From Micavibrio sp. (GTDB lineage: Bacteria > Pseudomonadota > Alphaproteobacteria > Micavibrionales > Micavibrionaceae): DNA of 56,235 nt. The position numbers were made by a program, and so were the translations under genes. The DNA is taken from positions 1 through 56,235 of the forward strand of contig JAQGJB010000062.1 in assembly GCA_028290825.1 (NCBI GenBank), in the 5' to 3' direction. A model generated the notes under the pieces. It had not been told where the DNA came from and made no database searches. It saw only the letters and a program-made list of their open reading frames with translations. Positions 1 to 56,235 of the stretch are shown piece after piece (within the stretch, counting starts at the first letter, position 1; each line of letters opens with the position of its first letter).

Positions 1-570
1 ACCCAGCACCAGCGTTCACTGGGCGACATCTACGCCATGTTCGACAAGAAATTCAACAACCCGATGACGACGAAAACCCCTGCGCCACAGGACCGGACGC
101 TGGTTGCGGACAATAGCACCCAAAGCGAAACACCCGCCGATACCGCTTATCCCGTGCAATACGCGTCGAACTCGATCCTGCGCACCCTGCCCATGGCATC
201 GAACGTTCAGGACGGGGTGGATACAAATACACGCGCCAATGTCATCAGCATGCTGAACGATGACGACGGCACAGATGCCACCGCGCTCTACGAACTGCCG
301 CGGGCGAAGCCTATACCGCTGGGCATATCCGCCAACAGCCGAGTCGCCGACCCGGCACAATTGATGATGATGGCTCACGACACCCTGACCAGCACGGAAG
401 TGGCGCGCGCACGTGTGAACGCCAGTCTCGGATCGCACGGCCACGGCCATGCCGCCGCCAGCCGCCGCAACGCCGACACGGATGAGGCCGATGCGGACAA
501 GACCGTAAAGACCGCCATGGCTGAATCGCGCAACGGTTACATGAGCAGTTACCGCAGCCTGAACCAATAG
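1..570 (+). CDS. C-terminal part of an unrecognised protein (5' end outside window)
   Basis: The reading frame is open from the first base of the window to the TAG at 568-570 (189 codons), so the true start probably lies upstream; the ATG at 37 is in frame but has no Shine-Dalgarno sequence. I do not recognise the family. The visible part is polar, rich in Ala, Thr, Asp and Asn, with no membrane segment. A Gly/His/Ala stretch lies near residue 145 (GSHGHGHAAA) and the end is acidic then basic. The composition suggests a flexible tail rather than an enzyme core. A strong terminator follows 27 bases after the stop, which supports this being a real transcribed gene end. Confidence 0.6.
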   Translation, partial: TQHQRSLGDIYAMFDKKFNNPMTTKTPAPQDRTLVADNSTQSETPADTAYPVQYASNSILRTLPMASNVQDGVDTNTRANVISMLNDDDGTDATALYELPRAKPIPLGISANSRVADPAQLMMMAHDTLTSTEVARARVNASLGSHGHGHAAASRRNADTDEADADKTVKTAMAESRNGYMSSYRSLNQ

Positions 571-597
571 CTTTCCCCCAACCGAACCCATCACTTG

Positions 598-626
598 CGG
601 GACCGTAAAAGCGGTCCCGTTTTTTT
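598..626 (+). terminator. Rho-independent terminator
   Basis: An 8-bp stem (598-605 with 612-619, CGGGACCG/CGGTCCCG) with a 6-base loop is followed by seven T residues. It ends the transcript of the upstream partial gene. Confidence 0.9.
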
Positions 627-827
627 GTAATTACTTTATGATCAATCTCTAAAACACAGCCAGAATCAATCCTTTACAGATCTCAATTTCAGAACAAAAA
701 ATATTTATTAAAATATAGAAGTAATCATAAAACCATTATTGATGTATAAATTGAAATACAAAGCAAATATTATAAGTAATAAATGAATATTGTGATTTAA
801 CTTGTATTTAATTACTTATAGTTTTAT
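627..827. other. AT-rich intergenic island
   Basis: About 200 bases between a terminator and a strong promoter contain no credible gene on either strand. The stretch is strikingly AT-rich compared with its surroundings. Variants of the short words TAATTACTT and AAGTAAT recur near 630, 718, 774 and 810. It could act as an upstream promoter element or binding region for a nucleoid protein at the mini-gene at 890; that role is inference. Confidence 0.6.
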
Positions 828-856
828 TTGACATTCTACGACGCTATGGCTATATT
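828..856 (+). promoter_or_regulatory. Consensus sigma70-like promoter of the 50-aa mini-gene
   Basis: A perfect -35 box TTGACA (828-833) is separated by 17 bases from TATATT (851-856). The predicted transcription start is near 863, giving a leader of about 27 bases that carries an AGGAG ribosome binding site. It is the closest match to the sigma70 consensus seen in the window. Confidence 0.85.
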
Positions 857-889
857 GGTCTTGTAACAACGAGGCAAAAGGAGAATCAA

Positions 890-1042
890 ATGAATCTTCG
901 TCTTGGTTACTACAAGAATGACGCTCTGCGCCGCATGTTCCGAATCGCTGGTGCCGGGGGTTATGCTAAATCGACGGGAGTTGCACGCAAACGCATTAAT
1001 GCGCTGCTTTGGACCTACTGGGCGAAACCCAGCCCCGCCTAA
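890..1042 (+). CDS. Unrecognised basic 50-residue protein
   Basis: ATG at 890 and TAA at 1040-1042. The start is preceded by AAAAGGAG at 876-883, an excellent Shine-Dalgarno sequence with 6-base spacing, and by a consensus promoter. A hairpin terminator follows 27 bases after the stop. The peptide is strongly basic (about ten Arg/Lys and a single Asp). It starts MNLRLGYYKN, has a Gly/Ala turn in the middle (AGAGGYAKS) and an aromatic end (LLWTYWAKPSPA). It lacks a signal peptide or a clear membrane helix. I do not recognise the family; it is not an obvious DUF1127 protein. The complete set of expression signals makes it credible despite its size. A nucleic-acid-binding or membrane-active role is possible but unproven. 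Confidence 0.65.
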   Translation: MNLRLGYYKNDALRRMFRIAGAGGYAKSTGVARKRINALLWTYWAKPSPA

Positions 1043-1068
1043 CCCGCGGACTCGTTAAGCAAGAAGAA

Positions 1069-1100
1069 AAGGCACCCAGCTGATCATTGGGTGCCTTGTT
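1069..1100. terminator. Shared bidirectional terminator
   Basis: A 10-bp stem AAGGCACCCA (1069-1078) pairs with TGGGTGCCTT (1088-1097). T-rich sequence follows on the plus strand, and the A-rich stretch before the stem gives the T-tract on the minus strand. It separates the mini-gene from the convergent threonylcarbamoyl-AMP synthase gene, whose TGA stop lies in the hairpin loop. Confidence 0.8.
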
Positions 1101-2103
1101 TGTTGTGGGGGATCACAGATCCGGCCGCTGCGCGTTTCAATCGGTCATTGATCGCGATGCCGATGCCCTGGTTGGGAACATTCATGACTGCGATCCTCGC
1201 ATGCGCCGGCTTATCAAGCTCGCGCATCAGACGGAACAGGTTCGCCGCCGCTTCATACAGATCGCCCGTATCGCTTAAATTCCGCAGGCGCTCCGCCGGA
1301 AGATCCTTGGCAAACCCGCCGCCCTTCATCCCCATGAATTTCAGCGACCCGAAGGCGAGCAATGCCTCCCCCTCCTCAACATCCACAGCGTTCAGTCGCA
1401 TCGGAATGGACGGCGCATAATGTTTCAGCAACTGGCCCGGTGATTTCACATCATGCCCGTGATCGCCCAGGTCATAAGCAACAGGCCCGAGGATCGGGTG
1501 CAAGTCCTCCGCCGTCACCGCACCGGGGCGCAGGATCAGCGGCTTGGCGCCGGAGAGATCAAGAACGGTCGATTCGACGCCCACACTGGATGGCCCCGCC
1601 GCAAGGATAAAATCAACCGCATCACCAAGGGATTCCAGAACATGCTGCGGCGTGGTGGGTGAAATGCTCCCCGATTTATTGGCGCTTGGGGCCGCCACCG
1701 GCACACCTGCCGCTTTCAAAAGTTTGAGCGCCGCCGGATGCGCCGGAACCCGCACCGCCAGGGTCGGAAGGCCCGCACTGCAGAGATCGCTGACCGCGCA
1801 TCCGGGGCGGCGGGGAAGAATAATCGTCAGCGGCCCAGGCCAGAATTTATTCATCACGGCGCGGCTTGTTTCATTCATTTCAACCAGCAACGCGGCGCTT
1901 TCAATATCCGGCACATGCACGATCAGTGGATTGAAGGACGGCCGCCCCTTGGCCACGAAAATCTTCGCCACCGCGACACCGTCAAGCGCATTTGCGCCGA
2001 GGCCATAAATTGTCTCGGTGGGAAGCGCGACCAGGCCGCCGGCCTTTAAAATAGCTGCAGCCTCAAGAATAGCCTGATCGCTTGCCTGTTTAATAAGAAC
2101 CAT
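1084..2103 (-). CDS. sua5: L-threonylcarbamoyladenylate synthase (Sua5 type)
   Basis: This enzyme makes threonylcarbamoyl-AMP from Thr, bicarbonate and ATP, the first step of t6A37 formation in ANN-decoding tRNAs. The 339 residues give the long Sua5 form. An N-terminal YrdC domain carries ALPTETIYGLGANA near residue 26, the KGRPSFNPL motif near 52 and the PSANKSG loop near 139. A C-terminal Sua5 domain begins at about residue 220 (SPGQLLKHYAP). Its ATG directly follows the TAA of anmK with no intervening base and without a clear Shine-Dalgarno sequence, so translation is probably coupled. The stop codon sits inside a shared terminator loop. Confidence 0.93.
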   Translation of the reverse strand: MVLIKQASDQAILEAAAILKAGGLVALPTETIYGLGANALDGVAVAKIFVAKGRPSFNPLIVHVPDIESAALLVEMNETSRAVMNKFWPGPLTIILPRRPGCAVSDLCSAGLPTLAVRVPAHPAALKLLKAAGVPVAAPSANKSGSISPTTPQHVLESLGDAVDFILAAGPSSVGVESTVLDLSGAKPLILRPGAVTAEDLHPILGPVAYDLGDHGHDVKSPGQLLKHYAPSIPMRLNAVDVEEGEALLAFGSLKFMGMKGGGFAKDLPAERLRNLSDTGDLYEAAANLFRLMRELDKPAHARIAVMNVPNQGIGIAINDRLKRAAAGSVIPHNKQGTQ

Positions 2104-3189
2104 TTACGGCGACCATTTATGCCCGCCGGTGACCGGCTGCGGCACACGGGTCGTGCCCGGCTCAGACAGGTGCAGCCCCAGTTCGGACCGCACGGCGAGA
2201 TAGGCAAACCCCTCCGCCTCCATCGCATCGCCGTCAAGACCGAGATCGTCCACCGTCCCGACTGGCACGCCAAGCGCAGCCCTGAGCCACGCCATCATTG
2301 TTTTATTGTGACGCCCGCCACCCGTGACATACCAGGCCAGCGGTTGGCGCGGCAGATGCGCGCGCGACCTGGCGATCGATTCAACCGTGAACGCCGTCAG
2401 CGTCGCGGCGCCGTCTTCCAGGCTCAGACCCGCAACCGGCCGCGTCGTCCACTGATCCCGGTCGAGCGCTTTGGGCGGCGTGATATTGAAAAACGGATCG
2501 GCAAGATAAGAACCGAGAACCGCATGATCCACCTTCCCCTGCGCCGCGAACAGCCCGTCGTTGTCATACTCGCCGCGCTGGTTCGCCTTGACCCAGTCAT
2601 TGATCAGCGCACTCGCCGGACCTGTATCGAAGGCCAGCAGAACCGCATCATCGATATAGGTGACATTCGCCACACCGCCGAGGTTAAGGATCGCCACAGG
2701 CCTGGACAGGCCATGGGTCACCGCGCAGTGATAAAGCGGCAGGAACGGCGCGCCCTGCCCGCCCGCCTGCACATCGGCGCTGCGGAAATCGTTGATGACG
2801 GTAATGCCAGTTTCTTTGGCAAGCAAAGGTCCGTCACCGATCTGCCAGGTGAACCTGTTCGCCGGTTCATGAAAAATCGTCTGGCCGTGAAAACCGATCA
2901 GGTCGATATCCGCAGCCTGCAACCCGGTTTTCGCCAGCAATTTCTTCACCGCTTCGGCATGCGCCAGGGTCATGACCCGTTCGGCCATTTTCACCCGGCC
3001 ATCCGGGTCGGTTTTCAGCCCCAGACAGGCCCGCAACGCACCCCTTACCGCCTGCTCATAATCCTCGGTGTAAAAACCCAGGCGCTCCACATGCCCGTGC
3101 CCGTCCGTCCGGATCACGGCCGCGTCAATCCCGTCCAGGGAAGTGCCGGACATAAGGCCGATGGCCGTATAAAGTCTTGGTTTTTGCAT
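2104..3189 (-). CDS. anmK: Anhydro-N-acetylmuramic acid kinase
   Basis: AnmK phosphorylates and opens 1,6-anhydro-MurNAc to MurNAc-6-phosphate during cell-wall recycling in the cytoplasm. The 361-residue length is typical. The ATP-binding [13 protein letters not shown] signature is at residues 13-25, followed by [33 protein letters not shown] and the late TGGGRHN motif, all standard for the sugar-kinase/Hsp70/actin fold. The ATG at 3189 is preceded by AGGAAGAG. It is the first gene of a two-gene operon with sua5 and is divergent from tyrS. No other recycling gene is nearby. Confidence 0.95.
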
Positions 3190-3205
3190 CTCTTCCTGCT
3201 ATCAC
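3177..3205 (+). promoter_or_regulatory. Candidate tyrS promoter
   Basis: TTGGTT (3177-3182), a 17-base spacer and TATCAC (3200-3205) with an extended TGC just before it. Transcription would start about 0-3 bases before the ATG at 3215, a near-leaderless arrangement. The -35 box lies within the first codons of the divergent anmK gene. Confidence 0.45.
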
Positions 3206-3214
3206 AAAATGATC

Positions 3215-4465
3215 ATGACGTACAAATCAGAATTCCTGAATATCCTAGACCAACGTGGCTTTATTCACCAGTGCAGTGATTTTGAAGGCCTCGACCAGAA
3301 GCTGATGGAGGGGGTTCAGTCCGCCTATACCGGCTATGACCCGACGGCGAAAAGTCTGCATGTCGGCCATATGATGTGGATGATGATGCTGCACTGGTTC
3401 CAGCAGGCAGAGCACAAACCGATTTTCCTCTCCGGCGGCGGCACCGCGATGATCGGCGACCCGACCTTCAAGGATAAAACCCGCCCGCTGCTCAGCCGCG
3501 AAGATATCGACGCAAATATTGAATCCATCAAACGCGGCTTCTCCCGCTACGCGAAATTCGGGGACGGCCCGACCGATGCAATTCTTGTGAACAATGCCGA
3601 CTGGCTGCTCAACATCAATTACATGGAATTCCTGCGCGATTACGGCACGCATTTCACCATCAACCGGATGATGACGTTCGACTCCGTCAAACTGCGTCTT
3701 GAACGCGAGCAACCTCTGACCTTCCTTGAATTCAACTACATGATCATGCAGGGCTATGATTTCGTCGAACTTCACCGCCGCTACGGCACCATCCTGCAGA
3801 TGGGCGGTTCCGATCAATGGGGCAACATGATTAACGGCGTCGAACTGGGCCGTAAAAAAGAAGGTTTCGGCCTTTTCACGCTGACCTGCCCATTGCTGAC
3901 CACCGCTTCCGGCGCAAAGATGGGGAAGACGGAGGGCGGCGCCGTCTGGCTCAACGCCGATCTCTTCAGCCCCTATGATTTCTGGCAATACTGGCGCAAT
4001 ACGGAAGACGCCGACGTCATCAAATTCATGAAACTCTTCACCACGATGAAGATGGATGAAATCGCCCGCATGGAAAAACTGCAGGGCTCGGAAATCAACG
4101 AAGCGAAAAAGATCCTTGCCTTCGAGGTCACCAAATTTGTTCATGGCGAGGAGGCAGCAACCGCCGCCGCAGAAACCGCGCGCAAAACCTTTGAACAGGG
4201 CGGCGTGGGCGACGATCTTCCGACCATTAATGTGGCGGCGGACCGCCTGAACGCCGGGGTGAGCGTTGTTGATCTTCTGGTCGAGGCCGGGCTTGCCGCA
4301 TCAAAGGGTGAAGCCAAGCGCCTGATTGAAGGCGGCGGTGCGAAATTCAACGACCAGCCCGTCACAACCCTCACCCATACGCTCGGCACGGCGGATATGA
4401 CCGCTGACGGCTATATCAAACTCTCTGCCGGGAAGAAGAAACATGCGTTGATCCGCGCCGCCTGA
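3215..4465 (+). CDS. tyrS: Tyrosyl-tRNA synthetase
   Basis: Class I synthetase charging tRNA-Tyr. The HIGH-equivalent HVGHM lies near residue 49, the KMSKS-equivalent is KMGKT, and the tyrosine pocket motif GGSDQWGN is present. An S4 RNA-binding domain forms the C-terminus ([19 protein letters not shown]). Length 416 aa, normal for the family. Two in-frame ATGs exist at 3209 and 3215, neither with a Shine-Dalgarno sequence. I prefer 3215 because a promoter-like pair places the transcript start there and MTYKSEFL matches where family members begin. It stands alone on the plus strand, divergent from anmK. Confidence 0.95.
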
Positions 4466-4542
4466 GCCGGACTTGCGGTGTTTTCATAATTATAGTAAGC
4501 TTTCGCCAATATTTATCGATTTGGTGGCTGAAAGGTAAAACC

Positions 4543-5160
4543 ATGACCCGGATACACGATTTTCAGGCAGCCCTGCAGGCCCGTCGGAAAAAACTGTCAG
4601 CCCAGGCGGAAAACCCGTTGCTGGATTATACGGCCACCACCCGGGACCAGGCCCTGATGACCCGCCTGCATCAGGCGTTTGCCGATGCCCAGCTTTACGC
4701 CGTGGTTGACGATTTCGGCCCAGACCCACAAAGCGGTGACACAGTGCGCGGCTTTCATATCCTGAAATTCGCCGCCGATGTTAAATCGGAAGCCATTCCG
4801 TATGAGATGCCCGTTGCACATCATTTCTTGACCCGCGCGGACTTTGCCGGGCGTTTCTCGGGCACCGGCCATATGCTGCCGCACCCGGTGGACCATATGG
4901 TGCGGCATCATCAGGCCGCCTTGCGTGATCCCTTCGCCCCGGTGGAGGTTTACCGCCGTAATATTGAGAAGGTTGAAATCGTGTCGCGCGGCGGGCTTTA
5001 TTCAAGAACCGACATCAATTTGCGTTTTGCCGTGCAGACCGATGATTATGTGGTCACCCCGGTAGGGGGATTCCCCGATGTCCTGAGCCAAAAGGAAGCC
5101 TTCCTGCGGCTCAGGCGCATAACACCGGGCAGCCTGGCCCTGCGCCCTCTATACGGTTAA
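4543..5160 (+). CDS. Conserved-looking protein of unknown function
   Basis: A 205-residue soluble protein that I do not recognise. It has no signal peptide or membrane segment. Notable stretches are LDYTATTRDQALM near 27, a His-rich middle (PVAHHFLTRADF, HPVDHMVRHHQA) and a C-terminal half rich in beta-type sequence (YSRTDINLRFAVQTDDYVVTP). The His cluster could bind a metal, but no known site pattern is evident. The ATG is preceded by a weak AAAGG at 4531-4535. It lies between tyrS and the convergent AsmA-like gene, whose stop codon is one base away, and no terminator is visible between them. Confidence 0.7.
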   Translation: MTRIHDFQAALQARRKKLSAQAENPLLDYTATTRDQALMTRLHQAFADAQLYAVVDDFGPDPQSGDTVRGFHILKFAADVKSEAIPYEMPVAHHFLTRADFAGRFSGTGHMLPHPVDHMVRHHQAALRDPFAPVEVYRRNIEKVEIVSRGGLYSRTDINLRFAVQTDDYVVTPVGGFPDVLSQKEAFLRLRRITPGSLALRPLYG

Positions 5161-5161
5161 A

Positions 5162-8100
5162 TCATTCAAAGAAAATGCGGCGCAGGAAACCAGGCGTCAG
5201 GATGGAGAGCGGATTGACCGAGGTTTCAGGCTGCTTGGTCGGACCCCTGACCGTGTAGGTCGCGGCAAAAACCCCGCCTTTCGACCCGCCGGAAAGAATG
5301 TCGCCAATCAACGGAATACCGCTGAGGATATCGTTCACCAGCGATACGGGAACGATCGTTCCGTTGATATTCATCATATCGTCGACCCGGTCAACGGTAC
5401 CCTCAAAGGTCAGTCCCATGGAAGACCCGGAAGTTCTGCCGTCCTTTACGGCAAAGACATCACCGCCCTTTTTCTTGGTCCAGGTGAAATCGGATTCCAG
5501 GCGGCTGAATTCAATTCCGTCGCTGCCCAGCAACTGCAAAACCCCCGTCAGGCTGATCGCGTTGACAAGACGCGCCAGAACCGGGGCATTGACGACCTTG
5601 AAATTTGTAATTTCCGCCTTGCCGATGACGATTTTTTTATCGCCGCCCGGCACCGAAGCACCCTTCACTGCCAAAACACCGCCGCGTATATTTTCGTACA
5701 CATCAAAGGCCTGCAATGCGGCCCCCGCGTCACCGGCATCAACGGTCAGCGTCATTTTCTCGCCCGTGGGGTCCGGCTGATACCGGAAGATGAGGGACCC
5801 GCGCCCGACATTCGCATCGACATGCAGCAGGTTGGCGACCCCTTGGTTATCCATGCTGAAGGCGATCTTGGCGTTGTTGATCGCGTCGGTGGCGGAGGTG
5901 CGCATTTTATCGACCTCCACATTCGCCTTCAGCGCCGGACCGGAATAAGGCTCGTCCTTCTTGTCATTCTCAAGGAACGGGGTTGCGTCAAGAAACGCCC
6001 CCTTGATATTGATGGTCATCAGCTTGGCCGGCGTTACGGTGAAGCCGACCGCAACCTGCGTATCTTTCAATTTCGCCTTCGGCAACGTCCCGCCGGTAAG
6101 AAGGGATTCTTTTCCCGATTGCACGAACGTCATGCTGCCGTCCTCGACACTGGCATCCGGCGTTGTGACATTCAGTTTCTCGATCCTTGTAATCGCCCCG
6201 CCCTGCAGAATTGCCGTTGCCGTTACCTTCCCCGCAACGCCGGGAACCTTGACGTAATTCATCGGCTTGACCATTAATGTCGCGGGTGTGGCATCAACCT
6301 CTGTTTCGACTTGGGCCTTGCCGCCGCCGAAATCGGTATAGACGACCTTTGCCGGAACGGCCCCTGTCACCCACGACGCCAGATCGAGGCCGAATTTTTT
6401 CCGCAGCGGTTCGTCGGCGATGATATTGGCGACAACTTTCGCCGCATAATCCTTATCCTTTGATTCAAAATACTGGTCGAACGTGAAATTGGTATCGACG
6501 CCGTCCAGTTTGGCCTTGCCGTCGATTGCCACCTGCCGGTCCTTGACCTTCACATTGATCGGCCCGCCACTAACATCCAGATCATGCACCAGACCGGGCA
6601 GCAGGACATTCTGCATCTGCCCCGTTGCTTCAACATCTATCTTTTCCGCCGGGAGCACGGCAAGGGTTGGGAACTGGATATTGACCTTCAGTTTGGCCGT
6701 ACCCGCGACCTTCTCAATCGTCGTCGGAACCTTCACGAATATCGGCTCTTCGGAAATATATTTGATCAGCGTCTTTAATGGCCCCGCAACGTCGATATCA
6801 ATTGTCGCCTTGCCCACCGTTTTTCCAATCACGGTGTCGATGATGACCCTGCCCTCATTGACGGTCAGGTCGCCCATCGACCCCTTGCTGACATCAATGG
6901 TCAGGCGGTCATCGGCCATGCTGAATTTTCCATGACCGTCAGCATGTTCCAGCTTCATCATCGGCGCGCGGTAATCCACTGTCATATCGGAAAGATTAAA
7001 ATCCGCGTTCAGGTCGGCAAGCCTGACCTTCCATTTCATCTCATCGGGTTCGTCCTCGCGCGGCGCTTTAGCGGCGTCCAGAACGACATCGATCACGGCA
7101 TCATGAAGACGCCCCTTCGACAGGCGGTGCAACGCCCATTCCTCGGAAGGGTCTCCCTCAAGCACGGCGGGCCAGTATTCGGCGATACGTTCCTGCGGCA
7201 GATTTTTAACTTTGACTTTCAAGGGTGCATGAATGCCGCCCTCCGCCGCCTGCACTGCCGAACCGCTTAAGACGACACTGAAATCATCGGTAAAGACGAT
7301 CGGGCTGTCCAGCAGGGTGAAGGTTTTGGTGGCCGCAGCATATTCAAAATCAAGCGCCAGGCTTTTATAAGGAATGGGCTTTTTATAAACATCGGGAATG
7401 AGGATCAGTCCGTTATTGCTTTGCAGACTGGCCTGCATTCCTGTCAGATTCATACTGGAATCGATCTGCGCCCGCGCCTGACCGCTTAAGGATACGGTCT
7501 GTTCCTGCAGCCAGCTGAGGTCGGGGAGTTTTGACGCCACAAAAGATGCGCGCAGTTTATTGAGGCCGAGGCCGAAGGACAGGCTGCGCGACTCTTTCAG
7601 ATAAGCCGCCGTTAATTTCAACGCAGGCTCCGGCGACCGCGCACTCTCCAGCCACAACGAGGCAGAGGCACCAATAGCCTGTTCGCGCGGGCGGCTGATC
7701 GCCAGTTCAATTTTCGGCACCAGCCAGCTTTGCCCCAACACATGATCCTCGACCATCATCCGTGCGTCGCTGATCGCAATCATGCGCAGGGAGCGCAGGG
7801 GCCAGTCGCGCGGTATTTCAGACGCGGGGCGGGAAAGTTCATCAAGCAGGTCAAACAGCTCTATCCCCTTATCGGCGGGATCCTTGTCGGCCTTCTGGTC
7901 GAGGGCCAGGCGGACACGCCCGTCACTGTCGCGGATCAGCGTAATCAAAGGCGCCTGCACAATAATCGACCGCGGCTCAAGCTTGCCGATGAAAATAGCC
8001 GAACGCGAAAAGCTGACCTCCGCCGAACGCACCGACACGATCAGGCGATTTTGCTGCGTGTTGAGAAGCTGGATATTTTTAAGGCTGACCTCCGGCCGGG

Positions 8101-8335
8101 ATTCATCCTTGTCCCACCCCAGGTAAACCTCACCGATCCTGAGGGCCACGTTATGCGCCGGGTCGCTCAGTTCGCTCTCGATAAACTTTTTGGCAAAGCC
8201 GATCTCGATGGGACCCTGGCTGATCCTGAACATAATTGCCCCCGCCGCCAGCACAGCCAGAACCAGCAAAACCATCAGGCCTTCCAGCGCGACAAGAATC
8301 GTTTTATGCCGTAGTTTGAGGGGCTTCAATATCAT
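5162..8335 (-). CDS. Large AsmA-like (YhdP/DUF3971-type) envelope protein
   Basis: A 1057-residue protein of the AsmA/TamB superfamily. In that family an N-terminal inner-membrane anchor carries a long beta-rich periplasmic groove, and several members are linked to phospholipid transfer to the outer membrane. One membrane helix occupies about residues 15-37, after a basic start. The rest is repetitive beta-strand sequence. The end has the typical AsmA-like C-terminal region (GITFEGTVDRVDDMMNINGT-like strand pairs, then VSLVNDILSGIPLIGDIL and TYTVRGPTKQPETSVNPLS). The length and this tail resemble YhdP more than AsmA. It is a single gene, divergent from bcp and nearly touching the convergent gene at 5160. 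Confidence 0.85.
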   Translation of the reverse strand: MILKPLKLRHKTILVALEGLMVLLVLAVLAAGAIMFRISQGPIEIGFAKKFIESELSDPAHNVALRIGEVYLGWDKDESRPEVSLKNIQLLNTQQNRLIVSVRSAEVSFSRSAIFIGKLEPRSIIVQAPLITLIRDSDGRVRLALDQKADKDPADKGIELFDLLDELSRPASEIPRDWPLRSLRMIAISDARMMVEDHVLGQSWLVPKIELAISRPREQAIGASASLWLESARSPEPALKLTAAYLKESRSLSFGLGLNKLRASFVASKLPDLSWLQEQTVSLSGQARAQIDSSMNLTGMQASLQSNNGLILIPDVYKKPIPYKSLALDFEYAAATKTFTLLDSPIVFTDDFSVVLSGSAVQAAEGGIHAPLKVKVKNLPQERIAEYWPAVLEGDPSEEWALHRLSKGRLHDAVIDVVLDAAKAPREDEPDEMKWKVRLADLNADFNLSDMTVDYRAPMMKLEHADGHGKFSMADDRLTIDVSKGSMGDLTVNEGRVIIDTVIGKTVGKATIDIDVAGPLKTLIKYISEEPIFVKVPTTIEKVAGTAKLKVNIQFPTLAVLPAEKIDVEATGQMQNVLLPGLVHDLDVSGGPINVKVKDRQVAIDGKAKLDGVDTNFTFDQYFESKDKDYAAKVVANIIADEPLRKKFGLDLASWVTGAVPAKVVYTDFGGGKAQVETEVDATPATLMVKPMNYVKVPGVAGKVTATAILQGGAITRIEKLNVTTPDASVEDGSMTFVQSGKESLLTGGTLPKAKLKDTQVAVGFTVTPAKLMTINIKGAFLDATPFLENDKKDEPYSGPALKANVEVDKMRTSATDAINNAKIAFSMDNQGVANLLHVDANVGRGSLIFRYQPDPTGEKMTLTVDAGDAGAALQAFDVYENIRGGVLAVKGASVPGGDKKIVIGKAEITNFKVVNAPVLARLVNAISLTGVLQLLGSDGIEFSRLESDFTWTKKKGGDVFAVKDGRTSGSSMGLTFEGTVDRVDDMMNINGTIVPVSLVNDILSGIPLIGDILSGGSKGGVFAATYTVRGPTKQPETSVNPLSILTPGFLRRIFFE

Positions 8336-8344
8336 TGAATAGTT

Positions 8345-8371
8345 TTGCCACGCGGGCGGACAGGGTACAAT
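8345..8371 (+). promoter_or_regulatory. Candidate bcp promoter
   Basis: A TTGCCA box (8345-8350) is followed after 15 bases by TACAAT (8366-8371); reading the -35 one base earlier gives a 16-base spacer. The -10 box is good and the spacing short. A leader of about 27 bases with AAGGAG precedes the bcp start. Confidence 0.45.
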
Positions 8372-8404
8372 CCCCGACCGCCAATACCATAAGGAGTTAA
8401 CGCA

Positions 8405-8869
8405 ATGCCCGAGCTAAAAGAAGGTTCCAAAGCCCCGGATTTCACCCTGCCCGCTTCGGGTGGAGAAACCATCAGCCTGAAGGATTTTAAAGGCAAAAAA
8501 GTGGTGCTATATTTTTATCCGAAGGACGACACACCGGGCTGCACCACCCAGGCCTGCACGTTTAACGATAACCTGCCGAAATTCAAAAAAATGAAGGCGG
8601 TGATTCTCGGCGTCTCAAAAGACAGCGTGAAGAAGCATGACAAATTCGCTGAGAAATTCGGCCTTACCTTCCCGCTGCTTTCCGACGAGGTGGGGACCAT
8701 GCTGGAGAAATACGGCGTCTGGGTCGAGAAAAGCATGTATGGCAAAAAATACATGGGCATCGACCGTTCAACCTTCCTGATCAATGAGGACGGAAAAATC
8801 GGAAAGATCTGGCGCAAGGTCAAAGTGCCGGGCCATGTCGAGGAAGTGATGGAAGCAGTCAACGCATGA
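8405..8869 (+). CDS. bcp: Thioredoxin-dependent thiol peroxidase (Bcp/PrxQ)
   Basis: A peroxiredoxin of the Bcp/PrxQ class that reduces H2O2 and organic hydroperoxides using thioredoxin. The 154 residues are typical. The active-site segment [15 protein letters not shown] holds the peroxidatic Cys46 and the resolving Cys51 on the same helix, as in PrxQ enzymes with an intramolecular disulfide. [18 protein letters not shown] and PLLSDE also match the fold. ATG at 8405 with AAGGAG seven bases upstream is an unambiguous start. A shared terminator separates it from the convergent hydrolase gene. Confidence 0.96.
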
Positions 8870-8880
8870 AGCATAAGAAA

Positions 8881-8909
8881 AAGCCGGTCATCAAGACCGG
8901 CTTTTTTTG
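8881..8909. terminator. Bidirectional terminator between bcp and a hydrolase gene
   Basis: A 9-bp stem AAGCCGGTC (8881-8889) pairs with GACCGGCTT (8895-8903), with a 5-base loop, an A-run before and a T-run after. It serves both convergent genes. Confidence 0.92.
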
Positions 8910-8911
8910 AA

Positions 8912-9592
8912 TTATGCGGCTTTAATAAGCTTTTTCGGCACTTCCACTTCGGAACCGCTGCCCACCTTGTTCAGGTAGTCGTGCATGTTGCCTATCAGGG
9001 AGTCGATCTTGTCGTTGTAGAAATGGTTTGCACCGTCCACAACGCGGTAATCAACGGTAATACCCTTCTGCGCGCGCAGTTTCTGCACCAGTTTCTCGGT
9101 GTGCGGCTCAGGCACGATATTGTCCTTGTTGCCCTGAACGATCAGGCCGGATTGCGGGCAAGGCGCAAGGAACGTGAAGTCATACATGTTGGCCGGTGGC
9201 GATACCGAAATCCAACCACGGATCTCCGGACGGCGCATCAAAAGCTGCATACCGATCCAGGCACCGAAGGAGAAACCGGCAACCCATACATAAGGCGCAT
9301 TCGGATTCAGTTCCTGCATCCAGTCAAGCGCGGCGGCGGCGTCAGAAAGCTCACCCTCGCCACGGTCATGCACACCCTGGGAACGGCCCACGCCGCGGAA
9401 GTTGAAACGCAGCGTCGAAAACCCGCGCTCGGCAAATGTCTGGAACATGTAATAGGTGATTTTGTTGTTCATCGTCCCGCCATGTTCCGGGTGAGGATGC
9501 AAAATCAGCGCAAGCGGTGCGTTCGGTGTTTTTGAATGCGTATACCGGCCTTCAAGGCGGCCCGCAGGACCGTTGATAATAATTTCAGGCAA
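8912..9592 (-). CDS. Alpha/beta hydrolase (COG2945-like)
   Basis: A 226-residue cytoplasmic alpha/beta hydrolase with a visible triad: Ser108 in GFSFGA, Asp157 in GNKDNIVP and His190 in DGANHFY. HPHPEHGGTMNNK near residue 32 and RFNFRGVGRSQG near 62 are hallmarks of the small COG2945-type hydrolases. The substrate is unknown; esterase activity is the usual assumption. The start appears to be TTG at 9592-9590. There is no in-frame ATG or GTG upstream, and a strong AGGGGA lies at suitable spacing. It is convergent with bcp and divergent from the cysteine desulfurase gene. Confidence 0.88.
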   Translation of the reverse strand: MPEIIINGPAGRLEGRYTHSKTPNAPLALILHPHPEHGGTMNNKITYYMFQTFAERGFSTLRFNFRGVGRSQGVHDRGEGELSDAAAALDWMQELNPNAPYVWVAGFSFGAWIGMQLLMRRPEIRGWISVSPPANMYDFTFLAPCPQSGLIVQGNKDNIVPEPHTEKLVQKLRAQKGITVDYRVVDGANHFYNDKIDSLIGNMHDYLNKVGSGSEVEVPKKLIKAA

Positions 9593-9700
9593 ATGACTTC
9601 CCCTACACTGTTGGACAAAGGCTTAAATTTTCTGGACCCCCATTGTCTAGCAAAGCGCACGGGGGAAGTCCAAAAAATTCTGTCAATTATTTGAAAACAC

Positions 9701-9729
9701 TTGATAATTCCCATGTTTTTCCATACAAC
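9701..9729 (+). promoter_or_regulatory. Leaderless-type promoter of the cysteine desulfurase gene
   Basis: TTGATA (9701-9706), a 17-base spacer and TACAAC (9724-9729). The -10 ends six bases before the ATG at 9736, so transcription would start at or next to the start codon. There is no Shine-Dalgarno sequence. Confidence 0.6.
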
Positions 9730-9735
9730 AGGGTC

Positions 9736-10857
9736 ATGCCTTTAAAAACACGCACCTATCTCGACGCCAACGCCACCATGCCCCTTAAACCCGGCGTGAT
9801 CAGCGCTATTGCGGCAACGCTCGCCGAGACCGGAAACGCATCCTCCATGCATGGTGACGGGCGCCTGGCGCGCAAGCGTGTTGAGGATGCACGCGCTGCC
9901 GTTGCGGATCTGCTCTCTACCAATCCCGCATATGTTTTTTTCACAGGCGGCGCGACGGAGAGCAATAACACCGTCATCAATTCCTTTCGCGGCAAAAAGA
10001 TTTTCATCTCCGCTATCGAGCATCCGTCGGTTCTGGAAGCAGCACCCGATGCGCAAAAAATCCCTGTCACCGCCGATGGCGTCATCGACATGGACAAACT
10101 TGAAACCATGCTCGCCGGTCAACCCGACCTGATCTCGGTAATGCTGGTGAACAATGAAACCGGCACGATCCAGCCTATCGCAGAGATCGTCCGCCTGGTG
10201 CGTAAAATTTCACCGCAAACCCGCATTCATACTGATGCCGTGCAGGCCTTAGGCCGCATCCCTGTTGATTTTTCAGCGCTGCAGGTCGATTACCTTTCTC
10301 TTTCTGCCCATAAATTCGGCGGGCCGCAGGGGATTGGCGCACTCGTCCTCGCCCCCGGTGCAAAAATAGAAAAGTTATTGCGCGGCGGCGGTCAGGAAAA
10401 ACGCCAGCGCGCCGGAACTGAAAACATCGCTGCAATTGCGGGTCTGGGTGAGGCCGCCCGCCTCGCCGTCACCGACATGGAAAATTTCCAGTCCCTCGCC
10501 GCCCTGCGCGACCGATTAGAGGCCACACTGGAAAAAGCCGAACCGCGTCTGAGAATTTTTGGGGCGGGTGCCCCGCGCGTATCCAACACAACGCAAATCG
10601 CCCTGCCGGGCATTCAGGCCGAGACCCAGCTGATGGCCCTCGACCTTGCCGGGATGTCGGTGTCCTCCGGCTCCGCCTGCTCCAGCGGCTCGGTAAAGGT
10701 CAGCCACGTGCTGGAGGCCATGCAGGTGCCCGAAAGCGAGGCCCTGGGGGCCATTCGCGTCTCGCTGGCGTGGAATACCACACAGAATGATATTGACCTC
10801 TTCACCGCCGCATGGCTAGAAATGCACGGGCGCATCAAAGCCCGTATCGCCGCCTGA
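9736..10857 (+). CDS. Cysteine desulfurase (NifS/IscS family)
   Basis: A PLP enzyme that takes sulfur from cysteine as a persulfide for Fe-S clusters and thiolated tRNA. The PLP Lys is K193 in SLSAHKFGGPQG, and the persulfide Cys is C315 in SSGSACSSGSV. GGATESNN (71-78), EHPSV (95-99) and HTDAVQ (165-170) are also conserved. Start chosen at ATG 9736 (373 aa); the frame extends upstream to a TTG at 9643, but those 31 codons do not resemble the family and a promoter overlaps them. It is followed 14 bases later by a 2Fe-2S ferredoxin gene. mnmA, which uses such sulfur, lies 2.6 kb away. Which desulfurase subtype it is cannot be settled here. Confidence 0.92.
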   Translation: MPLKTRTYLDANATMPLKPGVISAIAATLAETGNASSMHGDGRLARKRVEDARAAVADLLSTNPAYVFFTGGATESNNTVINSFRGKKIFISAIEHPSVLEAAPDAQKIPVTADGVIDMDKLETMLAGQPDLISVMLVNNETGTIQPIAEIVRLVRKISPQTRIHTDAVQALGRIPVDFSALQVDYLSLSAHKFGGPQGIGALVLAPGAKIEKLLRGGGQEKRQRAGTENIAAIAGLGEAARLAVTDMENFQSLAALRDRLEATLEKAEPRLRIFGAGAPRVSNTTQIALPGIQAETQLMALDLAGMSVSSGSACSSGSVKVSHVLEAMQVPESEALGAIRVSLAWNTTQNDIDLFTAAWLEMHGRIKARIAA

Positions 10858-10871
10858 AGGAAAAAACGACC

Positions 10872-11207
10872 ATGCCACAAATGACTTTTATCATGACCAA
10901 TGGAACGCCGAAGGTGGTTGACGCCCCGCTTGGCCTGTCCGTCATGGAAATCGCCCAGAAACATGATATCGACCAGATCGAAGGCGCCTGCGGCGGTTCT
11001 CTCGCCTGCGCTACCTGTCACGTTTACGTCCACCCCGACTGGTGGGACAAAGTTCTGCCCGAAGACGGTAAATCGATGGAGGAGGAAGATATGCTCGACC
11101 TCGCCTTCGATATCCGCAAACAATCGCGCCTGTCGTGTCAGATTATGATGACAGCGGAACTTGACGGCCTTGTGGTTGCCTTGCCGGGAACGAAAACAGG
11201 CTGGTAA
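10872..11207 (+). CDS. 2Fe-2S ferredoxin, adrenodoxin type
   Basis: A 111-residue ferredoxin of the ISC/adrenodoxin class. The cluster ligands are Cys40, Cys46, Cys49 and Cys89, in GACGGSLACATC and RLSCQ, matching C-x5-C-x2-C...C. The acidic segment EDGKSMEEEDMLDLA between them is the usual redox-partner surface. It probably supplies electrons for Fe-S assembly, in line with its position right after a cysteine desulfurase. Start at ATG 10872, with AAGGA overlapping the end of the previous gene. Its stop is three bases from the stop of the convergent LOG gene. Confidence 0.94.
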   Translation: MPQMTFIMTNGTPKVVDAPLGLSVMEIAQKHDIDQIEGACGGSLACATCHVYVHPDWWDKVLPEDGKSMEEEDMLDLAFDIRKQSRLSCQIMMTAELDGLVVALPGTKTGW

Positions 11208-11210
11208 ATA

Positions 11211-11915
11211 TTATGGGGCCGGCGGCGTCGGTCCTGTCATGTCTTTCAGGGTCTGCGCCTGATTATTGCCATTGGCGGCCTTCGCGATCTGGATTTCATC
11301 AACCAGTTGCGCTGCGGTCTTGATCCCTTCGTGATTCCAGGCGCGGATCTTGCTGACCACCTCCTGCGGTGTGGAGCAGAACCGGATCAGGCGCTGCCGT
11401 CCGTCATGAACGAAATCGGCGCGGATCTGCGCTTTGATCAACTCACCAAGATGATCGTAAATCCCGTTGGTATTCAGCACGATCACAGGCTTCACAAATT
11501 CTTTCGACCGTCCCGCCATCTGCATGTCGATGATTGCAAGTGCCGTAAATAGTTCATCCATGGTGCCGAAGCCACCCGGCAGAACGACGAATGCATCGGC
11601 GGCGTCGATCATCTTCTGTTTGCGCGAGGAAAGGCTGCGCACCACCTTCTCGGTATACTTATCATGCTCAACGGTGCCGGAAACATTGCGGAAGATATGC
11701 GTTATGACGGCAGTAACGCCGCGACCGGCATCACGGAACGCATCGAAGGCAACGCCCATCAATCCGGAATGGCCGCCGCCATAAACGAGGTTCCTGTTAT
11801 CCGCCGCGAGAAGGCTGCAGACCTCCTCCGCCTGTTGCTTATACTCAGGGGTTGCGCCAAATCGCGATCCACAGAAAATGGCGATATTCTTGATCTGCTT
11901 TTTTCCAACGTCCAT
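11211..11915 (-). CDS. LOG-family protein (TIGR00730, nucleoside 5'-monophosphate phosphoribohydrolase)
   Basis: A Rossmann-fold protein of the LOG/YvdD family. Characterised members hydrolyse N6-substituted AMP (cytokinin ribotides) or other nucleoside monophosphates to free base and ribose-5-phosphate. The diagnostic SRKQKMIDAADAF and PGGFGTMDE (residues 113-121) are intact, as are FCGSRFG and YGGGHSGLMG. Start chosen at ATG 11915 (234 aa) because AGGGAG precedes it; an in-frame ATG at 11960 has no such site. The tail is proline-rich. The natural substrate here is unknown. Confidence 0.88.
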   Translation of the reverse strand: MDVGKKQIKNIAIFCGSRFGATPEYKQQAEEVCSLLAADNRNLVYGGGHSGLMGVAFDAFRDAGRGVTAVITHIFRNVSGTVEHDKYTEKVVRSLSSRKQKMIDAADAFVVLPGGFGTMDELFTALAIIDMQMAGRSKEFVKPVIVLNTNGIYDHLGELIKAQIRADFVHDGRQRLIRFCSTPQEVVSKIRAWNHEGIKTAAQLVDEIQIAKAANGNNQAQTLKDMTGPTPPAP

Positions 11916-12031
11916 GGCCCGGATCTCCCTGTAATTATTATTTCTGATTAACTCATCCATAGCAGAATGATGCGTGCAAAACCAAGAAATGTTTATTTGC
12001 AGCGCAAAAGCTTAGATTTTCACAAGTTAGC

Positions 12032-12736
12032 TTAAAACATCGCGCCCCTAATTTTGACCTGATCCGGCGCGCCGATCCCCGACCTGTGCAGACACTGGTC
12101 TTTAAAAAACAGTTTCTGCCCGGGGCGCAGTTCGGTAATTTTAAACCCGCGCTCACGCAGCATCTGGTCCTGGCTGCCTTCCGCAGACAAAGGATTGTCC
12201 GGCAGGACATAGGCCGCAGACGATTTCTTCATCGACAGGGCCGCCCGGCATTCAGGACTTGCGATCATCAGACCCTGGCCGTGGATATGCAGATGCATAT
12301 CGGGCTTCACAAGCGATTTCTGCCGGTCGATATGCCACCCTGTCGCCACGGCGGCGTTCAGCCACACCGACATCAGTTTCTGCCCATCCGCTATTTTATC
12401 GCGGCCGCGCCCCATCCCGGCCGCGATCACCCATTTGATTTCCTCGGCCAGCCACCGCCCGGTTTCAGGAAGGGACAGGCCTTTATATCTTTCGTCCCAG
12501 TCGATCTCCTGCGTCAGGCCGTTGCGGCATGCCATATAAAACTGGCTGGCATAACGTGAGCCATTCCGCTGCTCCGGCGTCAGGCTGATGGCCTCAAGCT
12601 CGGCCAGGACTATGGCGGGCACAGCGCCATCGACGATAACCCCGCCGCATCCCTTTTCAAACGCACGTGCGATCAGGGCGGGGTTATTTTCATACCCAAC
12701 CGGAAGAATAATTTTGGTGTTTGATTGCTCCGCCAC
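12032..12736 (-). CDS. H-x-D...H protein, second of a tandem pair (DUF1826-like?)
   Basis: About 234 residues; paralogue of the gene just upstream. Shared features are an N-terminal block (PVGYENNPALIARAFEKGCG against [20 protein letters not shown]), WHID near residue 135, a short LHIHGQGLMIA strand, and the ending LRPGQKLFF...CLHRSG. His135, Asp137 and His217 would form a facial triad like that of cupin or 2-oxoglutarate/Fe(II) proteins. From memory this resembles DUF1826, with low certainty. The start is uncertain: GTG at 12736, two bases after the upstream stop, fits the paralogue alignment, whereas GTG at 12802 would overlap the upstream gene by 64 bases. No Shine-Dalgarno sequence is clear, so translation is probably coupled. 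Confidence 0.7.
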   Translation of the reverse strand: MAEQSNTKIILPVGYENNPALIARAFEKGCGGVIVDGAVPAIVLAELEAISLTPEQRNGSRYASQFYMACRNGLTQEIDWDERYKGLSLPETGRWLAEEIKWVIAAGMGRGRDKIADGQKLMSVWLNAAVATGWHIDRQKSLVKPDMHLHIHGQGLMIASPECRAALSMKKSSAAYVLPDNPLSAEGSQDQMLRERGFKITELRPGQKLFFKDQCLHRSGIGAPDQVKIRGAMF

Positions 12737-12738
12737 GC

Positions 12739-13416
12739 TCAGAACATCGCCGCGCGGAGTTTCGGACTGTCCGGGCGCTTTCGCGCGGATCTGTGCAGAC
12801 ACCCGGCATTAAAGGCCAGCATCTGCCCGGGCCGCAGCGCCACAAGATTAAACCCTCGATCACGGAGAGCGTTATCAGCAGCCTCCAGCCCATCAATTGA
12901 TGGGTCAGATGCGACCGCAAAAAAACGGTTTTGCAGGTTTACGCTCATTGAACCTTTCTCAGGAACTGCAATCATCATTCCATCGCCGTGGATATGGATG
13001 TGAAGATCGTTCCATTCCGGCAAATCAGGTTTATCGATATGCCACGCATAATCGGGGGCATTCTGGGTCCAGAGCGTCAACATAATAAATCCCGGGTATT
13101 TCCCGGTCATAGCCGAGGCCCGCGGGCGAAAGCCAACATCCTCAGCCCGGCGCATTTGTTCCTTCAGCCATTGTTGCGTCAGTGGAATTCCGGGAATAAA
13201 ATCATCCCACTGATGCGTTCCGTCTGCCTCGCGCAAAGCAGCCGACTTGCCGGGAAAACCAGTAGCCGGGACGCAGGCAACTTCCGCGCCCACTTCGCCG
13301 GGCAGCGTGCTGTCAATGATAACGGCGGAACACCCCAGCCTGAAGGCCTCCCGGACCCGGACCGGATCTGTTTCATGACCGACTGGCCCTATGCTAACGC
13401 TCTTTAATCCTGACAT
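12739..13416 (-). CDS. H-x-D...H protein, first of a tandem pair (DUF1826-like?)
   Basis: A 225-residue soluble protein of unknown function. The candidate metal triad is His126 and Asp128 (AWHIDKP) with His208 (CLHRSARKR). [16 protein letters not shown] and [12 protein letters not shown] resemble strands of a double-stranded beta-helix. It is homologous along its length to the next gene, so the pair arose by tandem duplication and has since diverged widely. It is expressed from a promoter with a perfect TTGACA box whose -10 ends six bases before the ATG. It lies back to back with mnmA. An Fe(II)/2-oxoglutarate oxygenase role is a structural guess only. Confidence 0.72.
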
Positions 13417-13422
13417 GGCGCA

Positions 13423-13452
13423 ACGTTAGCAAACTTGCAAAAGTTATGTCAA
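13423..13452 (-). promoter_or_regulatory. Leaderless-type promoter of the tandem H-x-D...H genes
   Basis: On the minus strand, TTGACA (13452-13447), an 18-base spacer and TAACGT (13428-13423), ending six bases before the ATG at 13416. No Shine-Dalgarno sequence is present. Confidence 0.6.
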
Positions 13453-13458
13453 TAATTC

Positions 13459-13487
13459 TTGATATTCTGCTTCTTTCTGCCTATATT
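13459..13487 (+). promoter_or_regulatory. Leaderless-type promoter of mnmA
   Basis: TTGATA (13459-13464), a 17-base spacer and TATATT (13482-13487), ending six bases before the ATG at 13494. The -35 box lies only six bases from the -35 of the divergent promoter, so the two polymerase sites adjoin. Confidence 0.7.
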
Positions 13488-13493
13488 CCGGGC

Positions 13494-14636
13494 ATGACGA
13501 CCTCCTTAAATTCCCTCGGCTTCGCTAAAGCCCCCGCCGAAACCCGCGTGGTTGTTGCCATGTCGGGCGGGGTGGATTCATCGGTGGTCGCTGCGCTGCT
13601 GCATGAACAGGGCTATGACGTTATCGGCGTCACGCTCCAGTTATACGATCACGGCGCGGCCATTGAAAAAAAGGGTGCCTGCTGCGCCGGTCAGGACATC
13701 TACGACGCAAAACGCATCGCCGAGGCCAAGGGTTTTCCGCATTACGTCCTTAATTACGAAAGCAAATTCAAGGACTCGGTGATCGAGGAATTCGCTGACT
13801 CTTACCTGCGCGGTGAAACCCCCGTGCCCTGCATTCAATGCAACCAGACTGTAAAATTCCGCGATCTGCTCACCGTTGCCAAGGATCTTGGGGCGGATTG
13901 CATGGCGACCGGCCATTACATCCAGCGCGTGATGAATGATACCCGCGCCGAGATGCTGCGCGCCGTCGATCCCGGCAAGGATCAGAGTTACTTCCTTTTC
14001 GCGACGACTCAGGCACAACTTGATTTCCTGCGTTTCCCGCTGGGGGGCTGGACCAAGGACATCACGCGCGGCCACGCGCAACGCCTTGGCCTGCTCACGG
14101 CGGAAAAACCGGATTCCCAGGATATCTGCTTCGTCCCGGGTGGCGACTATACAAAAATCGTCAAAGGCCTGCGTCCCCAAGCCGCAACACCCGGCACCAT
14201 TGAACATATGGACGGACGCGTACTCGGCCGGCATGATGGCGTTATTGGCTATACGATCGGCCAGCGCAAAGGCCTTGGCATAGGCGGCGGGCATGATGAA
14301 GAAAATACCCCGCTTTATGTGGTTAAACTCGATCCAGCCAATGCTCGCGTCATCGTCGGCCCGAAGGAAGCCCTCGCCTGCGACACACTGCATTTAAAGG
14401 ATTGCAACTGGCTCGACGCCGCTGCGGACACGGTACTGCTGAAATTCCGCTCGATGATGACCCCGGTCACGGCCCAAGTTACGCGTGGCCCTGGTCACAC
14501 CGCCATACTCACGCTTGAAAATGCCCAATACGGCATAGCCCCCGGTCAGGCCGCCGCCTGCTATAACGGCGAGCGCATGATCGGCGGCGGATGGATTGTG
14601 GCCGCAGAAAACAGAACGCTGCGGCAGGCCGCCTGA
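13494..14636 (+). CDS. mnmA: tRNA-specific 2-thiouridylase
   Basis: MnmA adenylates and thiolates U34 of Glu, Lys and Gln tRNAs using persulfide sulfur. The ATP PP-loop SGGVDSS is at residues 24-30. The catalytic Cys pair is C116 (CIQCNQ) and C212 ([13 protein letters not shown]). GKDQSYFL and [11 protein letters not shown] are also conserved. Start taken at ATG 13494 (380 aa), since a promoter ends six bases before it; an in-frame ATG at 13446 would lie upstream of the -35 box and adds a hydrophobic extension foreign to the family. Sulfur could come from the desulfurase encoded at 9736. Confidence 0.95.
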
Positions 14637-14650
14637 ACTATTTGATAAGT

Positions 14651-14678
14651 TTGATCCCTACCATTTTTATCCTATAAT
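14651..14678 (+). promoter_or_regulatory. Promoter of the dienelactone hydrolase gene
   Basis: TTGATC (14651-14656), a 16-base spacer and a perfect TATAAT (14673-14678). A leader of about 26 bases carries GGAG before the ATG at 14711. Confidence 0.7.
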
Positions 14679-14710
14679 CACTCCGTCATTTATTACGGAC
14701 GGAGATACCG

Positions 14711-15502
14711 ATGTTCCTGCGCAGTGTTATTTTCTCCCTGCTTATGCTGATTGCTGCTGCCCCTGCTTTTGCCGGGGAAACGGTGACCTATATGGACGGC
14801 GATATGAAGCTGGAAGGCTATCTGGCCAGGGCGCAGAACGATATCTCCGGTCGCCCTTCCCCTATAGTTCTTATCGTGCATCAATGGAAGGGCCTGACCG
14901 CCTATGAACGGATGCGTGCCGACATGCTTGCGCAACAGGGCTATAACGCCCTTGCCATCGATATGTACGGCCAGGGTGTGCGCCCCGCCAGCGACGCGGA
15001 TGCGGGAACCGAAGCGGGGAAATATAAAAACAATCCCGCCCTCGCCCGCAAACGCCTGCAGGCCGCACTTGATTATGCGCACACCCTAAAGGCCATCGAC
15101 ACCACGCGCATTGGCGTGATCGGCTATTGCTTTGGCGGTGGCATGGCGTTGGAGGTTGCCCGAATGTGTGCGAATGATGTAAAGGCCGTAGTCAGTTTCC
15201 ACGGCGACCTGACCAGCAAAGCACCTGTTACTAAAGCGGGCGTCATCGCCGCCTCGGTCCAGGTTCATCAGGGTGCCGAAGACCCGCATGTCCCCCCGGC
15301 CCAGGTCGCAGGCTTTGAACAGGAAATGCGCGCCGCGGGTGCCGACTGGATGCTTATTCAGTACAGTGGCGCGGTTCATGCCTTTACCCAGCAAGACGCC
15401 GGGAACGACCCCTCCAAAGGCGCAGCCTACAACCAAAAAGCCGATTTGCGGTCATGGAACGTGGCCTCCGATTTCCTCAGAACCACGCTGGCACTGCAAT
15501 AA
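14711..15502 (+). CDS. Exported dienelactone hydrolase family protein
   Basis: A 263-residue alpha/beta hydrolase with a signal peptide at residues 1-21, cleaved after APAFA. The Cys nucleophile is C140 in GYCFGGG, as in dienelactone hydrolases. The acid lies in QGAEDPHVPP and the base in GAVHAFT. Export to the periplasm suggests a role on envelope or environmental esters or lactones rather than in aromatic catabolism; no catabolic gene accompanies it. GGAG lies seven bases before the ATG. tRNA-Met follows 68 bases downstream. Confidence 0.88.
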   Translation: MFLRSVIFSLLMLIAAAPAFAGETVTYMDGDMKLEGYLARAQNDISGRPSPIVLIVHQWKGLTAYERMRADMLAQQGYNALAIDMYGQGVRPASDADAGTEAGKYKNNPALARKRLQAALDYAHTLKAIDTTRIGVIGYCFGGGMALEVARMCANDVKAVVSFHGDLTSKAPVTKAGVIAASVQVHQGAEDPHVPPAQVAGFEQEMRAAGADWMLIQYSGAVHAFTQQDAGNDPSKGAAYNQKADLRSWNVASDFLRTTLALQ

Positions 15503-15570
15503 AACCCGCCAAAAACCTAATCTTGACTTTTTCACCTCAAAACGTCATAAACAGGGCCTTCACACCTTTT

Positions 15571-15646
15571 GGCGGTGTAGCTCAGCCGGTAGAGCAGAGG
15601 AATCATAATCCTTGTGTCGGGGGTTCAAGTCCCTCCACCGCCACCA
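15571..15646 (+). tRNA. tRNA-Met (CAT), elongator
   Basis: A complete 76-nt cloverleaf: acceptor GGCGGTG/CACCGCC, D-arm GCTC/GAGC, anticodon stem GAGGA/TCCTT with loop ATCATAA (anticodon CAT at 15604-15606), T-arm GGGGG/CCCTC with TTCAAGT, and an encoded CCA. The first base pair G-C rules out an initiator, which has a mismatch there. The body resembles alphaproteobacterial elongator Met rather than lysidine-modified tRNA-Ile2, though anticodon alone does not separate those. Confidence 0.95.
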
Positions 15647-15649
15647 TTA

Positions 15650-15679
15650 AAAAAACCCGCTTTTCAGCGGGTTTTTTTG
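15650..15679. terminator. Bidirectional terminator between tRNA-Met and spoVR
   Basis: AACCCGC (15654-15660) pairs with GCGGGTT (15667-15673) across a 6-base loop, flanked by an A-run and a T-run. It serves the tRNA and the convergent spoVR operon. Confidence 0.9.
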
Positions 15680-15709
15680 TTACTTTTTGAAGCCTGACAG
15701 AAACTGTGA

Positions 15710-17413
15710 TCAAGGTGAAAGATGCCTATAGGTACGTTTATATTTCGCATAATCGTACTTTTCGGGGGAGGAGAATGTCTCACGGACATTTCCTGTTTCA
15801 TCCACGCTTTCCACGACCACAGGATAACCCCTCTGGCTGTGCATCAACTCCAGAATTTGCTGCAAAGACTTCGGCTCAAGCGGTGCGCCGTCTTTCATCT
15901 GATGACGAAGGATCAGGCAACGGTCTGTTTCCTGATAGTCGTGCACGCGGATATTTGGGATGATGTCGAATGTTCGGCAATCATTTGCGAGCTGCTGCCG
16001 GATATTGCGGAACCCGGCTGCGTTATGAATGCTTGTAACTTCAAAGAAATTTTTCTTGGCTACATCCTCGATCTCGAAGAAAGCAAATTTCCGCATCACG
16101 GTTGGAGACAGATATTGCTCGATAAAGGTTTCGTCACTGGTGGTTTCCATGGCATGTTTCACCATCTCCACCCCGTCTTTATTGCCGGCAAAATGCTTAA
16201 ACCAGAGCTTGTCTTCTTCGGTGGGGTTGTCGCAGATTCTTTCGATGTCATCGTACATCGCAAATCCGATTGCATAGGGATTTAAGCTGGCCCCAACGAA
16301 CTGTTCATGAATTTTGCCTTCTTCGTCTTTAACCAAACGAATTGCCGAAGGCTGATAGAGGACGCCGTCATTGGAATTGTTGAATTCCTGATTCATGCCC
16401 CAGTCCATCAGGCCCATTTTAAACATGGTGTTCATGATTTTCGTATGGGTCCATGTCGCAAAACCCTCATTCAGCTTCTGCGTCATCATTTGCGGTTTGA
16501 AATATTGAGAAAGTTCCGAACGCATCTTCATGATGGTACGCTTCCAGTCAGGGAAGTATTCATCATGGTCAGCCATATAACCGAGAACGTTCCTGACCCC
16601 GCGATGTGGAAAAGTGGGCTGATTATCATTGCGGGTTTTCGAAGCGGCTTCGCCATTGAAAGTGATGCGTGAACCGGCATCAAGATCCAGACGTTTTTTC
16701 TCCTCTGCGCGCGCTTTCAGTTCGCTCTTGGTACGAATCCTGTGGCCCGCCGTATCGGGAATGTCCATAAACTGCATGGCGTGGCAGAAATCGAGGAAAT
16801 CTGAAACTTCCTCCTGTCCATATTTTTGCTCGCATTGCAGAACAAAGTTCTTGAGGTTAGCCACATCCGCCAGGATTGCCTCGGCGTTTGTAAATTCTTT
16901 GAACAGGGTATTGTTTTTAAAGACAGCATTATGACCGTAGCAAGCGTGGGCGATCACAAGCATCTGCATGACGGGAGAGTTGGTGTCCATGCAATAGGCG
17001 ATGCAGGGCTCAGAGTTGATGACGATTTCGTAAGCGAGATGCTTACTGGCGTCGTATTTCTTTTCCTCGATCATGCGCTTCTTGCCAAAGCTCCAGTGCT
17101 TGTACCCGCCTGGCAAGCCGACGGTGGTATAGACGTCAAGCATGTGGTCGGCACGGATAATCTCGATCTGTGGGGGATAAAAATCAAGCCCGAGCATATC
17201 CTTCGCAATAATGCCCTGCGTAACCGCTACCAACTCGATCCAGGTGGAAGGCAGGTACGGATCATTCTCGAATTCGGGTTTACGGATGAGCGGATAATCG
17301 AAATCTTTCGCCTTGTGAGCGTTAATAAAGACTTCCCAGCCATCTTTATAATGGCCGAGCAAATCCTGGATCTTTTTGTAATAATCCTTTTGCTCTTCCG
17401 GCAGATTATCCAT
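15710..17413 (-). CDS. SpoVR family protein (YcgB-like)
   Basis: A 567-residue cytoplasmic protein of the SpoVR/YcgB family. Its biochemistry is unknown; relatives affect the spore cortex in Bacillus and stress responses in enterobacteria. Family marks are WIELVAVTQGIIAKDMLGLDF, the EIVINSEP segment, VIAHACYGHN and the HR..RNVLGYMADHDEYFPDWKR region. The closing residues are basic and aromatic. AAGGGA precedes the ATG. It is the last gene of the three-gene operon with yeaH and prkA, with 22 bases separating it from yeaH, an arrangement widely conserved in proteobacteria. The name spoVR does not imply sporulation here. Confidence 0.92.
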   Translation of the reverse strand: MDNLPEEQKDYYKKIQDLLGHYKDGWEVFINAHKAKDFDYPLIRKPEFENDPYLPSTWIELVAVTQGIIAKDMLGLDFYPPQIEIIRADHMLDVYTTVGLPGGYKHWSFGKKRMIEEKKYDASKHLAYEIVINSEPCIAYCMDTNSPVMQMLVIAHACYGHNAVFKNNTLFKEFTNAEAILADVANLKNFVLQCEQKYGQEEVSDFLDFCHAMQFMDIPDTAGHRIRTKSELKARAEEKKRLDLDAGSRITFNGEAASKTRNDNQPTFPHRGVRNVLGYMADHDEYFPDWKRTIMKMRSELSQYFKPQMMTQKLNEGFATWTHTKIMNTMFKMGLMDWGMNQEFNNSNDGVLYQPSAIRLVKDEEGKIHEQFVGASLNPYAIGFAMYDDIERICDNPTEEDKLWFKHFAGNKDGVEMVKHAMETTSDETFIEQYLSPTVMRKFAFFEIEDVAKKNFFEVTSIHNAAGFRNIRQQLANDCRTFDIIPNIRVHDYQETDRCLILRHQMKDGAPLEPKSLQQILELMHSQRGYPVVVESVDETGNVRETFSSPEKYDYAKYKRTYRHLSP

Positions 17414-17435
17414 AGCGGTATCCCTTTACTCTCTA

Positions 17436-18935
17436 TTAAGGCACAAACGAAGGCTTGGTAGGCATGCTACCGTCGGTGGGGAAGAAATGGTTGAAGGCAT
17501 CCAGGCCATCCGCTGGGGTATCCAGTTCAGCCGTATAAACGCGCCCCGGGAACTCTTCTGCGAGATCCTTAAAAACCGGCAACAGTCTCTCGCCATAGCT
17601 GGGCTGTTCGACCTGGATGTAATAGTAACTCTGCGTCAACGGCATTATTTTCTGCATCAGCTCGATTACTTTATGGTTGTCATTCTGGCTGTTTTCCCCG
17701 TCGGAGGCCTGCACCCCATAAATATTCCAGTCTGAGGGTGGATACCGCTCATCGATGATTTCTTTCATCTTGATCAGACAGGTGGAAACGACAGTTCCGC
17801 CCGTTTCCGTACCGTAAAAAAAGGTCTTTTCATCGACTTCCTCGGCCTTGGTGGTGTGGGAAATAAAGATAACATCCGTATTCTCATAAGCCGTTGTCAG
17901 GAAGGCATTCATCAGGAAGAAGAAGCTCTTGGCAATATTTTTGCGTTCCTGCGTCATCGAATAGGAAACGTCCATCATGCAGAACATGACCGCCTTGGCA
18001 CCGGGTTTTGGGACATCATCGTCATATTCATAAGTCAGGTGATCCGGACGATAACGGCCCGCATCCCTACCTGCCTTAATTTGGTCGATCAGGCGCGCTT
18101 CGAGAATCTGAAGACGCTTCTGATCGGCTTCACTGTCAATCTTGCTACCGACATTTTCTTTAAGAATGATCTGCACAGCTTCGGATAAAAGCGAAACAAT
18201 CTCATCGTCTGGCGATTTACCGGTAAAAGAATGGAACATCTTCTGCAGAGACTGGACCGTCTCAATAATAGCATTCCGTCTTTCGCTCTTGCTCTTGTCC
18301 GATAAATTCAATTTAGGGACAGATGCCTCGTATGAAGCATAAATATTATACTGTTCGGCAAGGTTATCGATAACTCTTTTTTCGCTCATTTTACTGAGAA
18401 CAAGGGCTTCGCCCGCGCGCTTGCGGTTTGTAATATCCATGTCCATTCTGTGCGCCGGGCCTTTACTTGTGTAACCGGCATGTTGGCGATCAACGACTTT
18501 GACCTGTGGGGCCTTGAGCTTGGTCATATCGGGAAGACGGCGACCGTCAAAAAGAATGTTCAGAAGCTCTTCAGGCGACAACCAGACATACTCATCTTCA
18601 CCGTCGCCATCGGCTGATGGCTCGCCGCTACCTCTGCCGCCGCCACCACCTTCGGGTTTGGGGATCCTGTCACCGACATCGAATTTAATAAGACCGGGGA
18701 AAACGCGCCTAGCTTTTCCGCCCTGTCCATGATGGACAACGGGTTCGGAAATCATTCTTTTGGGAATTGGAACGGCACCGCCGCTAGCGACCAGATCTTT
18801 TATATTTCCTTCACCAACAAGATCGCCGACTGCTTTCCTGAAAAGGTCGCGATAACGCTCCAGGAAACGTTGGCGGTCAGTGCCGAATTTATCTTCTTGC
18901 GGATCCTGCCGCCTGTCGATGACTGTTATGCCCAT
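17436..18935 (-). CDS. YeaH/YhbH family protein (DUF444) with an extended middle
   Basis: A 499-residue protein of the DUF444 family, the usual partner of the PrkA kinase. N-terminal marks are VIDRRQ, RQRFLERYRD and ISEPVVHHGQGGK, then a Gly-rich linker near 96-105. A von Willebrand A-like domain carries the MIDAS-type DVSYS at 322-326, followed by ETGGTVVST and WNIYGVQASDGEN. As I recall the E. coli protein has about 427 residues, and the extra length here falls between about residues 195 and 290, a charged helical stretch. The Shine-Dalgarno sequence is weak. It is probably co-transcribed with prkA upstream. Confidence 0.9.
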   Translation of the reverse strand: MGITVIDRRQDPQEDKFGTDRQRFLERYRDLFRKAVGDLVGEGNIKDLVASGGAVPIPKRMISEPVVHHGQGGKARRVFPGLIKFDVGDRIPKPEGGGGGRGSGEPSADGDGEDEYVWLSPEELLNILFDGRRLPDMTKLKAPQVKVVDRQHAGYTSKGPAHRMDMDITNRKRAGEALVLSKMSEKRVIDNLAEQYNIYASYEASVPKLNLSDKSKSERRNAIIETVQSLQKMFHSFTGKSPDDEIVSLLSEAVQIILKENVGSKIDSEADQKRLQILEARLIDQIKAGRDAGRYRPDHLTYEYDDDVPKPGAKAVMFCMMDVSYSMTQERKNIAKSFFFLMNAFLTTAYENTDVIFISHTTKAEEVDEKTFFYGTETGGTVVSTCLIKMKEIIDERYPPSDWNIYGVQASDGENSQNDNHKVIELMQKIMPLTQSYYYIQVEQPSYGERLLPVFKDLAEEFPGRVYTAELDTPADGLDAFNHFFPTDGSMPTKPSFVP

Positions 18936-19068
18936 AGCCTGAACTCACTGTTGACTGGTTAGGGCAGAACCCTGATCGCTTCGCGAAATAAGGCCCTGCA
19001 ACCATTGTTTTTTATTTAAACCTGCAGCCTAAAATCAGTTCAGGCTGCAGGGTATTCATCCAGACGAA

Positions 19069-21177
19069 TTAGTTCATGTTGAGATGATGCAGATGACGCG
19101 CGGTCATGCTTGGCGTAAACCCTGCTTTCTCCATGTTGTCGTTAAAGCGCGAGTACTGACGCTTTTCTTCATCTGTGTTCAGATCCGCCTCGGCCTTCGC
19201 CTTGAAGATATGGCGTCGGGTTTCCTGGTCGACCGCGTTATTGGCACGGATAACTTTTGCCAAAGGTTCATAGGAATCCCAGCGAACGACCGCGTCTTCC
19301 TGTTCCTCTAGCGGCTTGCCGCGGTTTTTCTTGGCAATACGAGCGAGTTCGGCATTGACGCCTTCCGTAGCAGTCTTCCGGAATGATTCCGGGTTTGAAA
19401 TCCCGGCTTTCTTCTCCATCGACTCGAGGATTTTGGCGATCTTTGCCAGATCGGTGCGATCGCCGCTTTTCGGATCGATGAAATCTTCCCGTTCGTTCCA
19501 TTTCTCGGCCAGGAACAGGTACTTATCGAACTGAACCTGACAGACACCGTCATCGGCATCGGTCATGGCACGGTTGATCAACTCTCTTGCATGCGCCATG
19601 TAACGGTCACGGATGCCGTTGATATGTGTCTGGAACTCACCCTTCTGCTGAGATGAGAATGTACTCTCATCGGCAGCTTTGATGAACTTTTCCATGGTTT
19701 CAAGCATCAGCAGAGGATCGGATTCGTGGTAGCCCTCCATAGCACGTGCGTTGAAGCTGTCCTTCAGAACGCGTTCCGCATCCCGGATGGAGAAACCATC
19801 CATGCCTTCGCCCGGGCTTTGCTTTTGGCGCAGCTCGTTGAGCGTTGGTTTTTTGCCGGCAGGCGCATCAACATCCTCACCATTCCAGACGCGCGCACGA
19901 ATGTGCTTATCGTAATTTTTCAGCGCACCATCTTTGCCATCCTTCATGCGGGTCAGCACTGAAAATTCAGCCAGCGTTTCCAGCGTTTTATCAGCAATCG
20001 GCGCATCAGAGTGACGGCTTTTCTGGAGCAGTTTCTGGTAGATCTTCATTTCTTCGGAAATGCGCAGCGTATAAGGCACATCGATCAGGGTGATACGGTT
20101 ACGTGCCGCATCGCTGTCGTTCTTCTTAACGAAATCCTGCCAGACCGGATCGTTGGTTGTGATAACAATGCACTGATCCATCGGCAGGTTGCCGACACCT
20201 TTATCGCCGGTGTAGTAGCCTGTCGTCACACCTTCGAGGAAGCAGTTCAGCAAAGCCGGGTTGTTACGGAAGAATTCCGCACCGTGGAAAAGGCCCTGGT
20301 TAGACTTGGCGAAAGCTCCCGGGATATAAGCGTCAGGATCGCCGGAGCTCATGACTTTATCGCTGTCGAGAGGATCTTCTTCACCCACCATGGTGATATC
20401 CACTTCACCGATAAGCAAACCGAGATTCGCGGATTTCGGATCCTGCGGATCAATCTTGGAAATACCAAGCTGGCTGTTACGGGAAGGATAGACCTTTGCC
20501 ACTTCGAAAGCGGCCTCAATATCGTGACCGGCATGCTCAAGACGTTTCGCAACCCAGGAAGACATCTGGACCTGCAGATAACGGCGCGGGATTTTGTATT
20601 CCGCACTAATGTCATCAGCAACGTCCGGTGCAGTGAACAGACAGAGCGGGCTGTCGTTGTAAGGGGATATCTTGCCAGTTTTCTTGCATTTCAGAACGTA
20701 GATTGGGTTAACCTCTGTCAGGCGCTCCATCGTCGTTGCGACTTCCGTCTTACCGCTACCCACCGGGCCGCGATAGACGAGCATGCCGGAACCGCCGTTT
20801 TTCAGGTATTCAACGGTTTTGGTGACGATGGCTTCCGCATCGTAGAACTGGGAAAAAGGTTTATAACGGGCGATTTTCTGCGCACCATAAACATGACGCT
20901 CACGCGGATCTTCACTCACGCGGGTATCAACGATCTGCGGTTCGCCAATAGCGTTCAAAAGGCGATCAGCAAAATCAGCATAAGCAGGGAGGGTTTTACC
21001 ATCGGATGTTTTGCTGCACAGATCAAGCCAGCGTTCAACACTCATGACCTCAGGTTTTTGTTCCTGGTTTTTTTGCTTCATGCGCTGAAGAACGCTCAGT
21101 TTCGGCGCAGCATCATTGCCATTCGCTGGAACGCGTGTATCGGAACCATTATCTTCCGGTTTATTTAGTAAAGTCAT
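19069..21177 (-). CDS. prkA: PrkA family serine protein kinase (YeaG-like)
   Basis: A 702-residue PrkA/YeaG protein: an AAA+-like ATPase module followed by a C-terminal kinase-like domain. The Walker A GPVGSGKTE is at residues 137-145, and LLIGEVDITMVGEEDPL is the family's signature segment. VITTNDPVWQDF and RITLIDVPYTLR follow. Relatives autophosphorylate and act in starvation and stationary-phase stress. It is slightly longer than the usual ~640 aa because of a polar N-terminal extension of some 45 residues. CAGGAGA precedes the ATG. It is the first gene of prkA-yeaH-spoVR, 133 bases before yeaH. Confidence 0.93.
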   Translation of the reverse strand: MTLLNKPEDNGSDTRVPANGNDAAPKLSVLQRMKQKNQEQKPEVMSVERWLDLCSKTSDGKTLPAYADFADRLLNAIGEPQIVDTRVSEDPRERHVYGAQKIARYKPFSQFYDAEAIVTKTVEYLKNGGSGMLVYRGPVGSGKTEVATTMERLTEVNPIYVLKCKKTGKISPYNDSPLCLFTAPDVADDISAEYKIPRRYLQVQMSSWVAKRLEHAGHDIEAAFEVAKVYPSRNSQLGISKIDPQDPKSANLGLLIGEVDITMVGEEDPLDSDKVMSSGDPDAYIPGAFAKSNQGLFHGAEFFRNNPALLNCFLEGVTTGYYTGDKGVGNLPMDQCIVITTNDPVWQDFVKKNDSDAARNRITLIDVPYTLRISEEMKIYQKLLQKSRHSDAPIADKTLETLAEFSVLTRMKDGKDGALKNYDKHIRARVWNGEDVDAPAGKKPTLNELRQKQSPGEGMDGFSIRDAERVLKDSFNARAMEGYHESDPLLMLETMEKFIKAADESTFSSQQKGEFQTHINGIRDRYMAHARELINRAMTDADDGVCQVQFDKYLFLAEKWNEREDFIDPKSGDRTDLAKIAKILESMEKKAGISNPESFRKTATEGVNAELARIAKKNRGKPLEEQEDAVVRWDSYEPLAKVIRANNAVDQETRRHIFKAKAEADLNTDEEKRQYSRFNDNMEKAGFTPSMTARHLHHLNMN

Positions 21178-21593
21178 AACTCTAGGTCTCCTGCTTGCTT
21201 AACTGTTCTAATTGTTGATTGGTGCGCTCTAACCCATCACATCAATGCGCGCGCGACGAGACACTATATTGCTATAATACCCGGTCAAGGAGACAAAAAA
21301 TGGATGTGATACGGTCATATAAGCTCCCCTGTTTTCTTTTTTTTGTGTTCTGAACTTCAGCCCAAAATCCGATTTCTGTCAATAAGAAAAGTTCATGGAG
21401 TTTTCATTATTTGGGTGTTCTCAGGCTCAAACACTGGAAAAAAATAAGTTCGCTGAAAAAAGCAAATAGATTATGTGTTGTGCACTGCCGATATTTTTTT
21501 GTATTCCGGAAACTAATTGCTGATGTAGAAAGCTTCAGGAATTTCTTCCGGGATTTTTGCGCGCGCGGCTATTTCTACGCTGTAATTATACAC
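21178..21593. other. Upstream region of the prkA operon, no gene seen
   Basis: These 416 bases separate prkA from the kinase-like gene on the same strand. A Shine-Dalgarno sequence for prkA lies at the right end of its leader. TATTAT and TATAGT boxes occur on the minus strand around 21260-21280, but no -35 partner at normal spacing is clear, and I see no sigma54 (TGGCAC-N5-TTGC) match. A 17-codon plus-strand frame at 21300 with AAGGAG leads nowhere obvious. A long leader or an alternative sigma factor could be involved. Confidence 0.5.
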
Positions 21594-22406
21594 TTAACCG
21601 ATCTTACCTCCGTCAAAACAGACCTCAAGACACTGCGTTACGAATACGGATTGCCGCACATCGCTGCCCACCCTGTCCCACAGCCAGCGGCGTTCAAGCA
21701 GGTAACGCACCGGCCGCATTGTATGAACGAATTTTGCCAGCTCGGGCAAGGCGGCGGCACCCGCGTGGCGTCTGTATTCGGCCAGCAGGGCAAAAATAGT
21801 GTCAGGGCTGTAAACGTTTTCCTGTTGCGATACGCGTGCAAAACGCGAAGCGGCACTGAGGAAAACCCAGACATCGCGCGCCTGCGCAAAGGCCAGTGGC
21901 ATAACATCCACGGGGTTTTCCTCAAGATCGAGAAAACCGATTTTATCCCCGTCCCATGTCATATCGCGCAAATAAGGCCGCCCGTGCGCCAGGCCGGCAT
22001 TATGCAGCCGCGCAAGTTCTGCCGTTGCAATCTTCATTACCGCAAGGCGTTGCTCCGCATCCTTCATCTGGTCCAGCGCATCGCGCAATTGCGGCCCCAG
22101 ATGCGTGAGGATGAGCATTTCGTCATTAAAGGCCAGCACTTCCGGTGCATGAAACCCTTTGGCGCGGAACTCCTGCAGGCGTGTCGCCTCCATGCGCAGG
22201 GCATTGCCGCCGCCATTGCTGACCGTGGCGCGCAGCATCGGGTTTGGTACACATATGGCGATGATTTTCTGCAATAGATGCCAGATGCGCGCCTTGGGTG
22301 GCACGGCCTGTTTCACCCATAAATTATCCTCGAGGCCACGGCCGCGTATGGTGCGGCTCTGCGGGTATTGCGCAATCAGGGTGCGTCCAAAGGCTATATA
22401 ATCCAT
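21594..22406 (-). CDS. Protein-kinase-fold protein (Kdo kinase/RIO-like)
   Basis: A 270-residue protein with traces of the kinase fold: a nucleotide-binding beginning (SNGGGNALRMEATRLQEF, where E and R could align with the alpha-C region), then LARLHNAGLAHGRPYLRDM, which corresponds to the catalytic loop, and FLDLEENP, which replaces DFG as in lipopolysaccharide kinases. It may phosphorylate a lipid A or sugar substrate, but no LPS genes adjoin it. The C-terminal third is helical. A leaderless-type promoter precedes the ATG. It is divergent from the FMN reductase gene. Confidence 0.72.
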   Translation of the reverse strand: MDYIAFGRTLIAQYPQSRTIRGRGLEDNLWVKQAVPPKARIWHLLQKIIAICVPNPMLRATVSNGGGNALRMEATRLQEFRAKGFHAPEVLAFNDEMLILTHLGPQLRDALDQMKDAEQRLAVMKIATAELARLHNAGLAHGRPYLRDMTWDGDKIGFLDLEENPVDVMPLAFAQARDVWVFLSAASRFARVSQQENVYSPDTIFALLAEYRRHAGAAALPELAKFVHTMRPVRYLLERRWLWDRVGSDVRQSVFVTQCLEVCFDGGKIG

Positions 22407-22413
22407 GGCCGCC

Positions 22414-22441
22414 TACATACACCATATCGCCGCCCTTGCAA
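22414..22441 (-). promoter_or_regulatory. Leaderless-type promoter of the kinase-like gene
   Basis: On the minus strand, TTGCAA (22441-22436), a 16-base spacer and TATGTA (22419-22414), ending seven bases before the ATG at 22406. Confidence 0.5.
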
Positions 22442-22502
22442 ATCGCACGAATCCCCCCACATTAGGGCTGTCACTCATGTCGTTTTAAAAAAGGAATTCA
22501 TA

Positions 22503-23072
22503 ATGTTCAAAGTCGCCATCGTCGTCGGCAGTATCCGGAAAGAATCCATGAATCTGAAACTCGGGAAAGCCCTCGCTAAACTGGGACAGGGCAACTTCCA
22601 GGCCAGCTTCGTCGGCATCGCCGATCTGCCGTTGTTCAACCAGGATCTGGAGGGCAGCGCCCCCGCCGCAGTAACAAAATTCAAAAGCGAAATTGAAGCC
22701 GCCGATGCCGTTTTGTTCGTGACCCCGGAATATAACCGTTCGGTTCCGGGCGTATTGAAAAACGCCATCGACTGGGGCTCGCGCCCCTACGGCAAAAGTT
22801 CGTGGGACGGCAAAGTCGCCGCCATTGCGGGTGCGTCCCCTGGCGCCGTTGGTGCCGCCGTTTCGCAAAACCACCTGCGCAGCATTGTTGGCGGTTTCCT
22901 CAATATGAAACTGCTTGGCCAGCCTGAAGTTTATTTCCAGTTCAAGGAAGGCGCGATTGCCGACGACGGCACCATTGCCGACGACAACACCCGCAAATTC
23001 CTGCAGGGCTTCGTGGACCGCTTCACCGCCTGGACTGAAACCCATACAGCACAGAATGCCAAGGCCGCCTGA
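22503..23072 (+). CDS. NADPH-dependent FMN reductase (ChrR/YieF-like)
   Basis: A 189-residue flavodoxin-fold reductase. The FMN phosphate loop is VGSIRKESMN near residue 8. TPEYNRSVPGVLKNAIDW is the family signature, and AGASPG follows. Relatives reduce quinones, chromate or free flavin; the physiological role is probably quinone reduction against redox stress. Start taken at ATG 22503, with AAGGAA nine bases upstream; a longer in-frame extension reads through the divergent gene's promoter and is not credible. A terminator follows directly. Confidence 0.92.
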   Translation: MFKVAIVVGSIRKESMNLKLGKALAKLGQGNFQASFVGIADLPLFNQDLEGSAPAAVTKFKSEIEAADAVLFVTPEYNRSVPGVLKNAIDWGSRPYGKSSWDGKVAAIAGASPGAVGAAVSQNHLRSIVGGFLNMKLLGQPEVYFQFKEGAIADDGTIADDNTRKFLQGFVDRFTAWTETHTAQNAKAA

Positions 23073-23080
23073 TTTTCTGA

Positions 23081-23113
23081 AAAAAAGCCCCGCGACACAC
23101 GCGGGGCTTTTTC
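23081..23113. terminator. Bidirectional terminator
   Basis: A GC-rich stem GCCCCGCG (23087-23094) pairs with CGCGGGGC (23100-23107) with a 5-base loop, extended by flanking A and T runs. It serves the FMN reductase and the convergent gene. Confidence 0.92.
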
Positions 23114-23124
23114 TTTGGCTTCTT

Positions 23125-24204
23125 CTAAGGCATGGCGGGGACGGGACGTTTTTCCACAACGGCAACCTTGTACAATGGAAACCGCTGCTCAACCGCACGC
23201 ATCAGGGCGGTATAGGCAGCGCTAAAGACAGGCGCATCTTCCGGCCCGCAATGCTCCGCCCTGCCGGACTGGATAACCTCGATCTGCGCCTTCAGCACAC
23301 CGGACATGCAGCGATGCAGCGCGACGACGGGATCGACTGCTTGATGTTTGCCCGCCTTCCGTGCAGCCGCGTCAAAATAAGCCAGATAAGCCCCGTTGTG
23401 CAGGGAATCGCCCAGAACCGCATGGATACAAACAGAAATATCCCTGTAAAAACCGCCTGTCTCCAGCATCTCAAGCATGTCCCCGTCCAGAGGGACACCC
23501 TGCTCCATTCTCTCTAGGATGCCTTTTTCAAGCATCAGACTTTGCAGCGCCTGTTGTTCCAGCCAGCTCCGGACCATAGCGATAAACATTGCCTCAGGTG
23601 TATGCACATTGTCTTTCGCCGCATTTTCCATGCCCGTCCCGGCATTGAGCGCATCATTGATATCACATTGAATTTTCTGAATACCCAGTACGCTGCCGTC
23701 CCGGATCGTCCGGTTCTGGTCCAGATGCATCCACAGGAACTGGAGGGCGTATAAAGCCTCGATCATTGTATCATTGGTAACGCAAACCTTGCGGCTGTCA
23801 TTCCGGCGGTCGCTGAGATGATCCTGAGAGTGCCGCACGGAGTCTTCCAGCCTGCCTTCCTGCAGATACAGGGAGGACGTCATCAGGGCCGCAGGCGACG
23901 CAAGCGCCTTCCGTACTGCGCCTGCATAATCATCGCCCGTGGCGCGTGCCTTCGCAAAGAGACCGAGAAAATCATAAACCTCGTTGGCCATGACAGCCGC
24001 GAAATAATCCCCCCCGGGCGCAAAATTTTTCTGCGCTCGTTTGGGGTATTCTTCACGCACCATCGCCAGGGAAAGCGCATGCCCCCGCGTGGCGTAATCC
24101 GCCAGATCGTTAAAAGCCGAAATTTCATGAAAACGCCGATTGACCACGGCCTCTTCATAGGCCGCAGACGAGAAAAAGGCTGTCGCATCGGGGGCTGGTG
24201 CCAT
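23125..24204 (-). CDS. Unrecognised 359-residue protein
   Basis: A soluble, largely helical protein with no signal peptide and no motif I can name. It opens with an Ala-rich stretch (MAPAPDATAFFSSAAYEEA), has a basic and polar middle (HSQDHLSDRRNDSRK) and ends with a Pro/Lys tail. Eight or so Met residues and amphipathic stretches suggest a helical bundle. AGGAAT precedes the ATG, and the gene ends at a shared terminator, so it is credible. Codon use resembles the neighbours. No partner is evident: it sits between two convergent or divergent single genes. Confidence 0.65.
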   Translation of the reverse strand: MAPAPDATAFFSSAAYEEAVVNRRFHEISAFNDLADYATRGHALSLAMVREEYPKRAQKNFAPGGDYFAAVMANEVYDFLGLFAKARATGDDYAGAVRKALASPAALMTSSLYLQEGRLEDSVRHSQDHLSDRRNDSRKVCVTNDTMIEALYALQFLWMHLDQNRTIRDGSVLGIQKIQCDINDALNAGTGMENAAKDNVHTPEAMFIAMVRSWLEQQALQSLMLEKGILERMEQGVPLDGDMLEMLETGGFYRDISVCIHAVLGDSLHNGAYLAYFDAAARKAGKHQAVDPVVALHRCMSGVLKAQIEVIQSGRAEHCGPEDAPVFSAAYTALMRAVEQRFPLYKVAVVEKRPVPAMP

Positions 24205-24344
24205 TGCTGGATTATTCCTGTTCAGTTCGTTTTTTATTATGAATAATTTTTAGACCCGTTTATCGCGGCGCGCAAGATATTTTACACAGGGCCGCGCGCA
24301 AGCCTGTGATACCCTTGGCAAAACTCACTTTCATGGAGATTTCA

Positions 24345-24830
24345 ATGCGCTATGTGATCCTGACAATTATCGCCCTGACCAGCCTCGTGCTGAGCGGCGC
24401 AAGCTTCGCCGCAAACAGCAGCAGCAGCAGCGAACCAAGCCCGAACGGCCTTTGGCTGACGGAAAATCAACGCTCGGTCATCAGTGTCGAGTCCTGTCCC
24501 GGCGATAAAAATCTCATCTGCGGTCACATTCACTGGATCATCAGAGAGGGCATGCAGTACGACAGTAAGAACCCCGATGCATCCCGCCGTAACGCGCCGA
24601 TGTGCGGCCTGAAACTCATGTGGGGCTTCCACCAGAACGACGCAATGAACTGGATCGACGGCCATATCTACAAGGCCGATGAAGGCGACACCTATAACGC
24701 AACGATCCAGATGCTGCCCTCCGGCAAGATGCTGGTCCGCGGTTATGTCGGCATGCCGCTTTTCGGCAAGAGCCAGACCTGGACCCGCGTTAGCACCAAA
24801 GATTACCCGCGTTGCAAACCGGCTAAATAA
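24345..24830 (+). CDS. DUF2147 family exported protein
   Basis: A 161-residue protein with a signal peptide (MRYVILTIIALTSLVLSGAS, cleavage near FAA) followed by a poly-Ser linker. The DUF2147 pattern is clear: GLWLTE, VESCPGDKNLICGHI, a D-x-x-NPDASRR stretch, MCGLKLMWGF, WIDGHIYKADEGDTY and a final VRGYVGMPLFGKSQTWTRV. The function of this lipocalin-like periplasmic family is unknown. Start set at ATG 24345 with GGAG upstream; an in-frame start at 24306 would put charged residues before the signal. Confidence 0.88.
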   Translation: MRYVILTIIALTSLVLSGASFAANSSSSSEPSPNGLWLTENQRSVISVESCPGDKNLICGHIHWIIREGMQYDSKNPDASRRNAPMCGLKLMWGFHQNDAMNWIDGHIYKADEGDTYNATIQMLPSGKMLVRGYVGMPLFGKSQTWTRVSTKDYPRCKPAK

Positions 24831-24848
24831 TTACCGCACCGCTTAAAT

Positions 24849-24890
24849 AAATCCGCGTTTGGCTATTCTTCAAGCCAGCGCGGATTTTTT
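24849..24890. terminator. Two-tier hairpin terminator overlapping a stop codon
   Basis: The outer stem AAATCCGCG (24849-24857) pairs with CGCGGATTT (24879-24887). An inner stem TGGCT (24860-24864) pairs with AGCCA (24873-24877). T-runs lie on both strands. The stop codon of the minus-strand dehydratase gene lies within the hairpin, so one structure ends both convergent genes. Confidence 0.85.
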
Positions 24891-25858
24891 AATGTCCAGT
24901 CAACGGTTTTCTCAAGGCTCTCCATAAACGCTTTTGGCTGCTGCCAGCCCATATCCTGGAGCTTCTGCCCGTTCAGCGCATAGCGCAAATCATGTCCCGG
25001 CCTGCTGGAATGGAAATCGACCATATCGTATTGCAGTTTTTTGCCAAGGACCTGGGCAATCGCCTGCGCCATCTCCAGGTTATCGACCTCCCGCTCACCA
25101 ACGATATTATATTTATCACGCGTCTCGCCGTTGTTCAAAAGGAACATCGTCGCCGCCGCCACGTTCCGCGCATGAATCCAGAACCGCGACCCCGGCACTT
25201 TTTTACTGGCGTCCGAATGGATGGTCACGGCTTCCCCCGCCATGACCTTGCGGATGACTTTCGGGATAAATTTCTCCGGGTGCTGACGCTCACCAAACAC
25301 ATTCATTGTGTGGCTGATCATCACGGGCAGTTTGTAGGTATTGGCCCAGGCGAGGCATAATTCCTCGCCCCCGGCCTTGGATGCCGAATAAGGATTGGTT
25401 GAATTATAACGGTCCCATTCCTTATAGCCGTCCGGCACTTCCGCGCGCGCGGCAGGACCGAACACCTCATCCGTCGAAAAATAGATCATTTTCTTCAGGG
25501 ATGCGCATTCGCGCGCGAACTGCAGGATATTCATGGTCCCGAGAATATTGGCGCGGACGAAGCTTTCCGGATTGCTGATTGAATTATCGACATGCGTCTC
25601 GGCCCCAAGATGCACGATATACGTTACATCCTGTAATTCGCGCAGCAACCCTTCCGTCACCGGCATGGTGAAGTCATGCGAGAAATGGCGCACCCGTTTA
25701 TCGTCATAAACCCCGACATCGCGCAAGCGGTCATACCCGAACGACGCATAGCTTAAGCGGTCCATGGCATATATCTGCCAGTCGGTATTTTTCAGCACAT
25801 GTTCGCAGAAATGATGACCGATAAACCCGTTTGATCCGGTGATGAGTATTTTTTCCAT
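24863..25858 (-). CDS. NAD-dependent sugar-nucleotide dehydratase/epimerase (RfbB-like)
   Basis: A 331-residue extended short-chain dehydrogenase closest in pattern to dTDP-glucose 4,6-dehydratases. The NAD loop GSNGFIGHH is at residues 8-16. LGAETHVDNSISNP is the classic RfbB segment, and STDEVFGPA plus YSASK supply the catalytic Thr/Asp/Glu and Tyr/Lys. MNVFGERQHPEKFIPKV follows. Other nucleotide sugars are possible, since no rfb genes adjoin. Its ATG overlaps the stop of the upstream esterase gene by one base (TAATG), so the two are coupled. Confidence 0.87.
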   Translation of the reverse strand: MEKILITGSNGFIGHHFCEHVLKNTDWQIYAMDRLSYASFGYDRLRDVGVYDDKRVRHFSHDFTMPVTEGLLRELQDVTYIVHLGAETHVDNSISNPESFVRANILGTMNILQFARECASLKKMIYFSTDEVFGPAARAEVPDGYKEWDRYNSTNPYSASKAGGEELCLAWANTYKLPVMISHTMNVFGERQHPEKFIPKVIRKVMAGEAVTIHSDASKKVPGSRFWIHARNVAAATMFLLNNGETRDKYNIVGEREVDNLEMAQAIAQVLGKKLQYDMVDFHSSRPGHDLRYALNGQKLQDMGWQQPKAFMESLEKTVDWTLKNPRWLEE

Positions 25859-26589
25859 TAAGCCGCCAGTACTTCATAAATAAAATCGCCGCAGATTTTC
25901 CGCGATTCCGAACTCGTGTAATGCCCGATCTTCGGCACGATTTTCTCGATGGCGCGACCGCCCGTGTAACGGTCCACCCATTCGAAAGACCAGCGATATT
26001 TTTCCTGCGGAAATTCCGGGTCTTTTTCGCCGTAAAGAAACAGGGTTTGCGGGGCGGATTGAAGCAGATGGTCCCCGCCCGGCCTTTCAATCACGATCGA
26101 CGAATGGCAGACCAGTGCCCCGATTTCCTGCGCCCGTGTATAAGCCGTGTATAGCGCCGTTCCGCCGCCCTGCGAAAACCCCATCAGCACAATCTGTTTT
26201 TCCGTCAGGCCGAACATATCCCGCTGTATATCGATAAACGCATTCAGGTTTTCAGCCACCTCCATGAGGCGCGGATGCAAGGCCGCACGGTCGCCATCGA
26301 TTCTGAACCATTCGCGCATCATCTCGGGCGGGTTACCATCATCCCCGGCAACAACCTCCTGCGGCACATGCAGGTGATGGTCCAGTCCCGGCGTCATGAC
26401 GTCGCTATCCATGGCCCGCGGCCCATGCACACAGAGCGCCATGGCCTGCGGCAGGCGCGCTCGAACCTCATCGGCCATCTTCTGCATATAGGTCGCATTG
26501 CGGCCATAACCATGCAGCATGACCACCAGCGACGTCACTGCACCCTCGGCGGGGCCAAAAGCCAGATATTGGAAACCGGGATCGGGCAA
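25858..26589 (-). CDS. Alpha/beta hydrolase (phospholipase/carboxylesterase family)
   Basis: A 243-residue esterase of the COG0400-like class: HGYGRN near residue 26 (oxyanion side), Ser139 in GFSQGGG, Asp190 in GEKDPEF and His223 in PKIGHYTS. No signal peptide, so cytoplasmic. The start appears to be TTG at 26589, because no in-frame ATG exists upstream; a perfect TATAAT on the minus strand (26613-26608) lies 18 bases before it, though with no clear -35. It is translationally coupled to the dehydratase gene, which hints at a shared pathway, perhaps deacylating a sugar derivative; that link is inference. Confidence 0.85.
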   Translation of the reverse strand: MPDPGFQYLAFGPAEGAVTSLVVMLHGYGRNATYMQKMADEVRARLPQAMALCVHGPRAMDSDVMTPGLDHHLHVPQEVVAGDDGNPPEMMREWFRIDGDRAALHPRLMEVAENLNAFIDIQRDMFGLTEKQIVLMGFSQGGGTALYTAYTRAQEIGALVCHSSIVIERPGGDHLLQSAPQTLFLYGEKDPEFPQEKYRWSFEWVDRYTGGRAIEKIVPKIGHYTSSESRKICGDFIYEVLAA

Positions 26590-26603
26590 AACACATCTTT
26601 CTA

Positions 26604-26632
26604 TTGAATTATAAGCCCTTCCGGTCTACCAC
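26604..26632 (+). promoter_or_regulatory. Weak candidate ribF promoter
   Basis: TTGAAT (26604-26609), a 17-base spacer and TACCAC (26627-26632), eight bases before the ATG. The -10 box lacks the usual final T. No Shine-Dalgarno sequence is present, which fits a leaderless start. Confidence 0.35.
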
Positions 26633-26640
26633 ATCCTCCC

Positions 26641-27582
26641 ATGGAAACGAAGATCTTTGACAGCTATAAAAACCTGCCTGCCGCCGCCAAGGGCTGCGTC
26701 ATTGTCATCGGTAACTTCGACGGCGTACATCTCGGACACCAGACCCTGCTGGCCGCTGCCCGTAAAATCGCCGATGAGATGGACCGGTCACTGGCGGTCC
26801 TGACGTTCGAGCCTCATCCACGCCGCCTGTTCCGACCCGATGATCCGCCGTTTCGCCTGACCACCGCCGCGCTGAAAGCCGAACGTCTGCAGGACGCGAA
26901 AGTTGATTATGTTTTTGCCGTTCCTTTCGACTGGGACTTTGCCTCCCTGACCGCGGACCAGTTTATCGATCAGGTTCTGCGCCATGAATTACAGCCTGCG
27001 CATATTGTGATCGGCTACGATTTCTGCTTCGGCCAGCTGCGCAAAGGCACACCCGAAACGTTGAAGGCCAGCAACATCCCCCTGACCATCGTCGATAAAG
27101 TGGCGGATGAAGGCGATGACGCTTTCTCCTCCAGCGCCATCAGACAGGCCCTTCGCCTCGGCGACATCGACCGTGCCAATGCCTTGCTCGGCTGGCCCTG
27201 GGAAATCCGCGGCATCGTGCAAAAGGGCGACCAGCGCGGCCGCGAACTCGGCTACCCCACGGCCAACGTCCCACTCGGCGACATCCTGCACCCGTCTTAC
27301 GGTGTTTACGCCACCTTTGTGAAAATTCTGGAAGACGGCCCCAACGCCCAGTGGCTGCCCTCCGCCACCAATATCGGCATCCGTCCGATGTTCGCCGTTC
27401 CTGTCGGCCAGGTGGAAACCTATATTTTCGATTTTAACCGCGATATCTATGGCAAAACGCTCTGCATCCGCCCGGTCAGGCGCCTGCGCGGCGAGGCCAA
27501 ATTTGAAAGCCTGGAGGCTCTCGTCGCGCAAATCGCGCAGGATTGCGCGGAAGCGCGGCACATTCTGGCATCGTCACCTTAA
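26641..27582 (+). CDS. ribF: Bifunctional riboflavin kinase / FAD synthetase
   Basis: RibF converts riboflavin to FMN and then FAD. The N-terminal FMN adenylyltransferase domain shows IGNFDGVHLGHQ (residues 23-34), FEPHPRRLF and GYDFCFG; SSSAIRQAL follows. The C-terminal flavokinase domain begins near residue 185 with GIVQKGDQRGRELGYPTANV, and continues with YGVYAT, NIGIRPMF and the catalytic-Glu region VETYIFDFNRDIYG. Length 313 aa is standard. It stands alone, divergent from the esterase gene and convergent with the ClpP-like pair. Confidence 0.96.
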   Translation: METKIFDSYKNLPAAAKGCVIVIGNFDGVHLGHQTLLAAARKIADEMDRSLAVLTFEPHPRRLFRPDDPPFRLTTAALKAERLQDAKVDYVFAVPFDWDFASLTADQFIDQVLRHELQPAHIVIGYDFCFGQLRKGTPETLKASNIPLTIVDKVADEGDDAFSSSAIRQALRLGDIDRANALLGWPWEIRGIVQKGDQRGRELGYPTANVPLGDILHPSYGVYATFVKILEDGPNAQWLPSATNIGIRPMFAVPVGQVETYIFDFNRDIYGKTLCIRPVRRLRGEAKFESLEALVAQIAQDCAEARHILASSP

Positions 27583-27611
27583 GTTTGGCTGATGAGCATT
27601 AGAGGACGCGC

Positions 27612-28202
27612 CTAATGCGGCTGAAGCTCATAATTTTTGACGCTGCCTGCATAGACCTCATGCACGAATCCAAGCGCCTGCGCACGAATGCCGAAAACGG
27701 ATGAAGATAAATGGATCAGCTTCTCAGCTTCCGCCTGGTTATACGTCTTAAGGCAGCGCTCCGCATAAAAGCCATGGAGCATCTCTCTCTGCTCGGCCAT
27801 TTCCTCAAGCCAGCTTTCCCATCTGGCCGCCGAACCCCAGAAACCCGGATACGGCGCATCCAGACCGATCGTCGCACTCCGGGAGATTAACCGGTAATCC
27901 CCGGCCATCGCGATCGCGGCCGCAACCCCCTTCGCCGTTCCCACAACATGCGTCGTAATGGGTGAACGTATTTCTTCCATCATTGTCTGGATTAACAAAA
28001 ACCCATCGATAATCGACCCCCCACTTGAATTGATTTTCAGGGTTATCGGTTCGCCGGGATGCGCATCGTCCAAATGTTTCAGAGTGGCAATGACTGACGT
28101 AACGCGTTCGGGTGTGACATCTCCGTAAAAATCGACAGCATTCTCCGTGGCTCTCGCTTTAAAATGTTCGCCACAGGATAGGTTCGAATTATTTGCAGTC
28201 AT
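27612..28202 (-). CDS. ClpP-family protein lacking the catalytic Ser and His (ClpR-like)
   Basis: A 196-residue member of the ClpP/crotonase fold. The fold is well kept: VDFYGDVTPERV, PITLKINSSGGSIIDGF and VVGTAKGVAAAIAMAG. However, where ClpP has the nucleophile in GQAASMGA this protein has GTAKGVAA (Gly92 for Ser), and the MIHQP His is replaced by Asp115 in IGLDAP. The Asp-bearing segment is also changed. It is therefore unlikely to be a peptidase by itself. It lies 31 bases after a Ser/His-containing paralogue on the same strand, recalling ClpP/ClpR pairs. GGAG precedes the ATG. A structural subunit or regulator is the likeliest role. Confidence 0.8.
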   Translation of the reverse strand: MTANNSNLSCGEHFKARATENAVDFYGDVTPERVTSVIATLKHLDDAHPGEPITLKINSSGGSIIDGFLLIQTMMEEIRSPITTHVVGTAKGVAAAIAMAGDYRLISRSATIGLDAPYPGFWGSAARWESWLEEMAEQREMLHGFYAERCLKTYNQAEAEKLIHLSSSVFGIRAQALGFVHEVYAGSVKNYELQPH

Positions 28203-28233
28203 GCCCGATACTCTCCGTTAAATACTGATAACC

Positions 28234-28965
28234 CTAGCCTAGTGCCGGACCGCGTCTTTTATGAACGGCCAGATGTGCCTCATTGGATTTCTGCGCGGCT
28301 TCATTGAAGGCGGATTTACATTCGGCATAACCGGCAATCTTGTCAATGACCCCCAGTTCCAGCGCTTCCGCAGGATACATGAAATAATCGCGGACCATTT
28401 TCTTGGACAGGGTTTTAGACGACGTTCCTGTCGTCATCGCATAAAACGCCAGCATGCGCGCCCTTGTATGTTTCATTTCCTCTGCGGAAATCGCCACATC
28501 GCCTGCCTGTCCCTCGACATTGGAAATCGAAGCCTCATGCATCATGATGGATGCATTGGGCGTTGCCGAACGATGCCCCTTGGCACCGGCAAGAAGAATT
28601 GTCGTCCCCATCGATGCCACCCGGCCGATAGCACAGGTATGAACAGGCGATGAAATCATGTTCATCATATCGATAATAGCCCAGCCCTGTGTAACCGCTC
28701 CGCCCCCGGAATTGACCAGCATGGTGATCGGCGTGCCGGGGCTGGCGGCCTCATGAAAAAGCAATTCGGCGATGACCCGGTCGGCCATATCCTGATTCAC
28801 AGGACCGTCAACTTTGACGATGCGGGACTTGGCGAGGATGCTGCGCGGCCCGTCATTGTCACCGACAGGCTTAAGATTAAAAATAGGGGTGAAAACTGGT
28901 GCAGATTCGACTGGCGTTTTAAAGGCTTCCGAATTTCCGCGCGCTCTGGCAGCTGTATTGCTCAT
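28234..28965 (-). CDS. ClpP-family protease subunit, Ser/His retained
   Basis: A 243-residue ClpP-family protein with an N-terminal extension of about 45 polar residues. Nucleophile Ser118 lies in GRVASMGTT and His143 in IMMHEAS, both aligned with ClpP. The Asp of the triad is not at its usual place: that position reads Lys in SKKMVRDYFM, although an Asp follows four residues later and could substitute. PVNQDMADRVIAELLFHEA and LVNSGGGAVTQGWAI are standard. AGGGAGA precedes the ATG. It is the upstream gene of a pair with the Ser/His-less paralogue. No Clp ATPase gene is in the window, so this is probably not the main housekeeping ClpP. Confidence 0.85.
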   Translation of the reverse strand: MSNTAARARGNSEAFKTPVESAPVFTPIFNLKPVGDNDGPRSILAKSRIVKVDGPVNQDMADRVIAELLFHEAASPGTPITMLVNSGGGAVTQGWAIIDMMNMISSPVHTCAIGRVASMGTTILLAGAKGHRSATPNASIMMHEASISNVEGQAGDVAISAEEMKHTRARMLAFYAMTTGTSSKTLSKKMVRDYFMYPAEALELGVIDKIAGYAECKSAFNEAAQKSNEAHLAVHKRRGPALG

Positions 28966-29150
28966 TATGGTAGTCTCCCTGTATAAGTTTTTTAATTGCG
29001 CCTAAATTATCATAAAAAGAGCCGTCTGAAACGATAAATTTGATAACACATTCAAACTACTAGTAAAATTGGTTTACAGAACAATACCCTAACGTCTATC
29101 CCAATCTCTGGTATCCGCATTTCGGTACCTCTGCCAAACACCGAAGCACC

Positions 29151-29179
29151 TTGATTTTGCTGCATTTCTTGGCGATAGT
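29151..29179 (+). promoter_or_regulatory. Promoter of the ileS-lspA transcription unit
   Basis: TTGATT (29151-29156), a 17-base spacer and GATAGT (29174-29179) predict a start near 29186 and a leader of about 39 bases. I see no T-box or other riboswitch in the 258-base gap. Confidence 0.5.
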
Positions 29180-29224
29180 GCCTGTCTCATTTCTTATGAA
29201 TTATCAAAGACGATAGGCCGGACT

Positions 29225-32167
29225 ATGACCGACAGCCCAAAAACCAGCGCTGACCTCTACAAGGACACCGTTTTCCTGCCGAAAACAGAATTCCCGATGC
29301 GCGGCGAACTGCCAAAGAACGAACCGGTCATCCTGAAAAAATGGCAGGACATGGATCTCTATACCCGCTTGCGCGAAACCTCCGCCTCTCGCCCGAAATG
29401 GGTTCTGCACGACGGCCCCCCTTACGCGAACGGCGACATCCACATGGGTCATGCCATGAACAAGACTTTGAAGGACGTCATCAACCGGTCCTGGCAGATG
29501 TCCGGTTACAACGCGCCCTACGTTCCAGGCTGGGATTGCCACGGCCTTCCCATCGAATGGAAGATTGAAGAAAAATACCGCAATGAGGGGAAGAACAAAG
29601 ACGAAGTCGACCCCATCGCCTTCCGCGCCGAATGCCGCGCCTTCGCTAAGAAATGGGTCGATACGCAAGCCGCGCAGTTCCAGCGCCTCGGCGTCACCGG
29701 CGACTGGAAAACCCCTTACCTCACCATGACCAACCGCGCCGAGGCGCAGATCGTCCGTGAGATTCACAAATTCCTCCTGAACGGCGCGCTCTACAAAGGC
29801 GTAAAACCCGTCCTCTGGTCCGTCGTCGAAAAAACCGCCCTCGCCGAAGCCGAAGTCGAATACAAGGAACACAAATCCATCACGGTCTGGGTCAAATTCC
29901 CGATAAAATCGACCAGTATCAAAGGCATCAAGGACGCTGGCATCGTTATCTGGACTACCACACCGTGGACCCTCCCTTCCAACCGCGCCCTCGCCTACGG
30001 CAAGGACATGACCTACGCGATGTATGAAGTCGGCGGCATTGCCGAAGGCAGCAAAGCCCGCGCCGGTGAAAACATCATCGTCTCCAAAGCCCTCGCCGAT
30101 GCCGTGAAGGAACAGGCTAAAATCACCGAATGGACCGAACTCGCTACCTTTAAGGGCAGCGAATTCGAAGGCACAATTGCATCCCACCCGCTGCGCGGAC
30201 AAGGCTACGATTACGACATCCCCATGCTTGCAGGCGACTTCGTCACCGAAGATACCGGTACCGGCTTCGTCCACCTGGCCCCGAGCCACGGTGAAGACGA
30301 CTACTGGCTCTACATGACTCACTTTGGCGCCGACAACATTCCCGACAATGTTACCGATGACGGCAAATACCGCGACCACGTTCCGCTTTTCGCAGGGATG
30401 GAAGTCCTCACCGAAAAGGGCGAGCTGGGGAACGGCAACTTCGCCGTCCTCAAAGCCCTCGATGAGGCAAACGGCCTCCTCTCCAAAGGCTCTCTGAAAC
30501 ACGAATACCCGCATAGCTGGCGTTCCAAAGCCCCGCTGATCTTCCGCACCACGCCGCAATGGTTCATTTCCATGGACGAACGCAAAAATACCAGCGTCGC
30601 CATCGGCGCGGGCAGCAACGACCGCCCGACCCTGCGCACCGTGGCCCTCGACGCCATCAAGGACACCAAATGGGTCCCGGCCAAAGGCGAAACCCGCATC
30701 ACCGCCATGATCGAAAACCGCCCCGACTGGTGCATTTCGCGTCAACGCGCCTGGGGCGTACCGATCGCCCTTTTTCTCAATAAACGAACCGACGAACCTT
30801 TACGCGATCCTGAAGTCCTGACCCGCATCTCCGACGCCTTTGAAAAAGAAGGTGCAGATGCGTGGTGGACGATGCCTGCGCAGGACTTCCTCGGCTCTAA
30901 ATACAAAGCCGAAGATTATAACCAGGTCTTCGACATCGTTGACGTCTGGTTTGAATCCGGATCGACCCACGCTTTCGTCCTCGGCGACACCAAGACCTGG
31001 CCTGTTTTTGAAGGCGTTGGCAAAGCCGACCTTTACCTCGAAGGCTCCGACCAGCATCGTGGCTGGTTCCACTCCTCCCTTCTTGAATCCTGCGGCACCA
31101 ACGATCACGCCCCGTTCAAGACCGTCCTCACCCACGGCTTCGTTCTGGATGAGAAGGGCTATAAAATGTCCAAGTCACTCGGCAATGTTGTTGATCCATT
31201 GGAAGTCATCGAGCAGCAAGGGGCCGACATCCTCCGCCTCTGGGCCATGATGTCCGATTACTCCGAAGACATCCGCATCAGCAAGGACACGATGAAACTG
31301 ACCGGCGATCTCTACCGCCGTATCCGCAACACTTTCCGCTACCTCCTCGGCGCGCTTGACGGCTTCAATCCGGCCGAGCGTCTGCAACCGTCCGAATACA
31401 AAAACATGCCGGAACTGGAACAGCTCGTCCTGCACTGGATCGCCGAACTGGACCAGCAGGTGCGCGGCCACATCGAAAATTACGAATTCGGCCGTATCAT
31501 CCACGCCGTCCACAATTTCTGCACCAACGAACTTTCGGCCTTCTATTTCGACATCCGCAAGGACCGCCTCTATTGCGACCGACCCGACCTCTTTGAACGC
31601 CGCGCAACCCGTACCGTGATGGCGCACCTGTTCGAATGCCTTACCACCTGGCTGGCCCCGTATCTGTGCTTCACTACCGAAGAAGCCTGGTCCCACCGTC
31701 CGGCAGGCGTTTTCGAAGACAATGACAGCATCCATCTGCGCAACTTCCCTGTCGTTCCTAAAGACTGGCGCAACGATGCGCTGGAAGAAAAATGGAACAC
31801 CATCATGGGTATCCGCCGCGTTGTCCTCGGCTCTCTCGAACCAAAGCGCGCCGATAAAACCATCGGCTCCTCGCTTGAGGCCCACCCGACCGTTTATCTG
31901 GCTGGCAGCGCAGACGGGATCGATCTCGCCGAACTCTGCATCACCTCTCAGGTCACGGTAAAACCATCCTCCGAAGCCCCGGCAGATGCCTTCCGTCTCG
32001 CCGATGTCGCTGATGTCGCCGTATCCTTCGCCAAAGCCGAGGGTGGAAAGTGCCAGCGCTGCTGGAAAATCCTGCCCGATGTCGGCAGCGACCCGGAATA
32101 TCCTGAACTCTCAGCCCGTGATGCGGATGCCGTCCGCTGGTATGCCAGTAACAGGAAGGCGGCCTGA
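29225..32167 (+). CDS. ileS: Isoleucyl-tRNA synthetase
   Basis: A 980-residue class I synthetase charging tRNA-Ile. The HIGH box is HMGH at residues 73-76 within PPYANGDIHMGHAMNK, and KMSKS begins at Lys647. TTPWTLPSNRA marks the CP1 editing domain that hydrolyses Val-tRNA-Ile, and DWCISRQRAWGVPI is standard. The C-terminal zinc-finger fragment CQRCWKI has kept its first Cys pair, but the second pair is missing near the end (the tail reads LSARDADAVRWYASN), common in alphaproteobacteria. It is the first gene of a block with a ClpS-like gene (two bases downstream) and lspA. The Shine-Dalgarno sequence is weak. Confidence 0.97.
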   Translation: MTDSPKTSADLYKDTVFLPKTEFPMRGELPKNEPVILKKWQDMDLYTRLRETSASRPKWVLHDGPPYANGDIHMGHAMNKTLKDVINRSWQMSGYNAPYVPGWDCHGLPIEWKIEEKYRNEGKNKDEVDPIAFRAECRAFAKKWVDTQAAQFQRLGVTGDWKTPYLTMTNRAEAQIVREIHKFLLNGALYKGVKPVLWSVVEKTALAEAEVEYKEHKSITVWVKFPIKSTSIKGIKDAGIVIWTTTPWTLPSNRALAYGKDMTYAMYEVGGIAEGSKARAGENIIVSKALADAVKEQAKITEWTELATFKGSEFEGTIASHPLRGQGYDYDIPMLAGDFVTEDTGTGFVHLAPSHGEDDYWLYMTHFGADNIPDNVTDDGKYRDHVPLFAGMEVLTEKGELGNGNFAVLKALDEANGLLSKGSLKHEYPHSWRSKAPLIFRTTPQWFISMDERKNTSVAIGAGSNDRPTLRTVALDAIKDTKWVPAKGETRITAMIENRPDWCISRQRAWGVPIALFLNKRTDEPLRDPEVLTRISDAFEKEGADAWWTMPAQDFLGSKYKAEDYNQVFDIVDVWFESGSTHAFVLGDTKTWPVFEGVGKADLYLEGSDQHRGWFHSSLLESCGTNDHAPFKTVLTHGFVLDEKGYKMSKSLGNVVDPLEVIEQQGADILRLWAMMSDYSEDIRISKDTMKLTGDLYRRIRNTFRYLLGALDGFNPAERLQPSEYKNMPELEQLVLHWIAELDQQVRGHIENYEFGRIIHAVHNFCTNELSAFYFDIRKDRLYCDRPDLFERRATRTVMAHLFECLTTWLAPYLCFTTEEAWSHRPAGVFEDNDSIHLRNFPVVPKDWRNDALEEKWNTIMGIRRVVLGSLEPKRADKTIGSSLEAHPTVYLAGSADGIDLAELCITSQVTVKPSSEAPADAFRLADVADVAVSFAKAEGGKCQRCWKILPDVGSDPEYPELSARDADAVRWYASNRKAA

Positions 32168-32169
32168 TC

Positions 32170-32493
32170 ATGACCACTGCCGGCGACACAATTGTTGAAA
32201 AGAAAGAACGGGTCGCTATCGGTCCGCCGCCCAAGATGTATAATGTCGTTGTGCGCGACAACACCGTTACCGAGATGTTGTTTGTGGTCAGCATGCTGAC
32301 TGACGTCTTCAATATGAACAAAGAAACCGCAATCAATAAAATGCTCGAAGTCCATAAACAGAAACGCACCAATATCGGCCCGTTCACCCGGGACATAGCG
32401 GAAGCCAAAAAAAACCGGTGCATGGACTACGCCAGAAATGCGGACCTGCCCCAGAACCGCGAACTCCTTACCACGATGGAACCGGCGCCATAA
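32170..32493 (+). CDS. ClpS-like adaptor with a changed N-degron pocket
   Basis: A 107-residue protein matching ClpS across the core: PPKMYNVVVRD, TEMLFVVSMLTDVF, INKMLEVHKQ and FTRDIAEAK, ending near TMEP as ClpS does near CTLE. ClpS delivers N-end-rule substrates to ClpA. Here the pocket segment that is NDDYTPM in E. coli reads DNTVTEM (residues 30-36): the Asn and first Asp are swapped and the second Asp becomes Thr. His62 and Met36 are kept. It may bind another degron or none. It is wedged between ileS (two bases) and lspA (TAATG overlap) rather than next to clpA. Confidence 0.75.
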   Translation: MTTAGDTIVEKKERVAIGPPPKMYNVVVRDNTVTEMLFVVSMLTDVFNMNKETAINKMLEVHKQKRTNIGPFTRDIAEAKKNRCMDYARNADLPQNRELLTTMEPAP

Positions 32494-33071
32494 TGAATTT
32501 TCACACCCTGAAACTCCCCCAAGCCTTGGCAATCACCGCGCTTATTTTCATTGCCGACCAGGTCAGTAAATGGTTCGTGGTCGAGCAGATCATCAAACCG
32601 CTGGCTCTTCCTGACCGCACAGACCCCAGCGCAATGCCGTTTATCGCCTGGCTTCTGCATGCGCGCGACCCCATGCCCTTCGCGCAGGACCAAATTCTTC
32701 CTTTTTTCAACCTCGTCATGGTCTGGAACAAAGGCGTCAGTTTTGGAATTTTCAACAACCACGGCGCTAGCGGCCCGCTGCTGCTCACCATTCTCGCCAT
32801 TGCTATTGTTACGATGTTCCTCATCTGGATGGTGCGTTCGCCCTCAGGCCTCGTCCGTCTTTCCATCGCGATGATTATCGGCGGAGCTTTGGGAAATGTC
32901 GTGGACCGGCTGCGTTTCGGCGCAGTGGCGGATTTTCTTGATTTCCACCTTGGAAACCTGCACTGGCCCGCCTTTAACCTTGCAGATTCAACGATCTGCC
33001 TCGGTATTGCCATGCTCCTCATCCATAGTCTATTCTTCGATACCCAAAAGAAACAGGCCGCATCCCAATGA
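32493..33071 (+). CDS. lspA: Lipoprotein signal peptidase (signal peptidase II)
   Basis: An inner-membrane aspartyl protease that removes signal peptides from prolipoproteins. Four membrane helices are visible in 192 residues. The catalytic Asp pair is D147 (VADFLD) and D165 (FNLADS); NKGVSFGIF and GGALGNVVDRL are conserved. A loop after the first helix (about residues 35-68) is longer than in E. coli. Its ATG overlaps the TAA of the ClpS-like gene by one base, and its TGA overlaps the next start by four bases. The next gene encodes a lipoprotein, a likely substrate. Confidence 0.95.
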   Translation: MNFHTLKLPQALAITALIFIADQVSKWFVVEQIIKPLALPDRTDPSAMPFIAWLLHARDPMPFAQDQILPFFNLVMVWNKGVSFGIFNNHGASGPLLLTILAIAIVTMFLIWMVRSPSGLVRLSIAMIIGGALGNVVDRLRFGAVADFLDFHLGNLHWPAFNLADSTICLGIAMLLIHSLFFDTQKKQAASQ

Positions 33072-33586
33072 CCAGAACTTCGTTACTCACACTCCTGATC
33101 CTGACACTCGCCGCCGGCACCCTCTCCGCCTGTTCCGACGCCAAGAAACAGCTGGGCATGGACCCGATCACCGGCCCGGATGAATTCTCGGTCGTAAAAC
33201 GCGCCCCTCTTGAAATGCCGCCGGATTTTTCTCTGCGCCCTCCTATGCCAGGCGCCCCGCGCCCGCAGGAACAGGCAACTTCGGAACAGGCCCGTAACGC
33301 CATCCTCGGTCAGTCCGGTGTTACGGATCAAGTGACCAAGGGTGAAAGCGCCCTTCTGAGCGATGCGCAGGCCAACGCCAACCCGAACATCCGACAGATT
33401 GTCGATACCGAATCCACAAAAACAACCGGCAAGAAAACTCCTGTTGTAAAACGCCTCCTGAACATCGGCAGCGACAAACCAGCCGCAAAGATTGTCGATC
33501 CGACGGCAGAGGCCCAGCGCCTGAAGAACAATGCGGAGCAGGGTAAACCCGTTACTGCGGGTGCGACCCCGGATATTGACGACTGA
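33068..33586 (+). CDS. DUF3035 lipoprotein
   Basis: A 172-residue lipoprotein: signal peptide with lipobox LSAC and lipidated Cys22. PDEFSVVKRAPLEMPPDFSLRPP is the hallmark of DUF3035, a mainly alphaproteobacterial family of unknown function that often lies after lspA. The rest is low-complexity and Ala/Lys/Thr-rich, probably unstructured. The start overlaps the lspA stop by four bases (ATGA). The last 35 bases overlap the convergent gene at 33552. Confidence 0.88.
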   Translation: MTRTSLLTLLILTLAAGTLSACSDAKKQLGMDPITGPDEFSVVKRAPLEMPPDFSLRPPMPGAPRPQEQATSEQARNAILGQSGVTDQVTKGESALLSDAQANANPNIRQIVDTESTKTTGKKTPVVKRLLNIGSDKPAAKIVDPTAEAQRLKNNAEQGKPVTAGATPDIDD

Positions 33587-34436
33587 TTTCCGGCGGCGCC
33601 GGGCGGAAGACTGGTTTATTGAACTCCCGCGCCGTATAAGAATCGCGCATCAGTCTCTGCCCCTCATCCAGCGCTGCAATTGCTGTGACCATCAGATGCT
33701 CTGCGAGCTCTTTCATTGCCTGGCCCCGCGCCGAAAGCGTGCTCCTGCGGGCGTCGGACATCACCTGGATTCCTAATAAAATCTGCATAGTGTCGTCCAT
33801 GACCACAGTGGTTGTATGTGCATAACGAAGAGTTTCCATCGCCAAAGCCGTCTGCCATCCTGCCAGATTGAATACAGAGACAAGGTCTTTATTCTTCTTC
33901 AGATATTCACGCCCCGTCGCCCGCCCGGCCACCAGATCTTCGTAACGCGCCTGAACAAATTCCAGACTGTCCAGAAACTCCCGGTAAACAAGGATATCGC
34001 CATAGGGGAGATTTTCAGGATCGTGAATGGCCATGGCCTTTTTCATGTCGGCTGCAATCTGTTGGATTTCGGCCCCGTGTGCCGCGATATCGCCGTCAAC
34101 CTTCGCGCGCCAGACCTTGCCTGCAAAAATCACATCCATATTTTCAAGATAATCGGCAATCTTGGTTGCGCGCGCCTTGCTTGCTTGCGCGAGAGCCAAA
34201 GTATCGTGCAGCATATGGTCAGCCAACGGTTCGATATCAACCTTCGGTCTGGCCTCCGGGTCGTCAGGATCAGGCGGGAAATGATAATTATAAAAATTAT
34301 TCATATACATAAGGCCTGAATTGCAGGGCTGTATGCCTTCATCTTTCATTGCATAAAGTATTTTGCTGAACATCCCGAGCCGCACCCGCAGCCAATCATC
34401 CAGTTCCCAGTCATAGCCCGGCATTGCGGTGGCCAT
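33552..34436 (-). CDS. Unrecognised 294-residue protein
   Basis: A soluble, acidic, helix-rich protein with no signal peptide. I do not recognise it. The start has MPGYDWELDDWLRVRLGMF; a Pro/Asp-rich loop (FPPDPDDPEARPKVD) sits near 53-67. Long helices dominate the rest (YLENMDVIFAGKVWRAK, ARGQAMKELAEHLMVTA), and the tail is Pro-rich. A good AGGGAG precedes the ATG. It overlaps the 3' end of the DUF3035 gene by 35 bases on the opposite strand and is divergent from the first M16 peptidase gene. It looks like a lone insertion into an otherwise conserved plus-strand block. Confidence 0.68.
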   Translation of the reverse strand: MATAMPGYDWELDDWLRVRLGMFSKILYAMKDEGIQPCNSGLMYMNNFYNYHFPPDPDDPEARPKVDIEPLADHMLHDTLALAQASKARATKIADYLENMDVIFAGKVWRAKVDGDIAAHGAEIQQIAADMKKAMAIHDPENLPYGDILVYREFLDSLEFVQARYEDLVAGRATGREYLKKNKDLVSVFNLAGWQTALAMETLRYAHTTTVVMDDTMQILLGIQVMSDARRSTLSARGQAMKELAEHLMVTAIAALDEGQRLMRDSYTAREFNKPVFRPAPPEISRQYPGSHPQ

Positions 34437-34568
34437 TCTTTATCTCCCTGCTCGCTTTTTTCTTGCAGCCCAATCTAGCCGTGAAAAAAACCTTATGTCA
34501 AAAACTTTATTTCTCTGTTTGATTGCCAAAGCCTTGATAATACAGACCTTCCCCTGCATCTTAAGGGA

Positions 34569-36056
34569 ATGAAAAACCTGATCTCCGCCTCCCTGTTGCT
34601 CTGTGCGCTCAGCCTGCCCGCCGCCGCTGCCACACCCGGCTCCGCCCCGGACAAAAAGGTGCTGACCATGGTCACTCCGTCGGCAGAAACCGCGCCCGCG
34701 GTCCCTGCCCCCGCGCGCCAGAAAATCTTTAACGCCGAAACCTACACCCTTGGCAATGGTATGCAGGTTGTTCTGATCCCTAATCACCGCGCCCCCGTCG
34801 CAATGCAGATGGTGTGGTACAAGGTTGGCCGTGCCGATGAGGCTACCGGCAAATCCGGCCTTGCCCATTTCCTCGAACACCTGATGTTCAAAGGTTCGAA
34901 AAATGTCGCCCCGGGCGAGCTTTCGAAACGCATCCGCGCCATGGGCGGCAACGACAATGCCTTTACCACGGATGATTTCACGGCCTATTTCCAGACCATT
35001 GCCGTCGATAAGCTCGAAAGCGCCATGACCATGGAGGCCGACCGCATGCGTGGCATTCTTCTTCCCGAAGACCAGTTTGAATCGGAACGCCAGGTCGTTC
35101 TGGAAGAACGCCGCATGCGTACCGAAAATGACCCGCGCAGCTATTTCATGGACCAGTTGCGCTATGCCCTCTATCCCGGTCATCCGTATTCAATTCCGAT
35201 TATCGGCTGGAAACCGGAAATTGAAAAACTCACCCTTGCGGATGCCCGCGCCTGGCATGAGAAATGGTACGCGCCGAATAACGCGATCCTTGTCGTTACC
35301 GGCGACCTGACGCTGCAGCAACTCAAACCGATGGTCGAAAAGACCTACGGCCGCATCCCGTCGCGCCCCGTAACGCGCACAGAGCTTCCGGCCGTTGCAG
35401 AATTCCCCGGCGAAAACCGCCTGACCCTGCGCGATCCGCGCATCCGCGAACCCCAATTTATCCGCATGTACCGCGTACCCGGCTTCACCCAGAACAAACA
35501 GGAGGCCCTCGCCCTCGACGTGCTCGAAGAAATCATGAGCGGTAATTCCTCCACCCGCCTCTACCAATCTTTGGTGGTAACGCAGAAAGTCGCAACCGCC
35601 GCCGGTTTCAGTTACGACGACACCTCACGCGGCACCACGATTTTTTCCGGCTATGTTTCACCGGCAGAAGGCAAGACACTGGAAGACGCCGAAGACGCCT
35701 ATGACGCGGAAATTAAAAAGCTGATCGAGGGCGGCGTCACCGTCACCGAATTGTCCGAAGCCAAGACCCGTATCCGTGACAGCATTGGCTTCCTGCATGA
35801 TTCGCTCACCACCCCGGCCAATGTCATCGGCCAGGCCCTGGCCAGCGGAATCGCCCTGGACGACATCGAATACTGGCCCGATGAAATCGACACCGTCACA
35901 GCGGAACAGGTAAAGGCAGTTGCGGCAAAATACCTCGTCCCGCGCCTGAAAGCCGAGGATAAACCCAATTATATCACCGGTTACATCATGGCCACAAAAC
36001 GCCAGCCTGGCGACCCGGAGCCAGCCCCCGCCATGCCCGCACAGGAGATCCGCTGA
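34569..36056 (+). CDS. M16 family zinc peptidase, catalytic subunit
   Basis: A 495-residue M16 (pitrilysin/insulinase) peptidase. Signal peptide MKNLISASLLLCALSLPAAA (about residues 1-21), so periplasmic. The inverted zinc motif H-x-x-E-H is H100-F-L-E103-H104, with the distal Glu supplied by the EERRMRTENDPR helix. It forms a two-gene unit with the next, inactive-type M16 gene (TGATG overlap), as in heterodimeric bacterial M16B enzymes related to mitochondrial processing peptidase. AAGGGA lies unusually close to the ATG. A candidate promoter (TTGATT at 34519, TACAGA at 34541, spacer 16) precedes it. Confidence 0.92.
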   Translation: MKNLISASLLLCALSLPAAAATPGSAPDKKVLTMVTPSAETAPAVPAPARQKIFNAETYTLGNGMQVVLIPNHRAPVAMQMVWYKVGRADEATGKSGLAHFLEHLMFKGSKNVAPGELSKRIRAMGGNDNAFTTDDFTAYFQTIAVDKLESAMTMEADRMRGILLPEDQFESERQVVLEERRMRTENDPRSYFMDQLRYALYPGHPYSIPIIGWKPEIEKLTLADARAWHEKWYAPNNAILVVTGDLTLQQLKPMVEKTYGRIPSRPVTRTELPAVAEFPGENRLTLRDPRIREPQFIRMYRVPGFTQNKQEALALDVLEEIMSGNSSTRLYQSLVVTQKVATAAGFSYDDTSRGTTIFSGYVSPAEGKTLEDAEDAYDAEIKKLIEGGVTVTELSEAKTRIRDSIGFLHDSLTTPANVIGQALASGIALDDIEYWPDEIDTVTAEQVKAVAAKYLVPRLKAEDKPNYITGYIMATKRQPGDPEPAPAMPAQEIR

Positions 36057-37420
36057 TGTCTGGAAAAATTTTCACTCTCTGCGCTGCTTTACTTATCCTG
36101 ACAGCCGCGCCAGCCAATGCCGCGACAAAACGTTTCCTCGACATCCAGCAGGTTACATCTCCCGGCGGCATTCATGCCTGGCTGGTGGAGGATCATTCGG
36201 CCCCCGTCATCTCCCTGCAATTCGCTTTCGCCGGGGCGGGGTCTGCCACCGACCCCGCCGGGAAACAGGGCCTTGTGCAGCTTGCCTCCAACACCATGGA
36301 TGAAGGCGCGGGCGATACTCCAAGCCCGCAGTTCCAGAAAATTCTTGCCGATCTTTCAATCGAACTCGGCTACGCGGTTGGCCGTGACGATTATAACGGC
36401 GCGCTCCGCACGCTGACGCGCACAAAGGACAAAGCCTTTGAGATGCTGCATCTCTCCCTCACCGCCCCGCGCTTCGATGCCGAACCGGTGCAGCGCATGA
36501 AGGATGCCAATTTCGCCCGCATCCGCAATTCCCTGTCCGACCCTGACTGGATGGCGGCGCGGATTCTCAATGACATCTCCTATACCGGCCACCCCTATGC
36601 CAATAACAGCGGCGGCACAACCGCCAGCATCGCCGCCATCACCGCCGACGATCTGCGCGCCTATGTGAAGAATAATCTGACCCGCGACCGTCTCTACGTT
36701 GCGGTTTCCGGCGATATTTCCAAAGCCGAACTGGCCACCGCCCTCGATACTATTTTCGCCAGCCTGCCCGCCACCGCGAAACCGGCAAACGTACCCGACA
36801 TCAAACTCCAGAACGCCGGCACGATTGCCCTTTACAAACGCGACATCCCACAAACCATCATCCTGATGGCGCAGCCGGGTATAGACCGCAAGGACCCTGA
36901 CTGGCACACCGCTCAGGTGATGAATTTCATCCTTGGCGGCGGCGGTTTCGGCTCCCGCCTTACCGAAGAAATACGCGAAAAGCGCGGCCTGACCTACGGC
37001 GTTTATTCCGGCTTTTCCCTGCTCGATCATGTTTCGACCCTGTCGATTGAAACTTCCACCCGCAATGAAAAGACCGCCGAGGTTCTGGACCTGATCAAAG
37101 CCGCGCTGTTGAAAATGCAGACCACTGATGTCACCGCTGCAGAACTGAAAGATGCAAAAAGCTATCTTGTCGGCTCCATCCCGCTCGCCCTGACATCGAA
37201 TGCACAAATTGCATCCATGCTCCGCTCGCTGCAGCTTGATAACCTGCCCGACACCTATCTCGACACAATTTCGGACAGGATTAACGCCGTCACCGCCGCC
37301 GATATCCGCCGTGTGGCAAACCGCCTGCTGACGCCGGACAAACCGGTGACCATTCTTGTCGGCATGCCCGCCGATGTAAAACCAACCAAACTGATTGAGA
37401 AACTGCCCAATGCTGAATAA
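36056..37420 (+). CDS. M16 family peptidase-like subunit lacking the zinc motif
   Basis: A 454-residue M16 homologue with a signal peptide (cleavage near ANA, residue 22). The position of H-x-x-E-H reads QLASN in GKQGLVQLASNTMDEG, so it cannot bind zinc in the usual way. The substrate-binding arm GSRLTEEIREKRGLTYGVYSG, which partner subunits contribute, is intact. It is expected to pair with the preceding catalytic subunit. The start overlaps the upstream stop by one base, and the end overlaps pgi by 11 bases, which ties the three genes together. Confidence 0.92.
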   Translation: MSGKIFTLCAALLILTAAPANAATKRFLDIQQVTSPGGIHAWLVEDHSAPVISLQFAFAGAGSATDPAGKQGLVQLASNTMDEGAGDTPSPQFQKILADLSIELGYAVGRDDYNGALRTLTRTKDKAFEMLHLSLTAPRFDAEPVQRMKDANFARIRNSLSDPDWMAARILNDISYTGHPYANNSGGTTASIAAITADDLRAYVKNNLTRDRLYVAVSGDISKAELATALDTIFASLPATAKPANVPDIKLQNAGTIALYKRDIPQTIILMAQPGIDRKDPDWHTAQVMNFILGGGGFGSRLTEEIREKRGLTYGVYSGFSLLDHVSTLSIETSTRNEKTAEVLDLIKAALLKMQTTDVTAAELKDAKSYLVGSIPLALTSNAQIASMLRSLQLDNLPDTYLDTISDRINAVTAADIRRVANRLLTPDKPVTILVGMPADVKPTKLIEKLPNAE

Positions 37421-38981
37421 CGCTTTGCCGGCCTGGAAGGCCCTTGAACACCATCAACAGACTTCGCCGCTCCGCACCCTGCTGGACGCGCCTAACCGCT
37501 TCGGAGATTTCAGCCTGAAAATCCCCGGCCTTCTGCTCGATTACAGCCGTCAGAGAGTCGCGGGCGACACCCTGGCCCTGTTGCAGAACCTTGCCAAAGA
37601 ATGCGATGTCGTTGGCTGGCGTGACCGCATGTTTGCGGGCGAAAAAATCAATGCCAGTGAAAACCGCGCCGTTCTCCACACCGCCCTCCGCCGCCCATCG
37701 AATGAGGAACTGTTTGTTGATGGTATGGATGTCATGCCGGGCATCCACGACACCCTCGACCGCATGAAAAAGTTTACCGATGCCGTGCATCTCGGGAAAT
37801 GGAAGGGTCACACCGGCAGACCCATCGACACCATCATTAATATCGGTATTGGCGGCTCCGACCTTGGTCCGCGCATGGTCGTTCGTGCCCTGCATAATTA
37901 CCATGTTAAAGGCCTGACCGTTCATTTCGTCTCCAATGTCGACGGCGCTGACCTGTACAACGTTTTACAGACCGCCAATCCTGATACCACCCTGTTCCTG
38001 ATCGCCTCAAAGACCTTTACGACACTTGAGACAATGGCCAATGCCCGCGCCGCCCGCGAATGGGCGGGTGCCCATTTCCGCGATCTGGCCGCCATCAAAC
38101 AGCATTTTGTCGCGCTTTCGACCAATGAAAAGGCGGTGCGCGAATTCGGCATCTCCCCCGAAAATATGTTTCCCTTCGAAGACTGGGTCGGTGGGCGCTA
38201 CAGCCTGTGGTCCTCGATTGGCCTGTCCATCGCCCTTGCAACCGGCTTTAAAGTCTTCCGCCAGTTGCTGGAAGGCGCGCATGAAATGGATAATCATTTC
38301 CGCACCGCCGCGCCTGAAAAAAATGCACCCATTCTTCTCGCCCTCCTCGGCATCTGGAACCGCAATTTTTTAAAGTCCGACAGCCTCGCCGTTCTGCCGT
38401 ACAGTCAGAATCTGGAGCTTCTTCCCGCCTGGCTGCAACAGGCCGACATGGAATCGAACGGCAAACACGTCTCGCGCGACGGCGAGACTCTCACCCACGC
38501 CACCGGGCCGGTCGTCTTCGGCACATCCGGCACCAACTGCCAGCATTCTTATTTCCAGCTGATCCATCAGGGCACCGACATTATTCCCTGCGATTTTATT
38601 GCCACCCTGAAACCCGACCACCCATGGCCCGATCATCACGCCATGCTGATCTCAAACATGATCGCGCAGGCCAATGCCCTTGCCACGGGCCGCGACCTCG
38701 TTGCCTCCGGCAACGACCCGCAACGCACCTTCGACGGCGGGCGCCCCTCGACTATTCTTCTGCTCGATGAACTGGATCCGTTCAATCTGGGGCAGTTCCT
38801 CGCCCTTTATGAACACAGGATTTTCGTCCAGGGCATCATCTGGGGGATCAACAGTTTCGACCAATGGGGTGTGGAACTCGGCAAGGTACTTGCCGGGGAT
38901 TTGCTTAAAATTTTATCATCTCCTGAAAAGTCTGAACAAAATGATATAGTTAGCCACATAAAACAGTCGGGCTTCCGGTAA
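37410..38981 (+). CDS. pgi: Glucose-6-phosphate isomerase
   Basis: Pgi interconverts glucose-6-phosphate and fructose-6-phosphate. Length 523 aa. Family motifs are NIGIGGSDLGPRMVVRAL, ASKTFTTLETM, the signature GGRYSLWSSIGLSIA and, at the end, NSFDQWGVELGK with its catalytic Lys. GTSGTNCQHSYFQLIHQG is also typical. Start at ATG 37410, inside the last codons of the upstream M16 gene; a TTG five codons earlier is less likely. No Shine-Dalgarno sequence is clear, suggesting coupled translation. Confidence 0.95.
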   Translation: MLNNALPAWKALEHHQQTSPLRTLLDAPNRFGDFSLKIPGLLLDYSRQRVAGDTLALLQNLAKECDVVGWRDRMFAGEKINASENRAVLHTALRRPSNEELFVDGMDVMPGIHDTLDRMKKFTDAVHLGKWKGHTGRPIDTIINIGIGGSDLGPRMVVRALHNYHVKGLTVHFVSNVDGADLYNVLQTANPDTTLFLIASKTFTTLETMANARAAREWAGAHFRDLAAIKQHFVALSTNEKAVREFGISPENMFPFEDWVGGRYSLWSSIGLSIALATGFKVFRQLLEGAHEMDNHFRTAAPEKNAPILLALLGIWNRNFLKSDSLAVLPYSQNLELLPAWLQQADMESNGKHVSRDGETLTHATGPVVFGTSGTNCQHSYFQLIHQGTDIIPCDFIATLKPDHPWPDHHAMLISNMIAQANALATGRDLVASGNDPQRTFDGGRPSTILLLDELDPFNLGQFLALYEHRIFVQGIIWGINSFDQWGVELGKVLAGDLLKILSSPEKSEQNDIVSHIKQSGFR

Positions 38982-39057
38982 ATATTCACTAAATCTTAGC
39001 GCCTGGCAGGCTAATATAAGGTCGTAAGTATTGCGTATGAAGTAACTGGGAGTATAA

Positions 39058-40350
39058 ATGAGTAACGGTCTGCAAAAGCTGACCCAGTCCGAGCTTGATG
39101 AAATCATTCGCAAGCATTTGAAATTTATTTCCGGCATCCGTGGCGGCGCGCGCGCCATTATCAAATTTAAGGATATTTCCGGCCTTAGCTTCCACAAGGC
39201 CGACCTCTCGCAATCCGACTTCACGGGTTCCGTCCTCGTAGGCGCCAACATGTCCTACGGCAATTTTAAAGGCGTCTCATTTTTTGCATGCGATCTGCGC
39301 GGTGCCAATCTGGAACACGCCTGTTTCGCCCGTGCCGATCTGCGCGGTGCAACTGTCGTCGGCGCAAAACTGACCGGCGCTGATTTCCAAAAGGCCGACC
39401 TCCGTGAAGGTATTATTCTAAACCGCGTCGGCACGGATAATGTCGGCCTTGCGGACAGTTATTATGGCGAAAGTAAAAAGGCCAAAACCATTTTTGCCGG
39501 TGCCCGCCTGGCCGAAACCAACCTTTCCGGTGCGATGGGGCGCGATACCGATTTCACCGACGCTGACCTGACCGGCGTCATCATCAAGGACGCTGACTTC
39601 CAGAACGCCAATTTCCACGGAGCCAACCTCACAGGTGCGGACTTCACAGGTTCCGACCTGAAGAACGCGAACCTTAAATCCTCGGTCATTTCCGGAACAA
39701 TCATGACCGACACCAAAACCGAAGGCATGGACACCACCGATTCCATCAGCGAAGAAAAGATGGGCGCTAAACTGGAATCGCTCGGCAAAACCCTGCCGCA
39801 ATTGCTCGAAGAACATACCGCCTGGATCGCGTCGGCAGGACGCAAGGGCGCACGTCTCGATCTCTCCGGCTTTGACCTCCGTCATATTCTGGACCTTCGC
39901 GCCTATTCCCTGACCGCCGTAAAGGCCATCGGCGCGATGTTCATAAATCAGAACCTTGAAGGCATCAACGCCCAGAGCGCCAGCTTCGACCGCGCCGATT
40001 TCCGCGACAGCAATATGAAGAAGGCCGATGTTCGCGGCTCCTCGATGAAAAACGCCATGCTCACGCGGGTCAACCTGGTCGGCGCAAATTTCTCGCCTCT
40101 GCTGTTCAAAAATCCCGATGGCTCCAACCGGCTGCAACGTGTCAATCTGACGGGGGCCAATCTGCGCTATGCCATCATGACCGATTCCAACCTGTCCGAT
40201 TGCATTCTCACCGGTGTTGACCTGTCTTACGCCGTTCTGCACGGTGTCGATCTCCGGCGCGCCGACCTGACGGGTGCGATTCTGGATAATGCCGATTTCC
40301 ACGGTGCAATCCTGACAGATGTCATCTCGGATAAGCCGATAAACGCCTAA
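39058..40350 (+). CDS. Pentapeptide-repeat protein with two repeat blocks
   Basis: A 430-residue protein. A helical head (residues 1-40) precedes a first block of A(D/N)LxG-type repeats at about 41-215. A non-repeat linker follows (about 216-265, containing LEEHTAWIASAGRKGARLDLSG), then a second block at about 266-422. Each block should form a right-handed four-sided beta-helix. Some such proteins (Qnr, MfpA) mimic DNA and protect or inhibit gyrase; others have no known role, and nothing here decides. No signal peptide. GGGAG precedes the ATG. It lies 76 bases after pgi and 42 bases before mutL. Confidence 0.88.
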   Translation: MSNGLQKLTQSELDEIIRKHLKFISGIRGGARAIIKFKDISGLSFHKADLSQSDFTGSVLVGANMSYGNFKGVSFFACDLRGANLEHACFARADLRGATVVGAKLTGADFQKADLREGIILNRVGTDNVGLADSYYGESKKAKTIFAGARLAETNLSGAMGRDTDFTDADLTGVIIKDADFQNANFHGANLTGADFTGSDLKNANLKSSVISGTIMTDTKTEGMDTTDSISEEKMGAKLESLGKTLPQLLEEHTAWIASAGRKGARLDLSGFDLRHILDLRAYSLTAVKAIGAMFINQNLEGINAQSASFDRADFRDSNMKKADVRGSSMKNAMLTRVNLVGANFSPLLFKNPDGSNRLQRVNLTGANLRYAIMTDSNLSDCILTGVDLSYAVLHGVDLRRADLTGAILDNADFHGAILTDVISDKPINA

Positions 40351-40392
40351 AATCCTTACCACTGCTGGCTGAAAATCCACTATTCTCACCCC

Positions 40393-42189
40393 ATGCGCAT
40401 CCGTCAGTTACCCGAAATCCTGGTCAACCAGATTGCTGCCGGCGAGGTCATCGAAAGGCCCGCCGCCGCCGTCAAGGAACTGGTGGAAAATTCCATCGAC
40501 GCGGGCGCGACCTCCGTTGAAATCGAAATCCGCGAAGGCGGCAAAAGCCTGATTCGCGTCTCCGATAACGGCATTGGCATGACGCGCGCCGAACTCGTCG
40601 CCTGCCTTGACCGTCATGCCACCTCTAAACTGCCTGGCGACGATCTCGACAACATAGTTACGCTCGGCTTCCGGGGTGAGGCGCTCCCTTCTATCGGCGC
40701 GGTCAGCCGCCTGATCATCTCCAGTCGCACAAAAGAAACACCCTCCGAAGCCTGGTCCATCAAAGTAGAAGGCGGCAAAAAATCAGACCCAGCCCCTTCC
40801 TCCCACCCTAGCGGCACACGCATTGAGGTGCGCGATCTCTTCTACGCCACCCCCGCCCGTCTTAAATTCATGAAGGGCGATCAGGCCGAATACACGGCGG
40901 TCAAGGATACGATTACGCGCATCGCCATGGCTTTTCCTCTGGTGGAATTCCGCCTGATCAATAACGGAATTCAATCGCTACACCTGCCCGCCACAGCCCA
41001 GGGCGATTTCCTCGACCAGCGTCAAGACCGCCTTTCCGCCATTCTCGGGGACGATTTCGGGATCAATTGCCTCCGCATCAACGCGGTGCGAGACGGCGTT
41101 ACCCTCACCGGCTATGCGGGCCTGCCCACCTATAACCGCGGCACCAGCCAGTACCAGTACCTCTTTGTAAATGGCCGTCCGGTGCGTGATAAACTGATGA
41201 CCGCCGGTGTCCGCGTCGGTTATATGGACGTCCTCGCGCGCGACCGTCACGCCGTCATCGCCTTGTTCCTTGATATCGAATCGCAGGATGTCGATATCAA
41301 CGTCCACCCGGCCAAGAGCGAAGTCCGCTTCCGCGACGCCGCCATGATCCGCGGTCTGATCATCGGCACCCTGCAACACGCCATCCATGCCGGTGCGCGC
41401 CAGACCTCGACTGTTCTGACCGGCGCAACCTTAAACGCCGTACGCCCCGTCTATTCCGGCACAGCCCCATCCTATGGTGGCGGGCTCGCAGAACCAACCT
41501 ATCCCTCTTATGCACCACAAAATTACACCCCGACCTTCGCGCCGATCGCACCAACCGCCCGCGCCGAAAGCCATCCCGGTGCCCTGATCGAGCAGGATAA
41601 CAATGATTACCCGCTCGGCGCCGCGCGCGCCCAGCTTCACGAAAATTATATCATCGCGCAGACCCCGGACGGCATGATCATCGTGGACCAGCACGCTGCC
41701 CATGAACGCCTCGTCTACGAACGCTTCAAGGCGCAGATGGCGGCGGGCGGCATTCCCAGACAGGGGCTTCTCGTCCCGGAAATCGTCACACTGGAAGACA
41801 CCCAGGCCGCGGGGCTTCTTAAACACGCCGGGCTTTTCGCCAGCCTTGGCCTCGACATCGAACCCTTTGGCCACAACGCTATCGCCGTCCGTGCCGTTCC
41901 CGCCATTCTCTCGGGCCGCGCCAATGTACAGACTTTGCTGCGTAATCTTGCCGACGAACTGAGCGAAAGTGGCACCGCTTCCAAGCTGGAGGAGAAAATC
42001 AACGCCCTCCTCTCTACCATGGCCTGCCACGGCTCGATCAGGTCGGGGCGTCGCCTCAACGCCGATGAAATGAACGCCCTTCTGCGCGAAATGGAAACCA
42101 CCCCGAATTCCGGCCAGTGCAACCACGGCCGCCCAACCTCCATCAAATTGACCCTTAAAGACATTGAACGCCTTTTTGGCAGAACCTAA
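40393..42189 (+). CDS. mutL: DNA mismatch repair protein MutL
   Basis: MutL couples MutS recognition to strand removal. The N-terminal GHKL ATPase shows VKELVENSIDAGA, DNGIGM, ATSKL and GFRGEALPSIGAVS. A Pro/Ala-rich linker spans about residues 345-405. The C-terminal domain contains DQHA-x2-E-x4-E starting at Asp432, plus ACHGSIRSG and QCNHGRP: the set found in MutL proteins with intrinsic nicking endonuclease, unlike E. coli MutL. Length 598 aa. A TATTCT box ends six bases before the ATG, but no good -35 is seen. mutS is not in the window. Confidence 0.96.
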   Translation: MRIRQLPEILVNQIAAGEVIERPAAAVKELVENSIDAGATSVEIEIREGGKSLIRVSDNGIGMTRAELVACLDRHATSKLPGDDLDNIVTLGFRGEALPSIGAVSRLIISSRTKETPSEAWSIKVEGGKKSDPAPSSHPSGTRIEVRDLFYATPARLKFMKGDQAEYTAVKDTITRIAMAFPLVEFRLINNGIQSLHLPATAQGDFLDQRQDRLSAILGDDFGINCLRINAVRDGVTLTGYAGLPTYNRGTSQYQYLFVNGRPVRDKLMTAGVRVGYMDVLARDRHAVIALFLDIESQDVDINVHPAKSEVRFRDAAMIRGLIIGTLQHAIHAGARQTSTVLTGATLNAVRPVYSGTAPSYGGGLAEPTYPSYAPQNYTPTFAPIAPTARAESHPGALIEQDNNDYPLGAARAQLHENYIIAQTPDGMIIVDQHAAHERLVYERFKAQMAAGGIPRQGLLVPEIVTLEDTQAAGLLKHAGLFASLGLDIEPFGHNAIAVRAVPAILSGRANVQTLLRNLADELSESGTASKLEEKINALLSTMACHGSIRSGRRLNADEMNALLREMETTPNSGQCNHGRPTSIKLTLKDIERLFGRT

Positions 42190-42211
42190 ATCCAGTTCGG
42201 GAGAACAGAAA

Positions 42212-42763
42212 ATGCAAGACCTCCATCCGCCGTCGCCGAAGGCCAGATCGCAGATCCTCAATCTCTATGCAATCTTCAGTGTCAGCCTGGTCCTGTCTTT
42301 CCTGCCGCATATCATTTTATCGATGCTGGGCCTGGTATTCAGTTTTGTTGTCCTGATCGCCTGCTACATGACGCGCAGGAAACATGCCGATGAATTTTTC
42401 ACGATCAGCCACCTGACTTTGATAATCCGCTCATTCTGGGCCGGCAGTTTTATCATGCTGGCAACCGCCATTCCGGCCACGCTCCTGCTGATGAAAAAGA
42501 TCGACAACGCACCGCTCGAGCCATGCTTCAGGAACATCAATCCCGATCTCCTAACCTCCGAAAGCGCTGACCAGTTTACGATGCTGCAAACAACGCTAAA
42601 GCCCTGTATGGAACCATATATACACGGGAATACTGAAATTTATGCCCTCACGGCCATCATTGCTTTCGCACCTGGCCTGGTCTACATCGCCCTTCAGTAT
42701 TCCCGCGGTTTCCGCCTGGCCAGAAAATCACTTCCGGCTCCTGTCAAAAAAGCCGCCCTGTAA
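42212..42763 (+). CDS. Four-helix membrane protein of unknown function
   Basis: A 183-residue protein with probable membrane helices at about residues 15-33, 36-53, 74-94 and 143-163. After the second helix comes the basic TRRKHADEF, which resembles the loop of small DUF4870-type membrane proteins; that link is weak. The loop between helices 3 and 4 is polar and carries two Cys (PCFRNIN and KPCMEP), which could form a disulfide. Start at ATG 42212 with GGGAG upstream; an earlier in-frame ATG at 42164 lies inside mutL. It ends in a terminator. Confidence 0.75.
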   Translation: MQDLHPPSPKARSQILNLYAIFSVSLVLSFLPHIILSMLGLVFSFVVLIACYMTRRKHADEFFTISHLTLIIRSFWAGSFIMLATAIPATLLLMKKIDNAPLEPCFRNINPDLLTSESADQFTMLQTTLKPCMEPYIHGNTEIYALTAIIAFAPGLVYIALQYSRGFRLARKSLPAPVKKAAL

Positions 42764-42776
42764 CAGGCGGCTTTTT
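42747..42776. terminator. Bidirectional terminator
   Basis: AGCCGCC (42751-42757) pairs with GGCGGCT (42766-42772) with an 8-base loop containing the TAA of the membrane-protein gene, flanked by A and T runs. It also ends the convergent ABC transporter gene. Confidence 0.88.
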
Positions 42777-42784
42777 CTCGTTTA

Positions 42785-44548
42785 TTATCCAACCAGGTCC
42801 AGCGCCTGCATGTCGTACAGTTTTTTGTAGTGCGACATATGGTTATGCACCAGATCCTGGTGTGTCCCCTGCTCGACGATACGCCCGTGTTCGAACACCA
42901 GGATACGGTCGGCGCGGCGGATCGTGGCCAGGCGGTGCGCAACGGTAATGGTCGTCTTGCCGCGCATCAGGTTATCGAGCGCCTTCTGGATATAATGCTC
43001 CGATATCGAATCCAGATTGGATGTTGCCTCATCTAGGATCAAAACCGGCGCATCGGCCAGAAGCGCCCGCGCAATCGCCACCCGCTGCCGTTCACCGCCC
43101 GATAGCTTGACCCCGCGCTCGCCCACCAGTGTTTCGTATTTCAGCGGCAGATTGCCGATGAAATCATCCGCATAGGCTTCCGCCGCGGCCTGCCGGATTT
43201 CGTCCGGTGATGCTCCTGGACGGCCATAGGCAATGTTCTCGGCCAGCGACCGGTGGAACAGAACAGGGTCCTGTGGCACCAGTGCAATCGCCTGACGAAG
43301 GGATTCCTGCGTGACGGCGGCGATATTCTGCCCGTCGATGCGAATTTCCCCGTCCTGCACATCGTAAAGACGCTGCACCAGTTTGACGAAAGTGGACTTG
43401 CCGGACCCAGAAGGTCCGACCAGCGCGATTTTTTCACCCGGATTGATCACCAGTGAAAAATCACTGAACACAGGCTTCGTCTGCCCCTGATAACCGAAGG
43501 TGACGCGGTCAAACACGATCCCTCCGTCTTTCGTCGCCAGTGGCTTCGCCGCAACGCTATCACGCACCTCATCCTCGCGCAGCCAGAAATGAACCACATC
43601 CTCCATTTCACTGGCTGAACGCTGCAGATTGGAAATATGCATGCCGACGTCACGCATATAGCCGCCGACGATAAAGAAACTGGTCAGGACCAGAACCGTA
43701 TCGCCCGCACTGGCGCGGCCATGGATACACATCCATATGGCCAGCCCGAACATGCCCACCATCATCACCATGCGCATCATCGTTCGCGCAAAATCGGTAG
43801 CCTGTGCCGTCTGCCATGCTGCGAATGATCTCCTGCGCCAGTTCACCGCCGCCGCATCGAAAACCATATCCTCGCGGCCTTCGGCGCCGAAGGCTTTGAC
43901 CGTAGGATTCCCGGTAATGATATCCGCCAGAACCGCGCCCATTTTGGTATCTGCTGCAGCAGAATACCGGAAACGCGGTGCCAGGATTTTCAGTGATGAG
44001 ATAACACTGAATGCACAATAGACAACGATACAGAATGCCGCATATCCCCCGATCACAGGCACATGCATGGCAAGCATCCCCGTCATCCCGATCATCATTA
44101 CAACGGCGGGGAAAAGCCCCATGAACCAGGTGTCTTCAAACACGTCAAAGGCCCACATGCCGCGCGTTATCTTCCGCACCGTCGCCCCGGCAAAGGCATT
44201 GGCGTGCCAGTCGGACGAGAAACGCTGCACTTTGCGCATCGCGTCTGATACCAGGTCATACATCGTGTTCACCGCGAAGGCGTTCCACAGGAACATGGAG
44301 GCTGACCGTATCGGCGGATACGCAAACCCCAGTACTGCAAAAACCACGAAAGCCCCGATCGCGGTCTCGTTATCGCCGGGCACGCGCGTCAGCGCATCGA
44401 CACTGCGGCCGACATAAACGGGCAGCACAATGTCCGTCGCCACCGCCACGAACATCAGCGCAATCGCGCCAACCCCCATTTTCCAGCGGCGACCCCAGTA
44501 ATGAAGGGAAAACCCTCCGATATCTTTATACGTTACATTCTTGGTCAT
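42785..44548 (-). CDS. ABC exporter, fused permease and ATPase
   Basis: A 587-residue half-transporter: six membrane helices in the first ~310 residues, then a nucleotide-binding domain. Walker A GPSGSGKST is at 378-386, the signature LSGGERQR at 482-489 and Walker B VLILDEATSNLD at 502 onward; the Q-loop VPQDPVLF and the switch His in VAHRLATI are intact. It should be an active homodimeric exporter of the MsbA/multidrug type; the substrate is unknown. Start set at ATG 44548; an in-frame TTG at 44584 adds twelve residues without family resemblance. A 19-codon frame with an excellent Shine-Dalgarno sequence lies 122 bases upstream. Confidence 0.92.
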   Translation of the reverse strand: MTKNVTYKDIGGFSLHYWGRRWKMGVGAIALMFVAVATDIVLPVYVGRSVDALTRVPGDNETAIGAFVVFAVLGFAYPPIRSASMFLWNAFAVNTMYDLVSDAMRKVQRFSSDWHANAFAGATVRKITRGMWAFDVFEDTWFMGLFPAVVMMIGMTGMLAMHVPVIGGYAAFCIVVYCAFSVISSLKILAPRFRYSAAADTKMGAVLADIITGNPTVKAFGAEGREDMVFDAAAVNWRRRSFAAWQTAQATDFARTMMRMVMMVGMFGLAIWMCIHGRASAGDTVLVLTSFFIVGGYMRDVGMHISNLQRSASEMEDVVHFWLREDEVRDSVAAKPLATKDGGIVFDRVTFGYQGQTKPVFSDFSLVINPGEKIALVGPSGSGKSTFVKLVQRLYDVQDGEIRIDGQNIAAVTQESLRQAIALVPQDPVLFHRSLAENIAYGRPGASPDEIRQAAAEAYADDFIGNLPLKYETLVGERGVKLSGGERQRVAIARALLADAPVLILDEATSNLDSISEHYIQKALDNLMRGKTTITVAHRLATIRRADRILVFEHGRIVEQGTHQDLVHNHMSHYKKLYDMQALDLVG

Positions 44549-44670
44549 TTTAAAATCCGGCTCTGACCCCGGATTCCGCGCCAAAGGCGGAATCGGAGCG
44601 TCTTTATTGATGTTTATCAGTGTTTTGGAAAGGCCCGGGTCTGTCCCCCGGCGTGAAATCGATTAAAGTG

Positions 44671-44730
44671 CTACAGCACTGGACCGACGGAACCCGGGAG
44701 TGGACGCATTGAGCTGATATATTTAAACAT
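44671..44730 (-). CDS. Possible 19-residue leader peptide
   Basis: On the minus strand AAAGGAG (44744-44738) stands seven bases before an ATG at 44730. The frame encodes MFKYISSMRPLPGSVGPVL and stops at TAG (44673-44671). A small hairpin, AGTGC-TGTA-GCACT, spans the stop codon, and further CCGGG/CCCGG pairing lies about 25-45 bases downstream, before the ABC exporter start. This layout would suit a leader peptide or a short independent mRNA. No convincing promoter was found, and conservation is untested. Confidence 0.4.
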   Translation of the reverse strand: MFKYISSMRPLPGSVGPVL

Positions 44731-44815
44731 GTTCGCACTCCTTTCTCGTTTGAAGTTGGGTTCGGATTCTCAATCTCACATAAAATTTATGGCGCAGCAA
44801 CTATAATTTCACACG

Positions 44816-45526
44816 CTAGGCGTTGAGAGAATCCAGAAACACTCTTAACGCATTGAGATCACGCAGCATTCCCGCATGCGCTTTTTCCTGATGCGGGGCC
44901 TTGCCGTAAAAATCCTCATTATAGATTTCGTTGCGGTAGAGCTCTTCCAGCTGTGCGGCCGCAAACACATCATCCGCACTTGCCACCCCGTCTACAAACG
45001 CTAACGCCAGGATCAGGGAACCGCTTATGGCCGTTGCCATCTGGATCGCCATGAAATGAAAATGATCGGCATGACGGACGATCTTTGCGACGAAATCATG
45101 CGCACCCTGCGGCTGCTTCAGGGCTGCAATCCCTGTAGTTGTATGCATTTTATTACCGGATGCCTGCTCAAACCAGCGAAGCCACGGGTCCCAGGTTTTT
45201 GCCTGTCGCTCGTGAATCGCCGGTGGCTCTTCTGAACGGTAGCAAAGAAGATCGGTATCGAGATACCCGAGGATTTCATCCTCTATTGCCGCGCGGGACG
45301 ACGCCGCACAATCCATCGCCGTCGTCAGTATCTGAGTCAGCGGCATGGTTTCGGGATTTATTTTATCAGCCTGCGCTTCCCATTCCATCGCAATGAAATC
45401 GGCCAGCTTCTGGGTCGGTGCCGTCAGGATTTTACGCTCTGGAGTTCTGACCGGCTTGCCGTCCAGATGGATGGAAAACCCCTCTTTCTCGGGGGCGGTG
45501 CTGACGACTTTATAAAAACGTTTCAT
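44816..45526 (-). CDS. ATP12 family F1-ATPase assembly chaperone
   Basis: A 236-residue homologue of mitochondrial Atp12, which holds the F1 alpha subunit before assembly; the family is found in alphaproteobacteria and mitochondria. Recognisable segments are KRFYKVVSTAPEKEGFSIHLDGKPVRTP at the start, IAMEWEAQ near residue 46, LCYRSEEP near 95 and WDPWLRWFE. The ATG overlaps the stop of the upstream gene by one base (TAATG). In many alphaproteobacteria this gene closes a rarA-crcB-rluC cluster, as it does here. Confidence 0.92.
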   Translation of the reverse strand: MKRFYKVVSTAPEKEGFSIHLDGKPVRTPERKILTAPTQKLADFIAMEWEAQADKINPETMPLTQILTTAMDCAASSRAAIEDEILGYLDTDLLCYRSEEPPAIHERQAKTWDPWLRWFEQASGNKMHTTTGIAALKQPQGAHDFVAKIVRHADHFHFMAIQMATAISGSLILALAFVDGVASADDVFAAAQLEELYRNEIYNEDFYGKAPHQEKAHAGMLRDLNALRVFLDSLNA

Positions 45527-46644
45527 TATTGAAGATACTCATTAAGGGCCGTGGCTAGAGCCTGCCCCGCCGGGGTCGGGGAATCAATGGTGACCGCACC
45601 GTCTTTGCTGCGCATCTGGCCGCTCAGCGCCCCCAGATCCTTGCCCGCCTTCATCACATGCGAAACTTTGATCTCAATATTAAGGTCAGTTGTGGCCAGT
45701 GCGGTACCCTTTTTCATTTTTTCCCCGGCGGCCCAGAAATCGTGCACGACATTTAAATCATCAAATATCCCCTCAGGCCCGGTCAGATCATTCACGGCAA
45801 CCTTATCGCCGGATATATTGCCCGCGATCATGCGGCGGCCCGCCTTGCTGCTGATCGCCAGGTCGTAATCCAATACCGTGGCGTCATGCATCACCTTACC
45901 GTCCATGCCCAGGGCATTATCCGCAGCGTTCAGCGCAATCTCCATCCGGAGTTTTCTGGGCTTACCGCCAACCGTCATCCTTCCGATTTTCAAAGACCGC
46001 CCGGTACGCGCGGTAAGGACTTTTCCCTCTACCCCGATATCCCCCGCCCTCAGGTCGAATGACCCCGGTTCGGCAAAATTGAAATAGACGGAACCGAAAA
46101 CCCCTCTGATAACCTGCAAATCGGCCTGCATGGTAACGGGCTTGCCATCATAGCTCCCCTTAAAGGAAAGTTTCGGCACTTTCCGGTCCGCAGGATCGAT
46201 AAAGAAACGCTCAACCGTAATTTCCCCCGGTGCGGCCACCCTGGCCTCCGCCCGAACATTGCTAAGATCAAGCGTATGAATGGATGCGCCTGACGCCGCG
46301 CTCCAGAAAGACGTCGAAAAATTGGCATGGCCCGCACGCGCCGCGACGCCCTGCGTGGATGAGAATAAAACCACATTCTCAACATCGATACCAATCAGCG
46401 GATAGAAACTGACCGCGTTGAGCGTGCCGATATGCGCCTTGTAGCCTGTCTCGTCACTGAGGAATTTCTCAACGGTCTGCTTCAGGGATTCGCTTTTTCC
46501 GCCCGCCCTGTAAAGCGCGAACAGGCTAATGCCGATCAATACACAAATGATGATGATGACATTTATATACTTACGCGCGCGCGATTTGGGGCGGGGCGGT
46601 GGCGCAGGCTCGTTCAGGCCATAAAGGCCGCCATAGGCACTCAT
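45526..46644 (-). CDS. Small AsmA-like anchored protein
   Basis: A 372-residue protein: a Pro/Arg-rich cytoplasmic start, one membrane helix at about residues 25-42 and a beta-rich periplasmic remainder resembling AsmA/TamB-type repeats (EITVERFFIDPADRKVPKLSFKG, then strands such as LRMEIALNAADNALGMDGKV). It is much shorter than the 1057-residue AsmA-like protein at 8335. Start at ATG 46644 with GGGAAG upstream, overlapping the previous stop by four bases (ATGA). Probable envelope function; the exact role is unknown. Confidence 0.72.
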   Translation of the reverse strand: MSAYGGLYGLNEPAPPPRPKSRARKYINVIIIICVLIGISLFALYRAGGKSESLKQTVEKFLSDETGYKAHIGTLNAVSFYPLIGIDVENVVLFSSTQGVAARAGHANFSTSFWSAASGASIHTLDLSNVRAEARVAAPGEITVERFFIDPADRKVPKLSFKGSYDGKPVTMQADLQVIRGVFGSVYFNFAEPGSFDLRAGDIGVEGKVLTARTGRSLKIGRMTVGGKPRKLRMEIALNAADNALGMDGKVMHDATVLDYDLAISSKAGRRMIAGNISGDKVAVNDLTGPEGIFDDLNVVHDFWAAGEKMKKGTALATTDLNIEIKVSHVMKAGKDLGALSGQMRSKDGAVTIDSPTPAGQALATALNEYLQ

Positions 46645-47174
46645 GACTTCCCGGCCTTGGCCGCGACAACCCTGTTCTTCTTTGCCACCAGAATTCCGTT
46701 CTCCAGCGCAACGGCACAAACCGGCATGGTTTTACAGATACCGAGACTGAGATAATGCCCGTCCGCAAGCTCCCAGAACGTCCGGCTGATCTCTTTGGCG
46801 CGCGGGGTTTTATCGCCCAATTTCTCATCAAGCATCGGCACTTCGGCGCAGGACCCTTCCTTGAGACAAGCCCTGTAACCATCATCGGTCAGCGTACCGG
46901 CAGCAATATCGTGCGCTGTCTTTTTCATTTTCTGGTAACGCCCGTCAATTTCAGCCATCAGGTCAAAGCCGAATACATTTTCGACAGCTTCCCTGCTCAG
47001 GCAGTTTTGATTGGGCTTCCCTTGCGTGCCGCAGGATTTCACGAACAGATCAACCCCCGTCAGCGGTTTTTCTGCCGTGCGTTCGGAACAGCACACAAGA
47101 ACAATGGTCGCCACACCCGACAGGCAGGCCAGGATAAAAAGCGTCAGCAGAGAGTTTCTGGAATTCTTCATCAT
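46641..47174 (-). CDS. Membrane-anchored Cys-containing protein of unknown function
   Basis: A 177-residue protein with an N-terminal helix (about residues 9-30) ending in CCSE, then a periplasmic part with further Cys in SCGTQGKPNQNC, YRACLKEGSC and ICKTMPVC, which could form disulfides. It lacks a proper lipobox. Start chosen at ATG 47174: an extended -10 box TGCTATACT ends seven bases upstream and itself lies between the earlier in-frame ATG (47195) and this one. It is coupled to the AsmA-like gene by a 4-base overlap, so the two may work together in the envelope. Confidence 0.68.
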   Translation of the reverse strand: MMKNSRNSLLTLFILACLSGVATIVLVCCSERTAEKPLTGVDLFVKSCGTQGKPNQNCLSREAVENVFGFDLMAEIDGRYQKMKKTAHDIAAGTLTDDGYRACLKEGSCAEVPMLDEKLGDKTPRAKEISRTFWELADGHYLSLGICKTMPVCAVALENGILVAKKNRVVAAKAGKS

Positions 47175-47181
47175 GGCGGCA

Positions 47182-47190
47182 AGTATAGCA
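47182..47190 (-). promoter_or_regulatory. Extended -10 promoter before the Cys-containing membrane gene
   Basis: TGCTATACT on the minus strand (47190-47182) ends seven bases before the ATG at 47174. The -35 is poor (CTTTTA at 17 bases), as expected for an extended -10 type. It would start a leaderless mRNA. Confidence 0.5.
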
Positions 47191-47237
47191 TTCACCGCAA
47201 TTTTTAAAAGCGTGGAAAGCCGCCCGGGGCCTTGGCT

Positions 47238-48227
47238 CTAGACCTTGACCGCTTTGAACGGGTCGCCGTCGACTTCCGGCGTAAACCCGAACCGCGCCCA
47301 GCTTTTGCGCAAATCGGGCGGCAATGGTGCCTGGATATCAAGCATCTGCTTTGTCACCGGATGCGGAAACATGATCCGCGCGGCGTGAAGGTGCAGGCGC
47401 GGCGACAGGTCCAGCGCATCGATCATCGCCCGCGACTGTTCGATATTGCCATATTTTTCATCACCGATGATCGGGAAACCTGCCGCCTGCGCGTGGACGC
47501 GCAACTGGTGCGTCCGCCCGGTGCGTGGCCAGAAGGTGATAAACGCCGCCTTCTTCGCCGCGCGTTCGACCACATGGAATTCGGTCCGGGAAAATTTCCC
47601 GTTCTCCGTATCCACGACCATCATGTCTTTCTCATACCCCTCGCCCTTGATCAGCGGCGCATCGATCGTGCCATCATTCATCTCCGGTGCGGGCACAACG
47701 ATGGCCCAGTAATATTTGCGGATATTCTTGCTTTCAAATGCTTTGCCGATCTTAGCCGCCATCTCGCGCGTCCGCGCCAGGATCAGGATACCCGAAGTAT
47801 CGCGGTCCAGACGGTGGCAAAGTTTTGGCTTTGAATCGCCATCCCCCAGATGCTCCAGCAACCCGTCGACGTGACGCTCGATATTCATCCCGCCCTGTGT
47901 CGCAAGACCCGACGGCTTGTTGATCGCGATCATGTCGCCGTCATCGTAAATCACCAGCGATTTGATAAATTTGTCGTCATCCGGCTTGGAACGGAAATGG
48001 CGATCGACTTTACCGTCCTCCACTACAGGCGGCAGGCGCACTTCCTGCCCTGCCTCAAGCCGCGCATCCATCTGCACGCGCTTGTCATCAACGCGGATCG
48101 CACCTTTGCGGATCAGTTTCTGTACGAGGGAATAAGGAAGGTTCGGCGCATGTTTCTTCAGCCAGCGATCAAGCCGTTGCCCGTCATCTTCAGGTGTAAC
48201 CGCCACAAGACGAACTTCATTACTCAT
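47238..48227 (-). CDS. rluC: Ribosomal large subunit pseudouridine synthase (RluC type)
   Basis: A 329-residue RluA-family enzyme that makes pseudouridine in 23S rRNA. An N-terminal S4 domain (QRLDRWLKKHAPNLPYSLVQKLIRKGAIRVD) precedes the catalytic domain. The active site is HRLDRDTSG at 138-146, with catalytic Asp141; NKPSGLATQGG and GRTHQLRVHAQ are conserved. RluC is favoured over RluD by the S4 form and the gene context. Its ATG overlaps the crcB stop by four bases. Confidence 0.93.
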   Translation of the reverse strand: MSNEVRLVAVTPEDDGQRLDRWLKKHAPNLPYSLVQKLIRKGAIRVDDKRVQMDARLEAGQEVRLPPVVEDGKVDRHFRSKPDDDKFIKSLVIYDDGDMIAINKPSGLATQGGMNIERHVDGLLEHLGDGDSKPKLCHRLDRDTSGILILARTREMAAKIGKAFESKNIRKYYWAIVVPAPEMNDGTIDAPLIKGEGYEKDMMVVDTENGKFSRTEFHVVERAAKKAAFITFWPRTGRTHQLRVHAQAAGFPIIGDEKYGNIEQSRAMIDALDLSPRLHLHAARIMFPHPVTKQMLDIQAPLPPDLRKSWARFGFTPEVDGDPFKAVKV

Positions 48228-48604
48228 GCACCCAATCCCTTTACCAGCATAATACCCGCAAGCAGGGCCGCAACAGACAGAATTACCGATCCACCGGCAT
48301 AGGCCACAGCCTGAACTGCCTCACCGCGTTGCCAGAGCAGAACGCTATCGGCAGAAAAAGTTGAAAACGTCGTGAAACCGCCCAGAACGCCAACCATGAG
48401 GAAGGTCCGCATATTCTGCGACGCCTGCCCCTGCTCCGCGAACAGGGCGATCAGCACGCCCATCGCCAGACTGCCCAGAACGTTAATCACCATGATCCCG
48501 ACCGGGAATGACGTCTTTGTCAGCGCCGTAATCCCGTTATTCAGCAGGAAGCGCAGGACCGAGCCGAGGGCCCCGCCAAGGGCAACTGCCAATATGGATT
48601 GCAT
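48224..48604 (-). CDS. crcB: Fluoride ion channel
   Basis: CrcB/Fluc exports fluoride as a dual-topology dimer. The 126 residues contain four membrane helices and the family motifs GGALGSVLRFLL, GIMVINVLGSLAMG (pore Asn) and GGFTTFSTFSAD (Phe box and Thr/Ser track). Only one crcB is seen, consistent with a homodimer. I see no fluoride riboswitch in the 75 bases between rarA and crcB. It is probably co-transcribed with rarA upstream and rluC downstream. Confidence 0.94.
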   Translation of the reverse strand: MQSILAVALGGALGSVLRFLLNNGITALTKTSFPVGIMVINVLGSLAMGVLIALFAEQGQASQNMRTFLMVGVLGGFTTFSTFSADSVLLWQRGEAVQAVAYAGGSVILSVAALLAGIMLVKGLGA

Positions 48605-48679
48605 GGTTTAACTCTGAGTTTATTCACAGGTCATTCTTGTACCCGAGTGGCCCGAAAAGCGCAAATTTATCAGGGATTT

Positions 48680-49981
48680 CTATGATTCAGCCTTTTTTTG
48701 GCGCAATCCGGCCCAGTAATCGAGCCTTTTCCTGATCTCACGTTCAAACCCCCGTTCAACCGGGGCATAAAATTCTTCGCGCGGCACATCCGGCGGGAAA
48801 TAATTCAGGCCCGAAAATCCTTCTGGTGTGTCGTGATCGTAAATATAGCCAAGGTGATAACCTTCATTTTTCATCAGCTTGGTTGGGGCATTCAGGGCAT
48901 GTTTTGGCGGCATGGTCGATCCGGTCCGGGTCGCCAGAGCCTTCGCTGCACTGAACGCCATATAACTGGCATTGGATTTCGGTGCGGTCCCCAGATAGGT
49001 ACAGGCTTGCGCCATAGCCAGTTCAGCTTCAGGCAGCCCCAGCCGCTCATACGCATCCCATGCGGCAATGGCGATAACCAATGCCTGAGGGTCCGCATTC
49101 GATATATCTTCAGATGCAACGCATGTCATGCGCCGCAGGATGTATTCCGGTCGTTCGCCGCCGGCCAGCATCCGCGCCATCCAGTACAGGGCCGCATCAA
49201 CATCGGAAGCCCGCAGTGATTTATGAAAGGCACTGATCAGGTTATAATGTCCATCATCCGCCTTATCATAAAGCGGTGCGCGCCGGTTGACGAGTGCGGC
49301 CAGTTGCGCCGTATCAAGAGCCTCTTCCTGTGCAAGAATCTGCTCCGCCATGGTCAGAGCATAACGCCCATCCCCGTCGGCCATCGCCTTCATGGATTCA
49401 CGCGCTTCAAAGGTTAGTGGCAGAACCTTGCCGGATAACTCCTCCGCGCGTGTCAGCAAAATCTCAATCGCCACATTATCAAGACGCTTCAGCACAAATA
49501 CCTGACACCGGGACAACAAAGCCCCGTTCAGCTCGAAGGAAGGGTTCTCGGTCGTCGCCCCGATCAGTGTGATCGTCCCATCCTCGACGACGGGCAGGAA
49601 CGCATCCTGCTGTGATTTGTTAAACCTGTGAATCTCGTCAACGAACAGCAATGTTCCGCGCCCGTTCCGACGGCGCATACGCGCTCCTTCAAAAACTTTC
49701 TTGAGATCCGCGACACCCGAAAAAATAGCCGAAATCTGTTCGAAATGCAGATCTGTATGATCGGCCAGAATCCGTGCCAGCGTGGTCTTGCCGCATCCCG
49801 GCGGTCCCCATAAAATCATTGATGAAAGGCGTCCCCCGTCCACCATCCTGCGTATAGATCCAGTCGGCCCCACCAGATGATCCTGCCCCACCACATCTTC
49901 TATGGCGCGGGGGCGCAGGCGGTCGGCCAGCGGACGCGGCAGATCGGCTTCCGGAATGTCTTGGGTAAAAAGGTCAGGCAT
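48680..49981 (-). CDS. rarA: Replication-associated recombination protein A
   Basis: A 433-residue AAA+ ATPase of the RarA/MgsA/WRNIP1 family, acting at stalled replication forks. Start [24 protein letters not shown] is typical. Walker [10 protein letters not shown] is at 59-67 and Walker [11 protein letters not shown] at 111-120; [19 protein letters not shown] contains sensor 1 and the Arg-finger region. The C-terminal tetramerisation part ([22 protein letters not shown]) is complete. A TTGAAA-N17-TATATA promoter ends seven bases before the ATG, suggesting a leaderless mRNA. Confidence 0.96.
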
Positions 49982-49988
49982 GAATATT

Positions 49989-50017
49989 TATATAGAACAA
50001 TCCATGAACATTTTCAA
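49989..50017 (-). promoter_or_regulatory. Leaderless-type promoter of rarA
   Basis: On the minus strand, TTGAAA (50017-50012), a 17-base spacer and TATATA (49994-49989), ending seven bases before the ATG at 49981. Confidence 0.65.
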
Positions 50018-50055
50018 TGTTCCAAGCACGCTCAGGCATCCTGAAATCCGGCGCA

Positions 50056-51495
50056 TTAACGCACTACGATCTGCTGCATCTGCCCCTGCCGGTTAATCAG
50101 CAGCGCAAATGCCGAAGCCTGCAGCGCCAAAGCGCGTTTCAGGTCGCCCACAGCCTTGATATCAACGCCGTTGACCTTCATCACCACATCACCAACGGCA
50201 AGGAAACGCGCGGCCGTGCTGCCCGGCTCGATGCCGGTGACGACCACACCCCTGTCACTCTGGTTGAGGCTGGCGATCTCCGTTGCGACGGCCGGATTGA
50301 TATTCGACACCGTCGCCCCGTCAAACAGGCCCTTGCTGAGGCGTGACGTATCGCGGGCCGGTTCCTCCGGCGGCGGCACGGCCTTGACCCTGGCCTCGAA
50401 CACCTTACCCTGGCGGGAGACACCGATCACGGCATCGTCGCCCATGGCCACAGTCGCCATACGGAACTTCATTTCGCCGGAATCGCGTATCGGTCTGCCG
50501 TTCATGGTGACGATCACATCCCCGACCTTGACCCCCGCCTTGGCCAGCGGGCTGCCGGGATCGAGCCGTGAAATCAGCGTCCCGCTCGGCGTGGCAAGGT
50601 TCAGCCCCTCGGTCATTTCATTGGTCACCGTCTGCGTCGTAACGCCGAGCCACGGCCGAACGATCTTTCCCGTTGTCTTGCCGGCGGCCTCCGCCGCGAT
50701 CACGGTCTGCACCATTTCCGACGGGATAGCGAAACCGATCCCCAGCGATCCGCCGGAACGCGAATAAATTGCCGTATTGATCCCCACCACACTGCCGTCC
50801 ATGGCAATCAGTGGCCCGCCCGAATTGCCGGGGTTGACCGCCGCATCCGTCTGGATGAAGAAATTATAATTATTAATGCTGAGCGAGGAACGCGCCAGCG
50901 CCGAAACGATCCCCGACGTCACTGTCTGACCGACGCCGAAAGGGTCGCCGATGGCCAGCACAAGATCTCCGACCTCCAGCGTCTCACTCGGCTTCAGTGT
51001 GGCGGTGGGCAGCTTCGCACCCCGCGTATTGACGCGCAGGATCGCCAGATCTGATGGCTCGTCCATTAGGGACAGCTTCGCCTCAAACTCCCGCCCGTCA
51101 TTTAGGGCGACACTGATCTGGTCGGCGCCGCGCACTACATGTGCGTTGGTGACGACAAGCCCGCCCTCGCCGATGATCACCCCGGACCCCAGCGCCCCTT
51201 CGACGCTTTTACGCCCCACCGCATCATCCTGCGGGATGCCGAAGCCGAAACTGTTGCCGAAGAACTGCTTGAAAAACGGATCGTCCAGCAACGGGTTGGC
51301 GACGCTGCGCACGACCGTGCGCTTGGTGTAGATATTGACGACGGCGGGGGCAACTTTTTTAACCAGGGGCGCAAATGACATCGTAATCTGCGGTTTGTTG
51401 TCGGGGACAATTTTTTCCTGCGCCAGTGCGCTGTCAAAACAAAGGCCGGTGACAAGACCGGCGACAAGGACAATCCTGAAAATGAATATCTGCAT
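50056..51495 (-). CDS. Do-type periplasmic serine protease (DegP/DegQ family)
   Basis: A 479-residue HtrA protease and chaperone. Signal peptide at about residues 1-26, ending SALAQ. The triad is His119 (VVTNAHVV), Asp149 (EPSDLAIL) and Ser225 (NPGNSGGPL). Two PDZ domains follow, the first near 275-365 (SRLDPGSPLAKAGVKVGDVI) and the second near 400-479 (GIEPGSTAARFLAVGDVVMKVNG). The LA loop carries a QFFGNSFGFG insertion. Start chosen at ATG 51495, supported by a promoter ending seven bases upstream and by the signal peptide; an in-frame codon at 51549 would add 18 residues before it. Confidence 0.94.
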   Translation of the reverse strand: MQIFIFRIVLVAGLVTGLCFDSALAQEKIVPDNKPQITMSFAPLVKKVAPAVVNIYTKRTVVRSVANPLLDDPFFKQFFGNSFGFGIPQDDAVGRKSVEGALGSGVIIGEGGLVVTNAHVVRGADQISVALNDGREFEAKLSLMDEPSDLAILRVNTRGAKLPTATLKPSETLEVGDLVLAIGDPFGVGQTVTSGIVSALARSSLSINNYNFFIQTDAAVNPGNSGGPLIAMDGSVVGINTAIYSRSGGSLGIGFAIPSEMVQTVIAAEAAGKTTGKIVRPWLGVTTQTVTNEMTEGLNLATPSGTLISRLDPGSPLAKAGVKVGDVIVTMNGRPIRDSGEMKFRMATVAMGDDAVIGVSRQGKVFEARVKAVPPPEEPARDTSRLSKGLFDGATVSNINPAVATEIASLNQSDRGVVVTGIEPGSTAARFLAVGDVVMKVNGVDIKAVGDLKRALALQASAFALLINRQGQMQQIVVR

Positions 51496-51502
51496 AGGAA
51501 AA

Positions 51503-51531
51503 AATATAAACCGAAACCCCACCCCCCTCAA
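51503..51531 (-). promoter_or_regulatory. Leaderless-type promoter of the Do-protease gene
   Basis: On the minus strand, TTGAGG (51531-51526), a 17-base spacer and TATATT (51508-51503), ending seven bases before the ATG at 51495. Confidence 0.6.
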
Positions 51532-51561
51532 GAGTTCAACCTGTGACAAAATTGAGGCAGA

Positions 51562-52119
51562 TCAGAACCTTGTGCCGAAAATATTTCCGGGGTTCAGGTA
51601 GTCAAAGACGGTCTTGCTGCTGTACCCATCGACCAAGCCGCCGGACAGGACAGGTTTGTCGAATAGCCGCCCATTCTGGAACACCAGTGTCAGGACATAG
51701 TTATATCCGCTTTCATGCGTCTTCATGCGGATCAGCGAGGAAAACCCGTGATCCTTCTCCGTACTGACATAGCTCATTTTGAAACCGCTCAGCGTCTGCA
51801 GGAAGGCCCGCGCACGCTCCTGCTCCTCATAGGTTCCGTTAAATCCTGAATTACCGCCGCCATAAAGCGCCGTCATGATCTCGGGACGGCTCAGGCGGAT
51901 CAGATCACTCTCGTTCTTTTTTAGCATGGTCAGCACGAGAGACTCGCTCATGCCGATCTGCAGGCCGTTGACGCGGCTAATGAAGTCCTCCTGTGAATCG
52001 TACCCCTTGCTGTTAACCTGCTCGTCCCCGCCCGGAACCGGCAGCGATCCGGCGCAGCCATAAAGCGCGAGCGATAAAAGCACAGCGAATGCCATAGAGC
52101 CTATGGGATGCCAATTCAT
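51562..52119 (-). CDS. Predicted lipoprotein of unknown function
   Basis: A 185-residue protein with a lipoprotein signal: hydrophobic segment FAVLLSLALYGC, Cys22 as the acylated residue in a LYGC box. The mature part has one region reminiscent of SmpA/BamE-like domains (ISRVNGLQIGMSESLVLTML, then strands such as YNYVLTLVFQNGRLFDK), a pattern common in outer-membrane lipoproteins; the match is by eye only. It lies 67 bases before the Do-protease start on the same strand, hinting at an envelope-related unit. Confidence 0.72.
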   Translation of the reverse strand: MNWHPIGSMAFAVLLSLALYGCAGSLPVPGGDEQVNSKGYDSQEDFISRVNGLQIGMSESLVLTMLKKNESDLIRLSRPEIMTALYGGGNSGFNGTYEEQERARAFLQTLSGFKMSYVSTEKDHGFSSLIRMKTHESGYNYVLTLVFQNGRLFDKPVLSGGLVDGYSSKTVFDYLNPGNIFGTRF

Positions 52120-52189
52120 CCCTTGATGTTAACAGATAAAAATTAAGGCTTTGAAAAGAGGCGTTTTGCACCGCACAAGGCCCGCATCT

Positions 52190-53296
52190 CTATTGTGGAC
52201 GCTCCGGCATTAGCCTACGTCCGGCCCAGCGCCGGAAGGGTTTCTCGACGCATTGATGGGCGAGTGCCGACAATGTGATCAGCGCAACACTACACAGCGC
52301 AGCCAGTAACGGGAAAATAGTGCCGAAAGTTTCCAGACCTGAGATTTTCAACGCTCCGCCGAAAATAATCACCATCATGGGATAATGAAGCATATAGACA
52401 GCATACGAAATATCGCCGAGATAGACCCATCGTTGTTTCTGGAGAAAATTGTCCTTCCCGCCCACCCGCGACAGATCTCCAGCCGCCACGATGACGCCGC
52501 CGAAGACAAGGAGCATGATTGGATCGGGCAGCGCCGTATTGACCGCGCCGAACAGAAAGACCGCCAGTATCGCCAGGATCAGACCAGGCTCCGGTAATGG
52601 CACCCGCACGGCACAGAATTGATACAACGCCGCGCCAAATGCGAATTCAGGAAGCACACGAAAAAAACACCAGGTAATCTGGTCGGAGCTATAATGGCCG
52701 AAAATCATGCGTCCGGCACAGGAAACGATTACCATCACAATCACGGCAACGACAAGATTATACCGTGGCCGGCGCCCCTTCATGAAGGCAAGGACAACCG
52801 GGAAACAAAGATAAGCCAGCCATTCCGCGCTGATCGACCAGGACGGCCCGTTTAACGCGCGGGGCCATAATGGGTTCGGTCCCCAGGACTGCACCATGAA
52901 CAGGTGCGCCAGCCACGTATCAGGCGAAGGCGCCGGAACCCACCGCAACACGTAAAGCGCACCAAAAAAAACCAGCGTCAGGAAATGCAGCGGATAAAGC
53001 CGCGCCAGACGCCGGCCATAAAATTCGCGCAGCCCGACACGGCCCGCCGCCAAGGCAGCACCATAAACATGCACCAGAATAAAACCGCTGAGGATGAAGA
53101 AAAAATCTACAGCCAGATAACCTTTTTGCAAAAAAGGAAGGATGCCGGGATGCATGGGAATACCCTTGACGACAGCAGCCGGATAAAAGACATCGATAAA
53201 ATAAATCAGATGATAACAAACGACCACCCATGCCGCGAAGAAACGCAGCGACGTCAGCGGCCTGATATCATCCGGATATGGCACCATCATAGTCAT
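52190..53296 (-). CDS. Acyltransferase family 3 membrane protein (OafA/YrhL-like)
   Basis: A 368-residue polytopic protein with about ten membrane helices. The beginning IRPLTSLRFFAAWVVVCYHL carries the family's R-x10-H catalytic pattern, and FFILSGFILVHVYG follows. Such proteins O-acetylate surface polysaccharide, LPS or peptidoglycan; the target is unknown. Start set at ATG 53296 (a second ATG is six bases later). The in-frame extension to 53437 would cross a terminator and the 3' end of rplQ and is rejected. The gene begins just after the ribosomal operon terminator. Confidence 0.88.
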   Translation of the reverse strand: MTMMVPYPDDIRPLTSLRFFAAWVVVCYHLIYFIDVFYPAAVVKGIPMHPGILPFLQKGYLAVDFFFILSGFILVHVYGAALAAGRVGLREFYGRRLARLYPLHFLTLVFFGALYVLRWVPAPSPDTWLAHLFMVQSWGPNPLWPRALNGPSWSISAEWLAYLCFPVVLAFMKGRRPRYNLVVAVIVMVIVSCAGRMIFGHYSSDQITWCFFRVLPEFAFGAALYQFCAVRVPLPEPGLILAILAVFLFGAVNTALPDPIMLLVFGGVIVAAGDLSRVGGKDNFLQKQRWVYLGDISYAVYMLHYPMMVIIFGGALKISGLETFGTIFPLLAALCSVALITLSALAHQCVEKPFRRWAGRRLMPERPQ

Positions 53297-53311
53297 GACA
53301 AAGTGTCCCAA

Positions 53312-53343
53312 AGAAAAAGCGGCCCGTAAAGGCCGCTTTTTCT
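53312..53343. terminator. Terminator of the ribosomal protein operon
   Basis: AGAAAAAGCGGCC (53312-53324) pairs perfectly with GGCCGCTTTTTCT (53331-53343), with a 6-base loop and its own T-run. It lies 23 bases beyond the rplQ stop on the minus strand. Confidence 0.92.
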
Positions 53344-53366
53344 CTTCCAGACAGGCTGGAATAATC

Positions 53367-53927
53367 TTATTTGCCGCGTTGCGACGCTTTGCGCGTCGTT
53401 GGCTTGCCGCCGACGTTCTTACCAGCCTTGGAAACACCGCCGGTTTTCGCTGTTTTGCGAACGGTTGGTTTCTTTTTGGCTTTCAGTTCGCCGTCTTCAC
53501 CAACTTCGTGAGCTTCGTGATCGCTCTCGACATAGTTGTCCTGGCCGCTGTCTTTACCTTTTTCGCTTACGTCACGGTCGACGAACTCAATCACAGCAAC
53601 TGCTGCTGCGTCACCAAAACGGAAGCCCGCTTTCATGATGCGGATATAGCCGCCCTGACGGTCCTTGTAACGTGGGCCGAGAACGTCGAACAGTTTTGCA
53701 ACTTGTTCTTCGTCACGCATGATCGCAATCGCACGGCGACGGTTGGCCAAGCCACCCTTTTTCGCCAGCGTAATCAGTTTCTCGGTGAACGGACGCAGTT
53801 CCTTCGCTTTGATCAGCGTGGTCGTGATCTGTTCGTGTTTAACCAGTGCGGCTGACATGTTGGCGAACATCGCCAGACGGTGAGACGTGGTACGGGCAAG
53901 TTTACGTTGTTTAATTCCGTGGTTCAT
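53367..53927 (-). CDS. rplQ: 50S ribosomal protein L17 with a C-terminal extension
   Basis: L17 binds 23S rRNA in the large subunit. The core (residues 1-120) is standard: [17 protein letters not shown], then [17 protein letters not shown] and [15 protein letters not shown]. The total is 186 residues against about 120-140 usually. The extra ~65 residues are first acidic ([23 protein letters not shown]), then Lys/Thr/Gly-rich ([17 protein letters not shown]), probably disordered. Last gene of the alpha operon, 140 bases after rpoA. Confidence 0.97.
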
Positions 53928-54036
53928 AACAAATCACTTTCTCTAACTGCGGCCTTCCGGGGGAAGAACCATTGCGATCTTTACCGACATGCAAAACATC
54001 GAAGATAAAGGCGGGCACCATGCCCTATAAAACGGC

Positions 54037-54054
54037 GGGCGGAACACTCCGCCC
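54037..54054 (-). terminator. Hairpin between rpoA and rplQ
   Basis: A 7-bp GC-rich stem, GGGCGGA/TCCGCCC, with a 4-base loop lies just after the rpoA stop. Downstream on the minus strand the sequence continues GCCGTTTTAT, only a short T-tract, so it may attenuate or stabilise the mRNA 3' end rather than stop all transcription. Confidence 0.4.
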
Positions 54055-54067
54055 ACCATCATTTAGT

Positions 54068-55084
54068 TTAGAACGGCTCGTCAACTTTCTTGGCGAGGTC
54101 TTCAATATTCTCTGGCGGCCAGCCTTCGATCTGCATGCCGAGGTGGAGACCCATAACGGTCAGCACTTCTTTAATCTCGTTCAGAGATTTACGGCCGAAG
54201 TTCGGCGTACGCAGCATGTCACCTTCGGATTTCTGAACCAGATCACCGATGTAAACAATGTTGTCGTTCTTCAGGCAGTTTGCAGAGCGAACGGACAGTT
54301 CCAGTTCATCAACGCGGCGCAGCAGGTTGCGGTTGAACGGAAGCTCAGCCTCTTGCTCACCGGCGGCGTATTGTTGTGGTTCTTCGAAGTTGATGAACAC
54401 TTGCAGCTGGTCCTGCAGAATGCGGGCAGCATAGGCAACTGAATCATCAGGTGTGATAACGCCATTGGTTTCAATCGACATCACCAGTTTATCGTAGTCT
54501 GTGATCTGACCAACGCGGGCGGTTTCAACATCGTAGGACACTTTACGAACTGGCGAGAAAACGCTGTCGACTGGAATGAAGCCCACTGGAGCATCTTCCG
54601 GACGGTTCAGCGCTGCCGGACGGTAGCCTTTACCGGTGTTTACAGTCATTTCCATGTTCAGCTTCGCGCCTTTATCCAGCGTGCAGATGACAAGGTCAGG
54701 GTTCATGATTTCGATGTCGGCACCGGCTTCGATCATGCCTGCGGTCACTTCGCATGGACCCTCGGCATGGAGACGCATTTTCTTGGGGCCTTCAACGTGC
54801 ATGCGCACGGCCAAAGCCTTGATGTTCAGAATGATGTCGGTGACATCTTCACGTACGCCTTCGATGCTGGAGAATTCATGCAGAACGCCATCGATCTGAA
54901 CGGCGGTCACTGCTGCACCCTGCAGGGAGGAGAGAAGGATACGACGCAGAGCATTGCCCAGTGTCAGACCGAAACCACGCTCCAGCGGTTCAGCAACAAC
55001 TTTGCCAATGCAACGGGCATCATTACCGTGCTCGATTTCAATCTTGGAGGGCTTAATCAGTTCTTGCCAGTTTTTCTGAATCAT
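54068..55084 (-). CDS. rpoA: RNA polymerase alpha subunit
   Basis: 338 residues. The N-terminal assembly domain ([31 protein letters not shown] near residue 27) and the C-terminal DNA/activator-binding domain ([21 protein letters not shown], then [18 protein letters not shown]) are both complete. It dimerises and nucleates RNA polymerase assembly. Its C-terminal domain contacts UP elements, which is relevant to the AT-rich island at 627. In most genomes it follows rpsK or rpsD; here a small gene intervenes between rpsK and rpoA. GGGAAG precedes the ATG. Confidence 0.98.
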
Positions 55085-55138
55085 AATCTTCCCTTTTGCT
55101 TTCGTGTGTCATCCCGGCAAACCGGGACATGTTAAAAT

Positions 55139-55375
55139 CTATTTTACCGCAGGCTTCGCGTAGCCATCCCTGCATCCGTCTTCTTTCGTCATCCAGAGGA
55201 GGTAAGGAGTAGCAGCAGTCATCGCCTGCCTGACTTCCTCGCCCTTGATTCGATGACAGCCATCCATTGCCTGGCTGGCATCGGCTATTTTAGAAATCAA
55301 AGGAACGCAGACGACACAAACAGCAGCAGTCGTGGCGAAAATTTTTGCCAAATCTGAGTTGCTCGTTCTTGCCAT
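55139..55375 (-). CDS. Small anchored protein inserted in the ribosomal operon
   Basis: A 78-residue protein that I do not recognise. A short polar start is followed by one hydrophobic segment (about residues 11-30, IFATTAAVCVVCVPLISKI), a signal peptide or membrane anchor. The remaining ~48 residues contain Cys40 and Cys68, possibly a disulfide. AGGGGAA lies seven bases before ATG 55375, a good translation signal. It lies 20 bases after the rpsK stop and 54 bases before rpoA, on the same strand, so it is almost certainly co-transcribed with ribosomal genes. A tcccgg/ccggga hairpin (55112-55127) separates it from rpoA. Confidence 0.6.
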   Translation of the reverse strand: MARTSNSDLAKIFATTAAVCVVCVPLISKIADASQAMDGCHRIKGEEVRQAMTAATPYLLWMTKEDGCRDGYAKPAVK

Positions 55376-55395
55376 CTGCAATTCCCCTAAATGAA

Positions 55396-55812
55396 TTAAA
55401 CGCGACGGCGTTTCGGCGGACGGCAGCCGTTGTGAGGGATCGGCGTGATGTCTTTGATCGACTTGATGGTGAAGCCGATCGACTGCAGAGCGCGCAATGC
55501 GGATTCACGGCCCGAACCCGGACCTTTAACCTGAACGTCGAGTTCTTTCATGCCATGTTCCTGAGCCTTGCGGCCAGCCTGTTCAGCGGTGAGCTGAGCA
55601 GCGTACGGTGTCGATTTACGTGAGCCTTTGAAACCCATCTGACCGGCGGAGCACCAGGAAACAGCGTTCCCCTGTGCATCCGAGATTGTGATGATGGTGT
55701 TGTTGAACGTGGAGTTCACGTGCGCCATCCCGGAGATGATGTTCTTGCGTTCTTTCTTCCGGCCTTTAGCGGCTTTGCCGCCTTTGCCTTCTGCTTTTTC
55801 TGCTTTAGCCAT
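55396..55812 (-). CDS. rpsK: 30S ribosomal protein S11
   Basis: S11 lies in the platform of the small subunit and contacts mRNA near the Shine-Dalgarno helix. 138 residues: a Lys/Gly-rich start (about 20 residues), then [37 protein letters not shown], and the ending [18 protein letters not shown], all canonical. Purine-rich GAGAGA precedes the ATG, a modest ribosome binding site. It follows rpsM by 28 bases. Confidence 0.98.
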
Positions 55813-55840
55813 GATTCTATATCTCTCTATCTATATCTGA

Positions 55841-56221
55841 TTATTTCTTGACGATCTTCTTACCGGCGACAGGCTTCGCAGGACCTTTGCGCGTACGCGC
55901 ATTGGTGCTGGTGCGCTGACCGCGGACCGGGAGACCCTTACGATGACGCAGACCGCGGTAGCAGCCCATGTCCATCAGACGTTTAATGTTGAGAGAAACT
56001 TCACGACGCAGATCACCCTCGATGAGGATGCCCATGTTTTCAATTTCTTTACGGAGGGAGTTCAGTTCGTCTTCCGTCAGGTCGTTCATGCGACGGGTGA
56101 CATCAATGCCGGTTGAGGCACAGATTTTCATAGCGGTCGTCTGACCGATACCATGAACATAGCGAAGGGCGATAGGAACACGTTTCTTATCTGGAACGTT
56201 AACGCCAGCAATACGGGCCAA
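55841..56221 (-). CDS. rpsM: 30S ribosomal protein S13, TTG start
   Basis: S13 lies in the head of the small subunit and forms bridges to the large subunit and tRNA. 126 residues: [25 protein letters not shown], then the [25 protein letters not shown] signature, with a Lys-rich tail. The start codon is TTG (complement of 56219-56221); the next codons GCC CGT ATT fit the universal ARI beginning. TAAGGAG stands seven bases upstream, a near-perfect Shine-Dalgarno sequence that may compensate. The window ends inside the leader. Confidence 0.96.
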
Positions 56222-56235
56222 GTTTATTCTCCTTA

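Follow-up and report, generated by a model that had tools for sequence, protein, structure and literature searches.

An accessory ClpP gene and a neighbouring gene for a ClpP-fold protein without catalytic residues in a Micavibrio relative

Does a pair of adjacent genes in a relative of Micavibrio encode a Clp peptidase built from one active and one inactive subunit? The question arises from a stretch of 56,235 nucleotides, here called the window, which is contig C51 of a 2.46-Mb assembly that is 86% complete. Micavibrio is placed in the Alphaproteobacteria; NCBI taxonomy lists it under Bdellovibrionota. The original prediction, made from the letters of the window, described a ClpP/ClpR-like gene pair whose upstream protein keeps the catalytic Ser and His and whose downstream protein has lost both, with no Clp ATPase encoded nearby. 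We have followed up these claims by alignment, profile searches, structure prediction and comparison with related genomes.

Results

The two genes lie on the minus strand and both match Pfam CLP_protease; to judge by sequence they are a ClpP/ClpR-like pair. The upstream gene, A (28234..28965), encodes an accessory ClpP of 243 amino acids with an N-terminal extension of about 40 residues and a C-terminal helix. With its triad present and a PF00574 score of 174.9 bits (E 2e-51) against a cut-off of 20.2, protein A is a predicted member of ClpP peptidase family S14. The downstream gene, B (27612..28202), encodes a ClpP-fold subunit of 196 amino acids that lacks the catalytic residues and scores 68 bits (E 1.3e-18) with the same profile. 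The 31 bp that separate the genes (28203..28233, minus strand) carry a ribosome-site-like motif, GGAGAG, ahead of the B start, and GGGAGA stands ahead of the A start in the AT-rich stretch (28966..29224, GC 0.386) between A and the divergent ileS gene. Both frames are intact, and codon use scores highest in the annotated frames and is coding-like there only. Third-position GC is 0.57 in A and in B, compared with 0.62-0.72 in seven neighbours, a shared lowering that fits either a common origin or low expression. We expect the promoter of the pair to lie within 28966..29224; a promoter scan of that stretch gave no match on the minus strand, and the promoter, terminator and repeat scans returned nothing diagnostic. 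A and B are presumably co-expressed.

The E. coli ClpP sequence served as numbering reference. Its S111, H136 and D185 agree with the published numbering (PMC2605481). Aligned with it, protein A retains both Ser118 and His143, as had been claimed. The same claim held that A was without the usual Asp, and this part has to be withdrawn: VRDYFM of A aligns with ERDRFL of E. coli, Asp193 is present, and the triad of A is therefore complete. In protein B the predicted losses are borne out, with Ser replaced by Gly92 and His by Asp115, and they go further than was noticed before, since the third catalytic residue is also gone (Asp to Ser166). B reads GTAKGVAA where GQAASMGA is expected and GLDAP where MIHQP is expected, and it lacks the Arg-Asp pair at the place of the catalytic Asp. 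Twenty of 33 nearly invariant ClpP positions are retained in B; the catalytic ones are all lost, and the other losses include Met98, Gly99 and Ser100 beside the catalytic Ser. The loss of Ser and His is more than chance, because each of the 94 other ClpP-like proteins that we aligned from the class and order has both, as do all 136 viral and other relatives of a second set.

AlphaFold2 gave the ClpP fold, handle helix included, for both A (mean pLDDT 83.5) and B (mean pLDDT 85.1). Since its input was an alignment of other ClpPs, these predictions are less than independent evidence. The closest solved structures for both proteins are ClpPs (VIA Z to ClpP 28.7 for A and 25.8 for B). By alignment and AlphaFold2, B has the ClpP fold and lost triad of a ClpR. 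Against PRK12552, which we take to be the ClpR model, it scores 34.5 bits where the cut-off is 263, and it exceeds the cut-off of no ClpP-family NCBIfam model; to judge by these profiles, B would not be a member of cyanobacterial ClpR.

We scored the ATPase-docking pocket at eleven positions, a set based on the ClpX/ADEP literature that we take to line it. In 52 housekeeping-like ClpPs, nine to eleven of these positions are apolar. The pocket of A has eight apolar residues of eleven and none that is charged or strongly polar, whereas that of B has three apolar residues and six that are charged or strongly polar, which makes it the most polar among the 97 compared. B is also without the axial N-terminal segment. 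Pocket composition, together with the missing segment in B, suggests that A could dock an ATPase and that B probably could not.

Genus mates lack the pair, which here forms an insertion between ribF and ileS. In three of these mates (G046, G048 and G049) the two genes lie about 90-130 bp apart; in the window genome the interval is 1.64 kb and holds B and A on the opposite strand. A different gene, acetyltransferase-like by eye, occupies the gap in another genome (G054), and we saw no diagnostic repeat or mobile element at the insertion site. No orthologue of A or B stood out among 142 genomes of the order. For B, none was found among 385 genomes of the class, in a 398-genome draw from the phylum, in viral contigs or plasmids, or in a species-wide contig collection searched with short peptide patterns, which reach close relatives only; phages gave none except one partial match of 33%. 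A shares 40-44% identity with most active ClpPs and 28% with B. Since B is no closer to A than to other ClpPs, nothing shows duplication or co-evolution. In one tree A groups with ClpP2 of G046 and G047 (support 93/84, modest, with A on a long branch), and in a second with these and the ClpP of G093 (support 80/72, also modest).

The original prediction raised the question of a housekeeping clpP and clpX elsewhere in the genome. A clpX gene is present (contig C72); clpP was not found in the assembly, nor was lon. Three genus mates have their clpP between tig and lon, one of them with an extra gene beside tig (names by eye), and the tig contig of the window assembly stops after tig and one more gene. 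Because lon is missing too, the tig contig ends so soon and genus mates have the order tig-clpP-lon, the missing clpP is most likely an assembly gap. We also considered a true loss, which explains the absence less well.

As had been noted, no Clp ATPase is encoded near the pair; nor is there one elsewhere on its contig. Other contigs of the same genome encode ClpX (C72), ClpA and a second ClpA (C112), ClpB (C94) and, between ssb and uvrA on C21, a Clp-type AAA+ protein of 830 residues. The [IV]GF docking loop is kept in all of these but ClpB, so that four docking-loop ATPases on other contigs partly explain the absence of one nearby. In G093 the ssb-uvrA slot has the order ssb, AAA+, accessory clpP, uvrA; the slot of G046 and G047 is occupied by two AAA+ genes and lacks a clpP. 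G046 has its ClpP2 near the clpA pair, and in the window genome no clpP was found near that pair. A profile of the ssb-uvrA AAA+ protein matched above 600 bits in 6 of the 142 order genomes, the next match being at 398 bits, and all six also hold an accessory ClpP. This co-occurrence is weak, because the six span only three genera and the ClpP of G035 is of another type. The similar identity of A to most active ClpPs also makes its link to any one ATPase weak. A partnership of A with the ssb-uvrA AAA+ protein is a lead, not a result.

Clp-type AAA+ genes with the docking loop adjoin ssb at L310:3497-5989 (C21 of the window genome) and at L114, L319, L333 and L339, and adjoin uvrA as well in all but G035 (6/142 order genomes). 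Two Micavibrio genomes have a second copy of the gene, and one of the copies has a degenerate first Walker A. Several genera of the family have clpA doubled in tandem, and an accessory clpP is often found nearby (L116:11486-16354, on C112 of the window genome; L108, L110, L111, L112, L113, L338), and the copies in the window genome are about 50% identical. At L113:2213-5071 (G025), two additional tandem ClpX-like genes stand directly ahead of an accessory clpP and a clpA pair.

Discussion

We suggest, giving the idea about an even chance of being right, that A and B belong as subunits to a single accessory Clp peptidase, in which A is responsible for catalysis and docking and B is a non-catalytic partner. 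One transcript would yield both proteins. A would cleave and would be the subunit on which a Clp-type AAA+ unfoldase docks, likely the ssb-uvrA protein or the second ClpA. B would take its place within the ring of A or as the opposite ring of the barrel, which would leave the barrel with fewer active sites and fewer docking sites. The folds, the handle helix, the ribosome sites and the 31-bp spacing fit a two-subunit complex; co-expression, co-assembly, the ATPase partner and the substrate are what we infer. Also in favour are the third-position GC common to both genes, the ClpP positions kept in B, the contrast between the two docking pockets, the docking loops of the ATPases in the genome, and the order of AAA+ gene and accessory clpP in G093. 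What speaks against the idea is that B has lost the Arg-Asp pair and the axial N-terminal segment and is no closer to A than to other ClpPs. A bolder version, possible but doubtful, is that B is an independently evolved ClpR-like subunit in a predatory lineage and that A, B and the ssb-uvrA AAA+ protein form a Clp machine of their own, in which at most half of the active sites are left and only one face can dock; such a machine might process its substrates and not degrade them.

B may instead have a role independent of A: it could be a scaffold of identical ClpP-fold subunits, a binding protein or a crotonase-like enzyme, and its neighbourhood would then be incidental. We consider this unlikely, although the docking pocket and N-terminus of B do not resemble what is seen in ATPase-driven peptidases and its active-site segment weakly matches enoyl-CoA hydratase (E 0.049) and PRK08260 (18.5 bits), neither seen in the other ClpPs scanned. 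The crotonase matches cover only about 50 residues and fall far under their cut-offs (13.4 against 27 bits, 18.5 against 320 bits), ClpP and crotonase belong to one superfamily, and the best match of the whole of B, by sequence and by structure, is ClpP; at 13.4 bits we put low the case for an enoyl-CoA hydratase or crotonase. The intact 196-codon frame of B, its ribosome-site motif, codon use that looks coding in no frame but the annotated one, and its confidently predicted fold, with 20 of 33 invariant positions kept and the losses clustered at the active site, speak against a decaying paralogue or a recent acquisition on its way out, which would leave A alone functional as a homomeric accessory ClpP. 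We think such decay improbable, even with the very long branch of B (3.9 changes per column), the want of an orthologue in any set searched and the disappearance of its pocket and sensor residues.

That the pair is a remnant of a phage-derived head maturation protease we regard as very improbable. PHROG families of that protease match A (E 2.9e-34) and B (E 1.6e-15), viral contigs encode numerous ClpPs related to A at roughly 40%, and the insertion is not in genus mates; however, this support amounts to family-level similarity. Both proteins score far below the cut-off of 120 bits for the NCBIfam head protease NF045542 (A 67.5, B 65.1), Ser and His are kept in every viral relative, and the pair is flanked by ribF and ileS with no phage structural genes beside it. 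A phage origin was put low on the NF045542 scores and these flanks.

How the preferred two-subunit peptidase would compare with known systems depends on which feature is considered. The cyanobacterial ClpP3/ClpR, plastid ClpPR and apicoplast ClpP/ClpR cores share with it an active ClpP and a ClpP-fold subunit without triad (PMC7966870); here, in contrast, the organism is a Micavibrio relative, the genes are adjacent and the assembly is a prediction. A functional resemblance to ClpP/ClpR is plausible, and the arrangement probably arose independently. Mycobacterial ClpP1 and ClpP2 both carry the triad, whereas B has none. The likeness to mycobacterial ClpP1P2 lies in having two ClpP types with ATPases docking on one type and one face only (PMC4416901), as the pockets of A and B suggest. 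Closer to hand, the Micavibrio ClpP2 near clpA2-clpA (G046, G047) and the AAA+-linked ClpP of G093 are accessory ClpPs of the same family, with which A groups; each is a single, triad-complete gene, however, and nothing like B lies beside it. A survey counted 21 inactive homologues in a set of 121 prokaryotic Clp-like proteins (PMC2605481), so that there is precedent for a dead subunit as such. The new part is its pairing with an active gene in a Micavibrio-related lineage, and our literature search found no paper on such a pair there. If A and B do assemble, mixed active and inactive ClpP cores would have arisen at least one more time outside the cyanobacterial line, and the purpose of the inactive subunits could be studied in a two-gene bacterial system as against the nine-subunit plastid core.

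Other ClpP genes were met in the course of the comparison. In two families of the order (f2 and f6), a longer ClpP of 290-390 amino acids stands in tandem with the housekeeping clpP (L013-L019, L031, L038, L039, L080, L090); the Asp reads Asn in two of these proteins, and since Ser and His are retained we rejected them as ClpP/ClpR pairs. Seven viral contigs (L233, L234, L235, L236, L239, L253, L264) hold two nearby ClpP-like genes, one canonical and one shorter and diverged. A third ClpP with complete triad and, by eye, a signal-peptide-like N-terminus is encoded in the window genome (L004:10226-11041, contig C102) and in G054 (L117:6723-7406), in both about 5 kb from a gene that looks homogentisate dioxygenase-like; it is possibly an exported ClpP that works without an ATPase.
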